A stretch of 58,925 bases of DNA from Bacteroidales bacterium (GTDB lineage Bacteria; Bacteroidota; Bacteroidia; Bacteroidales; F082). Below, piece after piece: positions 1 to 58,925 of this stretch. Position 1 is the first letter of the stretch; each line of letters begins with the position of its first letter. Under the pieces are notes generated by a model, which searched no databases, had not been told where the DNA came from, and was given only the letters and a program-made list of their open reading frames with translations. The DNA is taken from assembly GCA_017466405.1 (NCBI GenBank), contig JAFTUF010000040.1, positions 1 through 58,925 of the forward strand. The letters run 5' to 3'. A program made the position numbers and the translations under genes.

Positions 1-379
1 CAAGTTCATAAAACGTATATCTCGATGAATATAGCATTTATCGAGAGTTATTTTTAAAGAAATAAATCAAACTACAGACGTGGGAAAATGGGTTCTGCCC
101 ATTGATGTAGGAAAATTAATAATAAATAGAACCCGCCTTAATTTTTTTTAACTTTTTTCAGATTGGAAGAAAAAGGATAATATGAGATGCTGAGTTGCTG
201 ATTTGCTGAGGGGCTGATGGGCTGAGATGCTGAGTTGCTGAGGGGCTGAGATGCTGAGATGCTGAGGCGTCCACGGTAGAGACGTACCAATTACACCAAA
301 AATATTAACAATATGTAATTGATGCGTCTCAATTTAATCTGAGTTGTATATTAATTAATAAGGTGTATTTCTCGGCGAC
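1..379. other. Gene-free left edge with tandem repeat words
   Basis: I see no convincing gene here. The main content is a tandem array at about 183-267 built from variants of GCTGAGATGCTGAGTTGCTG, followed at about 268-290 by a short segment related to the gagacg/cgtctc hairpin words found elsewhere in the window. The left part (1-170) is AT-rich with no recognised signal. The ABC-F gene ends at 380, so part of this region is its 3' flank. Confidence 0.6.
183..290. repeat. Composite repeat: CTGAG tandem words plus gacg/cgtc segment
   Basis: About nine imperfect copies of a 9-10 bp word (GCTGAGATG, GCTGAGTTG, GCTGAGGG) lie in tandem and are followed by a segment carrying gcgtcc and gagacg. 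Read on the other strand the order is cgtctc segment, then CTCAGCA words. The same order recurs inside the GH97 coding sequence at about 30193-30262. Units vary in length and there are no unique spacers, so it is not a CRISPR. Confidence 0.7.
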
Positions 380-2299
380 TTAACCAACTAATTCCTCCCA
401 GAGGTTCATAAGTTCTTGCTGCTTGTCTTTCTTCTCGGCGTATAGCTTATACCAGTCATTATCGATATTGATATTTGGATATGCCTCAGGATTGGACATC
501 ACAGCGTCCATCTCTGAAATCTCTTGCTCGACAGATTCTATCTGTTCTTCAATTTTCTTAATCTCACGTTCTATACGTTTCGCCTCTCTGTCGTTCTGCT
601 TCTTCAGCTCATAGTCCAACTTTCCCTGCGACTTCGATGCGTCGCTGTTGGTCTGAACAGTTTTTTGTTTCTTGTTGAGATCGTCTAACTCTTTGAGTTT
701 CTTCTCTTCCAAGAAGTCATAAATATCGCCTATATATTCTTTGATATGAGGTTTCTTAAATTCATAGACCTTATTGGTAAGACCTTGCAAGAAGTCACGG
801 TCGTGCGATACTATTATCAGAGTTCCGTCGAACTGAAGCAGAGCCGATTTGAGGATGTCTTTAGAAAGCATGTCCAAGTGGTTGGTCGGCTCGTCGAGTA
901 TGAGGAGGTTCGTCGGGAAGAGAAGCATCTTGGCAAGCGACAAACGTGCTTTCTCGCCGCCCGAGAGAACCTTCACTTTTTTCTCGATGGCATCGCCGCC
1001 AAACAAGAAGGCTCCTAAGAGCGACTTCACCTTCACACGCATATCGCCGGTAGCCACATCGTCTAAAGTCTCGAAGACAGTCTTCTCCGGGTCGAGCATG
1101 TCTTGTTGGTTCTGGGCATAATAACCAATCTGCACCTCATGACCGAGTTTCACCTCACCTTGATAGTCGAGCACGCCGGCGATGATCTTCGACAAGGTAG
1201 ATTTACCTTCACCGTTACGACCTACAAAAGCTATCTTCTCCCCTCTCGGAATAAGAAGGTTAATATTATTTAAGATTTGTTTCTCACCATACGATTTCGA
1301 CACATCATTGAGTTCGAGTGTCACCTTGCCGGAATGAGGTGCTGGCGGGAACTTGAAATGAATCGCCGACTTGTCTTGGTCGTCGATCTGCACCATATCC
1401 ATCTTCTCAAGCAGCTTCACTCTCGACTGCACCTGTTTTGCCTTGGTAGCCTTATATCTGAATCTCTCTATGAAAGCTTCAATCTCTTTTATCTCACGCT
1501 GCTGATTGTCGAAAGCAGCCTTCTGAATATCGATGCGTTCTTCTCTTCTTTCAATAAATTCGGAATAGGAACATTTATAATCGTAAATCTTTCCGCATGA
1601 AATCTCTATCGTTCGTATCGTTATCTGGTCGAGGAAGGCTCTGTCGTGCGACACCATGAAGATGGCGCCATAATAATTTTTAAGAAAACCTTCTAACCAT
1701 TGTATTGATTCGATGTCTAAGTGGTTAGTCGGTTCGTCGAGAAGCAGCAGTTTTGGTTTACGAAGAAGTATCTTAGCGAGTTCAACGCGCATCTGCCATC
1801 CGTTACTGAATTCCTTCATCGGACGTTGCATGTCGTTATGGTCAAAGCCGAGACCTATGAGTATCTGTTCCGCTTCGCCTTCGATGGAGTGACCGCCCAT
1901 AAGAGCGAGACGCTCGTTGAGATGACTCATCTTCTCACAAAGACGCTGATAGGAATCGCTTTCATAATCAGTTCTGTCGGAGAGTTCTTCATTAAGTTTT
2001 GCAAGCTGACGTTCCATCTCGTGATATTCCTCGAAGGCTGTCATTGCCTCATCGAGGACGGTCTTTGTACTGTTGACGTTTTTCTCTTGAGGGAGATAGC
2101 CGATAGTCACGTCGTCCGACATTATCACATCACCTTTATAAGGTTGTTCGAGTCCACAGAGGAGACGGATGAGAGTCGTCTTGCCGGCGCCGTTTTTTCC
2201 GACGAGACCTATCCTATCCTTTTCACGAATCATGAAACTGATGTCGGTGAAGAGGTCATCACCCGTAAATTGCATGCTAAGATTTTGTATCGATATCAT
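380..2299 (-). CDS. ABC-F family ATPase (ribosome-associated type)
   Basis: A 639-residue soluble protein with two ABC ATPase domains and no membrane segments, as in the ABC-F family, whose studied members act on the ribosome E site. Domain 1 has a Walker A (GKNGAGKTT, about residue 35), a variant signature FSNGWQ and Walker B LLLLDEPTNHLD. The linker (about 240-315) is charged and helical. Domain 2 has Walker A GRNGEGKST, signature LSGGEKARLS and LDEPTNHLD. A Lys/Glu-rich C-terminal coiled coil (about 525-639) resembles Uup/ABCF3-type proteins. It could be a housekeeping translation factor or a resistance-type ABC-F; sequence alone does not decide. Its promoter lies so close to the ATG that the mRNA may be leaderless. 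Confidence 0.93.
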   Translation of the reverse strand: MISIQNLSMQFTGDDLFTDISFMIREKDRIGLVGKNGAGKTTLIRLLCGLEQPYKGDVIMSDDVTIGYLPQEKNVNSTKTVLDEAMTAFEEYHEMERQLAKLNEELSDRTDYESDSYQRLCEKMSHLNERLALMGGHSIEGEAEQILIGLGFDHNDMQRPMKEFSNGWQMRVELAKILLRKPKLLLLDEPTNHLDIESIQWLEGFLKNYYGAIFMVSHDRAFLDQITIRTIEISCGKIYDYKCSYSEFIERREERIDIQKAAFDNQQREIKEIEAFIERFRYKATKAKQVQSRVKLLEKMDMVQIDDQDKSAIHFKFPPAPHSGKVTLELNDVSKSYGEKQILNNINLLIPRGEKIAFVGRNGEGKSTLSKIIAGVLDYQGEVKLGHEVQIGYYAQNQQDMLDPEKTVFETLDDVATGDMRVKVKSLLGAFLFGGDAIEKKVKVLSGGEKARLSLAKMLLFPTNLLILDEPTNHLDMLSKDILKSALLQFDGTLIIVSHDRDFLQGLTNKVYEFKKPHIKEYIGDIYDFLEEKKLKELDDLNKKQKTVQTNSDASKSQGKLDYELKKQNDREAKRIEREIKKIEEQIESVEQEISEMDAVMSNPEAYPNINIDNDWYKLYAEKKDKQQELMNLWEELVG

Positions 2300-2304
2300 A
2301 TGCG

Positions 2305-2336
2305 CAAATATACAATTTTAAAGCAAGTTGCGCAAA
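2305..2336 (-). promoter_or_regulatory. Promoter of the ABC-F gene
   Basis: On the minus strand a TATATTTG -7 box (2305-2312) and a TTTG -33 element (2333-2336) are separated by 20 bp, a full match to the Bacteroidetes sigma consensus. The box ends 6 bp before the ATG at 2299. Confidence 0.75.
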
Positions 2337-2412
2337 CTATTTTAAAATAATCTGCGTAATTTGACAATTGACAATGTACAATTAACAATTAAATGATTAA
2401 TTACAAAATTAA

Positions 2413-2438
2413 AGAGACGCCACAGATGTGACGTCTCT
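2413..2438 (-). terminator. Hairpin after the T9SS gene
   Basis: The inverted repeat AGAGACG...CGTCTCT, extended by CACA/TGTG, lies just past the stop of the 2461-6951 gene and is followed on the minus strand by TTT. It belongs to the gagacg/cgtctc hairpin family and may act as a terminator. Confidence 0.5.
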
Positions 2439-2441
2439 ACC

Positions 2442-2467
2442 AATTGTTAATTGTCAATTGTCAATTC
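2442..2467. repeat. AATTGTCAATT-type word overlapping a stop codon
   Basis: The repeat word TTAATTGTCAATTGTCAATT runs into the end of the 2461-6951 coding sequence, so its TGA stop lies within the repeat. A related word is at 2362-2392. Others occur at 29403-29436 and 46604-46644. Confidence 0.65.
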
Positions 2468-5400
2468 TTAATCACCTTAACGACTTCTCCGTCAATATTG
2501 AAGAAATAGATACCTGGTGCATAGTCTGAGATGTTAATTTCAACATCAGTTGAATTGAGTTCAATCTCATCTATTAACATTCCAACTGTATTGTAAATCT
2601 TCACTGCTGTGAGCTGACCGTTGATAGATGAAAGCTTAACAAGGTCTTTTGCCGGATTTGGATAAACGACCAAAGCGTTAGCTCCGTTTTCATCTATGCT
2701 TGTCACTGTAACAACAACATAATCGACTTCTTCGCCAGCAGCGTTAGCAGGAGCTGACTCACATTCTTCGCCATCGACAGTATAAACGGCTGTCACCTGA
2801 TAGTAATAAGTTCCAGCTTCAACTTGATCGAAGTAGCTACCTTGTGTCGATTCGCCGATTAATTCATAGTTATCGTTTGATGTGCCGCGATAGATATTAT
2901 AATGTTCAAATGTGCTGTCTTTTGTTTCATCATCAGCCATCGACATAGCTTCTTCGCCTTTGAGTTCGCTTGTGACGTAAGCGCGTATCATCCATGTATA
3001 GTTCAAGTTAGCGCCGGCGGTAGCCACGTCTTGCCACGTTGTTCCGTCCATTGAGATCCAGCGTCCGTTAGGGTCGCCTGTTGTCTCACATCCTGGAGCA
3101 GGATAAGAAGCGGTCAAGCTGTTGAATACGATCCACAAGTTCATTGAAGGGTCTATCGGTAGTGGTGCTGTGAGGTCAAGCTCGACGAAAGCACTTGATC
3201 CTGAAGTAGCGTATGGCTGTGAGTGAACCAACATCTCAGGAGCGTTGTCGCCGCCGTAATAAATCATAAGGTTACCTTCTTGAGCTTCATAATCGAATAC
3301 CGACACTTTTGTCATCATAGTTCCGATGTAATCTTCGAGAGAAGCGCCTGGGAACATGATACCATAATGTATTGAAGATGGGCTGCCCAAGCCTATACCT
3401 GTTACGTTGACACCATTGTCATAATACAACCATTCAGAACTTATTGTCGAATAAGGCCATATCAATGAAACGCCGTATTCGCCATTTTCATTTACGCCTT
3501 CTTCACCGTGGAGATTACGTGGAGCATCGCAAACTCTCACCACTTCAACTGTCTCTGCCAAAGGACATGACATTGAGTAATAAATATCCTTATCTTGATC
3601 GCCATAAACCACTCTTATTGAATATTCGTGTTCGCCGTATGGTGCGTTTTTATCGACGTATGATTCTTCATTAATAGGACCTGCGATGCGTTCGCCATCA
3701 CGGAAAATCATTGCACCAGCCACTCTCAAGTCTGTTGTGTTAGGATCATCTTTTGCTGATGTTGTAAGAGCGAGGTTGTCGATATTAATCCAGAACTGAC
3801 CGTAGCAGTTGAAGTGACGCAAAGCGATATAAACATTCTTGCCTGCATAGTCGCTGAGGTCGATAGTTTTTTGGTACCAGTTGCCTTGTGCGCGATCGCC
3901 GCGTTCAACTTTAGCGCCTTCTTTTGCTGACAATGTTTCTTCCCAAATCATAGTGAAATCAGATTCTGAAGCATTGCCTGTTTCTGAGATAGCAACGCCA
4001 TAGTGTTCTGCTGCATACAAAGAGTTTTCTGCACAGACATAGAATGTAAGTTTAGAATTTGCTGTGATTTCATATTTGCTTTCTGTCACCAAATAGTCGT
4101 TTGGTTCAAAGTCGTACATACCGTCGTAAGAACGTGACACTGCGCTGTTAGCACTTTCGTAGCCGCAGTCTGTCGATGAGAACTGTGTTGAGTTGCCCCA
4201 TGTGCGGCCGTCGTTATTAGCATCTATTGTTGTGAAACCGTCTAACGTTCCGTCTTCAAAGTCGAACATAAATTCTGTTGGATGTGCGCCGAGAGGAAGT
4301 GTCCATGAAAGCTCAACATTAGTTTTATTGACGACAGCTTCGAAGTTTGTAGGCTCAACGAAGTTGTCGCATGGGGTGTAAGTCCATGTATATTCATACT
4401 CACCAACTTCGGCTTTATAGCTTTGACCTTCGACTAAGTTAGTGACATCAAATTGATAGTAATTAGTCCATACTTCAGCAACTGTTGTTCCGTCCAACTT
4501 AACATCATAAGTCTCAGCATCGGTATGATTCCACATTGCCCAACCTGTAGAAGAGACGAAAAGATCACCTACGTTGAAGTATTCTTCCAAAGTACAATCA
4601 AACACTGCGTCGTCAGAGATAGTGACGATTTCGTTTGTTGCGCATGATTGATAACCTTCTAATGCGACTGTATATTTATAGTTGCCAAGACGGAAGTCGT
4701 TCCATGTGTATGTGCCTGTTGCATCCAAAACTGCTTCGTAAACATTTGAGTTGTCGATACCTACGAATGAGACTGTTGTTCCTGCTACTGATGCTCCGTT
4801 TTCTGCTTCAACGTTAACAGTAACAGAAGCTGTCATGTTTTTATCGAGAGTGTTTGACCAAAGCACCGGTGTTGTATAATCTGCTGCTGGATAAACGACA
4901 GCTACACCATATTGATAAACGCCGTTTGCTGCGTTGCCCCATGTGTTGTCAACATATACAGTATCGGTAAGATTTTGAGCTAAGACGACAGCCTCTTCAC
5001 CTGTGAAGTTGTTTCTTCTGTAGAGAGTGAAAGTTGATGCTTCTTTTGTATCGATGAAGTTCCAGCTCCAATAAGCTTTTGCTGTGTTAGCGTTAACTTC
5101 TTCAGCGACTACTTCAGCAACTGAGTTAAGACCGTCTTCTGAATTTGTGGTGATTGATACTGAGAATTGTTCTGTTGCAGAAGCTACGAGATAATAAACG
5201 CCTGCCGGAACAGTAAGGTTTTCAATCTTATTTGATTTTGCTGAACGAGTGCCGTTTGACAATTCCAAGTTGTCGATAACGATAGCATATTCGTTTGTGC
5301 AGTTGAAGTGACGTAAACCAACGTACATATTACGACCTGCGTATGCGCTGAGGTCGATTGTTTGGTGTGTCCAGTCGGAAGATTCTTCCCATGTACATTC

Positions 5401-6951
5401 ATGTTCCCATACTGTGATGAAGTTTTCGCCGTCAGCTGAAACGACTACGCCATAGTATTCAGAATAATAATAAGGGTCTAAAGGAAGAGCGTCGAACGAC
5501 AATGTTGAGTTTTCTGTTATAGTATATAAGCCTTTAGTAACGATGAAGTTGTTAGGAAGAAGAGGTGAGTTAGAATTCATATCGAAAGATTCTGAATAGA
5601 TGCAACCTGAAGCATCTACACCTTGAATGCCGTAGCCGTCAGAAACTTTCCAGTTGAAGAAGTCGCCGTCTTCGTCGATGACTCTCCAGTCTTCTATCGA
5701 AGCGTCGTTGAAGTCATAGAAGAATGTTTCGCCCATGACTTCTGGGAATGGGTCGTCGTCATCGTCATCAGGGGTGTAGCCTGAGCCGTAGTAGTTGTCA
5801 TTGTCAGGACCGCCTTTGCCGTAGAAGTTAGAAGAATAGAGAGCTACTTTTGCGTTAGCGCCGCTCACCATTGCCGACATTGTTGTCTCTTCTTGGAAAG
5901 TAAGTCTGTAAACAGCATCAGCACCGTCTTGTTCTTCGCCTGGGAGGAGATAGTTATTATACAAGGTGTTGAAAGCCGGTGTTCCTGAGTAAGGAAGTTG
6001 TGAAACCACGTAAGGCATTTCCCATACGTCACCTACCTCTGCTGTGTAAGCGTTAGCTGTCAATGTGAGCGTATCTGTTCCGAATGAATGGCCTACGAGG
6101 ATATAACCGTTTTCGATGCCATCGCCTGAGAGATGAGAGACTCTCAATTCCAAAGGATTCTCTGTTGTGAGTTCGTAAGGCAACTCAACTTGAGAGAAGA
6201 TAAAGAAAGGATTTGTCGATGTTATTGAAGTGATTGTTGTTGACTCGTCGGTAGCAGAGATTGTCACAGGAGTATGACGCATCCAAGCTCCAGAAGGACG
6301 GTTGCCGAGGTTAAGGTTGTTAGGAGTGATAACTACAGGAGATGCCAAAGAACCGTAAGTTACATCCAACTTCATATTAGCTCTGTATGACAATCTTCCG
6401 TGAGCTTGGTTTGCACCAGGATGTTGGTCAGCGATGTTTTCAGAGCTGTCGTTACGGCAATACATAACTGTGTTGTCGGCACTTGTGTAGTACCATTTCA
6501 AGTCGGGGTTATAACCGCTTAATTTCTTGGCAACGACAACAACCAAGTTGCCTGTGCCATGATAATAGAATGGAACGTCTAATGTAAATGTTTCCCATGC
6601 GCTATCACCGATAGTAACGTTTTCACCTGAATAAACAAGGGTGAGGTCGCCTTCCGGAGTCCAGTCCAAGAGTGATGACATTGTTTCTCTTTCTGTTATA
6701 CCCATGTAGATATCGACTTCACTGAGGGTGAGGGTACCTGCTTGATTGCAGTTGAAAGCTACAGAATTGATTGTAGCTGCTCCACCGATTTCGCTGCCTG
6801 GATAAATGGTTTCATTCCAAGAGTAGGAATAGCTCGTGTTGAAAGGAATAGAGGCGTCTTCACCTGTTCCTGTACCAATGATAATTTCATCGGCAATTGC
6901 AAATGGTGCAAACATCACCAAAAGCAATAAAGTTGTAAAAAACTTTCTCAT
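2461..6951 (-). CDS. T9SS-secreted adhesin-like protein with two cleaved-adhesin domains
   Basis: A 1496-residue secreted protein. An N-terminal signal peptide (MRKFFTTLLLLVMFAPFAIA) is followed by beta-rich domains. Two cleaved-adhesin/choice-of-anchor J modules, at about 407-570 and 895-1064, share the pattern DFND/DFED...NWKV or TWGN...SxSFD...LVT...YYGV...IDLSxYAGxNxYxxLRHFNC...IDNL. Between them are a carboxypeptidase-regulatory-like segment (about 700-785) and fibronectin-III-like sequence. The last about 75 residues (VVYPNPAKD...GIYFFNIDGEVVKV) form a type A T9SS sorting domain, so export through the outer membrane and surface anchoring are expected. An Asp-rich patch (DDDDDD) lies near residue 396. 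No catalytic domain was recognised; adhesion or binding is inferred from family relatives such as the gingipain haemagglutinin regions. The final codons run into a dispersed repeat. Confidence 0.9.
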   Translation of the reverse strand: MRKFFTTLLLLVMFAPFAIADEIIIGTGTGEDASIPFNTSYSYSWNETIYPGSEIGGAATINSVAFNCNQAGTLTLSEVDIYMGITERETMSSLLDWTPEGDLTLVYSGENVTIGDSAWETFTLDVPFYYHGTGNLVVVVAKKLSGYNPDLKWYYTSADNTVMYCRNDSSENIADQHPGANQAHGRLSYRANMKLDVTYGSLASPVVITPNNLNLGNRPSGAWMRHTPVTISATDESTTITSITSTNPFFIFSQVELPYELTTENPLELRVSHLSGDGIENGYILVGHSFGTDTLTLTANAYTAEVGDVWEMPYVVSQLPYSGTPAFNTLYNNYLLPGEEQDGADAVYRLTFQEETTMSAMVSGANAKVALYSSNFYGKGGPDNDNYYGSGYTPDDDDDDPFPEVMGETFFYDFNDASIEDWRVIDEDGDFFNWKVSDGYGIQGVDASGCIYSESFDMNSNSPLLPNNFIVTKGLYTITENSTLSFDALPLDPYYYSEYYGVVVSADGENFITVWEHECTWEESSDWTHQTIDLSAYAGRNMYVGLRHFNCTNEYAIVIDNLELSNGTRSAKSNKIENLTVPAGVYYLVASATEQFSVSITTNSEDGLNSVAEVVAEEVNANTAKAYWSWNFIDTKEASTFTLYRRNNFTGEEAVVLAQNLTDTVYVDNTWGNAANGVYQYGVAVVYPAADYTTPVLWSNTLDKNMTASVTVNVEAENGASVAGTTVSFVGIDNSNVYEAVLDATGTYTWNDFRLGNYKYTVALEGYQSCATNEIVTISDDAVFDCTLEEYFNVGDLFVSSTGWAMWNHTDAETYDVKLDGTTVAEVWTNYYQFDVTNLVEGQSYKAEVGEYEYTWTYTPCDNFVEPTNFEAVVNKTNVELSWTLPLGAHPTEFMFDFEDGTLDGFTTIDANNDGRTWGNSTQFSSTDCGYESANSAVSRSYDGMYDFEPNDYLVTESKYEITANSKLTFYVCAENSLYAAEHYGVAISETGNASESDFTMIWEETLSAKEGAKVERGDRAQGNWYQKTIDLSDYAGKNVYIALRHFNCYGQFWINIDNLALTTSAKDDPNTTDLRVAGAMIFRDGERIAGPINEESYVDKNAPYGEHEYSIRVVYGDQDKDIYYSMSCPLAETVEVVRVCDAPRNLHGEEGVNENGEYGVSLIWPYSTISSEWLYYDNGVNVTGIGLGSPSSIHYGIMFPGASLEDYIGTMMTKVSVFDYEAQEGNLMIYYGGDNAPEMLVHSQPYATSGSSAFVELDLTAPLPIDPSMNLWIVFNSLTASYPAPGCETTGDPNGRWISMDGTTWQDVATAGANLNYTWMIRAYVTSELKGEEAMSMADDETKDSTFEHYNIYRGTSNDNYELIGESTQGSYFDQVEAGTYYYQVTAVYTVDGEECESAPANAAGEEVDYVVVTVTSIDENGANALVVYPNPAKDLVKLSSINGQLTAVKIYNTVGMLIDEIELNSTDVEINISDYAPGIYFFNIDGEVVKVIKN

Positions 6952-6986
6952 AACTTTTTAATTTATTAATAATGTATTTATTGATT

Positions 6987-7421
6987 TCAATCTTCAATCC
7001 ATTCTGCAAACGAGCCTTCTGTCTCTTTCAGGAAAATCTTGACCAACTTAATTCCGTCAGGAAGTCTTCTCTTAATCTTCTCTGCAAAATGCATCAACAT
7101 AAGTTCTGTAGTAGGTTGAAAAGGAAGTACGATAATTCTCTCGTAGTGGTTTTTGACATTCTCTATAAAATCGTTTGGCATCTCATGGTTTATGATAAAT
7201 GCGTGGTCGTAATGATCTACGATTTCTTCGTTGACGATTCTCTTCAGGTCGCCGAAGTCCATCACCATTCCGTTTTTAGGATTGTTAGAATCCATGATAG
7301 GATTACCCTTAACAGTGACGCGCATCTCGTAGGAATGACCGTGAACATTACGGCAGCGGCCGTCGTAACCCATAAGAGCGTGAGCTGCTTCAAAGTGAAA
7401 AATCTTCGTCAAATGAATCAT
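6987..7421 (-). CDS. queD: 6-carboxytetrahydropterin synthase / 6-pyruvoyl-tetrahydropterin synthase family
   Basis: A 144-residue protein of the PTPS/QueD fold. It keeps the zinc-binding histidines in FHFEAAHAL and VHGHSY, the catalytic Cys just before them (CRNVHGHSY) and the C-terminal Glu in FLKETEGSFAEW. QueD converts 7,8-dihydroneopterin triphosphate to 6-carboxy-tetrahydropterin in the synthesis of queuosine precursors. No other queuosine gene is in the window, so the assignment over other PTPS paralogues rests on length and motifs. It has its own -7 box at 7447-7454 and may be cotranscribed with the downstream T9SS gene, 35 bp away. Confidence 0.85.
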   Translation of the reverse strand: MIHLTKIFHFEAAHALMGYDGRCRNVHGHSYEMRVTVKGNPIMDSNNPKNGMVMDFGDLKRIVNEEIVDHYDHAFIINHEMPNDFIENVKNHYERIIVLPFQPTTELMLMHFAEKIKRRLPDGIKLVKIFLKETEGSFAEWIED

Positions 7422-7446
7422 ACCTTAGCTTATAAAAATTAGTCTG

Positions 7447-7454
7447 CAAAGGTA
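7447..7454 (-). promoter_or_regulatory. -7 box of queD
   Basis: TACCTTTG on the minus strand, 26 bp upstream of the queD ATG. No clear TTTG is present at -33. Confidence 0.5.
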
Positions 7455-7496
7455 ATATAAAATGAAGATATTTCTTATTCTTTTTTCGGAAAAAAA

Positions 7497-8054
7497 TTAA
7501 ATAATAAACAGCAGTCCTCTCACCAAGATTATCGCTGCGAAGATGACATTAAGCATGCTGTTCAATGTCAGTTTTAATTTAGAAAACGGTATTATCATCG
7601 CCACTATCGACCATACGAACGCAGCTATCATGATAATATAAGATGTGAGATTTTGAAAAGGCTGGAAAAATTCTGATGTCATGCCTATGATGAAGCAGTT
7701 AACGCCCAAGGCTATCGACAGCAATAAGAGATGTTTCTTACTTTCAATGAAAAGCAGGTTATCTCCTTTTCTAATTTTAAGTGTGTCTATCAGCATTCTG
7801 AACGACACTGAGAAGCACAAGGCTAACACTATCCATTTCGACAATGACGTCAGGAGATGCATGAAGGTTCCGCCGAGCAGACTGCCAAGAGAATACATAA
7901 CGCCCTGACCTAAAGCGAGTATGAGGGCGAACATCAACTTACGTCCCAATTGTAAATTGTTAACATTTAATTGTTCATTACTGACGCTAAAAGCCGTCGA
8001 TGCGACAGCTACCGGAAATGTTAAAGCGATAATGAATAGTATGTTGATTAGCAT
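7497..8054 (-). CDS. Divergent MntP/DUF204-like membrane protein
   Basis: A 185-residue protein with about six hydrophobic segments whose arrangement follows the MntP manganese-efflux family: two similar halves, each opening with an A-F/S-V or F-I-I-G motif, and the central segment KWIVLALC...RMLIDTLK matching the family's HWIAF...GGRMIIEG. The membrane aspartates of E. coli MntP (in MDAFA and LDAMAVG) are replaced, by T20 in STAFSV and N119 in VNCFIIG. Mn2+ transport is therefore doubtful and a changed substrate or role is possible. The first loop (residues 26-36, NEQLNVNNLQL) is encoded by sequence resembling the AATTGTAAATTGTTAA repeat words. The gap between its start and the tnaA stop is filled with repeats. 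Confidence 0.65.
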   Translation of the reverse strand: MLINILFIIALTFPVAVASTAFSVSNEQLNVNNLQLGRKLMFALILALGQGVMYSLGSLLGGTFMHLLTSLSKWIVLALCFSVSFRMLIDTLKIRKGDNLLFIESKKHLLLLSIALGVNCFIIGMTSEFFQPFQNLTSYIIMIAAFVWSIVAMIIPFSKLKLTLNSMLNVIFAAIILVRGLLFII

Positions 8055-8056
8055 AT

Positions 8057-8130
8057 TAGAGTCTGAGAAATTGAGAAATTGAGAACCTGAAAAATCTTCT
8101 CAGATTCTCAGATTCTCAATTTTTCAGTTT
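8057..8130. repeat. TCTGAGAA / CAGATTCTCAG inverted word array
   Basis: The whole gap between the MntP-like start and the tnaA stop consists of AT-rich words: gagaaattgagaa copies followed by cagattctcagattctcaa. The two halves are loosely complementary and could fold, so it may serve as the tnaA terminator. The same CAGATTCT words occur inside the GH97 coding sequence at about 30096-30124. Confidence 0.6.
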
Positions 8131-8133
8131 AAT

Positions 8134-9510
8134 TTATTTAATAGGTTCCAAATGAACTGTGAAGTGACGCATGAGTTCTGTTTCCCATGTGATTCTCACG
8201 CCGTGTTTGATTTCGTCGCGACGGTCGTAAACGTTCTTCAAAGCTGCTGCGATAACATCCATGTGGTTGTTTGTATAAACGCGGCGAGCGATGCAGAGAC
8301 GGAGAAGGTCTAATCCACCGAAACGGTTTTCGCGTGTGACAGGGTCACGGTCAGCGAGGATGTAACCGATTTCGCAGCCACGGATACCAGCTTCGAGATA
8401 AAGTTCGATAGCGAGCATTTGTGCTGGGAATTCTTCTTTAGGAACGTTTGTAAGAACACGGTCAGCATCGATGAAGAGAGCGTGGCCACCGACAGGACGT
8501 TGGTAAGGAATGCCGTACTCATCTAATTTTGCTGCGAGATATTGAACTTGTTTGATACGTGTTTCGATATTGTCTAATTCTGTGTTTTCGTCGAGACCAA
8601 CTGCGAGAGCGTCCATATCACGACCGTTCATACCGCCGTATGTGAGGAAGCCTTCGAATGGGATACAGAAACGTTTTGCGCCTTCGTACCAGTCTTCGTG
8701 ACGTGTAGCGATGAAACCGCCCATGTTAACGATACCGTCTTTCTTAGCTGACATTGTCATACCGTCGGCATATTGATACATTTCCTTAACGATTTCTTTG
8801 ATAGTCTTGTCAGCGTAGCCAGCTTCACGAGTCTTGATGAAGTAAGCGTTTTCAACAAAACGTGCTGAGTCGAAGATAACGCGTTTGCCGTATTTGTCAG
8901 CGACAGCTCTGACTTCGCGGAGGTTCTGCATTGATACAGGTTGACCGCCAGCTGTGTTGTTTGTAATAGTAACGATTACGAAAGGAATTTTTTCTGCGTT
9001 TTCAGCGAGGACTTTTTCAAGTTTCTTAACATCGACATTACCTTTGAAAGGAACTTCGAGTTGAGTGTCTTTTGCTTCGTCAACGGTGCAGTCAACTGCG
9101 AAAGCTTTACGGCTTTCGATGTGGCCTTTTGTTGTGTCGAAGTGTGAGTTACCAGGAACGATGTCACCGCCTTTTACGAGGTGGCTGAAGAGAACGTTTT
9201 CAGCAGCGCGGCCTTGGTGTGTTGGGATGACATATTCAAAACCTGTGAGGCGTGTGATGACTTCTTTAAGACGGAAGAATGAAGAAGAACCTGCGTAGCT
9301 TTCGTCGCCCATCATCATTGCAGCCCATTGACGGTCGCTCATTGCGCCGGTACCTGAGTCGGTCAAGCAGTCGATATAGACTTGATCAGCTTTGAGATTA
9401 AACAAATTGTAATGTGCTTCTTTCATCCATTGTTCGCGTTCTTCGCGAGTGCTTTTCTTGATGGGTTCAACCATCTTAATTTTCCAAGATTCTGCAAATG
9501 GTAATTCCAT
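8134..9510 (-). CDS. tnaA: Tryptophanase (PLP-dependent beta-eliminating lyase)
   Basis: A 458-residue fold-type I PLP enzyme that cleaves L-tryptophan to indole, pyruvate and ammonia. Visible motifs are LTDSGTGAMSD, PTHQGRAAEN, FDSARF (PLP-binding region), SAKKDG with the Schiff-base Lys, and the C-terminal RHFT. It is a tryptophanase rather than a tyrosine phenol-lyase because it reads RGCEIG where phenol-lyases have an Arg (SMERG). The sequence is very close to Bacteroides TnaA as I remember it. The segment before the carboxylate-binding Arg reads IARRVYT instead of the usual IPRRVYT. A promoter about 230 bp upstream implies a long leader containing a short ORF at 9658-9720. Confidence 0.93.
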   Translation of the reverse strand: MELPFAESWKIKMVEPIKKSTREEREQWMKEAHYNLFNLKADQVYIDCLTDSGTGAMSDRQWAAMMMGDESYAGSSSFFRLKEVITRLTGFEYVIPTHQGRAAENVLFSHLVKGGDIVPGNSHFDTTKGHIESRKAFAVDCTVDEAKDTQLEVPFKGNVDVKKLEKVLAENAEKIPFVIVTITNNTAGGQPVSMQNLREVRAVADKYGKRVIFDSARFVENAYFIKTREAGYADKTIKEIVKEMYQYADGMTMSAKKDGIVNMGGFIATRHEDWYEGAKRFCIPFEGFLTYGGMNGRDMDALAVGLDENTELDNIETRIKQVQYLAAKLDEYGIPYQRPVGGHALFIDADRVLTNVPKEEFPAQMLAIELYLEAGIRGCEIGYILADRDPVTRENRFGGLDLLRLCIARRVYTNNHMDVIAAALKNVYDRRDEIKHGVRITWETELMRHFTVHLEPIK

Positions 9511-9657
9511 GGTATTTATTTTTTTAAGTTAATGTTTTTTTTGATTATTAATGTCAACAGACAACAGACAATTTTGAGTCTCCGAGTCACCAAGTCTCCG
9601 AGTCACCCAGAGATCCAGAAGTCCAGAGATACAAAAATCCAGGATTCTGGAAGTCAA

Positions 9658-9720
9658 TTAGAATCTGTCGCGTTCCTTGAGGTTCAAGTATGTATATTTT
9701 TCAAGTAAATGAAAAGTCAT
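9658..9720 (-). CDS. Candidate leader peptide upstream of tnaA
   Basis: A 20-codon ORF reading MTFHLLEKYTYLNLKERDRF and ending in TAA. It starts about 14 nt after the transcription start predicted from the -7 box at 9741-9748, making it the first ORF of the tnaA transcript, about 150 nt ahead of tnaA. In E. coli, tnaA is controlled by the TnaC leader peptide, which depends on a Trp and a Pro; this ORF has neither, so any control would work differently. The evidence is position, an intact frame and promoter proximity. Coding has not been shown, and an ORF this short could be chance. Confidence 0.45.
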   Translation of the reverse strand: MTFHLLEKYTYLNLKERDRF

Positions 9721-9740
9721 GACATCTTTGTTTGAGACTT

Positions 9741-9771
9741 CAAAGTTACAAAAGATTTTTTTAATTTCAAG
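9741..9771 (-). promoter_or_regulatory. Promoter of the tnaA transcript
   Basis: Minus-strand -7 box TAACTTTG (9741-9748) with CTTG (9768-9771) 19 bp further upstream. The same CTTG form of the -33 element occurs at the promoter of the second T9SS gene (52683-52714). Confidence 0.65.
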
Positions 9772-9899
9772 GATATTTTTAAAGTTTTTTTGACATTGAT
9801 TTTGATTGTACGGACGTAGCTTGCCGCGTCCTTACACTGAGATGTTATGATTTTTTCAAGATTTCTGGATAAAGACTTTAAACATTCAACTTATTAGTG

Positions 9900-11105
9900 T
9901 TACCAATCTTCTTTCAGTAAAAAATCTGCGATGTGAATTTCTTCAATTCCATCGTAATTACCAACGAACATTTCATCTGTAGTAACCAAATATTTATGAT
10001 AATTATCGTTTACTTTCATCAAGGAATTAATCTCTCTTTCGAATGTTTTTTGAGATTCAATTTTATAAGTCACTTGAACATATATTTTATTTCCTTGTCT
10101 GTCTCCTACGAAATCTATTTCATAATCATCATATTTTCCTACAAAAGGTGTATATCCTCGACGAAGCATTTCAAGGAATACAATATTTTCAAGCACACCC
10201 GAAATCCACTGTGAGTTATACCCCATCAACGAATATATCAAAGCATGATCACTAAAATAATATTTCTCGTTAGTCTTTAATATTTCTTTTCCTTTTAGAT
10301 TATAACGGTTGACACGTCGAATGATATACGCACTTTCTAATGCCGAAAGATAATTATATATAGTGTTTATATCTACTTTTCTTTTTTGAGAAACAAAATA
10401 ATCGGATATGCTTTTTGCGGAAAAAATATTTCCAACATTAATTAGAATAAATCTCATTATCCGTTCAAGTTGATCAACATTACGGATATTGTGCCTTTGA
10501 ATTGTATCTCGCAAAATAACTGAAGAGTAAATATCATTTATCACTTTATACGCAGAGTCGGTATCATAATTATATGCGTGGATTGCAGGAAAACCTCCCA
10601 AACGAACATATTGATTAAAAGCTTTATAAATATCGTTAGGTGTCTCATTTAAAAAACTTAAATACTCCTTGAAAGAAAGCGTTTCTATCACAAACTCCAC
10701 ATAACGACCTGCCAATAATGTTGATAACTCCGATGACAACAACTGCGAATTGGAACCTGTTATATATATGTCACTATCGAAATCAACCTGAAATGAATTG
10801 ACAGCTCTCTCCCACTCTTTAACATTTTGAATCTCATCAAGAAGTATATAACATCTTCCTTCATTAGGTTTTTTATCAAGAATATAGGAATATAATTTCT
10901 TTGCCGAGTCTATGTCGGAATATTCCATGCTTTCAAAATTAATGTATATGATGTTTTTTTCAGTTATTCCAGTTTTTATAAAATAATCTTTTATTAACAT
11001 CAATAATGCTGATTTTCCGCACCTACGAATTCCTGTTATAACTTTGACAATTGGTTTGTCGAAGAAAGGTTGTATCTTAGAAATATATAATGGTCTTTCT
11101 CTCAT
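9900..11105 (-). CDS. AAA_14/DUF4143 family ATPase, copy 1
   Basis: A predicted ATPase of 401 residues. Walker A is GIRRCGKSALL, Walker B is YILLDEIQN and the sensor-like segment is YITGSNSQLLS. A winged-helix-like middle part follows, and the C-terminal DUF4143 region (ENIVFLEMLRRGY...YEIDFV...KIYVQVTY) has the EIDF...VQV pattern of a PD-(D/E)XK-like fold. The family is abundant in Bacteroidetes and its function is not established. I start it at the ATG at 11105: the in-frame ATG at 11132 would overlap the -7 box at 11122-11129. A perfect 20-bp palindrome and a second imperfect copy lie upstream. Confidence 0.85.
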   Translation of the reverse strand: MRERPLYISKIQPFFDKPIVKVITGIRRCGKSALLMLIKDYFIKTGITEKNIIYINFESMEYSDIDSAKKLYSYILDKKPNEGRCYILLDEIQNVKEWERAVNSFQVDFDSDIYITGSNSQLLSSELSTLLAGRYVEFVIETLSFKEYLSFLNETPNDIYKAFNQYVRLGGFPAIHAYNYDTDSAYKVINDIYSSVILRDTIQRHNIRNVDQLERIMRFILINVGNIFSAKSISDYFVSQKRKVDINTIYNYLSALESAYIIRRVNRYNLKGKEILKTNEKYYFSDHALIYSLMGYNSQWISGVLENIVFLEMLRRGYTPFVGKYDDYEIDFVGDRQGNKIYVQVTYKIESQKTFEREINSLMKVNDNYHKYLVTTDEMFVGNYDGIEEIHIADFLLKEDW

Positions 11106-11121
11106 TAGAATATTTTTATTG

Positions 11122-11129
11122 CAAATATA
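11122..11129 (-). promoter_or_regulatory. -7 box of AAA_14 gene 1
   Basis: TATATTTG on the minus strand, 16 bp upstream of the ATG at 11105. This argues against the longer ORF start. The -33 position is occupied by the palindrome at 11146-11165. Confidence 0.65.
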
Positions 11130-11145
11130 CAATTATATTTTCAAC

Positions 11146-11206
11146 TTTAGGGTTATAACCCTAAAAACTTTTTGTATTTAAAAATTTTTATGGGTATAAC
11201 CAAAAA
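11146..11206. promoter_or_regulatory. Paired palindromic operator candidate
   Basis: TTTAGGGTTATAACCCTAAA at 11146-11165 is a perfect 20-bp palindrome. A second site at 11187-11206 (TTTATGGGTATAACCAAAAA) matches it at 16 of 20 positions, 41 bp away. The first lies where the -33 element is expected, so binding would probably repress the AAA_14 gene. Confidence 0.6.
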
Positions 11207-11236
11207 GTCCCGGAATATAAATCCCGAGACTTTTTT
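11202..11236 (-). terminator. Terminator of the frd transcript
   Basis: Inverted repeat AAAAAGTCCCGG / CCCGAGACTTTTTT with an AT-rich loop and T/A runs on both sides, so it could work in both directions. It is the first strong hairpin after frdB and also separates the frd genes from the divergent ATPase promoter region. Confidence 0.7.
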
Positions 11237-11261
11237 GATTATTGGACACATCCGTTGTGAA

Positions 11262-11280
11262 GGACACATTCGATGTGTCC
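11262..11280. repeat. GGACACATTCGATGTGTCC hairpin word
   Basis: A perfect 8-bp stem with a 3-nt loop, preceded by a partial copy of its left arm at 11244. It resembles the gagacg/cgtctc hairpin words at 2413 and 30187 and the GGCGCATA hairpin at 39987. Confidence 0.55.
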
Positions 11281-11298
11281 CTACAGATGGACAATGTC

Positions 11299-11327
11299 TG
11301 TTGACTGTTGTCCGTTGTCTGTTGACA
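11299..11327. repeat. TGTTGACTGTTGTCC word, abuts the frdB stop
   Basis: Tandem TGTTGAC/TGTTGTCC words end 3 bp from the frdB stop codon. Related copies lie at about 9553-9570, 37471-37508 (reverse orientation) and 40028-40047. Confidence 0.6.
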
Positions 11328-11329
11328 TT

Positions 11330-12085
11330 TTATTTCTTCAAAGGTTCAGCGATCTTAGCTGCCAAGAATTGTCTGTTCATTCTTGCGATGTTTGTAACAG
11401 AGATACCCTTTGGACATTCTGCCATACAAGCGTATGTGTTTGAACAGTTACCGAATCCGAGTTCGTCCATTCTTGCGACCATTTTCTGTACTCTTTCGTA
11501 TGTTTCAACTTGACCTTGTGGTAACAATGCGAGTTGAGAGAACTTAGCTGATACGAAGAGCATAGCGCTACCGTTTTTACATGTTGCCACGCAAGCGCCG
11601 CAGCCGATACATGAAGCAGCGTCCATTGAGAGGTCAGCGTCATGTTTGCTGATTGGAATAGCGTTAGCATCTGGCACGCCGCCTGTACGTACTGAGACGT
11701 AGCCACCAGCTTGGATGAGGCGGTCTAATGCTGAACGGTCAACCATCAAGTCCTTGATGATAGGGAAAGCTTCAGAGCGCCATGGTTCGATGGTGATAGT
11801 GTCGCCATCTTTGAACTTACGCATGTGAAGTTGGCAAGTGGTTGTGTTCTTGAATTTTCCGTGAGGGTGACCGTTGATATACAAGCCACATGCTCCACAG
11901 ATACCTTCGCGGCAGTCGTGGTCGAAAGTGACAGGATCTTCACCTTTAACGACGAGACCTTCGTTCAAGATGTCGAGCATCTCAAGGAATGAAGCTTCTT
12001 CAGGAATATTGTCAACATTATATGTAACAAATTGTCCTTTATCTATATTGTTTTTCTGTCTCCAGATTTTTAACGTTAACTTCAT
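11330..12085 (-). CDS. frdB: Fumarate reductase / succinate dehydrogenase iron-sulfur subunit
   Basis: A 251-residue electron-transfer subunit. Its N-terminal [2Fe-2S] site is [11 protein letters not shown] and the C-terminal clusters are bound by [11 protein letters not shown] and the later CPKGI region. It carries electrons between the cytochrome b subunit (FrdC) and the flavoprotein (FrdA) at the cytoplasmic membrane. It is the last gene of frdCAB, 8 bp after frdA, and is followed by the hairpin at 11202-11236. In a fermentative Bacteroidales the expected direction is fumarate reduction, although the sequence does not prove direction. The operon order C-A-B and the long FrdA are of the Wolinella/Bacteroides type. 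Confidence 0.94.
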
Positions 12086-12093
12086 AATGCAAA

Positions 12094-14034
12094 TTATTTA
12101 TAGTTTCTTTGTTTAACCTCGACATTTTCAAATTTAAGTTCTTCTTTGTACAATACTGGTTCTTTGTCAGGACCTTGGTATTCGTAAGCTGCCACGAAGC
12201 TGTATTCTGCGTCGTTACGCATAGCTTCGCCGTCAGGAGTTTGGAACTCTTCGCGGAAGTGACCGCCGCATGATTCGTTACGCATGAGAGCGTCGCGTGC
12301 CATGAGTTCACCCATTTCTAAGAAGTCGGCTACTCTGAGAGCTTTTTCCAACTCGTTGTTCATGCCTGAGCTTTGTGGTGGAACTTTGACGTCTTGCCAG
12401 AATTCCTTACGCAATGCTTTGATTTCTTCGATAGCTTCTTTCAAACCAGCTTCGTTACGAGCCATACCGACTTTGTTCCACATGATGAGACCTAAGCGGC
12501 GGTGGATTGAATCGACGGTTTGTTTACCGTTGATAGCCATGAGTTTGTTAATCTTTTCGCGTATTTGTTTTTCTGCTTCGTCGAATTCCTTAGTATTTGT
12601 CTGGAAGCGAGGAACACCGATTTGGTCAGCGAGGTAGTTTTGCATTGTGTAAGGCAAGATGAAGTAACCATCAGAAAGACCTTGCATCAAAGCTGAAGCG
12701 CCGAGACGGTTAGCACCGTGGTCGGAGAAGTTAGCTTCACCTGCTGCGAACAAACCTGGAATTGTTGTTTGTAATTCATAGTCAACCCAGAGACCACCCA
12801 TTGTGTAGTGAACAGCAGGATAAATCATCATAGGTGTCTTGTATGGATCGTCGTCGGTGATACGTTCGTACATTTCGAAGAGGTTACCGTATTTTTCTTC
12901 AACGACTTTCTGACCCAAACGATCGATAGCTTCTTTGAAGTCGAGATAAACAGCGAGACCTGTGTTGTTTACGCCGAAGCCAGCATCGCATCTCTCTTTT
13001 GCTGCACGTGAAGCGACGTCACGAGGAACGAGGTTACCGAAAGCTGGGTAACGTCTTTCGAGGTAGTAGTCACGGTTTTCTTCTGCGATGTCTTTAGCTT
13101 TGATTTGACCTTTAGCCAATTTCTCAGCGTCTTCTTTCTTCTTAGGAACCCAGATACGACCGTCGTTACGGAGACTTTCACTCATAAGAGTAAGTTTTGA
13201 TTGGTAGCTGCCGTGAACAGGGATACATGTTGGGTGGATTTGTGTGAAGCAAGGGTTAGCCATCATAGCGCCTTTCTTATAGGCTTGCCATTCAGCTGAG
13301 CCGTTTGATGACATAGCGTTTGTTGAGAGGAAGAACACACGACCGTAACCGCCTGAAGCGATAACGACAGCGTGAGCTGCATAACGTTCGAGTTCACCTG
13401 TGACGAGGTTACGCATGATAACACCACGAGCGCGGCCGTCAACGAGAACGACGTCCATCATTTCGCGACGAGGATACATCTTGACAGTACCTCTTTCAAC
13501 TTCTTTCGACAATGCGCTGTAAGCACCGAGGAGAAGTTGTTGTCCGGTTTGACCGCGGGCATAGAATGTTCTGGATACTTGAGCACCACCGAAAGAACGG
13601 TTAGCTAATAAGCCGCCGTATTCGCGAGCGAAAGGAACGCCTTGAGCGACACATTGGTCGATGATGTTGTTACTTAATTCAGCGAGACGATAGACGTTAG
13701 CTTCACGTGCGCGGTAGTCACCACCTTTGATTGTATCGTAGAAAAGACGATATACGCTGTCGCCATCGTTAGGATAGTTCTTAGCAGCGTTGATACCACC
13801 TTGAGCAGCGATACTGTGAGCGCGGCGTGGACTGTCTTGGATACAGAACACTTTTACGTTGAAGCCCATCTCACCGAATGAAGCAGCTGCTGATGCACCA
13901 GCAAGACCTGTACCGATGACGATGATGTCTAATTTTCTCTTGTTAGCAGGGTTCACCAAATTTTGATGTGCCTTATAATTTGTCCATTTTTCTGCCAATG
14001 GACCTGCAGGTATCTTTGAATTTAACTCTTTCAT
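12094..14034 (-). CDS. frdA: Fumarate reductase / succinate dehydrogenase flavoprotein subunit
   Basis: A 646-residue catalytic subunit with covalent FAD. Visible are the dinucleotide-binding [13 protein letters not shown], the [11 protein letters not shown] segment with the FAD-linking His, the capping-domain active-site region HPTCIPVHG, the catalytic Arg region LVPRDVASR, and HYTMGG. It reduces fumarate to succinate (or the reverse). The length matches the B-type flavoproteins that work with a single diheme cytochrome b subunit. It sits between frdC (4 bp upstream) and frdB (8 bp downstream), so it is translated from the same mRNA. Confidence 0.95.
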
Positions 14035-14038
14035 GATA

Positions 14039-14725
14039 TTATCCTATAAATGAACCAATCCAATAATATAAAACTACAGAAGCGAACATAAGAGCGATGA
14101 GGATAGCGAAGAATCTGCCTAAGCACTCAATTCTCTTTTGCCATACGTGATTGCTCCAACCAATTGATTGCATAACGCTTGCAATACCGTGGTCTAAGTG
14201 GAACCATAAGAATACTAACCATACTAAGTAAATGATAGAATAGACTGAGCATGAGAAAGTATTTACAATGTGATGTACACCATCGGCTGCGTATGTGATG
14301 TCAGCTTCGATGCCTAACTTATGCAATACTTCTGGCAATTGCATTTTAGCCCAGAAGTTGAATAAGTGTAAACCTAAACCTAACAAAACGATAACACCGA
14401 TTACGAGCATGTTTTTAGAAGCCCAAGAAACACCTTCTTGTTTTTCTACTACTGCATAACGTTGTTTGCCACGTGCTCTGTAGTTTTGTAATGACAAAAC
14501 GAAAGCATAAATAAGGTGGAACACCATAAGAGCTGCCAAACCTACTGTTGCTACTAAAGCATACCAGTTTGCGCCGAGAAATTCGCAAATCTTGTTATAG
14601 CCTGATGGCTTGATGATTGCGACTAAGTTCATTGAGGCGTGGAACAAGAGGAAAAATACCATAGCTCCTCCGGTTATCGCCATGATCAATTTTTTTGTAA
14701 TTGATGAAAGACCTTTATTACCCAT
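14039..14725 (-). CDS. frdC: Fumarate reductase cytochrome b subunit
   Basis: A 228-residue membrane protein with about five transmembrane helices that anchors FrdAB and exchanges electrons with menaquinol. Histidines suitable as heme b ligands lie in [21 protein letters not shown] and WFHLDHG, a set expected for the diheme subunit type of Wolinella. It is the first gene of frdCAB. The SLC13-type transporter ends 27 bp upstream and no terminator intervenes, so the frd genes are probably read through from the nqr-transporter transcript. Confidence 0.92.
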
Positions 14726-14751
14726 GTTTTTTTAATTTATGAATTAATAAT

Positions 14752-16197
14752 TTAACTTAACATAATTCCTGCTTTACCAACAATGATTAACATTGTGAAA
14801 GCTAAGATGAGACCTACTACACCAACTATGACACCTACTTTACGCATCTCCTTGGTATCTACCATGCCTGTACTGTAGGCGATAGCATTAGGAGGTGTAC
14901 TTACCGGTAATATCATAGCCAATGAAGCTGATAGTGTAACGCCGAGGATGAGTGTCAATATTCCACCGTAAGGATCTAAGACATCGCCCATACCTGTTCC
15001 CACTACTACCATAACAGGGATAAGGAGAGCTGCTGTTGCTGTGTTTGAAATGATGTTTGAGAAGAAGTAGCATAACAAACCAACACCTACAATAACGATG
15101 ACCGGTGACCACTGATGGAATGGGATAGCTTGTACCAAATATTTAGCGAGACCTGAATGATCTAAGGCTGTACCTAAAGCGAAACCTCCAGCAACCAACC
15201 AGATAACGTCCCAGTTGATTTCTTTAAGGTCGTCTTTAGTGAACAAACCTGTCACGCAGAATACAGCGATAGGTATCAAAGCTACTGCATTGGCGTTGAT
15301 GCCAGTGAATTTGTCTGTAAGCCACAATAAGATTGTCAAGATTAATGTGACGTATGCAAGAACAAGTCTTGGTCCTTTTTCTGTCTCACCTTCGATATGC
15401 AAATCGATAGTTTTTTGTTTGAATGGGAACAACTTGATAAGCAATACCCAAGCTAACAAAAGCAATACGATTGTGAAAGGAACCATCACCATTGCCCAGT
15501 CGCCGAAACCGATATTTAAGTTAAGACCTTCTGGGTCGTTCAAATATTTAAGTGCGATAGCATTCGGAGGTGTTCCAACAGGTGTTGCCATACCGCCGAG
15601 GTTAGCACCGATAGGAATTGACATTACGAAACCTACTCTACCCTTACCATCAACAGGCAAGTAACGGATAATAGGTGCCATGAAGGTAAGCATCATAGCT
15701 GCTGTTGCTGTGTTGCTGATGAACATGGAGAAGCCACCTGTAATCATAAGGAAACCGAGTAATACAAACTCAGATCTCTTACCGAAAGGTTTCATTAATA
15801 TTCTTGCCAACTGAACGTCGATACCCATCTTAGAAGCTATGATAGCGATAACGAAACCGCCGAGGAAAAGCATGATGGTTGGATCGGCAAAGGCTCCCAT
15901 GATAGCTTTATGTGAAAGGAGCTGACCCATGTTTTCACCGTTTCTCAAGAAGAATAACGAGCTGTCGGAACATGTCACTAAGAGGATGACGACAATCATC
16001 ATTGATGTTGTCCAAGATGGAATAGCTTCTGTAAACCATAAAACAAGTGCCAAGCCGAAAACGGCTATGACACGTTGTTGTACTACAGTAAGCTCTGGCA
16101 ATCCCAAGACTGAAGCTGGGACAAACCATAAGAAGAAGAATACTATGAGAGCCAAGATTATCTTGACCATCTTTCTTACATTGATTGAATCACTCAT
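14752..16197 (-). CDS. SLC13/DASS family Na+-coupled dicarboxylate transporter
   Basis: A 481-residue membrane protein with about eleven to twelve hydrophobic segments. It has both SNT signatures that bind Na+ and carboxylate in this family: SNTATAAMM near residue 160 and SNTATAALLIP near residue 390. Each is followed or accompanied by the P-P-N-A-I motif (GTPPNAIAL, STPPNAIAY). Family members move C4 dicarboxylates such as succinate, fumarate or malate with Na+. The gene lies between nqrF (37 bp) and frdC (26 bp), so uptake of fumarate precursors or exchange with succinate driven by the NQR-made Na+ gradient is a reasonable inference; the actual substrate is unproven. Confidence 0.9.
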   Translation of the reverse strand: MSDSINVRKMVKIILALIVFFFLWFVPASVLGLPELTVVQQRVIAVFGLALVLWFTEAIPSWTTSMMIVVILLVTCSDSSLFFLRNGENMGQLLSHKAIMGAFADPTIMLFLGGFVIAIIASKMGIDVQLARILMKPFGKRSEFVLLGFLMITGGFSMFISNTATAAMMLTFMAPIIRYLPVDGKGRVGFVMSIPIGANLGGMATPVGTPPNAIALKYLNDPEGLNLNIGFGDWAMVMVPFTIVLLLLAWVLLIKLFPFKQKTIDLHIEGETEKGPRLVLAYVTLILTILLWLTDKFTGINANAVALIPIAVFCVTGLFTKDDLKEINWDVIWLVAGGFALGTALDHSGLAKYLVQAIPFHQWSPVIVIVGVGLLCYFFSNIISNTATAALLIPVMVVVGTGMGDVLDPYGGILTLILGVTLSASLAMILPVSTPPNAIAYSTGMVDTKEMRKVGVIVGVVGLILAFTMLIIVGKAGIMLS

Positions 16198-16234
16198 TGT
16201 CGTTGTTTGATTAAAATTTCAGACTCATTATTAA

Positions 16235-17479
16235 TCAACCACCGAAATCGTCGAATGAAATCATTTCTTTTGGAACGCCGAGACTGTCGAGCATCTTAAG
16301 GACTGCTGCTGTCATCATTGGAGGTCCGCAGAGATAGTATTCAATTTCTTCTGGTTCGCTGTGATTCTTAAGATAATTTTCGAGCAATACTTCGTGGATG
16401 TTACCTACGTAGCCTGTCCAGTTATCTTCAGGGAGCGGAGCCGAGAGAGCGATATTAAACTTGAAGTTTGGATTTTCTTCCTCGATCTTTCTGAAGTCGT
16501 CGATGTAGAAGAGTTCGCGTAAAGAACGACCGCCGTACCAGTAAGAGACTTTTCTGTCGGTGTGTTTTGTAAGGAAGAGATCCAAGATGTGAGAACGCAT
16601 TGGAGCCATACCAGCACCACCGCCGATGAAGATGATTTCGCGTTTGGTGTCTTTGATATGGAACTCACCGTAAGGACCGCTGATAGTTACCTTATCGCCT
16701 GGTTTCAATGAGTAGATGTATGATGAACAGACACCTGGATTTACCTTCATGAAGCCGCCATTGACTCTGTCGAATGGAGGTGTTGCGATACGTACGTTAA
16801 GCATGATGATATTGTCTTCAGCTGGGTAACTAGCCATAGAATAAGCTCTGAACTGTGGTTCAGGATTGTGCATGACTAAGTCAAACATACCGAATTTTTC
16901 CCAGTCGGCTTTGTATTCGTCATCGACATCGATGTCTTTATAGTTGACATCAATTTTAGGAACGTCGATTTGGATGTAACCGCCTGATAAGAACTTGAGG
17001 TGTTCGCCTTCAGGAAGTTTAACAACGAATTCCTTGATGAAAGTAGCGACGTTTCTGTTGCTGACCACTTCGCATTCCCACTTCTTGATACCGAAGATCT
17101 GTGGGTTGATGTGGATTTTCATGTCTTCGCGAACTTTCACTTGGCAACCTAATCTCCAGTGATTTTGTTGTTCTTTTCTGCTGAAGAATCCTGTTTCTGT
17201 AGGAAGGATTGTACCGCCGCCTTCTAAGACTTGGCAACGACACATACCGCAGCTACCGCCGCCACCACATGCTGATGGAAGGAATATCTGCTCGTTGGCT
17301 AATGTTGCGAGCAAAGAGTTGCCCGGTTCTACTTCTATTTCTTTTTCATCGTTGATGTTGATCTTAACTTTGCCTTGTGGAGCAAGTTTCTTTCTGACAA
17401 TAACCAATATTGTTACAGGAATTAAAACAACGATCAAGAAAACGACAACGCTTAATAAAATGATTGATGTAATACTCAT
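16235..17479 (-). CDS. nqrF: Na+-translocating NADH:quinone reductase subunit F
   Basis: A 414-residue NADH-oxidising subunit. An N-terminal membrane helix is followed by a plant-type [2Fe-2S] domain (SACGGGGSCGMCRCQV), an FAD domain (RAYSMASYP) and an NADH-binding domain (FIGGGAGMAPMRS, CGPPMM). It passes electrons from NADH through FAD and the cluster to the NqrD/E iron site. It is the last gene of the nqrABCDEF set, 29 bp after nqrE. Confidence 0.96.
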   Translation of the reverse strand: MSITSIILLSVVVFLIVVLIPVTILVIVRKKLAPQGKVKININDEKEIEVEPGNSLLATLANEQIFLPSACGGGGSCGMCRCQVLEGGGTILPTETGFFSRKEQQNHWRLGCQVKVREDMKIHINPQIFGIKKWECEVVSNRNVATFIKEFVVKLPEGEHLKFLSGGYIQIDVPKIDVNYKDIDVDDEYKADWEKFGMFDLVMHNPEPQFRAYSMASYPAEDNIIMLNVRIATPPFDRVNGGFMKVNPGVCSSYIYSLKPGDKVTISGPYGEFHIKDTKREIIFIGGGAGMAPMRSHILDLFLTKHTDRKVSYWYGGRSLRELFYIDDFRKIEEENPNFKFNIALSAPLPEDNWTGYVGNIHEVLLENYLKNHSEPEEIEYYLCGPPMMTAAVLKMLDSLGVPKEMISFDDFGG

Positions 17480-17508
17480 TTCTTTATTTTTTTAGACTGT
17501 AACAATAA

Positions 17509-18126
17509 TTATTTGAAAGTTATACCGAGGAATGACATAAAGGCGATGCCCATCAAACCTGTCAAGATGAAAGCTATACCTGTACCTTGCAATGACTTAG
17601 GGATATGAGAATATCTTATCTTCTCTCTGATAGCGGCGATACCTACGATAGCGAGGAGCCAGCCGAGACCTGAGCCTAAACCGTATGCTAATGACTGACC
17701 TACTGTTGTGAAGTCTCTTTCTTGCATGAAGAGAGAAGCACCCATGATAGCGCAGTTAACAGCGATAAGAGGCAAGAAGATACCTAATGAAGAATACAAA
17801 GCCGGAGTGAATTTCTCTACCACCATCTCAAGAATCTGAACGATAGCAGCGATGATAGCGATGAAGAGGATGAAGCTTAAGAAGTCTAAGTTGACGTCAG
17901 CGAACTTAGGACTTAACCATGATAAAGCGCCTGCTGATAAAACATATTCATCTAATATATAGTTGATAGGCACTGTGATAGCGAGCACGAATACAACTGC
18001 TACGCCGAGACCGAAAGAGGTCTTAACATTTTTCGATACTGCGAGATACGAGCACATTCCCAAGAAATATGCAAATATCATATTATCGATGAATATCGAA
18101 CGAATAAAAATACTTAATGATTCCAT
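17509..18126 (-). CDS. nqrE: Na+-translocating NADH:quinone reductase subunit E
   Basis: A 205-residue membrane protein of six helices. The cysteines in LGMCSYLAV and VNCAIMG are the conserved half-helix cysteines that bind the intramembrane iron centre together with NqrD. Its start overlaps the nqrD stop by one base, suggesting coupled translation. It matches NqrE rather than RnfA because of the complete NQR context. Confidence 0.95.
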   Translation of the reverse strand: MESLSIFIRSIFIDNMIFAYFLGMCSYLAVSKNVKTSFGLGVAVVFVLAITVPINYILDEYVLSAGALSWLSPKFADVNLDFLSFILFIAIIAAIVQILEMVVEKFTPALYSSLGIFLPLIAVNCAIMGASLFMQERDFTTVGQSLAYGLGSGLGWLLAIVGIAAIREKIRYSHIPKSLQGTGIAFILTGLMGIAFMSFLGITFK

Positions 18127-18734
18127 TATTTCTTATCCTCCTCTGGTTTTTGTAGCCACATGATAACTCCGATGATGATCAATGCCATTGGAGGAAGAAT
18201 CATGAGACCGTTGTTAACATAACCGAAATCGTAAAGTCCTTGTGGGATAACTTGGAAACCGAGTAATGTTCCTGAACCGAAGAGTTCGCGGAAGAATGCC
18301 ACAATGACTAATATAAGAGCGTAACCAAGACCGTTGCCGATACCGTCGAGGAATGATTCCCATGGTTTGTTTGCCATAGCGAAAGCTTCGAGACGACCCA
18401 TCACGATACAGTTGGTGATGATAAGACCGACATAGACTGAGAGCTGTTTACTTACGTCATAGATGAAAGCCTTGAGGACTTGGTCAACGAGGATAACGAG
18501 AGCCGCTACCACTATAAGTTGAACGATGATACGTATTTTTGCAGGAATACCTTTTCTCAATAACGAGATAACTAAGTTTGATAAAGCTACAACCACTGTT
18601 ACTGAGAGACCCATTACCAATGCCGGTTTAAGCTTTGCTGTTACGGCGAGTGCAGAACAGATACCTAATATTAATACTGTTACAGGATTTGTCTTGCGTA
18701 ATGGAGCTGTTATGAGTTCTAAATTCTTATTCAT
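18126..18734 (-). CDS. nqrD: Na+-translocating NADH:quinone reductase subunit D
   Basis: A 202-residue six-helix membrane subunit related to NqrE. It has the paired cysteines in GICSALAV and TNCIVMGR that complete the NqrD/E iron site. The nqrC stop overlaps its start by 4 bp (ATGA-type overlap), so the genes are translationally coupled. Confidence 0.95.
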
Positions 18735-19456
18735 TGTTTTTCAATATAAGGTAAATAAGATTCTAACACTTTTTCTATCATATTATTAACTCCGTTTGAA
18801 GTTATAGTACCACCGCTGATGGCATCGACAGAGTTCTTTTGAAGATCGGCTGAGAGATTTGCTACGCCGCCCTTAACAACATCTATCGAAACAAATTCGC
18901 CATCGCTGAAGATTGTCTTACCTTTAAACTGTTCTGTAAATCTTGGTGTTGTGATTTCTGCACCTAAACCAGGTGTTTCTGATTTGTGGTCGAAAACAAC
19001 GCCTACTACGTTTTGGAAGTTTGCTGTCATTCCGATGTAACCCCAGATAGGTCCCCAAAGACCAGCGCCTTGAAGTTGGATGACGTTAACGTTTTCCTTA
19101 CCATTATTAATAACGATAATTGGTAAAACATAATCTTTTCCATTGTCTTTTTTATAAAGCTCATCTTTCATATTCATGGTGAAAGCAGCGAATTTTGTAA
19201 AGTCTTTTGTACATTCTTCAACTACTTCACCTTTTGCGTTAACGAGTAACATTTTTACGCAATCTTCATTGAAAAGCTTTTGAACATTTTCTTTATCGAC
19301 ATTTTGCACATCGGCTGCTTTCAAGATGTTCATCATCTTTTCATTGTCGATGTTTGCTTGTTGGAATGGTTGTAACACCATTGCTGCTGCCGACAATAAT
19401 ACGGCTACTATTGCAACCAATATTATAATGTATGTGAAAATATATCTGTCTTTCAT
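18731..19456 (-). CDS. nqrC: Na+-translocating NADH:quinone reductase subunit C
   Basis: A 241-residue subunit with one N-terminal membrane helix ([20 protein letters not shown]) and a periplasmic FMN domain. The covalent FMN attachment motif is seen as SGGTITS, with the Thr expected to carry the flavin as a phosphodiester. [10 protein letters not shown] is a typical family segment. It overlaps nqrB and nqrD by 4 bp each. A flavin transferase (ApbE) is needed for FMN attachment but is not in this window. Confidence 0.95.
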
Positions 19457-20601
19457 TTTGCACTCCTTTCTTCTGCTTTTGCCCAGCGTTTTTTACGTTT
19501 ACTGATATTCATTGCCACTACGCAATAGTCGATGAGTGGAGCGAATACGTTGAGGAGTAATATTGCGAGCATCATACCTTCTGGATAACCAGGGTTTGCA
19601 ACGCGAATCAATACTGCCATTGCTCCGATAAGGAATCCGTAGATGACTTTACCTTTGTTTGTCTGTGCTGCTGTAACAGGGTCTGTTGCCATGAACACTG
19701 CACCGAACATGAAGCCGCCCATCAAATAATGATAGTAGAATGGAATGTCTGATACGCCTATAGCTGTGAATAACAATCCTAATGCTGCTGCGCCGACGAA
19801 TGTAGAAAGCATGATTCTCAAGCTTGCTACGCCTGTCAACAAGAGGAATAAAGCACCGATGAGGATAGCGATTTTTGAAGTCTCACCAACGCTGCCTGGA
19901 ATTGTTCCGATGAACATCTCCATCATGCTTGGAAGTTGATCTACTCCGCCGCCGTTCAACAATGTGCCAAGTGGTGTTGCGCCTGAATAAGCGTCAGCTT
20001 TTTCTGCGATCCAGATGTTGTCACCCGACATTTGTGAAGGATATGAGAAGAACAAGAAAGCACGTGCGAGAAGAGCTGGGTTGACGATGTTCATACCGCT
20101 GCCGCCGAACACTTCTTTACCGATGATGACTGCGAAAGCCACTGCCAATGCGAGCATCCACAATGGAATGTCAGCTGGCACGATTAAAGGAATCAAGAAA
20201 CCTGTCACGAAATAACCTTCGTTGACTTCTTCTTTTCTGACTTGTGCAAAGACGATTTCGATGCCAAGACCTACGATGTAACTCACTAAGTAGAGAGGGA
20301 TAACCTTAAGCAAACCGTAACCGAATGTCTGCCAGAATGTAACCTCTTGTGCGTGAGAAAGGAAATGTTGATAACCGATATTCCATGTTCCGAAGAGGAA
20401 GCAAGGAATGAGAGCGATGAGGACATAAATCATGTTACGTTTCATATCGACAGCGTCTCTGACGTGTGCGCCGTTGAGAGTCACTTTGTTAGGAACGTAG
20501 AAGAATGTCTCCATAGCATCGAAGAATGAATGGAAGCAATAGAGTTTGCCGCCTTCTTCAAAGTTAGGTTTTATTTTATCTATAAATTTACGTAATCCCA
20601 T
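19453..20601 (-). CDS. nqrB: Na+-translocating NADH:quinone reductase subunit B
   Basis: A 382-residue membrane subunit with about ten helices, the part of NQR through which Na+ is thought to move and which carries covalent FMN and riboflavin. The FMN-Thr motif is visible as YSGATPLG. GKEVFGGSGMNIVNPAL and DPVTAAQTNKGK are family signatures. It lies 11 bp after nqrA and overlaps nqrC by 4 bp. Confidence 0.95.
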   Translation of the reverse strand: MGLRKFIDKIKPNFEEGGKLYCFHSFFDAMETFFYVPNKVTLNGAHVRDAVDMKRNMIYVLIALIPCFLFGTWNIGYQHFLSHAQEVTFWQTFGYGLLKVIPLYLVSYIVGLGIEIVFAQVRKEEVNEGYFVTGFLIPLIVPADIPLWMLALAVAFAVIIGKEVFGGSGMNIVNPALLARAFLFFSYPSQMSGDNIWIAEKADAYSGATPLGTLLNGGGVDQLPSMMEMFIGTIPGSVGETSKIAILIGALFLLLTGVASLRIMLSTFVGAAALGLLFTAIGVSDIPFYYHYLMGGFMFGAVFMATDPVTAAQTNKGKVIYGFLIGAMAVLIRVANPGYPEGMMLAILLLNVFAPLIDYCVVAMNISKRKKRWAKAEERSAK

Positions 20602-20612
20602 AATTCTGATAT

Positions 20613-21959
20613 TTAGTTCATTTCTTTACGAAGCATTTCTAAACTTTCACGTACGATTTGTTGAATCGGAGTCTTCGATGGGTCGATTACTTCACACAAA
20701 GCGAAGTCTTCAGCATCGATTTCGTAAATACCGAGTTCTTCCATCTGATCGATGTCCTTGATAATACAAGCCTTGATGAGTTGCATTGGGTAGATATCGA
20801 ATGGGAATACTTTCTCGAAGTTACCTGTCATGATGAGAGGACGCACGCCACCGTTGAGGTTGGTGTCGAGAACTTTCTTGCTCTTCTTGCATAATGATGC
20901 GCCCATTGTATTTGTTGAGGTAAATTTCTTGAAGTTAGGAGCCAACCAGCCAAAGAGTTGATAGTGGTTGCCTTCTGGAATGACCGACACTTGTGAGTCG
21001 TAGAATCCCAAGAAGTTGTCGCCGTTGATTTTTGTACCTGTCAAGACGTTGCCGCTGATGATACGGACGTTGTCTGATGAGATGTTATTGTACAATCCTG
21101 ACAACTCAGCGCCTATTCTTGTTTGATAATAAACAGGGTCTTTCACTTCTGAGCCTGTGAAAGCTATTGTTCTGCGGCTGTCGTAAGTACCGTTGATGAA
21201 GAGGTTACCTATGCTGACAAGATTTTGTGCGTAGCAATACCATACCACTTCGCCTTTGTTGATAGGTGACAACACATTGAGTTGAGTGCTGATGTTACCT
21301 GTTGGGTGTGGTCCCTCGAATTCATTGATAGAGATGTTCTTTGCTGAGAAGTTCAATGAAGCGAGTTTCTTTGCTGTTGCAGATGAGTTGACGTTAAGAT
21401 AAACCACGCCGTCGGTCATTTTAGCAAGAGCTTCAACGCCGGCTTTAACAGCTTCATATTGGTTTTCGATAACGAAGTTGTTATCTGGTGCCATTGGAGC
21501 TGTATCGAACATTGAAACGGCGATACATTTTGGTTTGTCTTGTGGGTTAGCGATTGTTGAGTAAGGACGTTGGCGTAACATTGTCCATGTACCACTTTGA
21601 ATCATCTTGTCTATCACTTGTTCGCGTGACAACTTTGATGGGTCAGCTTTACCAAAGTCGATGGCTTCGTATTTACCATCCGATTCGATAACGACTTGCA
21701 GGATGACGCGTTTTTCTCCACGAACGACAGCTTTAACAGTTCCTGATACCGGGGAGGTAAAGAAAATGCTTTCGTTGTTTTTGTTGTGGAACAAAACGGT
21801 ACCGACTTTTACTTCATCACCTTCTACCACGTGTAATTTTGGCACCACGCCTATAAAGTCGTGAGGTTTGACAGCGCAAAGTTTAGGCTCATAGTTTTTG
21901 AGCTCTTTCTTTGCTTCGCCAACGAGGTGAATATCAATACCTTTTTTTACTTTAATCAT
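20613..21959 (-). CDS. nqrA: Na+-translocating NADH:quinone reductase subunit A
   Basis: A 448-residue cytoplasmic subunit. It opens with the typical KGIDIHLVGEA, has the early FIGVVPKLHVVEGDEVKVG lipoyl/barrel-like region and the later FEGPHPTGN segment, and lacks transmembrane helices. NqrA takes part in quinone reduction. It is the first gene of nqrABCDEF. No good TAnnTTTG box was found in the 124 bp between it and aspA, but a strong hairpin there (22040-22063) separates the two transcripts. Confidence 0.95.
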   Translation of the reverse strand: MIKVKKGIDIHLVGEAKKELKNYEPKLCAVKPHDFIGVVPKLHVVEGDEVKVGTVLFHNKNNESIFFTSPVSGTVKAVVRGEKRVILQVVIESDGKYEAIDFGKADPSKLSREQVIDKMIQSGTWTMLRQRPYSTIANPQDKPKCIAVSMFDTAPMAPDNNFVIENQYEAVKAGVEALAKMTDGVVYLNVNSSATAKKLASLNFSAKNISINEFEGPHPTGNISTQLNVLSPINKGEVVWYCYAQNLVSIGNLFINGTYDSRRTIAFTGSEVKDPVYYQTRIGAELSGLYNNISSDNVRIISGNVLTGTKINGDNFLGFYDSQVSVIPEGNHYQLFGWLAPNFKKFTSTNTMGASLCKKSKKVLDTNLNGGVRPLIMTGNFEKVFPFDIYPMQLIKACIIKDIDQMEELGIYEIDAEDFALCEVIDPSKTPIQQIVRESLEMLRKEMN

Positions 21960-22039
21960 ATAAAGTTGTTTTTTATAAAATAATTAAAAATATATTCTTA
22001 ATAGAATACTATACAACTATACATTTAAAAACGACAAAA

Positions 22040-22063
22040 GGATGGCACCTTTCGGTACCATCC
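22040..22063 (-). terminator. Terminator of aspA
   Basis: Stem GGATGGCACC / GGTACCATCC with a TTTC loop; one pair is mismatched. On the minus strand it is followed by TTTTGTCGTTTTT. It lies 20 bp past the aspA stop and should end that transcript ahead of nqrA. Confidence 0.8.
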
Positions 22064-22083
22064 ATATTAGAAATTATATCTTA

Positions 22084-23478
22084 TTAGAGCATAATTTTCT
22101 TTGTTGACATTGCGTCTGCGATTTGTTCTTCTGTTAACAAACCTTGTTCTCTGACGAGATCCATAACGCCTCTGCCTGTTTCGATAGCTTCTTTAGCGAG
22201 TTTTGTACATGGTTTGTAACCGATGACAGGAACTAAAGCTGTGATAACGCCAACGCTGTTTTCGACTAATTCGCGGCAACGTTTTTCGTCAGCTACGATA
22301 CCATCGATACAGAGTGTACGTAATACGTCGAAGCCGTTTTGCATCAATTCGATTGATTCTAACAAAGCGTAAACCATAACTGGTTCCATAACGTTGAGTT
22401 CTAATTGAGCGTTGTTAGCGCCGAGCATGATGCAGTGGTCGTTACCCATAACGCGGTAGCAGATTTGGTTAACTACTTCTGGGATAACTGGGTTAACTTT
22501 ACCTGGCATGATTGATGAACCTGGTTGTAATGCTGGGAGTTTAATTTCACCTAAGCCGCAACGTGGACCTGAGCTCATTAAACGTAAGTCGTTACAAACT
22601 TTGCATAAGCTTGTGCAGAGTGTTCTCAATGCGCTTGAGTAAACCATCATTGATGTAGCGTCTGATGTAGCTTGTACGAAGTCTTTTGCTAATTGAACGT
22701 CCCAACCTGTGATGTCGCGTAAAGCGCGGAGGCATACTTCTCTGTATTCTAATGTTGAGCAGATACCTGTACCGATAGCTGTTGCGCCCATATTGCTATA
22801 TAAGAATTCTTTAGCTGCTTGAAGAAGGTGTTCTTTTTCGTTCTTCATTGCTTGAGCGAAAGCGTTGAATGTAAGACCTAATGTCATAGGAACAGCGTCT
22901 TGGAGCTGTGTACGGCCCATCTTAATGACGTTTTCAAATTCTTTAGCTTTAGCTTCTAATGAAGCGATGAGCATATCTAAGTGGTTAACTAATTCCAAGT
23001 GGTCAGCATACATTGCGAAATGTACTGCACATGGATAAGCGTCGTTTGTTGATTGTGAGCCGTTGACATGGTCGTTAGGTGAACAGAACTCATATTGACC
23101 TGGTTGGTGACCCATATATTCCAAAGCGCGGTTTGCGATAACTTCGTTAGCGTTCATGTTTGTTGAAGTACCAGCACCACCTTGGATAACGTCAACTGGG
23201 AATTGATCGTTTAATTTGCCAGCGATGACATCGTCACAAGCTTTTACGATACCTTCGTAAATTTCTTTGCTGATTTTGCCTGTTTCGTAGTTAGCTACAG
23301 CAGCAGCTTTTTTGATAACGCCTAAATACTTAACAATGTTTTTGTAACGGTTGATACCAATACCTGTGATTGGGAAGTTACCGAGAGCTCTCATTGTTTG
23401 TACTCCGTAATAGCATTCCATTGGGATTTCGAGTGAACCAATAAGGTCTGATTCAATACGAGTTTTCTTTGTTTCCAT
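22084..23478 (-). CDS. aspA: Aspartate ammonia-lyase
   Basis: A 464-residue member of the fumarase/aspartase superfamily that converts L-aspartate to fumarate and ammonia. Signatures are the SSxxPxKxNP loop (GSSIMPGKVNP), GAGTSTNMNANE and SPNDHVNGSQSTND. The N-terminal TRIESDLIGSLEIP and the C-terminal CTKLAKEA fit aspartase rather than class II fumarase. The fumarate it makes is the substrate of FrdCAB encoded 7-10 kb downstream on the same strand, linked by nqrABCDEF and a dicarboxylate transporter. A -7 box is at 23579-23586, giving a leader of about 95 nt. Confidence 0.93.
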   Translation of the reverse strand: METKKTRIESDLIGSLEIPMECYYGVQTMRALGNFPITGIGINRYKNIVKYLGVIKKAAAVANYETGKISKEIYEGIVKACDDVIAGKLNDQFPVDVIQGGAGTSTNMNANEVIANRALEYMGHQPGQYEFCSPNDHVNGSQSTNDAYPCAVHFAMYADHLELVNHLDMLIASLEAKAKEFENVIKMGRTQLQDAVPMTLGLTFNAFAQAMKNEKEHLLQAAKEFLYSNMGATAIGTGICSTLEYREVCLRALRDITGWDVQLAKDFVQATSDATSMMVYSSALRTLCTSLCKVCNDLRLMSSGPRCGLGEIKLPALQPGSSIMPGKVNPVIPEVVNQICYRVMGNDHCIMLGANNAQLELNVMEPVMVYALLESIELMQNGFDVLRTLCIDGIVADEKRCRELVENSVGVITALVPVIGYKPCTKLAKEAIETGRGVMDLVREQGLLTEEQIADAMSTKKIML

Positions 23479-23578
23479 TTTTTTAGATTTTTATTATTGT
23501 TGTGTTATATTTAATTTAAGTGCTTTATATCTATTTTCTTAGCGTTTCTATAAATTTCAGCATCTATTTTAACGATTG

Positions 23579-23586
23579 CAAATATA
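23579..23586 (-). promoter_or_regulatory. -7 box of aspA
   Basis: TATATTTG on the minus strand, 100 bp upstream of the aspA ATG. No TTTG is found at the -33 distance; the region there is T-rich. Confidence 0.5.
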
Positions 23587-23695
23587 GTGTTTTTTTTATT
23601 TATAAATATTTTTTTATCGTTTTTTTTCACATCATTTTAACTTCCAAATCGAAGTTCTTTTCTCATCGAGAAAATCATGAATTGGCATATAAATC

Positions 23696-23748
23696 TTAAG
23701 GTGACTTCCTTATATCTCTTTTGAAGAAATTTACAGAAATCACCTTAA
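23696..23748 (-). terminator. Hairpin after the [FeFe]-hydrogenase gene
   Basis: TTAAGGTGA...TCACCTTAA inverted repeat, extended by GAA/TTC pairs across a G-U wobble, with a loop of about 28 nt. It lies 20 bp past the hydrogenase stop. The following T-tract is weak, so its efficiency is uncertain. Confidence 0.5.
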
Positions 23749-23768
23749 AATTTTGCAACTCGAATTTA

Positions 23769-25205
23769 TTATTCTTGTGTCATTTGATAAAGTTTCACCG
23801 AATTATGTACGGTCTTTTCTTTTGCTTCACTACCATACTTATCGACGTCAACGATATTACGTGGGCTGTGTGTGATACACAAAGGTCCGTTGATACATCC
23901 GCCTTCGCAAACCATACCCTCGAAGAAATTGTCGGTCGATTTTCCTGCTTTTAATTTCAACAGATTTATTTTGCATTCATCAATGCCGTTCATGACGACA
24001 GGTCTGAGTCCTTCAACATTAAGTTCTTTAGCAATATCTTGAAGGCCTTGTACGATACCTCCCGACTTAGCAAAAATTCTTCCGTAGAATGAAGCGTTGT
24101 CCAAGACTGTATCTTCACATTCGACAGTATCGATGCCTCTTGCATCCAAGAATGCCTGTAATTCCTCAAACGACATAACGCTGTCGATAGCGCCGCCTGT
24201 CTTCTCCAATTTATATTCAAACTTCTTCGATGCACATGGTCCTATGAAGATGACTTTTGCTGTTGGATCGGAATGTTTTATCAACTTGGCTGTCATAATC
24301 ATTGGCGACACTGAGTGTGAGATATGAGGCACCAACTCTGGGAAATTCTTTTCGATGAATGCCACGTATGATGGGCAGCATGATGTTGTCATCAAGCCTT
24401 TTTCCTTCCATTCTAAAGCCTCGTTATACAAAGTGATGTCTGCTCCGAGTGCAGCCTCTACAACTTGGAAGAAACCGAGTTTCTGTATAGCGGTAACGAC
24501 TTGAGTTGGTCTTCCGAATCTGCACTGACTTACGATAGCTGGAGCGATAACCGCATATACTTTATATTTTGTGTTGTTCTCAGATTTCTTCAACATATCG
24601 ATGATGTCGAGAACGAACGATTTATCTGTGATTGCTCCGAAAGGACATTTATATATACAAGCACCGCAAGAGATACATTTGTTATTGTCGATTCTAGCCT
24701 TGCTGTTTTCATCGATGGAGATAGCCTTGACTTTGCAGCTCACCATACAAGGACGATGCTGCATAATGATAGCAGAATAAGGACATGCCTTAGAGCATTT
24801 GCCACATTCTATACACTTCTCCTTATCAACGACAGCATGATGATTGATTATCGAGATAGCTCCTTTAGGACAAACATCCTGACAAGCATGCATCATACAG
24901 CCACGGCAGGCTGCTGTCACCATAACGCCCTCTGCTGGACATTCGTCACAAGCTATATCAATAACTTCCACAGGATTAGGATTGTTCTTATTACCACCCA
25001 TCGCCATCTTGATTCTATCCTGAATGATAGTCCTTTCCTTGTAAATGCAGCAACGCAACGATGACTTAGGTCCTGGGCAAATAACCTTTGGAATCTCGAT
25101 ATAAGCATCTTCCATACCGCCTTCGTAAGCTCGACGGATAACCTCTTTCAAAACGTTGTACTTTAAAATCTGAACGTTAGTGTCAAAAACTCTTTTACTT
25201 GTCAT
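23769..25205 (-). CDS. [FeFe]-hydrogenase, group B type
   Basis: A 478-residue iron-sulfur enzyme. The N-terminal half has many cysteines, including ferredoxin-type sites at about 131-141 (CIECGKCSKAC) and 177-187 (CISCGACIYKC), and unusual pairs at 86-112. The H-cluster domain has the three signatures in group B form: TSCCPSY (274-280), GPCASKKFE (322-330) and VCEGGCINGPLC (C433, C437). All four H-cluster cysteines and the proton-transfer Cys are present, so catalysis of H2 formation or oxidation is plausible. The length and arrangement match the group B1/B3 monomeric enzymes of anaerobic Bacteroidetes and Firmicutes. The maturases HydEFG are not in the window. It is the last gene of the cluster 28424-23769. 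Confidence 0.88.
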   Translation of the reverse strand: MTSKRVFDTNVQILKYNVLKEVIRRAYEGGMEDAYIEIPKVICPGPKSSLRCCIYKERTIIQDRIKMAMGGNKNNPNPVEVIDIACDECPAEGVMVTAACRGCMMHACQDVCPKGAISIINHHAVVDKEKCIECGKCSKACPYSAIIMQHRPCMVSCKVKAISIDENSKARIDNNKCISCGACIYKCPFGAITDKSFVLDIIDMLKKSENNTKYKVYAVIAPAIVSQCRFGRPTQVVTAIQKLGFFQVVEAALGADITLYNEALEWKEKGLMTTSCCPSYVAFIEKNFPELVPHISHSVSPMIMTAKLIKHSDPTAKVIFIGPCASKKFEYKLEKTGGAIDSVMSFEELQAFLDARGIDTVECEDTVLDNASFYGRIFAKSGGIVQGLQDIAKELNVEGLRPVVMNGIDECKINLLKLKAGKSTDNFFEGMVCEGGCINGPLCITHSPRNIVDVDKYGSEAKEKTVHNSVKLYQMTQE

Positions 25206-25218
25206 TGTTTATTTTAGA

Positions 25219-26382
25219 TTAATCATAATTCAATATTACTGTTTTTCCCATAGCGCGAAGATTCGACGCTAATTTCTCAACGAGTTTCATCTTCATGGTG
25301 ATGTCGATAGGCAAGCCTTGATGCGCCACATTGACGCTTTGTCCCACGAAGAATTTTATGTTAGTAGCTTCCTCAAAAAGCACATTTGCCAAGAGTGAAG
25401 CTCCGTCTTGTTTCGTAAATGTCTTTGGTGTCAAATCATTGACAGATATATATTTCTCCGATAGTTCGAGCAGTCTTCTCAAAGTAAGGACGCCTTCTGT
25501 CGTAAGATCGACGCCTTCAATAAATCCTATCGGAGGCACGTCCTTATCAGGGAAGTCGAAGCTTGTGCGAAGAGGCTTGTTGAGATAACGCGCTACTATC
25601 TGTGAGCTGGTTCCGCCACAGACAACTTTCTTGCAGCCGTCTTCCATAAACTGCTCGACGTAAAAATTATCTTTCTCCTTATCTACTGGAGGTCCTACCA
25701 TGATATTGACGTTGACAGGTCGGCGCACTTTCACAGCCGCCACCGTCGTGTCATCGCCGGGCTTGTCGAGATATAAGTCGTTACATGCTGAAGTGAGCAG
25801 ACATGCCACGGCTCTCGCCGACATAGCAGGTTTTATGTTTCTCTCAAGATGCTCCATAATCTGCTGACGTTCCCATCCGAAGTTAAGTATCTGACCTATG
25901 CCAGCATGTATGGTTCCGTCCGACATCAGCATAACGACATCGTTCTCTTCGAGACTGAGTTCCGATTTATAAACAGGCTTGCCGCATATCTCCAACTCTT
26001 CACGTTCAATATCGATGCATTTGCCTTTATGATAGCAGATAGCTCGAGGATTATCAAATTCGTAGAGGAATCCGTTACCCTCATTATTAATATGTATCAA
26101 AGAGAATGTCGAATAAGCCACGCCTCTCACCTGACATACCGGCAAAGTCTGTATGAGAGTCTCGACACATTCGTCAATGTCGATGCCGTTTGCTGCCATG
26201 GTGCACAGGATTTTAGATGTCAGCGTTGAAAGGATGTTAGCCTTCACGCCGCTGCCAAGACCATCGGCAAGCACGAGGGTTGTATAGTCGCCATCGACAA
26301 TGCTCACTACATTATCGCCACACAACTCTTCCCCGAATTTATTAACCGAGGTACATCCATATTCCAAGCACAAGTCCGTCAT
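25219..26382 (-). CDS. SpoIIE/PP2C-type serine phosphatase of the hydrogenase cluster
   Basis: A 387-residue protein with an N-terminal PP2C-like phosphatase domain. Metal-binding acidic motifs are visible as LADGLGSG, MLMSDGT and PGDDTTVAAV. The C-terminal about 160 residues (from NIMVGPPVD) form a second domain I do not recognise by name. Such phosphatases are known neighbours of sensory [FeFe]-hydrogenases. The start overlaps the end of the HydS-like gene by 4 bp and the stop lies 13 bp before the catalytic hydrogenase, so the three are one operon. Reversal of a Ser/Thr phosphorylation in response to H2 is inferred. Confidence 0.85.
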   Translation of the reverse strand: MTDLCLEYGCTSVNKFGEELCGDNVVSIVDGDYTTLVLADGLGSGVKANILSTLTSKILCTMAANGIDIDECVETLIQTLPVCQVRGVAYSTFSLIHINNEGNGFLYEFDNPRAICYHKGKCIDIEREELEICGKPVYKSELSLEENDVVMLMSDGTIHAGIGQILNFGWERQQIMEHLERNIKPAMSARAVACLLTSACNDLYLDKPGDDTTVAAVKVRRPVNVNIMVGPPVDKEKDNFYVEQFMEDGCKKVVCGGTSSQIVARYLNKPLRTSFDFPDKDVPPIGFIEGVDLTTEGVLTLRRLLELSEKYISVNDLTPKTFTKQDGASLLANVLFEEATNIKFFVGQSVNVAHQGLPIDITMKMKLVEKLASNLRAMGKTVILNYD

Positions 26383-28094
26383 TTCTTTCCTTTTTCAATA
26401 TTTTCTTCCGACAATGTTTTCTTCAGTTTGAGCAAAGCCACTTTCGTCTCTGCCGTCGTCTCTCCTAACAAGGACGCAATTTCTTGTGCCACACGCATCT
26501 GTTTCTTGATAACCTCATCAGTAGTCTTCAATGTCTCCATCTTAACCTTAGTTATCTCTGCGTCATAATTGACACCTTCCGAGACATCTTTCATCACACC
26601 AAACAATACGTTCTGGTCTTTGAGGTAAGTTATCGACATATCGACATATTTACCTGTCGAAGGCACGAACATCTTCTCGACGGTGATATTACGTTTCTCG
26701 TTATAAGCTATGATGAAATCGACGAGGTTGAAGAAATCTTTAGCATGACGGCCTTTTGCATGAGGGTCATGGATTCCGAGCAGCTCACGACCTTTCTTGT
26801 TGATGTCTTGGATATAGAAGTCGGAGTCTAACAATATAATTCCGTTAGGACTATTCTGTATTATCTCATACGACAGCGACTCGGCGCGTTCACGCATATA
26901 AGGGAGGCATATCTCCACATCGGAATATCCGTTATAGACAGCCCATGCCTTGTCGCGGCAGGTGTTATAGCCGCATGCCGAACAGTTGAGTTCGTCTTCT
27001 TCAGAATGTTTGCCAATCTTCGACAAAATAGATCTTATCTCTCGTTCTGGCGCTGGCATGCTGTTGTTTCTTATGCGAGGATAAACCTTACTGATGTCAA
27101 TGTCGTTATCTTCATAACGATGTTTCTGCATTGTAGCGACCTCATTCTTATAATATTTTATCACATCTGATGTCGCTCTGATGCTTCCGCCTTTTATCGA
27201 CAGGCTGCAAGGTCCGTTGACGCAGCCGTCCTTACATATATTCATCTCGAGAAATACGTTCTCAAGGCTTTCAATATTCTGCAACGCATCGACGCAGCGA
27301 TCAGGTCCATCGACTGCCATATAATCGTAGCCTTCAGGCAGCTGAGGGAACGACTTGATGATGCCATGACTTATAGGATAAGCCTTCGACAAGCATGCTG
27401 GAGAGTTCTTGTCTTCGAGAACTATATTTGTTATCTCTTCGAGTATTATGTTTTTCTCTGCAAGCAATTCCTGAATGTCGTCGTAAGTAAGCACTCCGTC
27501 GATGATACCGCTCTCTGCAGCTTCACGTTTCTTGGCGATGCAAGGTCCTATGAAAATTATCTTAGCATCGGGATGCTGCTTCTTTATCATCTTGGCATGA
27601 GCTATCATCGGTGAATCGACGGGAGCCAGATATTGCAGGGCTTTGGGATAATAAGCCTGGATGAGACGACAGACGGCAGGGCATGCCGAGGTAATGAAAT
27701 TCTTGAATTGCTTCGACTCTAACAGAGTCTTATATTGTTGTGTCACAAGCTCAGCGCCGTAGGCTGTCTCCTCTGCATCGAAGAAACCTATCTTAGCCAG
27801 AGCTATCTTAAACACATTGAAATCTTTCAATCCAAAGCTCGAGATAAAAGAAGGAGCTACACTTGCAATGACTTTAGCTCCGCTGTTAAGAATCTCTTTG
27901 ATGTCGTTCAAGGAGCTATGGACTATCTTCGCATTCTGCGGGCATATCAAGGTGCAATGTCCGCATAATATGCAGCGACTCTCTATGATTCTCGCCTGAT
28001 GGTCTTTAACCTCTATAGCTTTAACAGGACACTCTCTCAGACATTTGTAGCAGTCCTTACACTTAGCGTTTCTGAATTCTAAGTAATCAGCCAT
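26379..28094 (-). CDS. Sensory [FeFe]-hydrogenase homologue with PAS domain (group C, HydS-like)
   Basis: A 571-residue protein. Two ferredoxin-type [4Fe-4S] sites (CKDCYKCLREC at 12-22, CILCGHCTLIC at 41-51) precede an H-cluster domain with signatures TSACP (135-139), GPCIAKKRE (183-191) and NICKDGCVNGPC (C287, C291). The usual TSCCP has lost its first Cys, the proton-transfer residue, to Ala, which is expected to slow turnover and fits a sensor. A further cluster site (CSACGYNTC, 371-379) and a PAS domain (about 410-520) follow, then a helical tail. No kinase or HD domain is fused, so output must pass through a partner, most simply the overlapping phosphatase. Confidence 0.88.
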   Translation of the reverse strand: MADYLEFRNAKCKDCYKCLRECPVKAIEVKDHQARIIESRCILCGHCTLICPQNAKIVHSSLNDIKEILNSGAKVIASVAPSFISSFGLKDFNVFKIALAKIGFFDAEETAYGAELVTQQYKTLLESKQFKNFITSACPAVCRLIQAYYPKALQYLAPVDSPMIAHAKMIKKQHPDAKIIFIGPCIAKKREAAESGIIDGVLTYDDIQELLAEKNIILEEITNIVLEDKNSPACLSKAYPISHGIIKSFPQLPEGYDYMAVDGPDRCVDALQNIESLENVFLEMNICKDGCVNGPCSLSIKGGSIRATSDVIKYYKNEVATMQKHRYEDNDIDISKVYPRIRNNSMPAPEREIRSILSKIGKHSEEDELNCSACGYNTCRDKAWAVYNGYSDVEICLPYMRERAESLSYEIIQNSPNGIILLDSDFYIQDINKKGRELLGIHDPHAKGRHAKDFFNLVDFIIAYNEKRNITVEKMFVPSTGKYVDMSITYLKDQNVLFGVMKDVSEGVNYDAEITKVKMETLKTTDEVIKKQMRVAQEIASLLGETTAETKVALLKLKKTLSEENIEKGKK

Positions 28095-28130
28095 GGTTTA
28101 AAACAATTTGACAATTTACCAAAAGCAGTA

Positions 28131-28424
28131 TCAACCTAAGTTTAACAAAGGATAAATCTCCTTCACGAAAAGATCTTCTGCATTGTCTTTATTTACGTTA
28201 TGAACGAAAAGACAATCGTCACCAATCTTTTGCACCGTTGGCTCTTCCAAATCCTCTACCTTAACAGTAACGCCTTGAGCACAGAAACCGAGACAGAAAC
28301 TGGCTTGAAGATCAACGATATCTTCAACGTCATATTTTTTCAAAATCTGTTTGAAAGATTCTATAACGTCGTAGGAACCTTTCAAGTGGCATGAACTGCC
28401 GACACATACTTTAATGGTAGTCAT
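28131..28424 (-). CDS. Thioredoxin-like [2Fe-2S] ferredoxin (NuoE/HydC-like)
   Basis: A 97-residue protein of the thioredoxin-fold [2Fe-2S] family. Cluster ligands are seen as CVGSSCH near the N-terminus and CLGFC in the middle. Relatives are the NuoE/HoxE subunits and stand-alone ferredoxins of hydrogenase operons. It is the first gene of the four-gene hydrogenase cluster, 36 bp ahead of the HydS-like gene, and probably carries electrons to or from it. Confidence 0.85.
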   Translation of the reverse strand: MTTIKVCVGSSCHLKGSYDVIESFKQILKKYDVEDIVDLQASFCLGFCAQGVTVKVEDLEEPTVQKIGDDCLFVHNVNKDNAEDLFVKEIYPLLNLG

Positions 28425-28508
28425 ATCAAATAATTTTATAAATCAAGAACAATATTTTTTATTATCTAACTGATAATTAAACAATTCCCTTCTACCGTTT
28501 CGGGACAA

Positions 28509-28516
28509 CAAAGTTA
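28509..28516 (-). promoter_or_regulatory. -7 box of the hydrogenase cluster
   Basis: TAACTTTG on the minus strand, 85 bp before the first gene. An ATTG sequence lies 19 bp upstream at the -33 position. Confidence 0.55.
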
Positions 28517-28560
28517 ATACTTATTTTATCTCGAACAATCGTTTTTTCAAAAAAAATTAT

Positions 28561-29025
28561 TCATAAAATAAACTCCATGCAGACCTTCTGAACTTTCATC
28601 CCCATATCCTCGTAAAACCTTTGTGCCGAAGCATTTCCATCCCATACATTTAATGTAACGTTGAAACATTTCTTCTCTTTCGCATATTGAACTACATAAT
28701 CATACAGTTCCTTCCCTACTCCGCTGCGACGATAGTTCTCGTCAACGCAGATGTCGTCGATATAAAGACTTCTGTCGGGACGAAGATTATTGCAAGCACT
28801 CAAATCCTGCATCACACAAAAAGCATATCCTTGTAATGTAGATTCTCTCTCGCAAACAAACACCGGCGTCACTTCATCGTCGATTATCTTTTTCAATTCT
28901 GACGCTGTATATTTCTGTTTCCCTTTTATGAAAAAATCAGGACGCTTCTCTGCGTGAACATCATTGACTTGCGTGAGAAGTTCCAAAATTCTTGGGATAT
29001 CATTTTCGTTTGCTTTACGTATCAT
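28561..29025 (-). CDS. GNAT family N-acetyltransferase
   Basis: A 154-residue single-domain acetyltransferase. The acetyl-CoA-binding motif A is visible as DDICVDENYRRSGVGKELYDYV, shown in part by ENYRRSGVGKEL, and the C-terminal beta strand as NVTLNVWDGNASAQRFYEDMG, shown in part by GNASAQRFYEDMG. The substrate cannot be told from the sequence. It stands alone, with a paired direct repeat upstream (29137-29181). Confidence 0.85.
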   Translation of the reverse strand: MIRKANENDIPRILELLTQVNDVHAEKRPDFFIKGKQKYTASELKKIIDDEVTPVFVCERESTLQGYAFCVMQDLSACNNLRPDRSLYIDDICVDENYRRSGVGKELYDYVVQYAKEKKCFNVTLNVWDGNASAQRFYEDMGMKVQKVCMEFIL

Positions 29026-29366
29026 GACCGACTTATTTTAGATTTTAAAAAACGTTTTAGTAAGAATACTATCTATCTTTCTTTTAAGGAGTTGCATCAT
29101 ATTTTTCACATTTTTGGCACTGCGAAGATAGCATTTTTTCACAGAATCGGAATGATTTTAGGATAAATTTTCACAGAATCGTTTTTTTACCTTGAACTTT
29201 GAATCGCTCTCTGCTCACCCTTACAATCGTAATTATTCAGACATGGCAATTACATATTGCTAGAATCATTGGTGAGATTGACGCGTCTCTACAAATTTTC
29301 GACTTTCAATTTTCGACTTTCAACTTTAAAGTATTAATTTTGTACTCTCAAATTTCTTCCTATAAA
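29026..29366. other. Divergent intergenic region with paired repeats and GH97 promoter
   Basis: No gene was seen. It contains two direct copies of TTTTCACAGAATCG (29137-29150 and 29168-29181, 31 bp apart), a weak -7-like box for the GNAT gene (TATCTTCG, 29122-29129), a gacgcgtctc word near 29280, two tandem TTTTCGACTTTCAA words (about 29296-29325) and the GH97 promoter. Confidence 0.6.
29335..29342 (+). promoter_or_regulatory. -7 box of the GH97 gene
   Basis: TAATTTTG, 24 bp before the ATG at 29367. It supports that ATG over the longer TTG-initiated ORF from 29199. A TTCG sequence lies 19 bp upstream, inside a tandem repeat word. Confidence 0.55.
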
Positions 29367-31559
29367 ATGAAAAGAATAAAAAACAATATCATCCGAAAAC
29401 TCCAATTGTTAATTGTCAATTGTACATTGTTAATTTGCCTCTTCTCCTGCTCAACGCCGAAAAACGAAGTCGCTTCACCAGACGGGAAAATACATCTTTC
29501 TTTTAACATCGACGACGATGGTTTTATGTATTATGACGTTAAAGTCAACGACAGCGTTTTCATAACTCCTTCGTTATTAGGCTTCGAAGCAAAAAACGGT
29601 CTCAACCTCAAAAACTCTTTCGTGATAACAAAAACAAAGTTCACTTCAGAAAACGAGACATGGTCGCAAATTTGGGGCGAGAACAAAACGATACGCAACA
29701 ACTACAACGAGATGGCGGTTCATCTTGAAAACGAAGACAGTATCTTCCTCGTCATGCGATTCCGCCTCTTCAACGACGGTCTCGGCTTCCGCTACGAATA
29801 TAAAGTCACCGACATCGACAGCGTCATCATCACCGACGAATTAACATCTTTTAACATTAAAGAAAATGGAACCTCTTGGTCGATACCTGCAAGTTTCGAG
29901 ACTTACGAACTTCTTTACAGAACATTGCCTATCAATGAAGTAGAAGACGCTAACACACCATTTACCTTCAAGACAGAAAGCGGAATCTACGCCAGCATAC
30001 ACGAAGCCGCACTCACCGACTTCCCAGAGATGACTTTGAAAAAAACTGAAAAACTGAAAACTCTAGAAACTGAAAATAATTTTGACTCACAACTTCTCAG
30101 ATTCTCAGATTCTCAGATTCTCAGTTTCAAAACTCAACTAGCACCTTATCCCGATAAAAAAACTAAAGCCATCTTCACCTCAGATTCTCAAAGGACGTAT
30201 GCGATACGTCTCAGTAACTCAGCAACTCAGCATCTTAGCAACTTAGCAACTCAGATTCTAAATTTCAAAACCCCTTGGCGTACGATACAGATTTCCGACA
30301 AAGCCGTCGGCCTCATCAACTCAAATCTTATCTTAAATCTCAACGAGCCTTGTGTTTTGGAAGGCGACTTGTCGTGGATTCGTCCCATGAAATATGTTGG
30401 CGTCTGGTGGAGCATGCATCTCGGCGTTGAAAGCTGGGTAATAAACGACCGTCATGGTGCGACGACAGAAAACGCAAAACGTTATATCGACTTCGCTGCC
30501 AACAACAATATCGACGCTGTTCTTTTTGAAGGATGGAACGAAGGATGGGACAGTTGGGGCGGACGACAGAACTTCGACTTCACCAAGGCTTACGCCGACT
30601 TCGACATCGATGAAATTATGCGTTATGCCAAAGAAAGAAATATCGAAGTCATTGGACATCACGAGACTGGCGGTAATATAGCGAATTATGAGAGACAGCT
30701 GGAAGAAGCTTATCGCTGGACCGCCGGCAAAGGCATCCACTGTGTCAAGACCGGTTATGCCGGCGGTCTGCCTGACGGTCATAACCACCACGGACAATAT
30801 AACGTAAGACATTATCGTAAAGTCGTAGAGACTGCCGCGCGACATCATATCACCCTCGACGTTCACGAGCCAATCAAGCCGACGGGCATACGCCGCACCT
30901 ACCCTAACATGATGACACGCGAAGGAGCGCGCGGCATGGAATGGAACGCCTGGAGCGAAGGCAACCCTCCTGAGCATCACGTCACTCTGCCTTTCACGCG
31001 ACTGCTCGCAGGTCCGATGGACTACACGCCTGGAACCTTCGACATCTTATTTGAAAACACGCGTAACTCGCCGCAGCGTAAGAAGTGGAACGACAACGAC
31101 AAAGGCAACAGCAGGGTCAACACAACATTAGCAAAACAACTCGCCAACTGGGTTATATTATATTCGCCTTTGCAGATGGCGTCGGATATGATTGAACATT
31201 ATGAAGGACATCCCGCCTTTCAGTTTTTCCGCGACTTCAATCCCGACTGCGACTGGTCGGAGGCGTTGCAGGGCGAGCCTGGAGAATATATCGTCGTCGT
31301 GCGCCGAGCCGGAGAGGATTTCTTCTTAGGAGCGGCCACCAACGGCTCGGCGCGTGAAGTCGCTGTTCCTTTAACGTTTCTTCCAGAAAATCATGACTTC
31401 GTCGCTACGATATATTCCGATGGCGACGACGCACATTGGGAGACAAATCCTACTTCATACAAAATAGAAAAGAAAATAATCTCACACAGCGACACATTAT
31501 TTATTAATATGGCAGCCGGCGGAGGATGTGCGGTGAGTTTTAAGGTAATAACAAAGTAG
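29367..31559 (+). CDS. GH97 family lipoprotein (alpha-glucosidase-like) with repeat-derived segments
   Basis: A 730-residue lipoprotein: signal peptide with lipobox LFSC (C28), GH97 N-terminal beta-sandwich, catalytic TIM barrel (from about 305) and a C-terminal beta domain. TPWRTIQISD, NSNLILNLNEPC, HHETGG and EGARGMEW are family signatures. VKTGYAG stands where retaining members have a nucleophilic Asp (KVDF), so an inverting alpha-glucosidase resembling SusB is more likely. Three stretches are unusual: residues 13-23 of the signal peptide, about 225-254 and about 272-300 are encoded by dispersed intergenic repeat words. The last two sit in the N-terminal domain where relatives have short loops as I remember them. 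The start is set by the promoter at 29335. Confidence 0.9.
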   Translation: MKRIKNNIIRKLQLLIVNCTLLICLFSCSTPKNEVASPDGKIHLSFNIDDDGFMYYDVKVNDSVFITPSLLGFEAKNGLNLKNSFVITKTKFTSENETWSQIWGENKTIRNNYNEMAVHLENEDSIFLVMRFRLFNDGLGFRYEYKVTDIDSVIITDELTSFNIKENGTSWSIPASFETYELLYRTLPINEVEDANTPFTFKTESGIYASIHEAALTDFPEMTLKKTEKLKTLETENNFDSQLLRFSDSQILSFKTQLAPYPDKKTKAIFTSDSQRTYAIRLSNSATQHLSNLATQILNFKTPWRTIQISDKAVGLINSNLILNLNEPCVLEGDLSWIRPMKYVGVWWSMHLGVESWVINDRHGATTENAKRYIDFAANNNIDAVLFEGWNEGWDSWGGRQNFDFTKAYADFDIDEIMRYAKERNIEVIGHHETGGNIANYERQLEEAYRWTAGKGIHCVKTGYAGGLPDGHNHHGQYNVRHYRKVVETAARHHITLDVHEPIKPTGIRRTYPNMMTREGARGMEWNAWSEGNPPEHHVTLPFTRLLAGPMDYTPGTFDILFENTRNSPQRKKWNDNDKGNSRVNTTLAKQLANWVILYSPLQMASDMIEHYEGHPAFQFFRDFNPDCDWSEALQGEPGEYIVVVRRAGEDFFLGAATNGSAREVAVPLTFLPENHDFVATIYSDGDDAHWETNPTSYKIEKKIISHSDTLFINMAAGGGCAVSFKVITK
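29403..29436. repeat. AATTGTCAATTGTACATTG word inside the signal peptide
   Basis: The same word as at 46604-46644, differing by one 7-bp internal unit. Here it is coding and makes the hydrophobic core of the GH97 signal peptide (LLIVNCTLLI). Confidence 0.7.
30039..30128. repeat. CTGAAAA / CAGATTCT words inside the GH97 gene
   Basis: In-frame stretch of ACTGAAAA words followed by three tandem CAGATTCT units. The same CAGATTCT and CTGAAAA words fill the gap at 8057-8130. It encodes roughly residues 225-254, rich in Lys, Glu, Ser and Leu. Confidence 0.65.
30187..30262. repeat. Composite hairpin plus CTCAGCA array inside the GH97 gene
   Basis: GACGTATGCGATACGTC hairpin followed by tandem CTCAGCAA/CTTAGCAA words, in the same order as the intergenic element at 183-290 read on its other strand. 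It encodes roughly residues 274-298 (RTYAIRLSNSATQHLSNLAT) without breaking the frame. Confidence 0.7.
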
Positions 31560-31629
31560 CTATTCATTTTATCTATCATAACTATCGAAATAAACCATAA
31601 GTTAATTCGTCGCAATAGTTTTTTTAACG

Positions 31630-31637
31630 TAACTTTG
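31630..31637 (+). promoter_or_regulatory. -7 box of the AspT-type transporter gene
   Basis: TAACTTTG, 104 bp before the ATG, with TTCG 20 bp further upstream. Confidence 0.55.
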
Positions 31638-31741
31638 CAGTTTCTTTTGATAAAAATAAATAATTAGCAATCAACAAGATATAAACATCAAAGGAATAAA
31701 AAGACAAAAAACAATTAAGATAGTAACGTAATAATTTTAAC

Positions 31742-33394
31742 ATGAACTGGATAGAATCGTTGAGTGCAGATTTTTTAAGCACAGCACATACAATACTTCT
31801 GTATGGTCTGATTATCTCATTAGGTATTCTGTTAGGAAAAATTAAGATCTGTGGTATCTCATTAGGAGTCACCTGGGTTCTCTTCGTCGGTATCTTCGCC
31901 GGTCACCTCGGACTTCAGATAGAACCGAACACCTTGCATTTCATCCGTGAGTTCGGATTGATATTATTTGTTTTTTGTATTGGTTTACAAGTAGGGCCGT
32001 CTTTTTTCTCCTCATTCAAACAAGGCGGTGTGATATTGAATCTCTTAGCTGTAGGCATCGTCTTGCTCAACATCGGCGTCGCCTTGACGATATATTTCAT
32101 TGACGGAGAGACAGAACTCCCTACTATAATAGGTATCTTGTATGGTGCTGTCACCAACACGCCTGGTCTCGGTGCTTCTAGCGAAGCGCTTAGTCAGATA
32201 GGCGTTTCCGATAGTTCACTCACCTCAGGTTATGCCTGCGCCTACCCTATGGGCGTTGTTGGATGTATCTTAAGTATGCTCATCATAAGATACATCTGCA
32301 GAGTTAATCTCGAGAAAGAAGAAAACGAGCTGAAAAATAATGAAAACCATAAAGATACGCCTTTTGCCCTGAATCTCAGGATAAGCAATAAAGACTTAGA
32401 CGGCAAGACCTTGAAAGACATAAGAAAACTTTCGCCAAGCGGTTTCATCTGCTCTAGAATCTTTAGTCATGGCGATTACGATAAACCTTACGCCGACACC
32501 GTTCTTCATCTCAACGAGATAATCCTCGTTGTATGTAAAGAAGAGAATGCAGAAGGCATTGCTAAATTTGTCGGTGATAAGATTGATTTTAATTGGGAGA
32601 CACAAGACCACACAATGGTATCACGTCGTATCCTTGTCACCAACTCCGACATCAATGGACGTAAACTCAAAGAGTTACATTTCTCTAATCATAACGTCAC
32701 CATCACCCGCGTCAATCGTTCTGGTATTGACCTCTTCGCAGACCCTAACTTAGAATTACAGATCGGCGATAAAGTCATGGCAGTTGGTAAAAAAGATGAC
32801 GTAAAACATTTCACCCGTATTTTGGGTAACGAGTTAAAAAGATTAGACTCACCTCACCTTGTCACCATATTCTTTGGAATATGTCTCGGTATCCTCGTAG
32901 GAAGCATTCCAATCAACTTACCAGGAATGCCGACACCAGTAAAACTCGGTTTAGCAGGCGGTCCTCTCATCGTGTCAATCCTCATCAGCCGTTTCGGTCA
33001 TAGATTCAGAATAGTGACATATACCACTATGAGTGCCAACTTGATGCTTCGCGAGATGGGCATCGCTCTGTTCTTGGCAAGCGTAGGATTATCTTCTGGA
33101 GGTAACTTCATGGAAACCATAATGAACGGCGGATTGCTTTATGTTGGATACGGTATTCTAATAACAATGATACCTATCATCATAATCGGCATGATAGCAC
33201 GTTTCGTATTTAAAATCAACTATTTCTCACTTATCGGCGTCATCGCTGGCGGAACGACAAACCCTGCCGCACTGGCATTCGCAAATCAAAGTTCAAGCAC
33301 CGACACTCCTGCCGTGTCTTATTCCACAGTCTATCCTCTAACAATGTTCTTAAGAATTATCAGCGGACAATTAATTTTATTACTTTTGATGTGA
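31742..33394 (+). CDS. AspT/YidE/YbjL family transporter
   Basis: A 550-residue membrane protein with two blocks of about five to six helices and two cytoplasmic RCK_C (TrkA-C-like) domains between them (about 205-285 and 290-370, the latter from VSRRILVTNSDINGRKL). The family prototype AspT exchanges aspartate for alanine; most other members, including those of Bacteroides, have unknown substrates. FGLILFVFCIGLQVGPSFF and GGTTNPAALAFAN are typical family segments. Exchange of an amino or dicarboxylic acid would fit the aspartate-fumarate metabolism in the window, but the gene is not in that cluster. A LysR gene follows after 32 bp. Confidence 0.88.
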   Translation: MNWIESLSADFLSTAHTILLYGLIISLGILLGKIKICGISLGVTWVLFVGIFAGHLGLQIEPNTLHFIREFGLILFVFCIGLQVGPSFFSSFKQGGVILNLLAVGIVLLNIGVALTIYFIDGETELPTIIGILYGAVTNTPGLGASSEALSQIGVSDSSLTSGYACAYPMGVVGCILSMLIIRYICRVNLEKEENELKNNENHKDTPFALNLRISNKDLDGKTLKDIRKLSPSGFICSRIFSHGDYDKPYADTVLHLNEIILVVCKEENAEGIAKFVGDKIDFNWETQDHTMVSRRILVTNSDINGRKLKELHFSNHNVTITRVNRSGIDLFADPNLELQIGDKVMAVGKKDDVKHFTRILGNELKRLDSPHLVTIFFGICLGILVGSIPINLPGMPTPVKLGLAGGPLIVSILISRFGHRFRIVTYTTMSANLMLREMGIALFLASVGLSSGGNFMETIMNGGLLYVGYGILITMIPIIIIGMIARFVFKINYFSLIGVIAGGTTNPAALAFANQSSSTDTPAVSYSTVYPLTMFLRIISGQLILLLLM

Positions 33395-33426
33395 TTTTAA
33401 AACGTCAAAAATAATAACGGCAGATT

Positions 33427-34326
33427 ATGGAAATAAGACAGTTAAAATATTTTGTCGCCACAGCGGAGTCACTGAATTTCTCTGAGGCAGCGAAGAGGAA
33501 TTATGTAACTCAAAGCACTTTGTCTCAACAGATTAAACAATTGGAAAACGAGATGGGAGTACAATTGTTTGAAAGAAACAACCGCTCTGTTTTTCTTACC
33601 GAGGCAGGAAAAGAACTGCTTCCTTTTGCCATCGACGCTATACATGCTGTAGATAATTGTCAGCAGAGAATCATGGACTTGCAGCATTTCCTAACAGGAA
33701 CGCTCAACATCGGAGTGACATATTCGTTCAGCCCTATAGTGATGGAAAGTATCTTCACTTTCATGGAGCGTTTCCCAAAAGTCAAGCTTAATGTCTATCA
33801 TAAGTCAGTCGAGGAACTGATGGAAATGCTTCATTGCAGGAAAGTCGATTTCGTATTGTCGTTCAAGCCTTCCGTCATCAATAGCGAGGTGGAATCGCAG
33901 GTTATCTTCGAGAATCACCTGTCGGCTATCGTCAATTCAAATCATCCATTAGCAAGTAAAGACGTAGTGGAACTCAGCGACTTAGAACGTTACGATTTGG
34001 CTCTGCCGTCACACGGATTTCAGTCGCGCAGCACCTTCGAAGAATTACAAGCACAACATAAAAATAAGTTCAGAGTAAGGATAGAGTTAAACGATGCTAA
34101 CATTTTGTTAAAAATTATTAAGCAAAGTGAAATGGTAACAATACTTTCTGAGTCGAGCATACATAATCTTGACGGATTTAAAGCCATACCTATCAACTGC
34201 TTGAATAATAAGATGGAAGTATGTATCCATATCTTGAAAGACACTTACAGGAAAAAATCCTTGACAGAATTTATCGAAATCTTAAATAATTCTAATGCTG
34301 TAATGCTCAGAAAACAAGGATGGTAA
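33427..34326 (+). CDS. LysR family transcriptional regulator
   Basis: A 299-residue regulator with an N-terminal winged HTH (LNFSEAAKRNYVTQSTLSQQ, then LENEMGVQLFERNNRSVFLT) and a periplasmic-binding-protein-like effector domain (about 90-295). It is 32 bp downstream of the transporter gene on the same strand, so it may sense a related small molecule and control that gene. It lacks the paired cysteines expected of OxyR at the usual position. The promoter of the next gene starts just past its stop. Confidence 0.9.
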   Translation: MEIRQLKYFVATAESLNFSEAAKRNYVTQSTLSQQIKQLENEMGVQLFERNNRSVFLTEAGKELLPFAIDAIHAVDNCQQRIMDLQHFLTGTLNIGVTYSFSPIVMESIFTFMERFPKVKLNVYHKSVEELMEMLHCRKVDFVLSFKPSVINSEVESQVIFENHLSAIVNSNHPLASKDVVELSDLERYDLALPSHGFQSRSTFEELQAQHKNKFRVRIELNDANILLKIIKQSEMVTILSESSIHNLDGFKAIPINCLNNKMEVCIHILKDTYRKKSLTEFIEILNNSNAVMLRKQGW

Positions 34327-34338
34327 TTCTAAAATTCA

Positions 34339-34346
34339 TATCTTTG
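34339..34346 (+). promoter_or_regulatory. -7 box of the esterase gene
   Basis: TATCTTTG, 12 bp before the ATG at 34359, implying a very short leader and supporting that start over the GTG-type start at 34320. Confidence 0.5.
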
Positions 34347-34358
34347 TTAAAAAATTTT

Positions 34359-36473
34359 ATGAAAAGATATTCCATTCTAATACTGATGATATTCCTTCTA
34401 TCGTCAGTCGCTTTTTCGCAAGATAAAATAAAAGTCGCCTGTATTGGCAACAGCGTCACATACGGTTACGGCCATGAGAATCCAGAAGTGACTTCATATC
34501 CTTCACAGCTTGCCACGATGTTAGGCGATGATTATGAAGTTGGTAACTTCGGAAAGTCAGGAGCTACACTTTTGAGAAAAGGGCATCGTCCTTATAACGA
34601 ACAAGAAGAATACAAGAAAGCGTTAGAATTTGCGCCCGACATCGCGATAATACATCTCGGTCTCAACGACACAGACCCTCGTAACTGGAAATATTACAAA
34701 AGAGAATTCATATCCGACTATGTGTCGCTCATCGAAGACATTGAGAAAGTCAATCCAGAAGTTGAGATTTATATCTGCCGAATGACGCCTATCTTCCACT
34801 GGCATCATCGTTTTTTGAAAGGAACACGCGACTGGTATTGGGAGATTCAAGCAACGATAGAAAATATAGCAGAGAACATCGCCGAAGTAAAACTCATTGA
34901 TTTACAAGAAATATTATATCATCGTCCCGATTTGATGCCGGATGCTCTGCATCCAGATCCAGAAGGAGCGACTCTGATTGCGAGACGCGTTTATTCCGCC
35001 ATCACCGGCGACTTCGGAGGATTGTCAGTCCCACAAATCTACAGCGACAATATGGTGATTCAGCGCGACGAACCATTTGTAGTGAAAGGATTAGCCAATT
35101 CAGGAGAAGAAATCTCAGTTCGTCTTGACAAACAAAAAATCAAAACCAAAGCCGGCGACGACGGAAAATGGGAAGTCACGTTTTCACCACTTAAAGCAGA
35201 CGGCAAGAAACATAAACTCACAATCACAAGCGAAGATAAAACATTAAGTTTCAAAAATATCGTAGTCGGAGAAGTCTGGCTTTGTTCAGGACAATCCAAT
35301 ATGGCGTTTATGGTAAGGGAGAGCTCACATAAAGAATTAAGTCTCAGTAATCTTGAAGGAAAAGATATTCGTCTCTACGACATGAAAGCTCGCGTGATAA
35401 CCAACGACATCGAATGGGATTCCGCCGATTTGGTCAAGATTAATAAACACGACTATTATCTTCCTACAGTTTGGGAATTACAAGACGAAAACAATGTTTC
35501 CGACTTTTCAGCAATCGCATACCATTTCGGAGTCATGCTCGCCGACTCTTTACAGATGCCTATCGGTTTGATTTGCAACGCTGTCGGCGGTGCACCTGCA
35601 GAGTCATTCATCGATAGAAAGACACTAGAATGGCATCCTCAATTAGTGAATATCTTATACGATTTCTATAATAACGAGATGATACAAGACTGGTGTCGCG
35701 GACGCGCTTCTTTAAATTGCGCTAAAAGCGACAACGACTTACAGAGACATCCTTATAATCCAGCCTATCTTTATGAGACAGGCATTGCGCCAATAGCTTC
35801 ATATCCTATAAAAGGCGTCATCTGGTATCAAGGTGAGTCGAATGCACACAACACAGAATTACATGAAACCATATTCCCTACTTTGGTTGACAGCTGGCGC
35901 AGAACTTGGAATGACGAGAAAATGCCGTTCTATTTCGTACAGCTCTCAAGCATAGAACGTTCCACATGGCCTCAATTCCGTGACTCACAACGACTTTTGG
36001 CAGAACAAATAGAACACTGCGACTTTGCAGTCTCCAGCGACAAAGGCGACAGATGGAATGTCCATCCTACAGAGAAAGCCGTTATAGGAGAACGACTTGC
36101 ACGACTCGCACTTAAAGACACATATAATTTTGAACATGTTGTCTCGCACGGACCCACAATAGAAAAAGCAGAACGAAGAAGCAATTGTATAATATTGACA
36201 TTCAGCGACGCTAACGGCATGAGAAGCAGCGACGGAGAAAAACTACGCACTTTTGAACTCGCCGACGAGAGTGGTATTTTCCATCCTGCGGATAAGATCG
36301 AGATAGAAGGCAACTGTATAATTATCAGCAGCAAAGAAGTCACAAATCCGACACAAGCACGTTATGGATGGCAGCCATACAGCGAAGGAAATTTAGTCAA
36401 TAAAGAAGGATTGCCGGCAAGCACGTTTAAAATAAGCTTGGATGATGCAAAAGGTTGCCGTTCCAATCCCTAA
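34359..36473 (+). CDS. Two-domain SGNH hydrolase / sialate O-acetylesterase
   Basis: A 704-residue secreted enzyme (signal peptide MKRYSILILMIFLLSSVAFS). The first SGNH/GDSL domain (about 20-220) has ACIGNSVTYG, with Asn where the classical motif has Asp, the GLND block and the C-terminal DALHPD triad segment. The second domain (about 225-690) is of the sialate O-acetylesterase type: GEVWLCSGQSNMAF holds the nucleophilic Ser, then ICNAVGGAPAESFI and IWYQGESNAH. It is expected to remove O-acetyl groups from sialic acids or other glycans. After the usual family ending GLPASTFK the last residues AKGCRSNP and the TAA are encoded by a dispersed repeat (36449-36476). Confidence 0.88.
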   Translation: MKRYSILILMIFLLSSVAFSQDKIKVACIGNSVTYGYGHENPEVTSYPSQLATMLGDDYEVGNFGKSGATLLRKGHRPYNEQEEYKKALEFAPDIAIIHLGLNDTDPRNWKYYKREFISDYVSLIEDIEKVNPEVEIYICRMTPIFHWHHRFLKGTRDWYWEIQATIENIAENIAEVKLIDLQEILYHRPDLMPDALHPDPEGATLIARRVYSAITGDFGGLSVPQIYSDNMVIQRDEPFVVKGLANSGEEISVRLDKQKIKTKAGDDGKWEVTFSPLKADGKKHKLTITSEDKTLSFKNIVVGEVWLCSGQSNMAFMVRESSHKELSLSNLEGKDIRLYDMKARVITNDIEWDSADLVKINKHDYYLPTVWELQDENNVSDFSAIAYHFGVMLADSLQMPIGLICNAVGGAPAESFIDRKTLEWHPQLVNILYDFYNNEMIQDWCRGRASLNCAKSDNDLQRHPYNPAYLYETGIAPIASYPIKGVIWYQGESNAHNTELHETIFPTLVDSWRRTWNDEKMPFYFVQLSSIERSTWPQFRDSQRLLAEQIEHCDFAVSSDKGDRWNVHPTEKAVIGERLARLALKDTYNFEHVVSHGPTIEKAERRSNCIILTFSDANGMRSSDGEKLRTFELADESGIFHPADKIEIEGNCIIISSKEVTNPTQARYGWQPYSEGNLVNKEGLPASTFKISLDDAKGCRSNP

Positions 36474-36476
36474 CGC
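36449..36476. repeat. 3' part of the GC-rich element, forming a gene end
   Basis: AAAGGTTGCCGTTCCAATCC-type sequence running to TAACGC, matching the 3' end of the elements at 40055-40151 and 46649-46798. It supplies the last codons and stop of the esterase gene. Confidence 0.65.
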
Positions 36477-36545
36477 ACGCTGCTATAAATACAACGCCTC
36501 ACTTGGACTTGGTATGGAGAATCCTATCTAATACTTATACTGATT

Positions 36546-37385
36546 TCAGGTATTTGGTGGAAGAAAATTCTTGGCATTTTTCGATGTAACAACACTCTTC
36601 CCTATTTTAGATTCTAATTGTTCGCGAGCTATTTTAGCCACTTCGCCACCTTCTTTTGCAACGACTTTACTTTCATCAAAACCCATAGGGTCTTTCTCCT
36701 TTGAAATCTCCGTCGTCGATGCTTCCGCCAAGATATTCAACGCTAATTCAACATTGGTCATATTATCTCTGAGGCTTTCTTTTTTTAATCCCTTGAATTG
36801 TTTGTATTCTTTGGTCTTAAAACCGCTCCATTCTTTTGTGATAATATCTGTAAGCGTCGCATATTGATAACTCTCAGTGACACCAGTACGATTCCATTCA
36901 TCGGTCAGTTCCTTGCGTATCTCTATGCTCTTCAGGCGTTGGTTAATCCAGGAGTCTGAATATCCAAGACGCTTATAATCAAGCATGGCTTGTTCTATGG
37001 AAAGCTCAGGATCCTGCATCTGGTCAATACGTGTACTTGCAATCTGGGACATCCATATTTTAAAAGGCTCTGCTTTTGGCGACGGAATAGATTGTATGAG
37101 ACGAAACAGCTGTTCTGTATCAGCTACATCTGTTAATCTCATTTTACCATCAGCAGCTTGAAGTTTGAACTGGTGACAATTTGTCACCGTTTCATTTCCT
37201 TCCTCTTTAAGACGTTGTTTCAACTTATTCCAATATTTTCGTGCTTTAAGATGATCATCTTGTTCCGTCAGCACTGCAACAACATCTATAATTGCGAAAT
37301 ACCATTTTTCCTGTTCATCGTCCCAAACCGTACGGACTTTCTTCTGCTCGAATAATTGTAATGCTTGTTTCTTTGTCATAAACAT
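36546..37385 (-). CDS. Bro-N / DinD-like protein
   Basis: A 279-residue protein from the ATG at 37385. The N-terminal part (VRTVWDDEQEKWYFAIIDVV, then LTEQDDHLKARKYWNKLKQR) resembles the Bro-N domain of phage antirepressors. The C-terminal part (KGLKKESLRDNMTNVELALN, then EGGEVAKIAREQLESKIG) resembles the C-terminal part of DinD, a DNA-damage-induced inhibitor of RecA functions. The longer GTG start at 37406 is rejected because it overlaps the -7 box. ATG 37379 is another possible start. It stands alone among accessory genes and its role is not established. Confidence 0.75.
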   Translation of the reverse strand: MFMTKKQALQLFEQKKVRTVWDDEQEKWYFAIIDVVAVLTEQDDHLKARKYWNKLKQRLKEEGNETVTNCHQFKLQAADGKMRLTDVADTEQLFRLIQSIPSPKAEPFKIWMSQIASTRIDQMQDPELSIEQAMLDYKRLGYSDSWINQRLKSIEIRKELTDEWNRTGVTESYQYATLTDIITKEWSGFKTKEYKQFKGLKKESLRDNMTNVELALNILAEASTTEISKEKDPMGFDESKVVAKEGGEVAKIAREQLESKIGKSVVTSKNAKNFLPPNT

Positions 37386-37405
37386 TGATTTTTCAAATTC
37401 CTTCA

Positions 37406-37464
37406 CAAAAGTATAAAGAAAAATCCTTGCTTTTGCAATTTTAACATTTTTTAACTTTTATGCG
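37406..37464 (-). promoter_or_regulatory. Promoter of the Bro/DinD-like gene with upstream element
   Basis: -7 box TACTTTTG at 37406-37413. At 37441-37464, 28 bp further upstream, lies an AT-rich element ending in CGCATAAAAGTTAAAAAA (gene orientation) that matches 22 of 24 bases with one at the same distance in the T9SS promoter at 52719-52742. Confidence 0.55.
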
Positions 37465-37517
37465 TCAGAATTGAAAGACAACGGACAACAGTCAACAGAC
37501 AACAGTCTTTCATTGTC

Positions 37518-37541
37518 TCTCGCAGAGACGCAGAGAAGAGC
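37518..37541. repeat. CTCGCAGAGACGCAGAGAAG word
   Basis: A short word shared with 40211-40234 (21 of 24 positions). It follows a block of CAACAGTCAACAGACAACAG words (about 37471-37508). Confidence 0.55.
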
Positions 37542-37548
37542 TAAAAAC

Positions 37549-37585
37549 ACCTCTCCTGCAATTTATCATAATTTACAAGAGAGGT
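37549..37585 (-). terminator. Terminator of the HTH/membrane gene pair
   Basis: Stem ACCTCTC / GAGAGGT with a loop of about 23 nt, followed on the minus strand by GTTTTT. It lies 28 bp past the stop of the HTH gene. Confidence 0.55.
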
Positions 37586-37613
37586 TTGATCTTATTCAAT
37601 GATTACATTCTTC

Positions 37614-37895
37614 TCACTTTATATAATCCTTAAGAGCTTCGATGTAATTACCCATAGCTTCTATACCGATTTCTGTGATGCGGCATATCGTCCTCGGCTT
37701 ATTATTCTCGAACAGTTTCTCTATCTCGATATATTTAGCCTCCGACAACTTCTCCAACTGAACGCTAAGATTACCGGAAGAAGCTTCGGTCTCAGCTTTA
37801 AGATACACAAAATCAGCTTCATCGACATTTATCAAGATTGACATTATAGCCAATCTCAACTCAGAATGCAGCAATGGATCTAATTTCTTGAACAT
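37614..37895 (-). CDS. Winged-helix transcriptional regulator
   Basis: A 93-residue winged-helix protein (LDPLLHSELRLAIMSIL, ASSGNLSVQLEKLSEAKYIE, RTICRITEIG), similar to the small regulators that pair with a membrane protein in many Bacteroidetes. It is 2 bp downstream of the membrane-protein gene 37898-38515, so the two form an operon. The family is small MarR/ArsR-like; the ligand is unknown. Confidence 0.85.
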   Translation of the reverse strand: MFKKLDPLLHSELRLAIMSILINVDEADFVYLKAETEASSGNLSVQLEKLSEAKYIEIEKLFENNKPRTICRITEIGIEAMGNYIEALKDYIK

Positions 37896-37897
37896 AA

Positions 37898-38515
37898 CTA
37901 TTCCTTTCTCGACTGCAAATTTAAGATAATTCCAGGTATCAGCAAAGTGATAAGAGACGCAATGCTAATCAATAAAGTCATGTCGGCACCGCTAAGAAAA
38001 CAATATGCGATTGGAGTACCTAAACCATTGATTATTCCTGCAATTACAATCCATTTGTTTTTCACTAAGAGTCCTGTTATCAATGCTGAAAATCCTAACA
38101 AGATTCCTATTATCAAAACAAGAAAGGCAGATGAAAAATAAATCTCTAAGTTAGAATTAGTGTTAAAGATAATACAAAACACCGCACTCAGACCGACAGC
38201 GAAAATGCCATACGAAATCCAAACATAGCCAATAATTTCACCGAGGAAATTCTTCACCCTGACTTCCTTTTCTTTCTTTTTTTCTATGAAGGATAAAACT
38301 ATCCAAAAGATTATCGTGCTAAACCACAAGAAGTTCCATGCAGGATTATCTGTCGATTTCCACACGAACCACACGGCAAGAGAGATTATCAATATCGCCA
38401 CACCCCATATTATCAAAGGAGTTCCGGCATTTTTTTCAAATTCGCGTCTGCTTCTGCGTATCGCCTCGCTTATTATTTGCAGGCTCTTTTCAGGATTTAA
38501 TTCGTTTGTTTCCAT
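37898..38515 (-). CDS. Membrane protein paired with winged-helix regulator
   Basis: A 205-residue protein with about six hydrophobic segments after a charged N-terminal helix (EAIRRSRREFEKNAGTPLI). I do not recognise a named family. The order, membrane protein then a winged-helix regulator with a 2-bp gap, suggests an autoregulated membrane-sensor or membrane-modifier pair, but no function is assigned. Confidence 0.75.
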   Translation of the reverse strand: METNELNPEKSLQIISEAIRRSRREFEKNAGTPLIIWGVAILIISLAVWFVWKSTDNPAWNFLWFSTIIFWIVLSFIEKKKEKEVRVKNFLGEIIGYVWISYGIFAVGLSAVFCIIFNTNSNLEIYFSSAFLVLIIGILLGFSALITGLLVKNKWIVIAGIINGLGTPIAYCFLSGADMTLLISIASLITLLIPGIILNLQSRKE

Positions 38516-38613
38516 TTTAAATTCGTTTAATTTGTTTTACAATGTTTACTCTACTTCCTTTCTATCAGCAATCCGGATTTGCCGACGAAAAGAAATGTCT
38601 CGCGAAGACTTTG

Positions 38614-38645
38614 CAAATATAAACAAGTTTACGTTATAAACCAAA
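38614..38645 (-). promoter_or_regulatory. Promoter of the membrane/HTH operon
   Basis: -7 box TATATTTG (38614-38621) and TTTG (38642-38645) with a 20-bp spacer; both match the consensus. The leader is about 95 nt. Confidence 0.75.
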
Positions 38646-38704
38646 TTAATTTTCAACAATTTATATAAAAATTTATTTTCTTTTGGGAACAGATTCAGTA
38701 TAAA

Positions 38705-39847
38705 TTAATTTTGAAGCAAGAACTGAAGATAATTTTCTGGAGTCACCACATGAAATTCTTGCTCTCCGTATGCATTCGTAAATTGCTTCGGGACAGCAGC
38801 ATTAGCTCTCTTTGGATTCCATTTCATCTCGAACAGAGTAAATCTTCCGTTGCTTTCTTCAACATAATCAATCTCATGCTGTTCGGTAGTCCGCCAGAAA
38901 TAAGTATTGCAGTAATTTCTGTTATAATGATTAAATTTAAGACGTTCACTGATAAAGAAATTTTCCCATAAAGCACCCACATCATTCCTCACAGGAAGAG
39001 GATTGAAATTCTGGATTATAGAGTTCCTGATACCATTGTCATAAAAATAAATCTTTTTTGACTTTTTTAATTCATTACGAATGTTTCTACTTAATGCAGG
39101 CATTCTAAAGACGATATAACACTTCTCTAGCAGATCAATATACTTCTCAACAGTCTTAGAATCAGTACCTATCGTTTGAGAAATCTCATTATACGAAATC
39201 TCACTTCCAATCTGAAGTGACAATGCTACCAGCAATTTCTCTATTATGGCAGGTTTGCGTATTCCATCCAAAGAAAGTAAATCCTGATACATATAGCTAC
39301 CGGAAAGATTCATCAGGATATCATGCGGACTATCCATATTATTAATCACATCAGGATAAGACCCAAAAATCATACGATTTTCCAAAGAACTCATCGTTCC
39401 TATCAAACCAGCATCATTAAATATTTCTTCAGTAGAGATTGGATAAAGGTGGTATTCAAATTTGCGACCTGTAAGAGGTTCATTCAGTTGACCTTGGAGT
39501 TGAAACGAAGAAGAACCACTCACCAACAACTGAACATCAGGCATATTGTCTGTAATAAGTTTCAACGTCAATCCAATTCCCATAATTCTTTGAGCCTCAT
39601 CTACAACAACTATTTTATTATTACCAATCAGTTGCTGTAACGTATTAAGATTTGCATTTTGCAAAGTCATTCTTATAGTTGGATCATCGCAGTTCAGATT
39701 TAGGACTTTATCCTTGTTTTCTATTATTTGCTTAAACAAAGTACTCTTACCAACCTGACGAGCTCCGATAAGAATTATCGCCTTACCTTTAAACAATCTA
39801 TCTTCAATAATATCATGAAGTTGCCTTCTTATAAATTTCATAACCAT
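38705..39847 (-). CDS. AAA_14/DUF4143 family ATPase, copy 2
   Basis: A 380-residue ATPase with Walker A (LIGARQVGKSTL), Walker B (KIVVVDEAQR), a sensor segment LLVSGSSSFQL and the C-terminal DUF4143 region (LWENFFISERL...HEIDYVEE...TLFEMKWN). The HEIDY...FEMKW arrangement resembles PD-(D/E)XK active-site spacing. ATG 39841 is an alternative start. Its promoter contains two copies of a dyad that is also present twice in the promoter of the nuclease-like gene at 42511-43599, implying a common regulator. The four AAA_14 proteins of the window are only distantly similar to each other. Confidence 0.86.
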   Translation of the reverse strand: MVMKFIRRQLHDIIEDRLFKGKAIILIGARQVGKSTLFKQIIENKDKVLNLNCDDPTIRMTLQNANLNTLQQLIGNNKIVVVDEAQRIMGIGLTLKLITDNMPDVQLLVSGSSSFQLQGQLNEPLTGRKFEYHLYPISTEEIFNDAGLIGTMSSLENRMIFGSYPDVINNMDSPHDILMNLSGSYMYQDLLSLDGIRKPAIIEKLLVALSLQIGSEISYNEISQTIGTDSKTVEKYIDLLEKCYIVFRMPALSRNIRNELKKSKKIYFYDNGIRNSIIQNFNPLPVRNDVGALWENFFISERLKFNHYNRNYCNTYFWRTTEQHEIDYVEESNGRFTLFEMKWNPKRANAAVPKQFTNAYGEQEFHVVTPENYLQFLLQN

Positions 39848-39863
39848 TCGATTTTATCCACTA

Positions 39864-39929
39864 CAAAGATACGATAATTTCGGATTGTATTCCAAAATTA
39901 TTGCCGTTTTTTTGGATTATATTCCAAAA
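39864..39929 (-). promoter_or_regulatory. Promoter and paired dyad operator of AAA_14 gene 2
   Basis: -7 box TATCTTTG at 39864-39871. Dyads at 39878-39897 and 39910-39929; in gene orientation they read TTTTGGAATACAATCCGAAA and TTTTGGAATATAATCCAAAA, 32 bp apart. The TTTG -33 element (39893-39896, spacer 21) is part of the first dyad. Confidence 0.7.
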
Positions 39930-40054
39930 TTATAGAAATAAGATTCGTTTTTTAATCTTATTGAACCTTTATACAAAGATTTCTATGGCGCATACGATAT
40001 GCCCCAATATTATAGTGGATATATTCTGTTGACTGTTGTCTATTGACTTTTTCT

Positions 40055-40151
40055 GGGCGTTCCGGCTATGCCGTCGGGCTTTCCGCTATATCTTTGCTCG
40101 CTCCCGTCTCCGCCTCCCGCTCTCAAAGGATGCCGCTCCAATCCCTAACGC
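40055..40151. repeat. GC-rich dispersed element, copy 1
   Basis: Starts GGGCGTTCCGGCTATGCCGT and ends at CAATCCCTAACGC. It shares both ends with 46649-46798, which has about 53 extra bases in the middle, and its 3' end with 36449-36476. Its base composition differs sharply from the AT-rich surroundings. It encodes no protein that I recognise. Confidence 0.75.
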
Positions 40152-40287
40152 ATTGGACGCTCTTATAAATATACGACAACACTTTAATTGATAATTCCGA
40201 CAGATTCTTCTCTCGCAAAGACGCAGAAAAGCGCAAAGTATGACGTTTCGACAAGCTCAACAACCAGTCAATTGTCAATGTCCATAG

Positions 40288-40839
40288 TCAACGACTCAAA
40301 TGCCACATCTTATGTCCTAAGAAATCTTTCTCGTTAACTCTTTTAAAACCGAGTGAGTTGTAAAGTCTTTCAGCATTAGGGTTTTCAAAATCGACCAAGA
40401 GTCCGGCTGGTTTATTACAATCGGCAGCCTTATCGCACACTGCCTGAATAAGTTTCGCTCCTACTCCACTGCCACGATATTCCGGCAACACTCCAAGGCT
40501 ATCCAAATAAAACTCAGAAGCATCGGTCTCATCCTCATTGATTTCTGGCTTATATCCAGAACGCAGCGAGATGAGATTCAGTGTAGCCTCACGAAGTCGG
40601 TATAAATCAGCACCGTCGTATGCAACAGCAGCGCCAATTGGTTTACCATCAATTTCAGCCACGAAAGCGTTATTATAACTATATTGCGAGACTTCCAAAC
40701 TTACCAACTCCTTGAAAACCTGATGATAATTCTCACCGCAGTAGGTCTTTGCCAAATCCTCGCCTATCGCCATCACAACGACGGTAGCAATAATCTCGTC
40801 ATCGTTTTTTGTAGCTTTTCTTATTAAAATATCTTTCAT
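40288..40839 (-). CDS. GNAT family N-acetyltransferase
   Basis: A 183-residue acetyltransferase. Motif A is visible as LPEYRGSGVGAKLI and the following helix carries AVCDKAAD; the C-terminal FENPNAERLYNSLGF is typical. An N-terminal extension precedes the core. Substrate unknown. The gene is 24 bp downstream of the AAA_14 gene 40864-42069 and probably shares its transcript. The TGA stop lies at the edge of TTGAC-type repeat words. Confidence 0.85.
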   Translation of the reverse strand: MKDILIRKATKNDDEIIATVVVMAIGEDLAKTYCGENYHQVFKELVSLEVSQYSYNNAFVAEIDGKPIGAAVAYDGADLYRLREATLNLISLRSGYKPEINEDETDASEFYLDSLGVLPEYRGSGVGAKLIQAVCDKAADCNKPAGLLVDFENPNAERLYNSLGFKRVNEKDFLGHKMWHLSR

Positions 40840-40863
40840 AGTAAAAATTAATAGGTATCTACA

Positions 40864-42069
40864 TTAATATAAAAAACCGAACGCCCATAAAGGTATCTTA
40901 CGAAAAATAGCATTGTCTATATCATCTGCTGCAACATATCCATATTCCTCATTCTGAATTTGTTTGAATCCTTTATCAGAACCACCAACCTCTATAACAA
41001 TCTCTTTGTCAATCCTAAAATCACCGGTTTTAAGACCACCATACTCAACAATGTGCCCTGCAGCACACAACTGATTGCAGAAAAAAGTTTCTCTAACAGT
41101 TCCTATTTCAGGATTGGAATCTGAAAGTGTGTAAAGAATATTACTATTGTCCAGAAGTATTTTGTCAGGTTTTTGCAAGTCTGTTATAGAATCTATCTTA
41201 GCAAATAATCTCCTTATTAGCGCTGCTTCCTCAAGATTTTTAAGATATTTCAACGTTGTTGGTCTCTGGATTCCAATAGTTCTAGACAATTTCGAAATAT
41301 CAACTTCATAAGGAACCATCTTCGATAAGACCTGTAGTAAAGCTTTAATTCTCCTGCTATTGCCGACTTCAAGACCTCGAAACATAGTCAATTCATTATC
41401 AACAATATAATTAATAACATTCTCAATTACATTATGATACATTTTTTTGTTTTCAAAATAGAAAGGATAGTAACCTTCTTTCAAATACAAATGAAAATAT
41501 TCCAAAGGGTGAAAATGACGTTTAACTTTCTGACAAAAAAGATTGGGAGAATTTAATAATGAAGATAATTCTATTGGTTCCATGTTGACACCCGTCTCCA
41601 TGCACAAAAATTCTCTAAACGATAATCCCGACATCTGGTATTCAGTCAAACGTCTTGACAAATCGGAATGTCCATCATTAATCTGTAACAAGGATGAACC
41701 ACTTATGACAATATGCAACTCGCGATGCAAATCATATATTTCCTTTATTTCCCTACTCCAATTCTCATATTTGTGGATTTCATCAATAAACAAATAACGT
41801 CCCCCGATTTTGCAAAATTTATCTGCCGTATCCACAAGTGTGTGCGTTGTGAAATAGTTAGTATCAGCTGAACAATACAAAACATGCCTATCATCGGCAG
41901 AGAAGTTTAACTTTATATATTGAAGCATCAAGGTCGATTTTCCGACACCTTTAGGACCTTTAATAGCAATCAGACGAAGCGACCAATCGATTTTGTCAAT
42001 AATACCCCTCACAAATTCAGTAGGAATTTCCGCTAAATATTGATCATGACGTTCAAACAATTTTTCCAT
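40864..42069 (-). CDS. AAA_14/DUF4143 family ATPase, copy 3
   Basis: A 401-residue ATPase with Walker A (KGPKGVGKSTLM), Walker B (RYLFIDEIHKY), a sensor segment HIVISGSSLLQI, an HTH-like middle (YEVDISKLSRTIGIQRPTTL) and a DUF4143-like end (FFCNQLCAAGHIVEYG...DFRIDKEIVIEVGG). The promoter carries two direct repeats of 23 bp. A GNAT gene follows in the same direction. Function of the family is unknown. Confidence 0.85.
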   Translation of the reverse strand: MEKLFERHDQYLAEIPTEFVRGIIDKIDWSLRLIAIKGPKGVGKSTLMLQYIKLNFSADDRHVLYCSADTNYFTTHTLVDTADKFCKIGGRYLFIDEIHKYENWSREIKEIYDLHRELHIVISGSSLLQINDGHSDLSRRLTEYQMSGLSFREFLCMETGVNMEPIELSSLLNSPNLFCQKVKRHFHPLEYFHLYLKEGYYPFYFENKKMYHNVIENVINYIVDNELTMFRGLEVGNSRRIKALLQVLSKMVPYEVDISKLSRTIGIQRPTTLKYLKNLEEAALIRRLFAKIDSITDLQKPDKILLDNSNILYTLSDSNPEIGTVRETFFCNQLCAAGHIVEYGGLKTGDFRIDKEIVIEVGGSDKGFKQIQNEEYGYVAADDIDNAIFRKIPLWAFGFLY

Positions 42070-42092
42070 ATCACACCATTATAAAGTTAGCG

Positions 42093-42154
42093 CAAATATA
42101 AATGTTTTTTACAAAATACAAATATTAGCAATAAATGTTTTTTGCAAAATACAA
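42093..42154 (-). promoter_or_regulatory. Promoter and paired direct repeats of AAA_14 gene 3
   Basis: -7 box TATATTTG (42093-42100) and TTTG (42119-42122) with an 18-bp spacer. Two 23-bp direct repeats, at 42099-42121 and 42132-42154, differ at one base and lie 33 bp apart; each has a TTTTnCAAAA core. The first covers the spacer. Confidence 0.65.
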
Positions 42155-42162
42155 TTAAACCA

Positions 42163-42465
42163 TCAATCAACAACTTCAACATAGAAGCTCACAGGACGGA
42201 AACCGTCGTTACAAGAAAGCATAGCCGACTGAGGATTCTTCATCCAGCCGTCGAAGAAATTGCCACCACCTTCAGCAAGCTCTTTGACGAAAGGCTGCAA
42301 TGTCTCCCACGCACTATCGCACAGACCTTCAGGTTTCTGAGCGTCCTTAACATAAAAAGTCTGCCCAAGATGCAAGTCGCAGGCATGCTCAATAGGATTT
42401 TCGAATTCTTTCATAAGGTCGTCATAGCGAGCCATTCTCATCACAGTGATTTTCAGAGTTTTCAT
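42163..42465 (-). CDS. TIGR04076-type small protein
   Basis: A 100-residue protein matching the TIGR04076 family pattern as I remember it: KITVMRM at the start, ACDLHLGQTFYV, PEGLCDSAWETL, GGNFFDGWMKNP, and the Cys-containing SCNDGFRPVSFYVE at the end. Three cysteines are conserved-looking. Function of the family is unknown. It is 45 bp downstream of the nuclease-like gene and probably in the same operon. Confidence 0.75.
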   Translation of the reverse strand: MKTLKITVMRMARYDDLMKEFENPIEHACDLHLGQTFYVKDAQKPEGLCDSAWETLQPFVKELAEGGGNFFDGWMKNPQSAMLSCNDGFRPVSFYVEVVD

Positions 42466-42510
42466 AAAGAAAATAAATCATTCAGAATTATACGATTAAA
42501 TAATATCACA

Positions 42511-43599
42511 TCAAAAATCAAGATAACGATTATAAAACTTCTTGAAAATTTCTTTTTCAGGAAATGCCCCAATAAGTTTTTCCACAAACGACTCCAAATC
42601 AACAGTCTGGAATTTATATTTATAATCATCATTAAGACCGTTCATCAAAGTCTCCTCATCTGATTTGTTGTAGAAATTTTCTTTTGGAGCCAACACTATA
42701 GAGATAGAATCATCATATTTATCAATCATACTAACCTTTTCTGTCAAGAGGAAATTCCTAAATAGTTGCGTCAACTTAGTATCTCCTTTATCAATTGACT
42801 TCAACAAACTATCAGTAAACAAATACGGTAATTCATTGGTTATTATCTGTTTTTGTTTTTCCCTACTATCTTCATTTGCCTCATTTTTACCCAAAACATC
42901 CGTATATTTAGTCTCCACAGCAATTATACCTTTCTTCATATTTTTTGTTTCATAGACGAAATATGCATCCATTGCAGTTCTATCACCTATGTAATTTTCA
43001 TAATCAGAGGGTATAAATTCTATTCCAATTTCTGTGATTTTGGAAATTCCTTTTTTATTTTCCTTATCAACAAATGAACTAACTACAGACGCTATTTCCT
43101 CACCTTTGCCTTCATCAAGCATTTGCATCAATGGATAAAAGAGATTGAATGCCATAGGCTGACTTGATAGAAAATTACACATTAAGCGTTCTTTGTTAAT
43201 TGTTTCACCTCTACTTTTATTATCAGCTCTGTACTTAGCATAATCATATATTTCATCAGACAAGAAGTTATAGTTACTATTTATGCCATCCGAAGCTAGA
43301 TTACCATAATATAATTTCTCATCACCTCTCAGTACATATCCAGGTTTGGCTCCTGATTCGTGTCTTTTAACAGATTGAAGCAAACGCGCTTTACGAGTAA
43401 ACATATTATCAGACTTTACATAATATTCTACTTCATGTTGCTTTGACATCTGTATTATCAAATCATCTAATGACATTTCTGCAGCTTCTTTTCTATTTTG
43501 CTCAACATTCTCTGAAGATGGTCCGATTTCTCCAATCCTCTTTATCAATCTTCCTAAAGATTCTAATTGTTCCTCACTAAAGTTTATTTTCCTATTCAT
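42511..43599 (-). CDS. Putative PD-(D/E)XK nuclease-like protein
   Basis: A 362-residue protein from the ATG at 43599; the longer ORF start at 43665 would run across the promoter. The segment AMDAYFVYE...KGIIAVETKYTD contains D...E-x-K at spacing fitting a PD-(D/E)XK nuclease core, and the overall shape recalls the PGN_0703-type putative restriction endonucleases of Bacteroidales. I cannot confirm the family. No methyltransferase lies nearby, so it is not a standard restriction-modification pair. Two dyads in its promoter also occur upstream of the AAA_14 gene at 38705-39847. Confidence 0.6.
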   Translation of the reverse strand: MNRKINFSEEQLESLGRLIKRIGEIGPSSENVEQNRKEAAEMSLDDLIIQMSKQHEVEYYVKSDNMFTRKARLLQSVKRHESGAKPGYVLRGDEKLYYGNLASDGINSNYNFLSDEIYDYAKYRADNKSRGETINKERLMCNFLSSQPMAFNLFYPLMQMLDEGKGEEIASVVSSFVDKENKKGISKITEIGIEFIPSDYENYIGDRTAMDAYFVYETKNMKKGIIAVETKYTDVLGKNEANEDSREKQKQIITNELPYLFTDSLLKSIDKGDTKLTQLFRNFLLTEKVSMIDKYDDSISIVLAPKENFYNKSDEETLMNGLNDDYKYKFQTVDLESFVEKLIGAFPEKEIFKKFYNRYLDF

Positions 43600-43616
43600 A
43601 ACAACTATGTTTTCCA

Positions 43617-43690
43617 CAAAGTTATCACTTTTTTGGAATAGAATCCAAAAACTTATTAAAAACATATATTTTTTGGAATAGAATCCAAAA
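43617..43690 (-). promoter_or_regulatory. Promoter and paired dyad operator of the nuclease-like gene
   Basis: -7 box TAACTTTG at 43617-43624. Identical dyads TTTTGGAATAGAATCCAAAA at 43631-43650 and 43671-43690, 40 bp apart. The TTTG -33 element (43646-43649, spacer 21) lies inside the first dyad, as in the promoter at 39864-39929. Confidence 0.7.
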
Positions 43691-43720
43691 GAATATTGAA
43701 GTCAAATTATCATCTCACAA

Positions 43721-43792
43721 TCAAATATTCGTAGTAAACTTGCAAGCAGGATAATTACCACAACCGAGAAACTTTTCGCATTTACCTTCTCT
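43721..43792 (-). pseudogene. Remnant of a topoisomerase-type C4 zinc ribbon
   Basis: The frame reads REGKCEKFLGCGNYPACKFT and a few more residues between two stop codons. The pattern G-K/x-C-x-x-F-L-G-C-x-N-Y-P-x-C-K is the second half of a topoisomerase DNA-binding C4 zinc finger; the first Cys pair and any start codon are missing. It is probably the tail of a decayed gene (topoisomerase, or a nuclease that carried this finger). Confidence 0.6.
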
Positions 43793-43809
43793 TTAAATAA
43801 GTTTCTAAA

Positions 43810-43851
43810 AAGTCATCGTCCTTTACTAAAAAAGTGAAAGGACGATGACTT
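43810..43851 (-). terminator. Terminator of the 43875-44186 gene
   Basis: Perfect 15-bp stem AAGTCATCGTCCTTT / AAAGGACGATGACTT, followed on the minus strand by TTTTTAG. One of the strongest hairpins in the window. Confidence 0.8.
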
Positions 43852-43874
43852 GAGACACAACTATTTTAGAGGTA

Positions 43875-44186
43875 TCACCTCTTATCCATTACGCCGTAGC
43901 GTTCCCATTTTTCCTGAGGGAAATTCGTCTTGACAATCTTCCTATAATCCATAGCAAGGTCTTTGACTTCCGATAATTTGTCGTTCGCCTTGTGCAACTT
44001 CTCAGAAACAGTCTCTCTCAAAGCATCCACCTCTCGGTTCATCTCAATAGCTTTCTTGGCATTGCTCTCAAGTTTGTTAAGGACTTCCCTGCTAATTCCC
44101 AAGTTTTCCACTTCATTAAAATGTTTTTTCAGGCTTGACGCCAACGTCAATGCTTTCTCAGCATTTGCTTCAAATGTCTTTGACAT
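43875..44186 (-). CDS. Small helical (coiled-coil) protein
   Basis: A 103-residue, strongly charged, almost wholly helical protein with heptad-like Leu/Ala spacing (ALTLASSLKKHF, LNKLESNAKKAIEM, LRETVSEKLHKANDKLSEVK). No signal peptide, no cysteine and no recognised family. It is a single-gene unit with its own -7 box (44246-44253) and a strong terminator, so it is very likely a real gene. Confidence 0.7.
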   Translation of the reverse strand: MSKTFEANAEKALTLASSLKKHFNEVENLGISREVLNKLESNAKKAIEMNREVDALRETVSEKLHKANDKLSEVKDLAMDYRKIVKTNFPQEKWERYGVMDKR

Positions 44187-44245
44187 ATCAATAATTTTAA
44201 GTTAAACAAGAACCTACATATACCTGATATATAATGGGTTCACAG

Positions 44246-44253
44246 CAAAAATA
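44246..44253 (-). promoter_or_regulatory. -7 box of the small helical protein gene
   Basis: TATTTTTG on the minus strand, 60 bp before the ATG. No clear -33 element. Confidence 0.5.
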
Positions 44254-44364
44254 TAAAAAAAATCCTTAAATTGTAACCCCATAAAGCGAACAAAATTTCT
44301 ATTTTATGATTATTTTCACAATGTCTTTATAGGCAATATCAATATAAAAACAATATTTTTTTAG

Positions 44365-44372
44365 TATTTTTG
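44365..44372 (+). promoter_or_regulatory. -7 box of the M3 peptidase gene
   Basis: TATTTTTG, 32 bp before the ATG at 44405. Confidence 0.5.
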
Positions 44373-44404
44373 TTTTTCATTTTTGATTTTAAAATTACGA
44401 TATA

Positions 44405-46432
44405 ATGAGCAACCCACTTTTAACAAAATCGACACTGCCATACGGCGCACCTCAATTCGACAAGATAGAAAACAAACATTATATGCCAGCTTTCAGAGAA
44501 GCCATAGAAGAAGGCAAGTCCGAGATAGATGCCATCGTCAACAATCCAGAAGCACCTACTTTTATGAATACCATCGAAGCTTTGGAATATGCAGGCAACA
44601 CCTTGAACCATATAAGCCACATCTTCTACAACTTACTCGAAGCCGACACCGACGAAGAGATGCAAAACATAGCGGAGGAACTCGTCCCTCTAACCACAGA
44701 GTTCTCTATGTATGTCAGCCTCAACGAAGGTTTATTTAAACGTATCAAATCTGTCTATGAACAACGTAACAATCTAGACCTTAATCAAGAAGAATTAAGA
44801 CTGCTCGAGAAGACCTACGAAAGTTTCGCTAGTAACGGCGCCAATCTCTCACCTGAAGATAAAGGAACATACAGCAAATACATGGAAGAGCTTTCTTTAT
44901 TGTCTTTGCAATTCAGTAAAAACGTACTTGCCGCCACCAACGGATTCACGCTCAACATCACAGAAGAATCTGATTTGGCAGGTCTCCCAGATTATGTAAG
45001 AGAACAAGCTGCCGAAGCCGCCAAAGATAAAGGTATGAACGGATGGCTTTTCAATCTAACCGCACCAAGTTATGTACCTTTTATGAAGTTCAGCGAGAAA
45101 CGCGACCTTCGTGAGAAGATGTATCGTCAATATAACACACGCGCATTTGGAGGTGAACTCGACAACAGCGCCACCATTAAACGTATAGCAGAGTTACGTA
45201 TCAAAGTAGCAAATCTCTTAGGCTACAAGAACTTCGCCGAATACAAGACAGAGAGACGAATGGCAAAGTCTCCTGCTGATGTCAATATATTTCTAGATAA
45301 ACTTCTCAAACCTGCTTTGCCAAAAGCTCAACAAGAAGTCAGAGAACTCAACAAATATGCAAAAGAACATGGTTTTACAGACGAAGAAATCATGCCTTGG
45401 GACTTCAGCTATTACGCCGAGAAGTTACGCATTGAGAGATATGACCTCAGCGATGAACAGCTAAAACCTTATTTCCAGTTAGAGAACTGTATCAACGCCA
45501 TCTTCGATTTAGCGCACAAGCTCTATGGAATAACATTCAACGAGTTACACGACATTCCTGTTTATCATAAAGATGTCAAGGTCTATGACGTAAGAGATAA
45601 TGACGGTTCACATCTCGCCTTATTCTATGCCGATTTCTTCCCAAGAGAAAGCAAACGTGGTGGCGCATGGATGACAGAGTTCAGAGCGCAGCGAATTTAT
45701 GAAAATATAGACCAACGCCCGTTAATAAGTATAGTTACCAACTTTACAAAACCTACAGCCGACACTCCTTCTCTTATCACCCACGACGAATTCACCACAT
45801 TGCTTCACGAATTCGGCCATGCCTTACACGGCATTTTAACAAAAGGCAAATACGAGTCTATGACTGGAACAAGCGTAGATCACGACTTCGTAGAACTGCC
45901 TTCCCAGATAATGGAGAACTGGGCATACGAACCAGAATTCCTGAATACATTTGCGAAACATTATGAAACTACCGAAACTATCCCAACTGAACTGATAGAA
46001 AAAATCGTCAACTCAGAAAATTATCTATCTGCATATTATCACATCCGACAACTGCAATTCGGCATCTTAGATATGGCATGGCACAGCCTTACAGACATCT
46101 TCGAAGAAGATTCTCTCACCTTCGAAAAGAAGACTCTCACCTCCACCAATGTATTACCTTCTATTCCAGAATGTATTATCTCGACATCCTTCTCGCATAT
46201 CTTTGCTGGTGGATACTGCGCCGGATATTATTCCTACAAATGGGCAGAAGTCTTAGCAGCCGACGGATTCTCTCTTTTCAAAGAAAAAGGTATTTTTAAT
46301 CAAGACGTTGCAAATTCCTTCCGCATTTTGTTAAGCAAAGGCGACAGCATCGACCCCGCCACTTTATACCATAATTTCAGAGGTCACGATCCAGAGCCAG
46401 AAGCCTTACTGAAAAAATTGAATATCGTTTGA
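44405..46432 (+). CDS. M3 family metallopeptidase (dipeptidyl carboxypeptidase / oligopeptidase A type)
   Basis: A 675-residue zinc peptidase without signal peptide. The HExxH zinc site is TTLLHEFGHALHG near residue 468, followed by the glutamate-bearing segment SQIMENWAYEPEFL. The C-terminal ISTSFSHIFAGGYCAGYYSY holds the Tyr/His substrate-binding residues of the M3A group. It should cut short peptides in the cytoplasm, in line with amino-acid use. The gene is monocistronic on the plus strand. Confidence 0.92.
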   Translation: MSNPLLTKSTLPYGAPQFDKIENKHYMPAFREAIEEGKSEIDAIVNNPEAPTFMNTIEALEYAGNTLNHISHIFYNLLEADTDEEMQNIAEELVPLTTEFSMYVSLNEGLFKRIKSVYEQRNNLDLNQEELRLLEKTYESFASNGANLSPEDKGTYSKYMEELSLLSLQFSKNVLAATNGFTLNITEESDLAGLPDYVREQAAEAAKDKGMNGWLFNLTAPSYVPFMKFSEKRDLREKMYRQYNTRAFGGELDNSATIKRIAELRIKVANLLGYKNFAEYKTERRMAKSPADVNIFLDKLLKPALPKAQQEVRELNKYAKEHGFTDEEIMPWDFSYYAEKLRIERYDLSDEQLKPYFQLENCINAIFDLAHKLYGITFNELHDIPVYHKDVKVYDVRDNDGSHLALFYADFFPRESKRGGAWMTEFRAQRIYENIDQRPLISIVTNFTKPTADTPSLITHDEFTTLLHEFGHALHGILTKGKYESMTGTSVDHDFVELPSQIMENWAYEPEFLNTFAKHYETTETIPTELIEKIVNSENYLSAYYHIRQLQFGILDMAWHSLTDIFEEDSLTFEKKTLTSTNVLPSIPECIISTSFSHIFAGGYCAGYYSYKWAEVLAADGFSLFKEKGIFNQDVANSFRILLSKGDSIDPATLYHNFRGHDPEPEALLKKLNIV

Positions 46433-46603
46433 TATACAATATTTCCGTTAATGTGACGTGTCATAATTCTTTCTACTACATGAACTTGTTTTCTTTCATA
46501 GCATTAGAATCATGGCACGTCATTTCTATATAACTCAAATTTTCAATTGATTACGCATTAAGAATTTATTCGGACATATGTAAGCCCCTACAACTTTCAA
46601 TTC

Positions 46604-46644
46604 TAATTGTCAATTGTACATTGTACATTGTTAATTGTAAATTG
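46604..46644. repeat. AATTGTCAATTGTACATTG word
   Basis: Intergenic copy of the word that encodes the GH97 signal-peptide core at 29403-29436; here the TGTACAT unit is doubled. Confidence 0.7.
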
Positions 46645-46648
46645 CATT

Positions 46649-46798
46649 GGGCGTTCCGGCTACGCCGTCGGGCTTTCCGCTATATCTTTGCTCGCTTGAT
46701 TCTCACCCGCACCCAAACCCCGCTCCCGCACCCAAATCCCTCACCCGCTCCCGTCTCCGCCTCCCGCTCCCAAAGGATGCCGCTTCAATCCCTAACGC
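46649..46798. repeat. GC-rich dispersed element, copy 2 (long form)
   Basis: Begins GGGCGTTCCGGCTACGCCGT and ends CAATCCCTAACGC. Compared with 40055-40151 it has an insertion rich in CACCCGCACCCAAA and CCCGCTCCCG units, so the middle has expanded by short tandem repeats. Confidence 0.75.
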
Positions 46799-46860
46799 TC
46801 ACGCTTGTATAAATAAGACCTCTCCCCTGAAACTCGAAATTATCAGTAAACAACAACCAT

Positions 46861-48135
46861 TTATGCCTTAACAACAATAATATCCTTTATATTAGTTGTA
46901 TATTGTTTCGAGATGTGTTCGTTTTTGATATGCCAATTATTGTTATAACCTTGAACAGCAATCCTTACAGTATCTAATCCGTTACGCATATTTATCTCAT
47001 CCACGACTTTCGACAGACTCGCCTGCTTGTCTCTATCAACAGTATCAAAAAGACTCCCCTGTACCACTTTGTCTTCGGCAATATTATATACCACAACTCC
47101 TGCTTTCTTATAATAATAAGTTCCTGTCTTCCAACTTCTCTTCAGCGCCTTCACTGCCAACGACACTATTTCCTGCATATCATTGGTAGGTACATCAAGA
47201 TTGATTATCTCATTGATATAATTCTGAGGTAAATCATCTCTAAAACGACTACCATACGCAAAGACACATATAGTCTGACAAACGGTATGCTGTTCCCTAA
47301 GTTTCTTAGAACACATAGCCGCAAAATTAGCAACAGCCTCCTCCAGATCTTCCAACTTATCAAGGCCCTGATTAGGAAAACTGCGACTTGTACATATCGA
47401 CTTTTTATGAGGCATATCTTCATCTGCAATACAACTTTCACCACGCAACTCTTTCCAAGTACGCAAACCTGTGATAGACATCTCTCTTCTCACCCATCCT
47501 TCCGACATCTGAGTAAAATCCCAAGCAGTCTTTATTCCATTATATTCCAATCTCTTTGAGTGCTTTCGTCCTATACCCCAGACATCTCCGATAGGAAAAA
47601 GTCGTAATGCCTTCTCACGTTTCTCATCGTTATCGATAATACAAACACCATTGTATCCTTTGTGTTTCTTTGCATAAACCGATGCCATCTTTGCCAATGT
47701 CTTCGTTGGAGCAATACCTAATGAAACAGGAATACCAACGCCCTTATTGATAGATTTAACAGCCTTATGTGATAACTCTTTGAGATAACCTAAATCAGAG
47801 ATTTCAGAAAGATCAATAAAGGCTTCATCAATGGAATAGATACTTATCTTCGGGAAATACGAAGAGAGTAACGACATGACTCTTCTACTCATATCACCAT
47901 AAAGAATGTAGTTAGAAGAAAACACAGCAACATTATTTTTTTCCAACAAATCCTTGATTTTAAAATATGGTTCTCCCATCTTAATACCCAATCTCTTCGA
48001 CTCTTCGCTACGAGCCACAATACAACCATCGTTATTGCTCAACACAACAACAGGCTTATTACGTAGGTCGGGACGAAACACTCTTTCGCAAGAGCAATAG
48101 AAATTGTTACAATCGGCAAGACCAAAGAAATCCAT
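46861..48135 (-). CDS. umuC: Y-family DNA polymerase, UmuC type
   Basis: A 424-residue translesion polymerase from the ATG at 48135. The catalytic motifs are FGLADCNNFYCSCERVF (first acidic residue), VVVLSNNDGCIVARSEE and YSIDEAFIDLSE with the DE pair. The later KTLAKMASVYAKKHKGYNG and DVWGIGRKHSKRLE are the thumb/HhH region, and the C-terminal little-finger domain is complete. I place the start at 48135 because it forms an ATG/TAA overlap with umuD; the longer ORF start at 48177 would overlap umuD further. With UmuD' it should form DNA polymerase V for error-prone repair. Confidence 0.93.
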   Translation of the reverse strand: MDFFGLADCNNFYCSCERVFRPDLRNKPVVVLSNNDGCIVARSEESKRLGIKMGEPYFKIKDLLEKNNVAVFSSNYILYGDMSRRVMSLLSSYFPKISIYSIDEAFIDLSEISDLGYLKELSHKAVKSINKGVGIPVSLGIAPTKTLAKMASVYAKKHKGYNGVCIIDNDEKREKALRLFPIGDVWGIGRKHSKRLEYNGIKTAWDFTQMSEGWVRREMSITGLRTWKELRGESCIADEDMPHKKSICTSRSFPNQGLDKLEDLEEAVANFAAMCSKKLREQHTVCQTICVFAYGSRFRDDLPQNYINEIINLDVPTNDMQEIVSLAVKALKRSWKTGTYYYKKAGVVVYNIAEDKVVQGSLFDTVDRDKQASLSKVVDEINMRNGLDTVRIAVQGYNNNWHIKNEHISKQYTTNIKDIIVVKA

Positions 48136-48584
48136 TATTTTCTTAGATGTTTTATTGTATATGTCAGAACTCCCCAAACGAGAAACTGATTCTCTTCAGT
48201 AACCTTTATAGGTTCATAATCTTTATTGTGTGGTATAAGCCATGCACAATTGTTCTTTTCATCAAAACGAAATTCTTTCAAGGTAAACTCCCCATCAACG
48301 AATGCCACGACAAAATCACCATTCTTCGCTTCCAAAGATTTATCTATCACGATAATATCTCCATCACATATTCCTGCATCATTCAAGGAGTTTCCCGACA
48401 CTCTTGCTAAAAAAGTCGTTTCCCTATGACGTATCAATTCTCTGTTAAGGTCGATAGTGCCTGTAAGATAATCTTGCGCCGGACTCGGGAAACCGGCTTT
48501 TATACCAGCATCAATATAAGAAACATTTAGTTCCTCTGTCGGAACCTCTGATGAAAATATATCAAGCTTCAAATCATTATCCAT
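48135..48584 (-). CDS. umuD: UmuD-type S24 autoprotease
   Basis: A 149-residue LexA/UmuD-like protein. The self-cleavage site is the Ala-Gly in IKAGFPSPAQDY, the nucleophile Ser is in VSGNSLNDAGI and the general-base Lys in DGEFTLKEF. It lacks a DNA-binding domain, so it is UmuD rather than LexA. Cleavage to UmuD' activates UmuC. The stop overlaps the umuC start by one base. No confident SOS box was identified upstream. Confidence 0.92.
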   Translation of the reverse strand: MDNDLKLDIFSSEVPTEELNVSYIDAGIKAGFPSPAQDYLTGTIDLNRELIRHRETTFLARVSGNSLNDAGICDGDIIVIDKSLEAKNGDFVVAFVDGEFTLKEFRFDEKNNCAWLIPHNKDYEPIKVTEENQFLVWGVLTYTIKHLRK

Positions 48585-48632
48585 AATGAATCTATTTTGT
48601 TATGAACATTTGAAATTAACAATGAAGTATAA

Positions 48633-49151
48633 TTATTCCCTGTTAAATCTCTTAGCAAACTCAAACAATTCAAATGGCAGATGACAATAACCATTTGGAT
48701 TCTTATCCAAATAATCCTGATGATATTCCTCAGCAGAATAGAAGTTCTCCAATGGCATTACCTCAACCACGATTTCTGCTTCAAATTGTTTTTGCTGTTC
48801 AAGAATCTCTTCATTGATTATAGCAAGGTCATTTTTATCGACATAGTAAATTCCTGTTCTATATTGAACACCAACATCATGTCCTTGTTTATTGAGGCTT
48901 GTCGGATCGATAGAAACAAAATACATCTGTAGCAACTGTTTCAAACTTATCAATGTATTATCATATTTTATATGAACGGTTTCCGCAGCCATTGTCTTAC
49001 CAGTACACACCATCTCATACGACGGGTTTTCCAAAACACTATTTGCATAGCCTACTTCCGTAAAAACGACACCCTTTATCATCTTGAAATAATGTTCCGT
49101 TCCCCAGAAGCATCCACCAGCAAGATAAATCTCCTTAACATTATCATTCAT
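48633..49151 (-). CDS. msrA: Peptide-methionine (S)-S-oxide reductase
   Basis: A 172-residue MsrA with the catalytic Cys in AGGCFWGTEHYF, then GYANSVLENPSYEMVCTGKT, and the conserved EYHQDYLDKNP tail. It reduces methionine-S-sulfoxide in proteins. It lies 48 bp ahead of umuD on the same strand and has its own -7 box. A free-Met-R-sulfoxide reductase gene is about 4 kb away. Confidence 0.94.
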   Translation of the reverse strand: MNDNVKEIYLAGGCFWGTEHYFKMIKGVVFTEVGYANSVLENPSYEMVCTGKTMAAETVHIKYDNTLISLKQLLQMYFVSIDPTSLNKQGHDVGVQYRTGIYYVDKNDLAIINEEILEQQKQFEAEIVVEVMPLENFYSAEEYHQDYLDKNPNGYCHLPFELFEFAKRFNRE

Positions 49152-49173
49152 ATCTGCATTTTTTTGATAAACG

Positions 49174-49181
49174 CAAAGATA
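49174..49181 (-). promoter_or_regulatory. -7 box of msrA
   Basis: TATCTTTG on the minus strand, 22 bp before the ATG. Confidence 0.5.
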
Positions 49182-49278
49182 ATGATTTTTGTTTTCAAGT
49201 CGCGTTGATGAAAGATGTGATTGCAGTTTAAATTTTAATATTTCAAAGAACCTAATATATATAGTAAGCTTTGTATTT

Positions 49279-49560
49279 TCAATTAGTATTATCCCCTATT
49301 TTTCTTGGCTTACTCTTCCTTGATAGTCCATAACATATTCCCATTCCTACAAGCAGTATAAGACCAGAATTCAGAGGTGCTTCATTTGCGGGATAGTTAT
49401 AGTCCAATCCGTGAGTTCTTGGCAGCATTATCAATTCTTCCCATTCTGAGTCATTATCATATCTGTATTCTTGATGATATAGAAAGAAGTTGTCAGACTG
49501 GGAGCTAAGATTGACGAAGCATCCAAATATAATTATCAGCATTATCACAAGTTCTCTCAT
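49279..49560 (-). CDS. Small secreted protein with C-terminal sorting-like tail
   Basis: A 93-residue protein. The N-terminal signal peptide (MRELVIMLIIIFGCFVNLSS) is followed by a short acidic, aromatic region and then EAPLNSGLILLVGMGICYGL with a final cluster of basic residues (SRKSKPRK). That tripartite tail, a short P-L/I-N/D-x-G motif, one membrane helix and basic residues, resembles the PID-CTERM/PEP-CTERM-like sorting tails found on Bacteroidetes small proteins. It lies 96 bp downstream of the T9SS gene on the same strand. The body has no recognised function. Confidence 0.65.
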   Translation of the reverse strand: MRELVIMLIIIFGCFVNLSSQSDNFFLYHQEYRYDNDSEWEELIMLPRTHGLDYNYPANEAPLNSGLILLVGMGICYGLSRKSKPRKIGDNTN

Positions 49561-49589
49561 TGTTTTTATTTTTTGCAGTTTTGAGTTTG

Positions 49590-49617
49590 GGTCGTGAGTC
49601 TTTATTTACTCACGACC
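49590..49617. terminator. Hairpin after the second T9SS gene
   Basis: Perfect 10-bp stem GGTCGTGAGT / ACTCACGACC with an 8-nt loop, 39 bp past the stop of the T9SS gene. It lacks a T-run on the minus strand, so it may stabilise the mRNA or attenuate transcription into the small downstream gene. Confidence 0.5.
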
Positions 49618-49656
49618 TTTAACTCTCACGTATTTATCAACCAAAACCATGCATCA

Positions 49657-52653
49657 TCATTCTATAAGTAATTTTTGAGTTCTTACTCCATTATCGTCAA
49701 TTAGTCTAATAATATAAACTCCCTCATCAAACAAACTCGTCGAACTTATAACAAATGTTTTCTCGTTATGATAATTATCCTTCAACACACATCTTCCCAT
49801 CACATCAAAGATCTCTACAATAGATTCCCCCATCACATTATTGACTATTATTTCACCATTATTGACATATACAAAGTTGTTTATCTTTATAGATTCTTCA
49901 ACTGATTCGACATTATATAATTTTATCATAAAACGTTCTGGGTTATCGTTTGTCGTAGCCATGAATGTATAATCTTCCATCATCATATTCGCCACTTCTC
50001 CAGTAAGGTTATCAACAAGATAGATGTAATCAAACTTATTCTTATCGACTGAAACCTTTATAGTATATTCTCCCATTGTCATCGCTCTGAAAGAAAGAGG
50101 AACATCCAAAGACTCTTCATCAACAGATGCAACTGCAAAATTTCCATCGTCAATAGGAACGTATATCATAGGTACATCTTCGTTCCTGTGGTTTATCTTT
50201 TCCAGACCCACCATATCTTCAAACATCACAAAAGCTACATCTTCGTAATCATCATTCTCGACTGTGACGGAAAGTATTCTTGAATCTGACTTTTGAGAAG
50301 GCTGCACATCAGTCTTCTTAATATCAATTATGCCTCCTTTCGTAGTCTTCACAAGAATACTCTGACATGGTGCAATAGGCTCTTCATTAGAAATCCTCGC
50401 ACCCCATGCTCCATCACCAGACAGAGAATAATAACCATAAACCAAATTATCATCGTCAATAGCAGCACCTTTACCTTTGTAGATATTGTGTGAATACGGA
50501 TTACCTATCAGGTTAAAACCAGATAAAGAAATGTTATCAGTTTTAGAGAGTTCATAACTCACCGCTTCATTATTGAGTTCTCCAGAGAACGATAATGTCA
50601 CATCATATTCATTGGCGTAAAGATAACCTCTGCCAATATCAAGTGTCGTGAAATTATTATTTGAATCCTTTACATTTTGCCATACACTCGTCGGCTCATC
50701 ATAACGATATAAATCATAGTTGTTTGTTGTAGGAATAAGACCTTCCACACTTGATATTTCTATATCACCCTTGATTGGAGAACTAATCGTGTACCAACCT
50801 GCATTGGTAGAGCCATAACCTTCAATCTCTTTTTCCAATGTCGCTTTCAATCCTGAGATGCTATGAATCAATTGAGCGCCATCTTTTATAATGAGATTCT
50901 CTGCATTTATACAAGCTACAGCTCCATTCAATGTCAGAGTAGCTCCTTTCTCAACAACGATTCTGTTTGACAAACTGACATTCTCCCAAATGGTATTTGT
51001 TGAAATAGTTTGCGCTTGCGGTATTTCCACATTGGTGCAATAATAGCTCACGCCTTCATATTTAAAGAAATGGTACGTTTGATTTTTGATATTAGTAGGG
51101 AAAGCACCCGATGCTGTTAGTTTATAAGCTCGCCAATCAATAGCGACTTCATCATCATAATAAGCACCTACAAATCTCTCTGTCGCTATGTTATACAGAT
51201 AATCAGGATAGACTTCCTCATCAATCTCTATAGTCTTCAACTCAAAGATATTGTTATCTGCATTATTTCCTATTCTTACTGAGTTATTATTACTTCCTGA
51301 TGTGCAATACAACCAATTCTCATCATCGGCATTAGGATGTATTGTCATATTACCACCATTATATGCGATATTCCATTTCAGGTCGTCGGTGACAGGGCTA
51401 ACCAATTTACCATTTGAAACTGAAACCTCACACGCCGTAGGTTGACCGCTGCCACCTTTAACCTGAGACATCGCATAATATTTATCCTCTTTTGATATAG
51501 CAATGATAACAACATCCGATTGATTAAGGCTCTCCACTTCAGATTCGATAGAGTTACTATTGCTAACAGAGAACACTGCATAGAGATTCATATTACCTTC
51601 CACTTCTGTTGTTGGTGTTATCATCATAGGACTTGTCATAGCAGAGCCTTGTATCTCATGCTCGGTCCAACCATTGAAAGAGAAACCATCTGGCGCAGCT
51701 GCAATAGGTAGCTCTCCTATATCTTCGCCACTCGCCACTGTTTTTGTCTCCATCAGATTTCCGTTAGAATAGAATGACACCGTAACAGCCTCAATAATAT
51801 TATAAGTCGCACTCGCCACACCGCTATTAGTCATTCCTTCTTTCTTTGCAAAGGCCTTGATAGTTGTATTCGATGTCACTTGTATTGGCTGAGAATAAAC
51901 GCTGCTTTCGTCTGTTGGCGTCGTTCCATCTAAGGTGTAATATATTGTTGCGCCTGCTGTCTCACATGTGATACTTACATTCTGTGCCGAGGTATAGTCG
52001 CCGCCTTCTGGAGTGAACTTAGGCAATGAAACGACAGGTATCGCTTCTGAAGACTTGACAAAGATGTCGATGTAGAAGAAATAGATCGTTCCACCCATAT
52101 TTGACGCTGAGTTGGAATAAGGCGCGAACTTCTCGTATGCTGTTTCATTGTTATACTTTCTGAAGGCAAAGCTTCTGTTAGAAGCACCTACATTAGTGAT
52201 AACAAAGGCGTTATGGTTTGGCACCGATGTCCCTTCTCCCGACGTTGAAGCCGCGATAGACCAAGTTGAATTGGTTCCATTTTTGACAAAGTCGGTGCCA
52301 CTGCTACCATAACCAATCATATCACCCTCGGGATTAATAAAGGTAAAACCATCACCCGACATACCGACTGTCCAACAATAATTCTGCTCGTTATCAAGAA
52401 TCTCCGGAGGCAGAACAACACCTTCATCGGATGTCGCAGTTGTAAATAAAGTACCTTGAGGTTTCCCTGCCGCAACATTAGCCATCGCATAATAACTTGT
52501 TGCAGAGAGCGAGTCGTGACGTGCAGCGAAAATGATTGTGCTGCCATTCTGAATCTGTGACAAATTTGTCACCAACTGATAATCGTCTTGTGCCTTGATG
52601 TTTAATCCTAATATTAAACATACGATAAAAAAAAGTAGATTTTTTGTTTTCAT
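49657..52653 (-). CDS. T9SS-secreted multidomain surface protein
   Basis: A 998-residue secreted protein from the ATG at 52653 (signal peptide MKTKNLLFFIVCLILGLNIKA). The longer start at 52713 is rejected because it overlaps the promoter. It has a chitobiase C-terminal-like domain (about 215-285; GATIYYTLDGTTPTDESSVY), an InlB-repeat-like segment (about 290-365; FNGWTEHEI, NMNLYAVF), beta-rich regions with right-handed-helix-like sequence, and a type A T9SS sorting domain at the end (VEIFDVMGRCVLKD...GVYIIRLIDDNG). No catalytic residues were recognised. Binding to glycans or matrix is a family-based inference. Confidence 0.85.
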   Translation of the reverse strand: MKTKNLLFFIVCLILGLNIKAQDDYQLVTNLSQIQNGSTIIFAARHDSLSATSYYAMANVAAGKPQGTLFTTATSDEGVVLPPEILDNEQNYCWTVGMSGDGFTFINPEGDMIGYGSSGTDFVKNGTNSTWSIAASTSGEGTSVPNHNAFVITNVGASNRSFAFRKYNNETAYEKFAPYSNSASNMGGTIYFFYIDIFVKSSEAIPVVSLPKFTPEGGDYTSAQNVSITCETAGATIYYTLDGTTPTDESSVYSQPIQVTSNTTIKAFAKKEGMTNSGVASATYNIIEAVTVSFYSNGNLMETKTVASGEDIGELPIAAAPDGFSFNGWTEHEIQGSAMTSPMMITPTTEVEGNMNLYAVFSVSNSNSIESEVESLNQSDVVIIAISKEDKYYAMSQVKGGSGQPTACEVSVSNGKLVSPVTDDLKWNIAYNGGNMTIHPNADDENWLYCTSGSNNNSVRIGNNADNNIFELKTIEIDEEVYPDYLYNIATERFVGAYYDDEVAIDWRAYKLTASGAFPTNIKNQTYHFFKYEGVSYYCTNVEIPQAQTISTNTIWENVSLSNRIVVEKGATLTLNGAVACINAENLIIKDGAQLIHSISGLKATLEKEIEGYGSTNAGWYTISSPIKGDIEISSVEGLIPTTNNYDLYRYDEPTSVWQNVKDSNNNFTTLDIGRGYLYANEYDVTLSFSGELNNEAVSYELSKTDNISLSGFNLIGNPYSHNIYKGKGAAIDDDNLVYGYYSLSGDGAWGARISNEEPIAPCQSILVKTTKGGIIDIKKTDVQPSQKSDSRILSVTVENDDYEDVAFVMFEDMVGLEKINHRNEDVPMIYVPIDDGNFAVASVDEESLDVPLSFRAMTMGEYTIKVSVDKNKFDYIYLVDNLTGEVANMMMEDYTFMATTNDNPERFMIKLYNVESVEESIKINNFVYVNNGEIIVNNVMGESIVEIFDVMGRCVLKDNYHNEKTFVISSTSLFDEGVYIIRLIDDNGVRTQKLLIE

Positions 52654-52682
52654 AAATTTTGGTATTTTTAAGATTTCGTTTG

Positions 52683-52742
52683 CAAAGATATAACAGAAAA
52701 ATCCTCTTGTCAAGGTTTTTAACTATTTTTAACTTTTATGCG
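52683..52742 (-). promoter_or_regulatory. Promoter of the second T9SS gene with upstream element
   Basis: -7 box TATCTTTG (52683-52690) and CTTG (52711-52714) with a 20-bp spacer, followed further upstream by the element at 52719-52742 that is shared with the Bro/DinD-like promoter (37441-37464). Confidence 0.65.
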
Positions 52743-52880
52743 GACATATAGCAAGTTTATGAAAAATACCTAGCTGTCAACGGTTAGTTTTTAGAAGTTT
52801 GCATATTTTAGTCCATAACTTAAGGTACAAAATTTCAATTAGAGGTTTAAAAATATTGAGCAAAAAACGACAATTTTTGC

Positions 52881-52888
52881 TACTTTTG
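52881..52888 (+). promoter_or_regulatory. -7 box of the fRMsr gene
   Basis: TACTTTTG, 15 bp before the ATG at 52904, which supports that start over the one at 52799. Confidence 0.5.
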
Positions 52889-52903
52889 CCACTATATTTT
52901 ACC

Positions 52904-53359
52904 ATGAAAAAAATTGAGAAATACGAATTGCTTTTTGAACAAATCAAAGCATTAATTAATAAGGAGAGCGACATTATCGCCAACATGTCGAATATTGCGG
53001 CTGCCATTCATGAGACGTTTGGTTTCTGGTGGACTGGCTTTTATCGTGTCGTTGACAACGAACTTGTTTTAGGTCCATTTCAAGGTCCAGTCGCTTGTAC
53101 TAGAATTGCTTACGGCAAAGGAGTTTGTGGAACTTCATGGGAAGAAGGAAAAACGATTGTTGTAGAAAACGTTCATGAATTTCCAGGACATATAGTATGC
53201 AGCAGCGCATCAAAAAGCGAGATTGTCGTGCCGATATTCAAAGAAAACAAAGTAGTTGGCGTTTTAGACATCGACAGCGAGAACCTCGCCACTTTTGACA
53301 ATATAGATAAAGAATGCTTAGAGAAAATCATTGAAGTCGTACAGCCATCAATATCTTGA
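52904..53359 (+). CDS. msrC: Free methionine-(R)-sulfoxide reductase (GAF domain)
   Basis: A 151-residue GAF-domain enzyme. The three catalytic-region cysteines are present in GPVACTRIAYGKGVCGTSW and GHIVCSSASKSEIVVP, followed by GVLDIDSE. It reduces free methionine-R-sulfoxide. The ATG at 52904 sits 15 bp after a -7 box, and an N-terminal extension to 52799 would be unusual for the family. It is convergent with the downstream flavodoxin/ferredoxin gene, 12 bp apart. Confidence 0.93.
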   Translation: MKKIEKYELLFEQIKALINKESDIIANMSNIAAAIHETFGFWWTGFYRVVDNELVLGPFQGPVACTRIAYGKGVCGTSWEEGKTIVVENVHEFPGHIVCSSASKSEIVVPIFKENKVVGVLDIDSENLATFDNIDKECLEKIIEVVQPSIS

Positions 53360-53371
53360 TTTCACCTTAGA

Positions 53372-54205
53372 TTATTCCCCAACAATATAGAATTCCGCCT
53401 GCTTTGGAGATGAAAAATTCTGCTCCAGCATCGCTATATGAGAGTGATAATCAGGATCGGTGAAGGCAATGACTTGGGCAGGACATTTTAACCTACAAGC
53501 TTGACATTTTATACATATTCCATCAAACATAGGAACGCCTCCGACATTACTGATACTTCCCATTGGGCAGATATTTAAACATTTACCGCATCGAATACAA
53601 CGTTCTGAGTCACAAGATGGTTTTGCCTTAAGAAAACTAGCAGGAGCGTTTGTAGATTTAAGCGGAGTATAGTATTTGTCAGGATGCGACTCGCCTGACA
53701 CTTTGATAGCAGGAACTTTGTCATTAGAAAATGATTGTATTTTCTCAACCACCTTAGCTGCAAAATTTTCAAGAGCAAAGATGTCATCTTTATTTGGTCG
53801 TGATGCACCGAGGGTGTCGCTAAACACATGACGCGTCACCATAGCAGCAGCTCCAACAGTTTGCATACCACCATCTTCCATCAAACCCACCAATTCAGCC
53901 AAAGCATTATCGTAAGCGCGATTTCCAAAAGTTACAAGAGCTACAGATAAATTTCCATCAGCGTGAATTGAGTTACGGACATAGTCAAGTGTTTTGTTTG
54001 GGATACGTCCCGCATATACAGGTGTCGCCCAAATTATAATATCACCCGCATCAAATACAGGCATCACCTCGCGTTCTTTCGGCAATGTATATGAATGATA
54101 TTCCACTTCGGCACATAAAATCTTTGACATCGACTCAGCAAGATGCTTCGCCACCTGCAACGTACCTCCTGTAGGGCTAAAATAACAAACCTTTATCTTT
54201 GACAT
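53372..54205 (-). CDS. EFR1-type flavodoxin / 2[4Fe-4S] ferredoxin fusion
   Basis: A 277-residue cytoplasmic redox protein. The N-terminal flavodoxin domain has the FMN phosphate loop SPTGGTLQVA and the WATPVYAGRIP loop. The C-terminal domain has two [4Fe-4S] motifs, CIRCGKCLNICP and CIKCQACRLKCP. It should move low-potential electrons between flavin and ferredoxin partners; the partner is unknown. Its promoter (54226-54233) lies in copy A of the 147-bp repeat. Confidence 0.9.
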   Translation of the reverse strand: MSKIKVCYFSPTGGTLQVAKHLAESMSKILCAEVEYHSYTLPKEREVMPVFDAGDIIIWATPVYAGRIPNKTLDYVRNSIHADGNLSVALVTFGNRAYDNALAELVGLMEDGGMQTVGAAAMVTRHVFSDTLGASRPNKDDIFALENFAAKVVEKIQSFSNDKVPAIKVSGESHPDKYYTPLKSTNAPASFLKAKPSCDSERCIRCGKCLNICPMGSISNVGGVPMFDGICIKCQACRLKCPAQVIAFTDPDYHSHIAMLEQNFSSPKQAEFYIVGE

Positions 54206-54223
54206 AACTTCTTGTTTATCTAC

Positions 54224-54370
54224 TACAAAAATACATTATTTTGCAAAAATCTCATATCTAAAGCAAAAAAAGAGCGTACAAGTGAATTTTACTTATACTC
54301 TCTCTTTGATTTTCAACGGTTCACAAGTTTATAAACCATTATTTTTTCTTAATATTCATCTTCGTGGAAA
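54224..54370. repeat. 147-bp direct repeat, copy A
   Basis: About 93% identical to 55674-55820 (some ten mismatches). It contains a -7 box (TATTTTTG on the minus strand, 54226-54233) at one end and a hairpin (GAGCGTA.../...TACTCTC region) in the middle. It lies between the stop of AAA_14 gene 4 and the start of the EFR1 gene, so it acts as terminator for one and promoter for the other. Confidence 0.8.
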
Positions 54371-54375
54371 GCGAG

Positions 54376-55632
54376 CTACAGTTCTAAAGAATTGGATTTC
54401 AATAAGAAATCATAGATATTCATTATTGTGATACCGTTATTGTCCCTTGTGATTGGCATTTCTTCTCCAACCACTATAATTTTTTTAAACGAATCGTCAA
54501 CTTTTAATAATGATGATTTTTCTTGTTTAATCTTATCATCAGTCTCCATACGGTATGCAGATTGTATATAATAGCGTTTGCTTCCTGCATTACATATAAA
54601 GTCTATTTCATAATTAGAACGCTGTTGTTTTCTTTCATTATCTCTTGTCACAGCATGAATAACACCGACATCAACATTATATCCACGTATTCTTAATTCG
54701 TTATATATTAGATTTTCCATCAAATGTGTTTTCTCGAACTGCCTAAAGTTAAGACGAGCATTACGCAAACCCAAATCCATGAAATAATACTTATAGGGGG
54801 AATTGATATATTTCTTACCTTTCACATCATAACGAGCAGATTTTTCAACAAGAAAAGAATCACACAAATATTCTATGTAATCTTTTATTGTGTCATACGA
54901 TATGACAGACTTCTTTTCACTTTTAAAGGTATTCGACAATTTATTCGGATTTGTCAATGTACCGATTCCTGAAGCGACTATATCTATCAATTCTTCCAAA
55001 TCATCATCTTTTTTAATGTTGTAACGCTCCTTTATATCTTTAATATAAGTTTCCGCAAACAATGACTTTAAGAAATGTGCTTTATGCTCATCTGTTTTAT
55101 GCGATAAGATTTGAGGAAGTCCTCCGTATAACATATATTCGTTAATTCCCGACTGCATTGAACCTTGATACGCCGACATATATTCGCTAAAACTAAGAGG
55201 ATATATTCTTAGTTCGAAGCCTCTTCCTCGGAATTCCGTAATGACATCTTTTGATAAGAATCTAGCGTTACTACCTGTCACATAGACATCTACATTTTGC
55301 TTTTTCAAAAGTCCATTCAAAACATCAACAAAGTCATCAAGCATTTGCACTTCATCAAGAAAAATGTAATAAGTATCATTGTCAACTATACGATTTTCTA
55401 TATATTCATAAATATTATCAGGATTTCTTAGCGACTTGTTCTTATAATCCTCCAAATCAATCTTTATAATATGATTCGCATCAACCCCATCACTCTCCAG
55501 ATATGATGAAAAAATCTCAAACAAAAGATACGACTTACCACTTCTACGCATTCCTGTTATGACCTTTATCATACCATTTTCCTTCAACGATATCAATTCG
55601 TCCAAGTATTTCTGTCTTTCTATTCTTTTCAT
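54376..55632 (-). CDS. AAA_14/DUF4143 family ATPase, copy 4
   Basis: A 418-residue ATPase with Walker A (GMRRSGKSYLLF), Walker B (YYIFLDEVQML), a sensor segment DVYVTGSNARFLS, an HTH-like middle and a DUF4143 end (ENLIYNELRIRGY...YEIDFICN...YYIQSAYR). It resembles copy 1 more than copies 2 and 3. Direct repeats of 147 bp lie on both sides, so recombination between them would delete the gene. A 13-bp dyad GTCACACTGTGAC (55649-55661) lies in its leader. Confidence 0.86.
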   Translation of the reverse strand: MKRIERQKYLDELISLKENGMIKVITGMRRSGKSYLLFEIFSSYLESDGVDANHIIKIDLEDYKNKSLRNPDNIYEYIENRIVDNDTYYIFLDEVQMLDDFVDVLNGLLKKQNVDVYVTGSNARFLSKDVITEFRGRGFELRIYPLSFSEYMSAYQGSMQSGINEYMLYGGLPQILSHKTDEHKAHFLKSLFAETYIKDIKERYNIKKDDDLEELIDIVASGIGTLTNPNKLSNTFKSEKKSVISYDTIKDYIEYLCDSFLVEKSARYDVKGKKYINSPYKYYFMDLGLRNARLNFRQFEKTHLMENLIYNELRIRGYNVDVGVIHAVTRDNERKQQRSNYEIDFICNAGSKRYYIQSAYRMETDDKIKQEKSSLLKVDDSFKKIIVVGEEMPITRDNNGITIMNIYDFLLKSNSLEL

Positions 55633-55648
55633 TCTATTCGGAATTTAC

Positions 55649-55661
55649 GTCACACTGTGAC
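55649..55661. promoter_or_regulatory. Dyad in the leader of AAA_14 gene 4
   Basis: GTCACACTGTGAC, a 6-bp inverted repeat around one base, between the -7 box at 55676-55683 and the ATG at 55632. It may be an operator. Confidence 0.45.
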
Positions 55662-55673
55662 AGTTTTTTCGAT

Positions 55674-55820
55674 TACAAAAATACATTATTTTGCAAAAAA
55701 ATCATATCTAAAGCAAAAAAAGAGCGTACAAGTAAATTCTACTCATACGCTCTCTTTGATTTTCAATGGTTTAAAAGGTTATAAACCATTATTTTTTCTT
55801 AATATTCATCTTCGTGGAAA
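55674..55820. repeat. 147-bp direct repeat, copy B
   Basis: The partner of 54224-54370. On the minus strand it has a hairpin (GAGCGTATGAGTA / TACTTGTACGCTC) followed by TTTTTTT, a good Rho-independent terminator, and then the -7 box TATTTTTG (55676-55683) of the AAA_14 gene. Confidence 0.8.
55690..55755 (-). terminator. Terminator inside repeat copy B
   Basis: The GAGCGTA...TACGCTC stem with one internal mismatch and a run of seven Ts on the minus strand. It would stop transcripts of the 55921-56946 gene before the AAA_14 promoter. Copy A holds the equivalent hairpin. Confidence 0.65.
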
Positions 55821-55896
55821 AGATTTACTTATATTGATTACCAACACATTACAAACTTCATACAAGTAATACACAAGCATATTTCGTGCTAAAATG

Positions 55897-55919
55897 GGTT
55901 AAAACGGTACATTTTAACC
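55897..55919 (-). terminator. Hairpin at the stop of the 55921-56946 gene
   Basis: GGTTAAAA / TTTTAACC with a 7-nt loop, directly after the stop codon. T-run weak. Confidence 0.45.
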
Positions 55920-55920
55920 T

Positions 55921-56946
55921 TTAGTCCGAAAATTCACCTCTATATTCTTCGTCTATTTTAATATCATTAAAACAAGAATACTTGTATCGTATTTCTTTTG
56001 CCAAATTCCTCACATCTTTTGGTTTATATGAGTCACCTTCGGGCATACCATAATACTTACACATAACACTTTTAAAGTCGGTATATTGCACCAATTTGTT
56101 TGGTTTTATACCTAAAAACCTTTTACTACGATACAAAATATAAACTATAGCAGAAAATCTTTTTTTCTTACATTGTGTCGGATTGATATTCATACTATAT
56201 TTTATCATATCAAGTATTTCTATCAAATGTTTTATATTTTTATTCAAATCAGGATAAACCTTACAATAATTTCCTAAAAGTTTTTGATTATCTACACTTA
56301 TCTCCGTTTTTATTTTTGAAAATTCACCTGTACAGATACAACGTATTTTTTCCATAATTGGAGGATAATCTTCCGCAGGAATAACAATTTTTGCAAAAAT
56401 ACTTTTATCAATAATATCTTCTTTATTTAATATTATACATATTCCTTCATACACTTCTGTTATGAATTTGACAAGATACCATTCTATAAGTATCTTTTTA
56501 GTACTATATCCTCTTATTTCATTCATTTCAGATACTTGCGACACACTTTTTGTATGCCGATACACCTCAAAATCAAAACCATCGTACTTTCTCTCAGTTG
56601 CATAACGCCTTGCAATAGGCAGAATATCACTTCTAAGAATTTCATAAAGAAATGTATGTTTAATCACGTCAAAATTAGGTAAATATTGATAATCATACGG
56701 TTGTAACAAATTCAACAATTCTATCGTATTTTTACGAAACCTCTTTTTTCGTGTTTCTGCTGATATATCTTCTGACACAAAAGAATTGTAATAGTGTTCA
56801 ACATGATTATATACAGGCATATATTCGTAAGGATACATACACTCAAATAACACTTCATCCATTTTAGGTTCATTAACCTCATCTTTCGACGACAATATAT
56901 CAAATGCCGCTTTAATATATCGTATAAGTGGGAATTTCTTATTCAT
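55921..56946 (-). CDS. Uncharacterised 341-residue protein
   Basis: I do not recognise it. It is a soluble, mostly helical protein rich in Tyr, Lys, Ile and Glu, without signal peptide or clear membrane segment. Notable stretches are MYPYEYMPVYNHVEHYYNSF, GFDFEVYRHTKSVSQVSEM and the C-terminal KPKDVRNLAKEIRYKYSCFN. The gene is transcribed divergently from the HTH gene at 57162 and has a -7 box at 56961-56968. The composition is more AT-rich than the core genes, in keeping with an accessory or mobile origin. Confidence 0.65.
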   Translation of the reverse strand: MNKKFPLIRYIKAAFDILSSKDEVNEPKMDEVLFECMYPYEYMPVYNHVEHYYNSFVSEDISAETRKKRFRKNTIELLNLLQPYDYQYLPNFDVIKHTFLYEILRSDILPIARRYATERKYDGFDFEVYRHTKSVSQVSEMNEIRGYSTKKILIEWYLVKFITEVYEGICIILNKEDIIDKSIFAKIVIPAEDYPPIMEKIRCICTGEFSKIKTEISVDNQKLLGNYCKVYPDLNKNIKHLIEILDMIKYSMNINPTQCKKKRFSAIVYILYRSKRFLGIKPNKLVQYTDFKSVMCKYYGMPEGDSYKPKDVRNLAKEIRYKYSCFNDIKIDEEYRGEFSD

Positions 56947-56960
56947 AATTATCTTTTATG

Positions 56961-56968
56961 CAAAAATA
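56961..56968 (-). promoter_or_regulatory. -7 box of the 341-residue protein gene
   Basis: TATTTTTG on the minus strand, 14 bp before the ATG. Confidence 0.5.
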
Positions 56969-57104
56969 TAAAAATCCCCTTTACAAAAAAAATCCCCACT
57001 ATATCCCTTATAAAAATACCTTTCATAAAACACAACATACAAATTATCAACAATTTAAAGAAAAAAGGGAATTCCTTAAAAAAAGTCCCCTCAATATGCT
57101 GTTG

Positions 57105-57112
57105 TACTTTTG
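57105..57112 (+). promoter_or_regulatory. -7 box of the HTH gene
   Basis: TACTTTTG, 49 bp before the ATG. An imperfect palindrome around GGGAATTCC (about 57068-57076) lies upstream and might be an operator. Confidence 0.55.
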
Positions 57113-57161
57113 CACCGTAATCAGAAAACAAACCTGAAAGTAAAATTTAAAAACATATAGT

Positions 57162-57416
57162 ATGAATACATTATTTCACAACAGCAACGGAGCAAACGCT
57201 CAACAACATCAACTCTCAGTAGAAGACAAACCTGTCTATACAAATAAAGACTTGATGAATCTCTTAGGAATCAAGAACGAGAGATTAAAAAAATTCAGAG
57301 ACAACGGTTATTTAGGTTATGTCAGATACCCTTCCTCCGACAAGATTTGGTACACAAAAAAGAATTTGGAAGACTTCCTTAACAACCCAATCGCCAAATA
57401 CGAAGCATGGAAATAA
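57162..57416 (+). CDS. Small HTH DNA-binding protein (excisionase/MerR-like)
   Basis: An 84-residue protein whose core VYTNKDLMNLLGIKNERLKK, followed by FRDNGYLGYVR and WYTKKNLEDFLNN, is the winged-helix pattern of the HTH_17/excisionase group. Such proteins are common in Bacteroidetes mobile elements as regulators or directionality factors. It is followed after 30 bp by an unrecognised gene in the same direction. No integrase is visible in the window. Confidence 0.75.
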   Translation: MNTLFHNSNGANAQQHQLSVEDKPVYTNKDLMNLLGIKNERLKKFRDNGYLGYVRYPSSDKIWYTKKNLEDFLNNPIAKYEAWK

Positions 57417-57446
57417 CAAGATTATGTTTTACAAATAAAAAAAACT

Positions 57447-58268
57447 ATGAGAAAAAAAATTACAGAAAGTGCCACAGGCACACAACAAGAAAATTCAATC
57501 ATTAAAAACGAAGTTAAAAAAGTCATGGAAGAAACAAAAAGAAAAGTCAGTGAAAGTACAGTTCAGTTAGAATGTTGTGGAGAAGAAACATTAAAAAAAA
57601 TGGAGTGTATCCAAGAGATAACAGCAGATTTGTTGAAAAATCTTGCAGAAAGAAAATTGGAAGAAATGACTGTTGATTTGGGGTTGGGGTTTCTTTTGAA
57701 CTACAATCCTTATGACGAGAATCTTAGAATCAAGTTGCCTTACCCTGTGGAAATTGACGGGGAAATCTCGGAGGAAGTAGAGATAGAAACAGCATACTAC
57801 CGTACGGATAACCATCCATACGATATTATATGGGAGGATGTTGCGGAAGAAGTTAATCTGCATATAGAAGACATTTGCAGACAAATGTTCCATCGTTGTC
57901 TAAGAGTTAGAAGAGATTTCGTTATCGACGGGATTGAATCAGAATTCAAATCTGAACAGGGAGTGGTACATAAGGCAACAAAATTTTTAATTCGGGATTT
58001 AATTTCTATGGAAAGGGATTGTTGCATTGAATTGGGAGTAGGAGTTAAGTTATGTACATTCAGTGATAATTATGACAATGATTTTAAAATAGTTCTAAAA
58101 TTTCCATGTGATGAAGTGGCATTCTACAGTGAAGACTATTACAGTCCAACTCATTATGACTTTATACGATTGGGGTGTTTGTCGTACGACATCAATTGTG
58201 CAATTTTTGAATATCTTGAATCACGTTATGATGTAACGGATATGGGAAATGCTTGGATTAACTCTTAA
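57447..58268 (+). CDS. Uncharacterised protein with an internal duplication
   Basis: A 273-residue protein of unknown function. After a charged helical N-terminus (about 1-60) two related units follow, at about 66-148 and 183-260. Both run: acidic helix, short beta strand (TVDLGLGFLL / CIELGVGVKL), Asn/Asp-rich turn (YNPYDENLRI / DNYDNDFKIV), K-L/F-P, a Tyr-rich turn (YYRTDNHPYDII / YYSPTHYDFI), then a helix ending in D-I/E-Y. No signal peptide. The mRNA ends at a good terminator (58321-58352). Confidence 0.65.
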   Translation: MRKKITESATGTQQENSIIKNEVKKVMEETKRKVSESTVQLECCGEETLKKMECIQEITADLLKNLAERKLEEMTVDLGLGFLLNYNPYDENLRIKLPYPVEIDGEISEEVEIETAYYRTDNHPYDIIWEDVAEEVNLHIEDICRQMFHRCLRVRRDFVIDGIESEFKSEQGVVHKATKFLIRDLISMERDCCIELGVGVKLCTFSDNYDNDFKIVLKFPCDEVAFYSEDYYSPTHYDFIRLGCLSYDINCAIFEYLESRYDVTDMGNAWINS

Positions 58269-58320
58269 AAAATAAAAATATGTCAAACTTTTGGTGTTAG
58301 TTTTAAATTAAATCTCGTAG

Positions 58321-58352
58321 CATGGTGTCTTGATTCAGGACACCATGTTTTT
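58321..58352 (+). terminator. Terminator after the duplicated-domain gene
   Basis: Perfect 9-bp stem CATGGTGTC / GACACCATG with a 9-nt loop, followed by TTTTTA. It ends only 13 bp before the ATG of the next ORF. Confidence 0.75.
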
Positions 58353-58364
58353 AAAACCACATTT

Positions 58365-58925
58365 ATGGAATCAGTTACATTGTATCAATTCGATAACTTT
58401 GATATGGATACTTATATCATTATGTATCTATCGAAAACCTCAGCAAGAGGAACAAAATCACGCATTGTAATAGAAGGCAAGGTTATTTATTTACAAGACT
58501 TAATCATCCGAAAATCAATGTCTAACAAGGATACTGATGATTTTAGATTGCATAGTCAGATATTAAAGAACATCATCGGCGATGAATACAGCGCAATGCT
58601 CAGCACACTGATTGAAATGAAATACCTAAAGGAATCTGTCTGTGACTATAAATACATCAAAGGAAAACAGTCCAAGTGCTTTTCCATTGTTGAAGATAAA
58701 TACAAACATATAGTATCCACAACCACCTCTAACATAAAGATAAAGGAATACTTGGAAAAAGAAGAAGAACAACTTTTCCAATTTAGAAACAAATATGTCA
58801 TACCTGAAGTTGACGGACGCTATGGAAAGGATTTTCGAGTAACATATGAAAAATCACTTTGTAAAATTAAAATCGAGAAACCTGATGAGTTTGAACGGTA
58901 TATTCCAATCGCAATACAACTCCAA
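58365..58925 (+). CDS. Partial uncharacterised gene, cut by the window edge
   Basis: An open frame of 187 codons starting MESVTLYQFDNFDMDTYIIM and still open at the last base. The residues are Lys-, Glu- and Ile-rich with several short helical stretches (DFRLHSQILKNIIGDE, SNIKIKEYLEKEEEQLF). No family was recognised; the accessory surroundings would allow a replication or mobilisation protein, but nothing in the sequence shows it. Confidence 0.6.
   Translation, partial: MESVTLYQFDNFDMDTYIIMYLSKTSARGTKSRIVIEGKVIYLQDLIIRKSMSNKDTDDFRLHSQILKNIIGDEYSAMLSTLIEMKYLKESVCDYKYIKGKQSKCFSIVEDKYKHIVSTTTSNIKIKEYLEKEEEQLFQFRNKYVIPEVDGRYGKDFRVTYEKSLCKIKIEKPDEFERYIPIAIQLQ

Follow-up and report, generated by a model that had tools for sequence, protein, structure and literature searches.

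An enzyme loop made of an intergenic repeat in a gut-type bacterium, with close relatives lacking it or carrying a different repeat

Rickettsia palindromic elements (RPE) are dispersed repeats which are found between genes and also in frame in several conserved genes; they are palindromes of about 105-150 bp and encode recurrent peptides (PMC10969869, PMC2229807). Heptanucleotide simple sequence repeats, e.g. TAACTGA, are scattered in bacterial genomes, including some Bacteroidetes, and are mostly intergenic (PMC4679880). The TAACTGA type consists of one fixed word, located mostly upstream of starts (PMC4679880, citing Mrazek et al.). As for in-frame arrays of 7/8-nt words in Bacteroidales, no treatment was recognised in the accessible part of the open literature.

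We describe here a gut-type bacterium in which an enzyme loop is made of an intergenic repeat, and whose close relatives are without this repeat or have a different one in its place. The window, i.e. the whole stretch of DNA that was analyzed (58,925 nucleotides), belongs to a draft genome of metagenome type (G000; 2.43 Mb, 69 contigs, one strain).

Repeat arrays inside a GH97 gene

The enzyme belongs to the GH97 family, all three GH97 Pfam domains being above the cut-off in a Pfam search (GH97_N 35-328, Glyco_hydro_97 334-624, GH97_C 628-726). By eye, the protein starts with a signal peptide and a lipobox-like Cys. E213, E501, E519 and E525 are invariant in 35 sequences; by analogy with SusB, they would be calcium or catalytic glutamates. 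The catalytic part is under strong constraint and purifying selection, with dN/dS of about 0.07: over residues 300-725 the values are 0.077, 0.069, 0.075 and 0.069 against the congeners G077, G064, G027 and G009, respectively. Several word arrays are present in this gene, at 29404-29435, 30041-30076 and 30094-30128, besides the insert at 30187-30262. "Site A" refers to the segment after EMTL and "site B" to the segment between AIF and PW. The features of the gene and of its intergenic counterpart are as follows:

29367..31559, plus strand: GH97 gene, open frame of 730 aa
29404..29435, plus strand: period-7 word array of AATTGTT type (Tandem Repeats Finder)
30041..30076, plus strand: site A, part one, AAAAACTG octamer array (Tandem Repeats Finder, period 8)
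30094..30128, plus strand: site A, part two, TTCTCAGA octamer array coding for LLRFSDSQILSF (Tandem Repeats Finder, period 8)
30179..30188, plus strand: CTCAGATTCT, left copy of a 10-nt direct repeat
30193..30210, plus strand: 18-nt hairpin GGACGTATGCGATACGTC, an exact dispersed repeat, coding for RTYAIR
30210..30251, plus strand: CTCAGCAA octamer array coding for LSNSATQHLSNLATQ (Tandem Repeats Finder)
30250..30259, plus strand: CTCAGATTCT, right copy of the 10-nt direct repeat
183..266, minus strand: intergenic array of the CTCAGCAA octamer family
about 276..333, no strand: GTAGAGACG...CGTCTC palindromic element of roughly 58 nt, whose end adjoins the array 183-266

The array at 29404-29435 codes for QLLIVNCTLL, the hydrophobic part of the signal peptide; an AATTGTT-type array with a different number of units was flagged in the orthologue L062 too. 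The first-pass annotation had placed a repeat stretch in frame inside the gene at 30187-30262, and this was borne out: the frame 29367-31559 is open and the stretch encodes RTYAIRLSNSATQHLSNLAT. From left to right, the insert is composed of CTCAGATTCT, the hairpin GGACGTATGCGATACGTC, about five octamer units and CTCAGATTCT again. The unit itself, previously read as the 7-nt word CTCAGCA, had to be corrected to the 8-nt CTCAGCAA; Tandem Repeats Finder gives period 8 and 86% matches on 30210-30254, with units that vary. The CTCAGATTCT pair around the insert may be the remnant of an older octamer array, or a target duplication; no target-site duplication at the insert was distinguishable from array units, the 10-nt direct repeat CTCAGATTCT being equal to the unit of the older array. 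CTCAGATTCTAAATTTCAAAAC, at the right copy of CTCAGATTCT, is common to the window gene and to the relative L061, so an octamer array was probably at site B before the hairpin and the CTCAGCAA units. The older array, common to L061, would have been of CTCAGATT type, and the hairpin and CTCAGCAA units would then have entered it.

A composite of the same two parts in the same order had been proposed for 183-290. The octamer part indeed aligns, with a score of 53 against the reverse complement of 183-330, while none of 300 letter shuffles exceeded 23. The first part differs, the best local match of the hairpin GGACGTATGCGATACGTC to 183-330 being 5 nt, and as to the order only the general layout is the same (a GACG/CGTCTC palindrome, then octamers). 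Since the hairpin parts differ, the insert as a one-unit copy of the 183-290 composite is ruled out. A diverged second copy of the 276-333 element is located at 29235-29292, the two forming an inverted pair with 74% identity.

Dispersal of words and hairpin in the genome

Allowing at most one mismatch, the double word CTCAGCAACTCAGCA is found at 199 places in the 2.43-Mb genome, compared to 1 for a reversed control; exact copies number 66 and 0, respectively. Among 60 congeneric genomes (this one included) exact copies are present in G000 (66), G077 (38), G064 (3) and G009 (1), and 56 have none; among 395 genomes of the phylum (this one included) six others have one each and 388 none. The octamer word is thus nearly private to this lineage. 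The hairpin GGACGTATGCGATACGTC is present exactly in 10 of the 310 loci compared, some of which overlap. In the DNA of its own genome that was examined, it occupies 7 distinct exact places, GH97 included, in addition to 2 one-base variants. One copy lies in frame in a gene for an outer membrane efflux protein (OEP, TolC-type; L303 858-2315, plus strand), where it again reads RTYAIR. Repeat-like words are visible near the N-terminus of this OEP gene too.

Arrays were counted in 458,925 bases, made of 20 stretches of 20 kb taken by a fixed rule and of the window. Lag 7 gave 42 arrays and lag 8 gave 37, compared to none in order-1 Markov simulations of each sampled stretch. Lags 4, 5, 6, 9, 10, 11, 12 and 13 gave 0, 0, 2, 2, 1, 0, 4 and 2 arrays, and lags 14, 16, 21 and 24 are raised as multiples of 7/8: nearly all tandem arrays in this genome have a period of 7 or 8. 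We do not extend this to a strict rule for the genus, as the lag test covers this genome alone and in G077 the linker of DNA polymerase I looks, by eye, like period 6. The 76 merged array loci, which correspond to 33 consensus words, are distributed as follows: 53 are intergenic, 13 are at gene edges and 10 are inside genes. The coding share of the sample is 73% (genes were called with a purpose-made codon-score caller); genes being so strongly depleted, insertion into them is the exception. An enrichment at N-termini was dropped as resting on too few arrays (over 211 frames, the initial 80 codons hold 5 arrays, or 0.099 per kb, vs 0.040 per kb in the rest).

The palindromes were considered next to the arrays. 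The sample holds 28 elements of GTAGAGACG type, of which 7 are within 60 nt of an array, compared to 9.2% of random intergenic stretches; this association is weak, and the idea that palindromic elements and arrays belong together was not retained. A pattern of CGTCTC and CTCAGCA separated by up to 30 nt gave 21 matches vs 2 in a reversed control, a ratio that was set aside because two places have overlapping matches and four or more of the matches (L287, L290, L291, L293) resemble ordinary coding sequence. Two Y1_Tnp genes are present in the genome (L157, L158, about 1380-2220). Both are surrounded by a different palindrome-like repeat, GCGC(T/C)GTAGGCGCGACAGA and CCGTCCCTACGGGACT, so a RAYT as mover of the hairpin GGACGTATGCGATACGTC is unsupported.

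Other repeats were seen in the window. An AAA_14/DUF4143 ATPase gene (54376-55632, minus strand) is flanked by the two copies of a 156-nt direct repeat, 92% identical (54215-54370 and 55665-55820), which resemble mobile cassette ends. Another intergenic repeat, TGGGCGTTCCGGCTATGCCG... with CGCTCCCGTCTCCGCCTCCC, is present in two copies 96-98% alike (40054-40151 and 46648-46798).

We consider it very probable that dispersed repeats specific to this lineage inserted into the GH97 gene and have persisted because they are in frame, stop-free this way round and in a tolerant loop of the N-terminal domain. Insertion would have been undirected, with selection filtering frame, orientation and position. 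The earlier proposal that a spreading repeat supplies protein sequence is supported, although its picture of a single composite was too simple, the insert being one of several arrays. Local slippage of GH97's own sequence, needing no outside source, would account for arrays that are tandem and imperfect, whose copy number could shift in this way, and site B already held an octamer array (L061). It is nevertheless very unlikely as the origin of the arrays: copies of this species-limited word are scattered through the genome, and ahead of the array stands a non-tandem hairpin that is an exact dispersed 18-mer.

Loops of GH97 and of other proteins in relatives

The segment E213-W304 was compared in 82 GH97 sequences. 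It measures 92 residues here, compared to a median of 44 and a maximum of 83 in the other 81, in agreement with the short loop that had been anticipated for GH97 relatives. The next longest are L061 (83), L062 (70), L069 (64), L033 (62), L099 (60) and L132 (56). L061 is from Lentimicrobiaceae bacterium SIG106 and has the same place and score as G064; L062 is from SIG105 and has the same place and score as G027. Site B has 32 residues here and 7 (EKDNFIS) in G077 and G009, in which a net 25 residues (75 nt) are missing at the insert site. In G027 it is short, with TAASQSLTFKI. In L061/G064 it is filled with a different octamer array, of TTCTCAGA type, a word which in the window gene is located at site A. 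At site A, relatives overall have other words or a short loop: the words are of CAAAGTC and TTCAATG type in G027, and of AAAAGG and TTCAGAG type in G009. By eye, the GH97 proteins L043, L044, L045 and L053 of other congeners also have longer site A loops. A third site, after PFTFK, is filled only in G077 and G009. With a threshold of 14, lag 7/8 arrays number 7 over five close GH97 genes vs 2 over 78 distant ones, and no array at lag 5, 10 or 11 was found in either set.

The first-pass annotation had singled out, as evidence against a repeat origin, orthologues carrying the same residues in genomes free of the repeat. The opposite was found: G027, with 0 exact double words, has the short AIFTAASQSLTFKIPW, and G009, with 1, has AIFEKDNFISPW at site B. 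G077, with 38 exact double words, still has the empty-site AIFEKDNFISPW. These comparisons bear on the idea that the loop is ancestral to the GH97 subfamily and merely resembles repeats. L061 is long at site B, where it has an octamer array, and the site was long before the split from L061; yet the insert residues are present in none of the 81 relatives compared and both G077 and G009 are short, which makes an ancestral loop extremely improbable.

Dispersed repeats are present in genes other than GH97 too. Copies of the exact word group into 34 clusters in the genome, 9 of which are inside open frames that continue for 39 residues or more to either side. L015, L145 and L149 (open across the array, with the first ATG after it) and the C-terminal L143 are not counted among the nine. 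The nine genes code for a SpoU methylase, an HU-CCDC81 protein, DNA polymerase I, RecO, a DUF5686 protein, an SBP_bac_5 protein, a DrrA-type ABC ATPase, a protein without family and GH97. Eight of them have a Pfam family, and in five the array falls within a Pfam match. All nine arrays are read in their stop-free direction, a sense orientation which is partly by construction because the opposite strand has TGA. Since the genome is a draft of metagenome type in 69 contigs and repeats invite misassembly, a repeat stitched into the GH97 gene by the assembly was also considered. This is hardly credible: arrays are in frame and stop-free in nine genes, and separately assembled relatives hold other arrays at the same loops.

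In the SpoU gene, the array amounts to 18 nt in frame; neither the G009 gene, an 82% orthologue, nor any of the other 18 aligned relatives has them. The word residues of RecO are present in none of 29 aligned relatives; as the loop is just one residue longer than in most relatives, this case looks like a replacement and not an insertion. Those of DNA polymerase I are likewise in none of 29 aligned relatives, and its linker differs from species to species. In several congeners the linkers (NGERRTENGER, SPSLRGTKQSRE, VIASEAKHPEG) are what we take to resemble repeat-coded peptides. VQSSEFKVQ and QDYKTT of G009 are common to its GH97 and its DNA polymerase I. The linker of G077 (L306) has, by eye, 6-nt words of GTCAGA type, unlike the 7/8-nt words of the window genome.

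The SBP_bac_5 gene (L150 1145-3061, plus strand) has word repeats at four sites by eye. Its counterpart in G009 has other words at three loops and an ordinary signal peptide. The first loop reads QAQGPS...VE(L/P)VETP in 5 of 19 relatives (L262-L266); of the rest, L267 has a short extension, L268 is cut before the loop and the other 11 are without it. Between genes of the window, TTTCGACAAGCTCAACAACC is found at 40246-40265, and its reverse complement can read VVELVE, as in this loop of the relatives. Separately, CAACAGT-type words are in frame in a dihydroorotase-like gene (L223 4980-6339, minus strand) and in a flavin reductase-like gene (L234 8549-9149, minus strand), both named by eye. A 339-aa frame without Pfam/NCBIfam family (L152 2013-3029, plus strand) is mostly made of word repeats, including tandem EEELSNSATQQLSNS.

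The arrays could be useful in themselves, as phase-variable switches or as selected surface loops and signal peptides. The gain or loss of one 8-nt unit would shift the frame, and heptamer arrays code for signal-peptide-like stretches in GH97 and SBP_bac_5. Against this, the units are diverged and the GH97 frames are open in all five close genomes examined, and we hold such a use to be very unlikely. Under the preferred reading of entry and retention in a tolerant loop, the repeat-made loops would be about neutral.

Possible overwriting of loops across the genus and comparison with known systems

A broader proposal extends to the genus. Each species would overwrite loops with 7- or 8-nt words peculiar to it, and these words would be produced not by random slippage but by a dedicated process that measures length and may use a template. 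Conserved proteins would in this way be continually supplied with new loops, linkers and ready-made signal peptides, and after each species split the same loops would be refilled with different words. We regard this proposal as rather doubtful. The near-exclusive period of 7/8 nt across many unrelated words raises the question of how such repeats are formed, which this genus makes testable.

In closely related species, the same enzyme loop is empty, holds one repeat or holds another that is unrelated to it, which provides natural insertion experiments. Such loop sets permit measuring loop tolerance, the speed at which noncoding repeats become protein, and any recruitment. They are also a warning for annotation: in genomes of this kind, peptides like LSNSATQQ, RTYAIR and LLIVNC come from DNA repeats and are not domains.

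The locus can be placed among the known families as follows. With REP/RAYT and MITE-type elements it shares short dispersed palindromes with GACG...CGTC arms, in a genome where Y1_Tnp genes are present; however, these genes are flanked by another palindrome family and not by the hairpin GGACGTATGCGATACGTC. With long simple sequence repeats (5-11 nt) it shares tandem units far above expectation, as the counts for lags 7 and 8 (42 and 37, vs 0 in the simulations) show. It differs from the TAACTGA type by its many words, periods of both 7 and 8, varied units, and the presence of some of them in frame inside conserved genes. As with RPE, one dispersed repeat is found in frame in several unrelated conserved genes (9 of the 34 clusters, and the OEP hairpin). 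Here, however, an 18-nt hairpin and imperfect tandem 7/8-nt words take the place of a 105-150 bp palindrome, and the words that occupy the same loops differ among congeners; we do not class the insert as an RPE. The window case combines features of RPE and of heptanucleotide repeats, and adds to them the presence of different words at the same loops in sister species.
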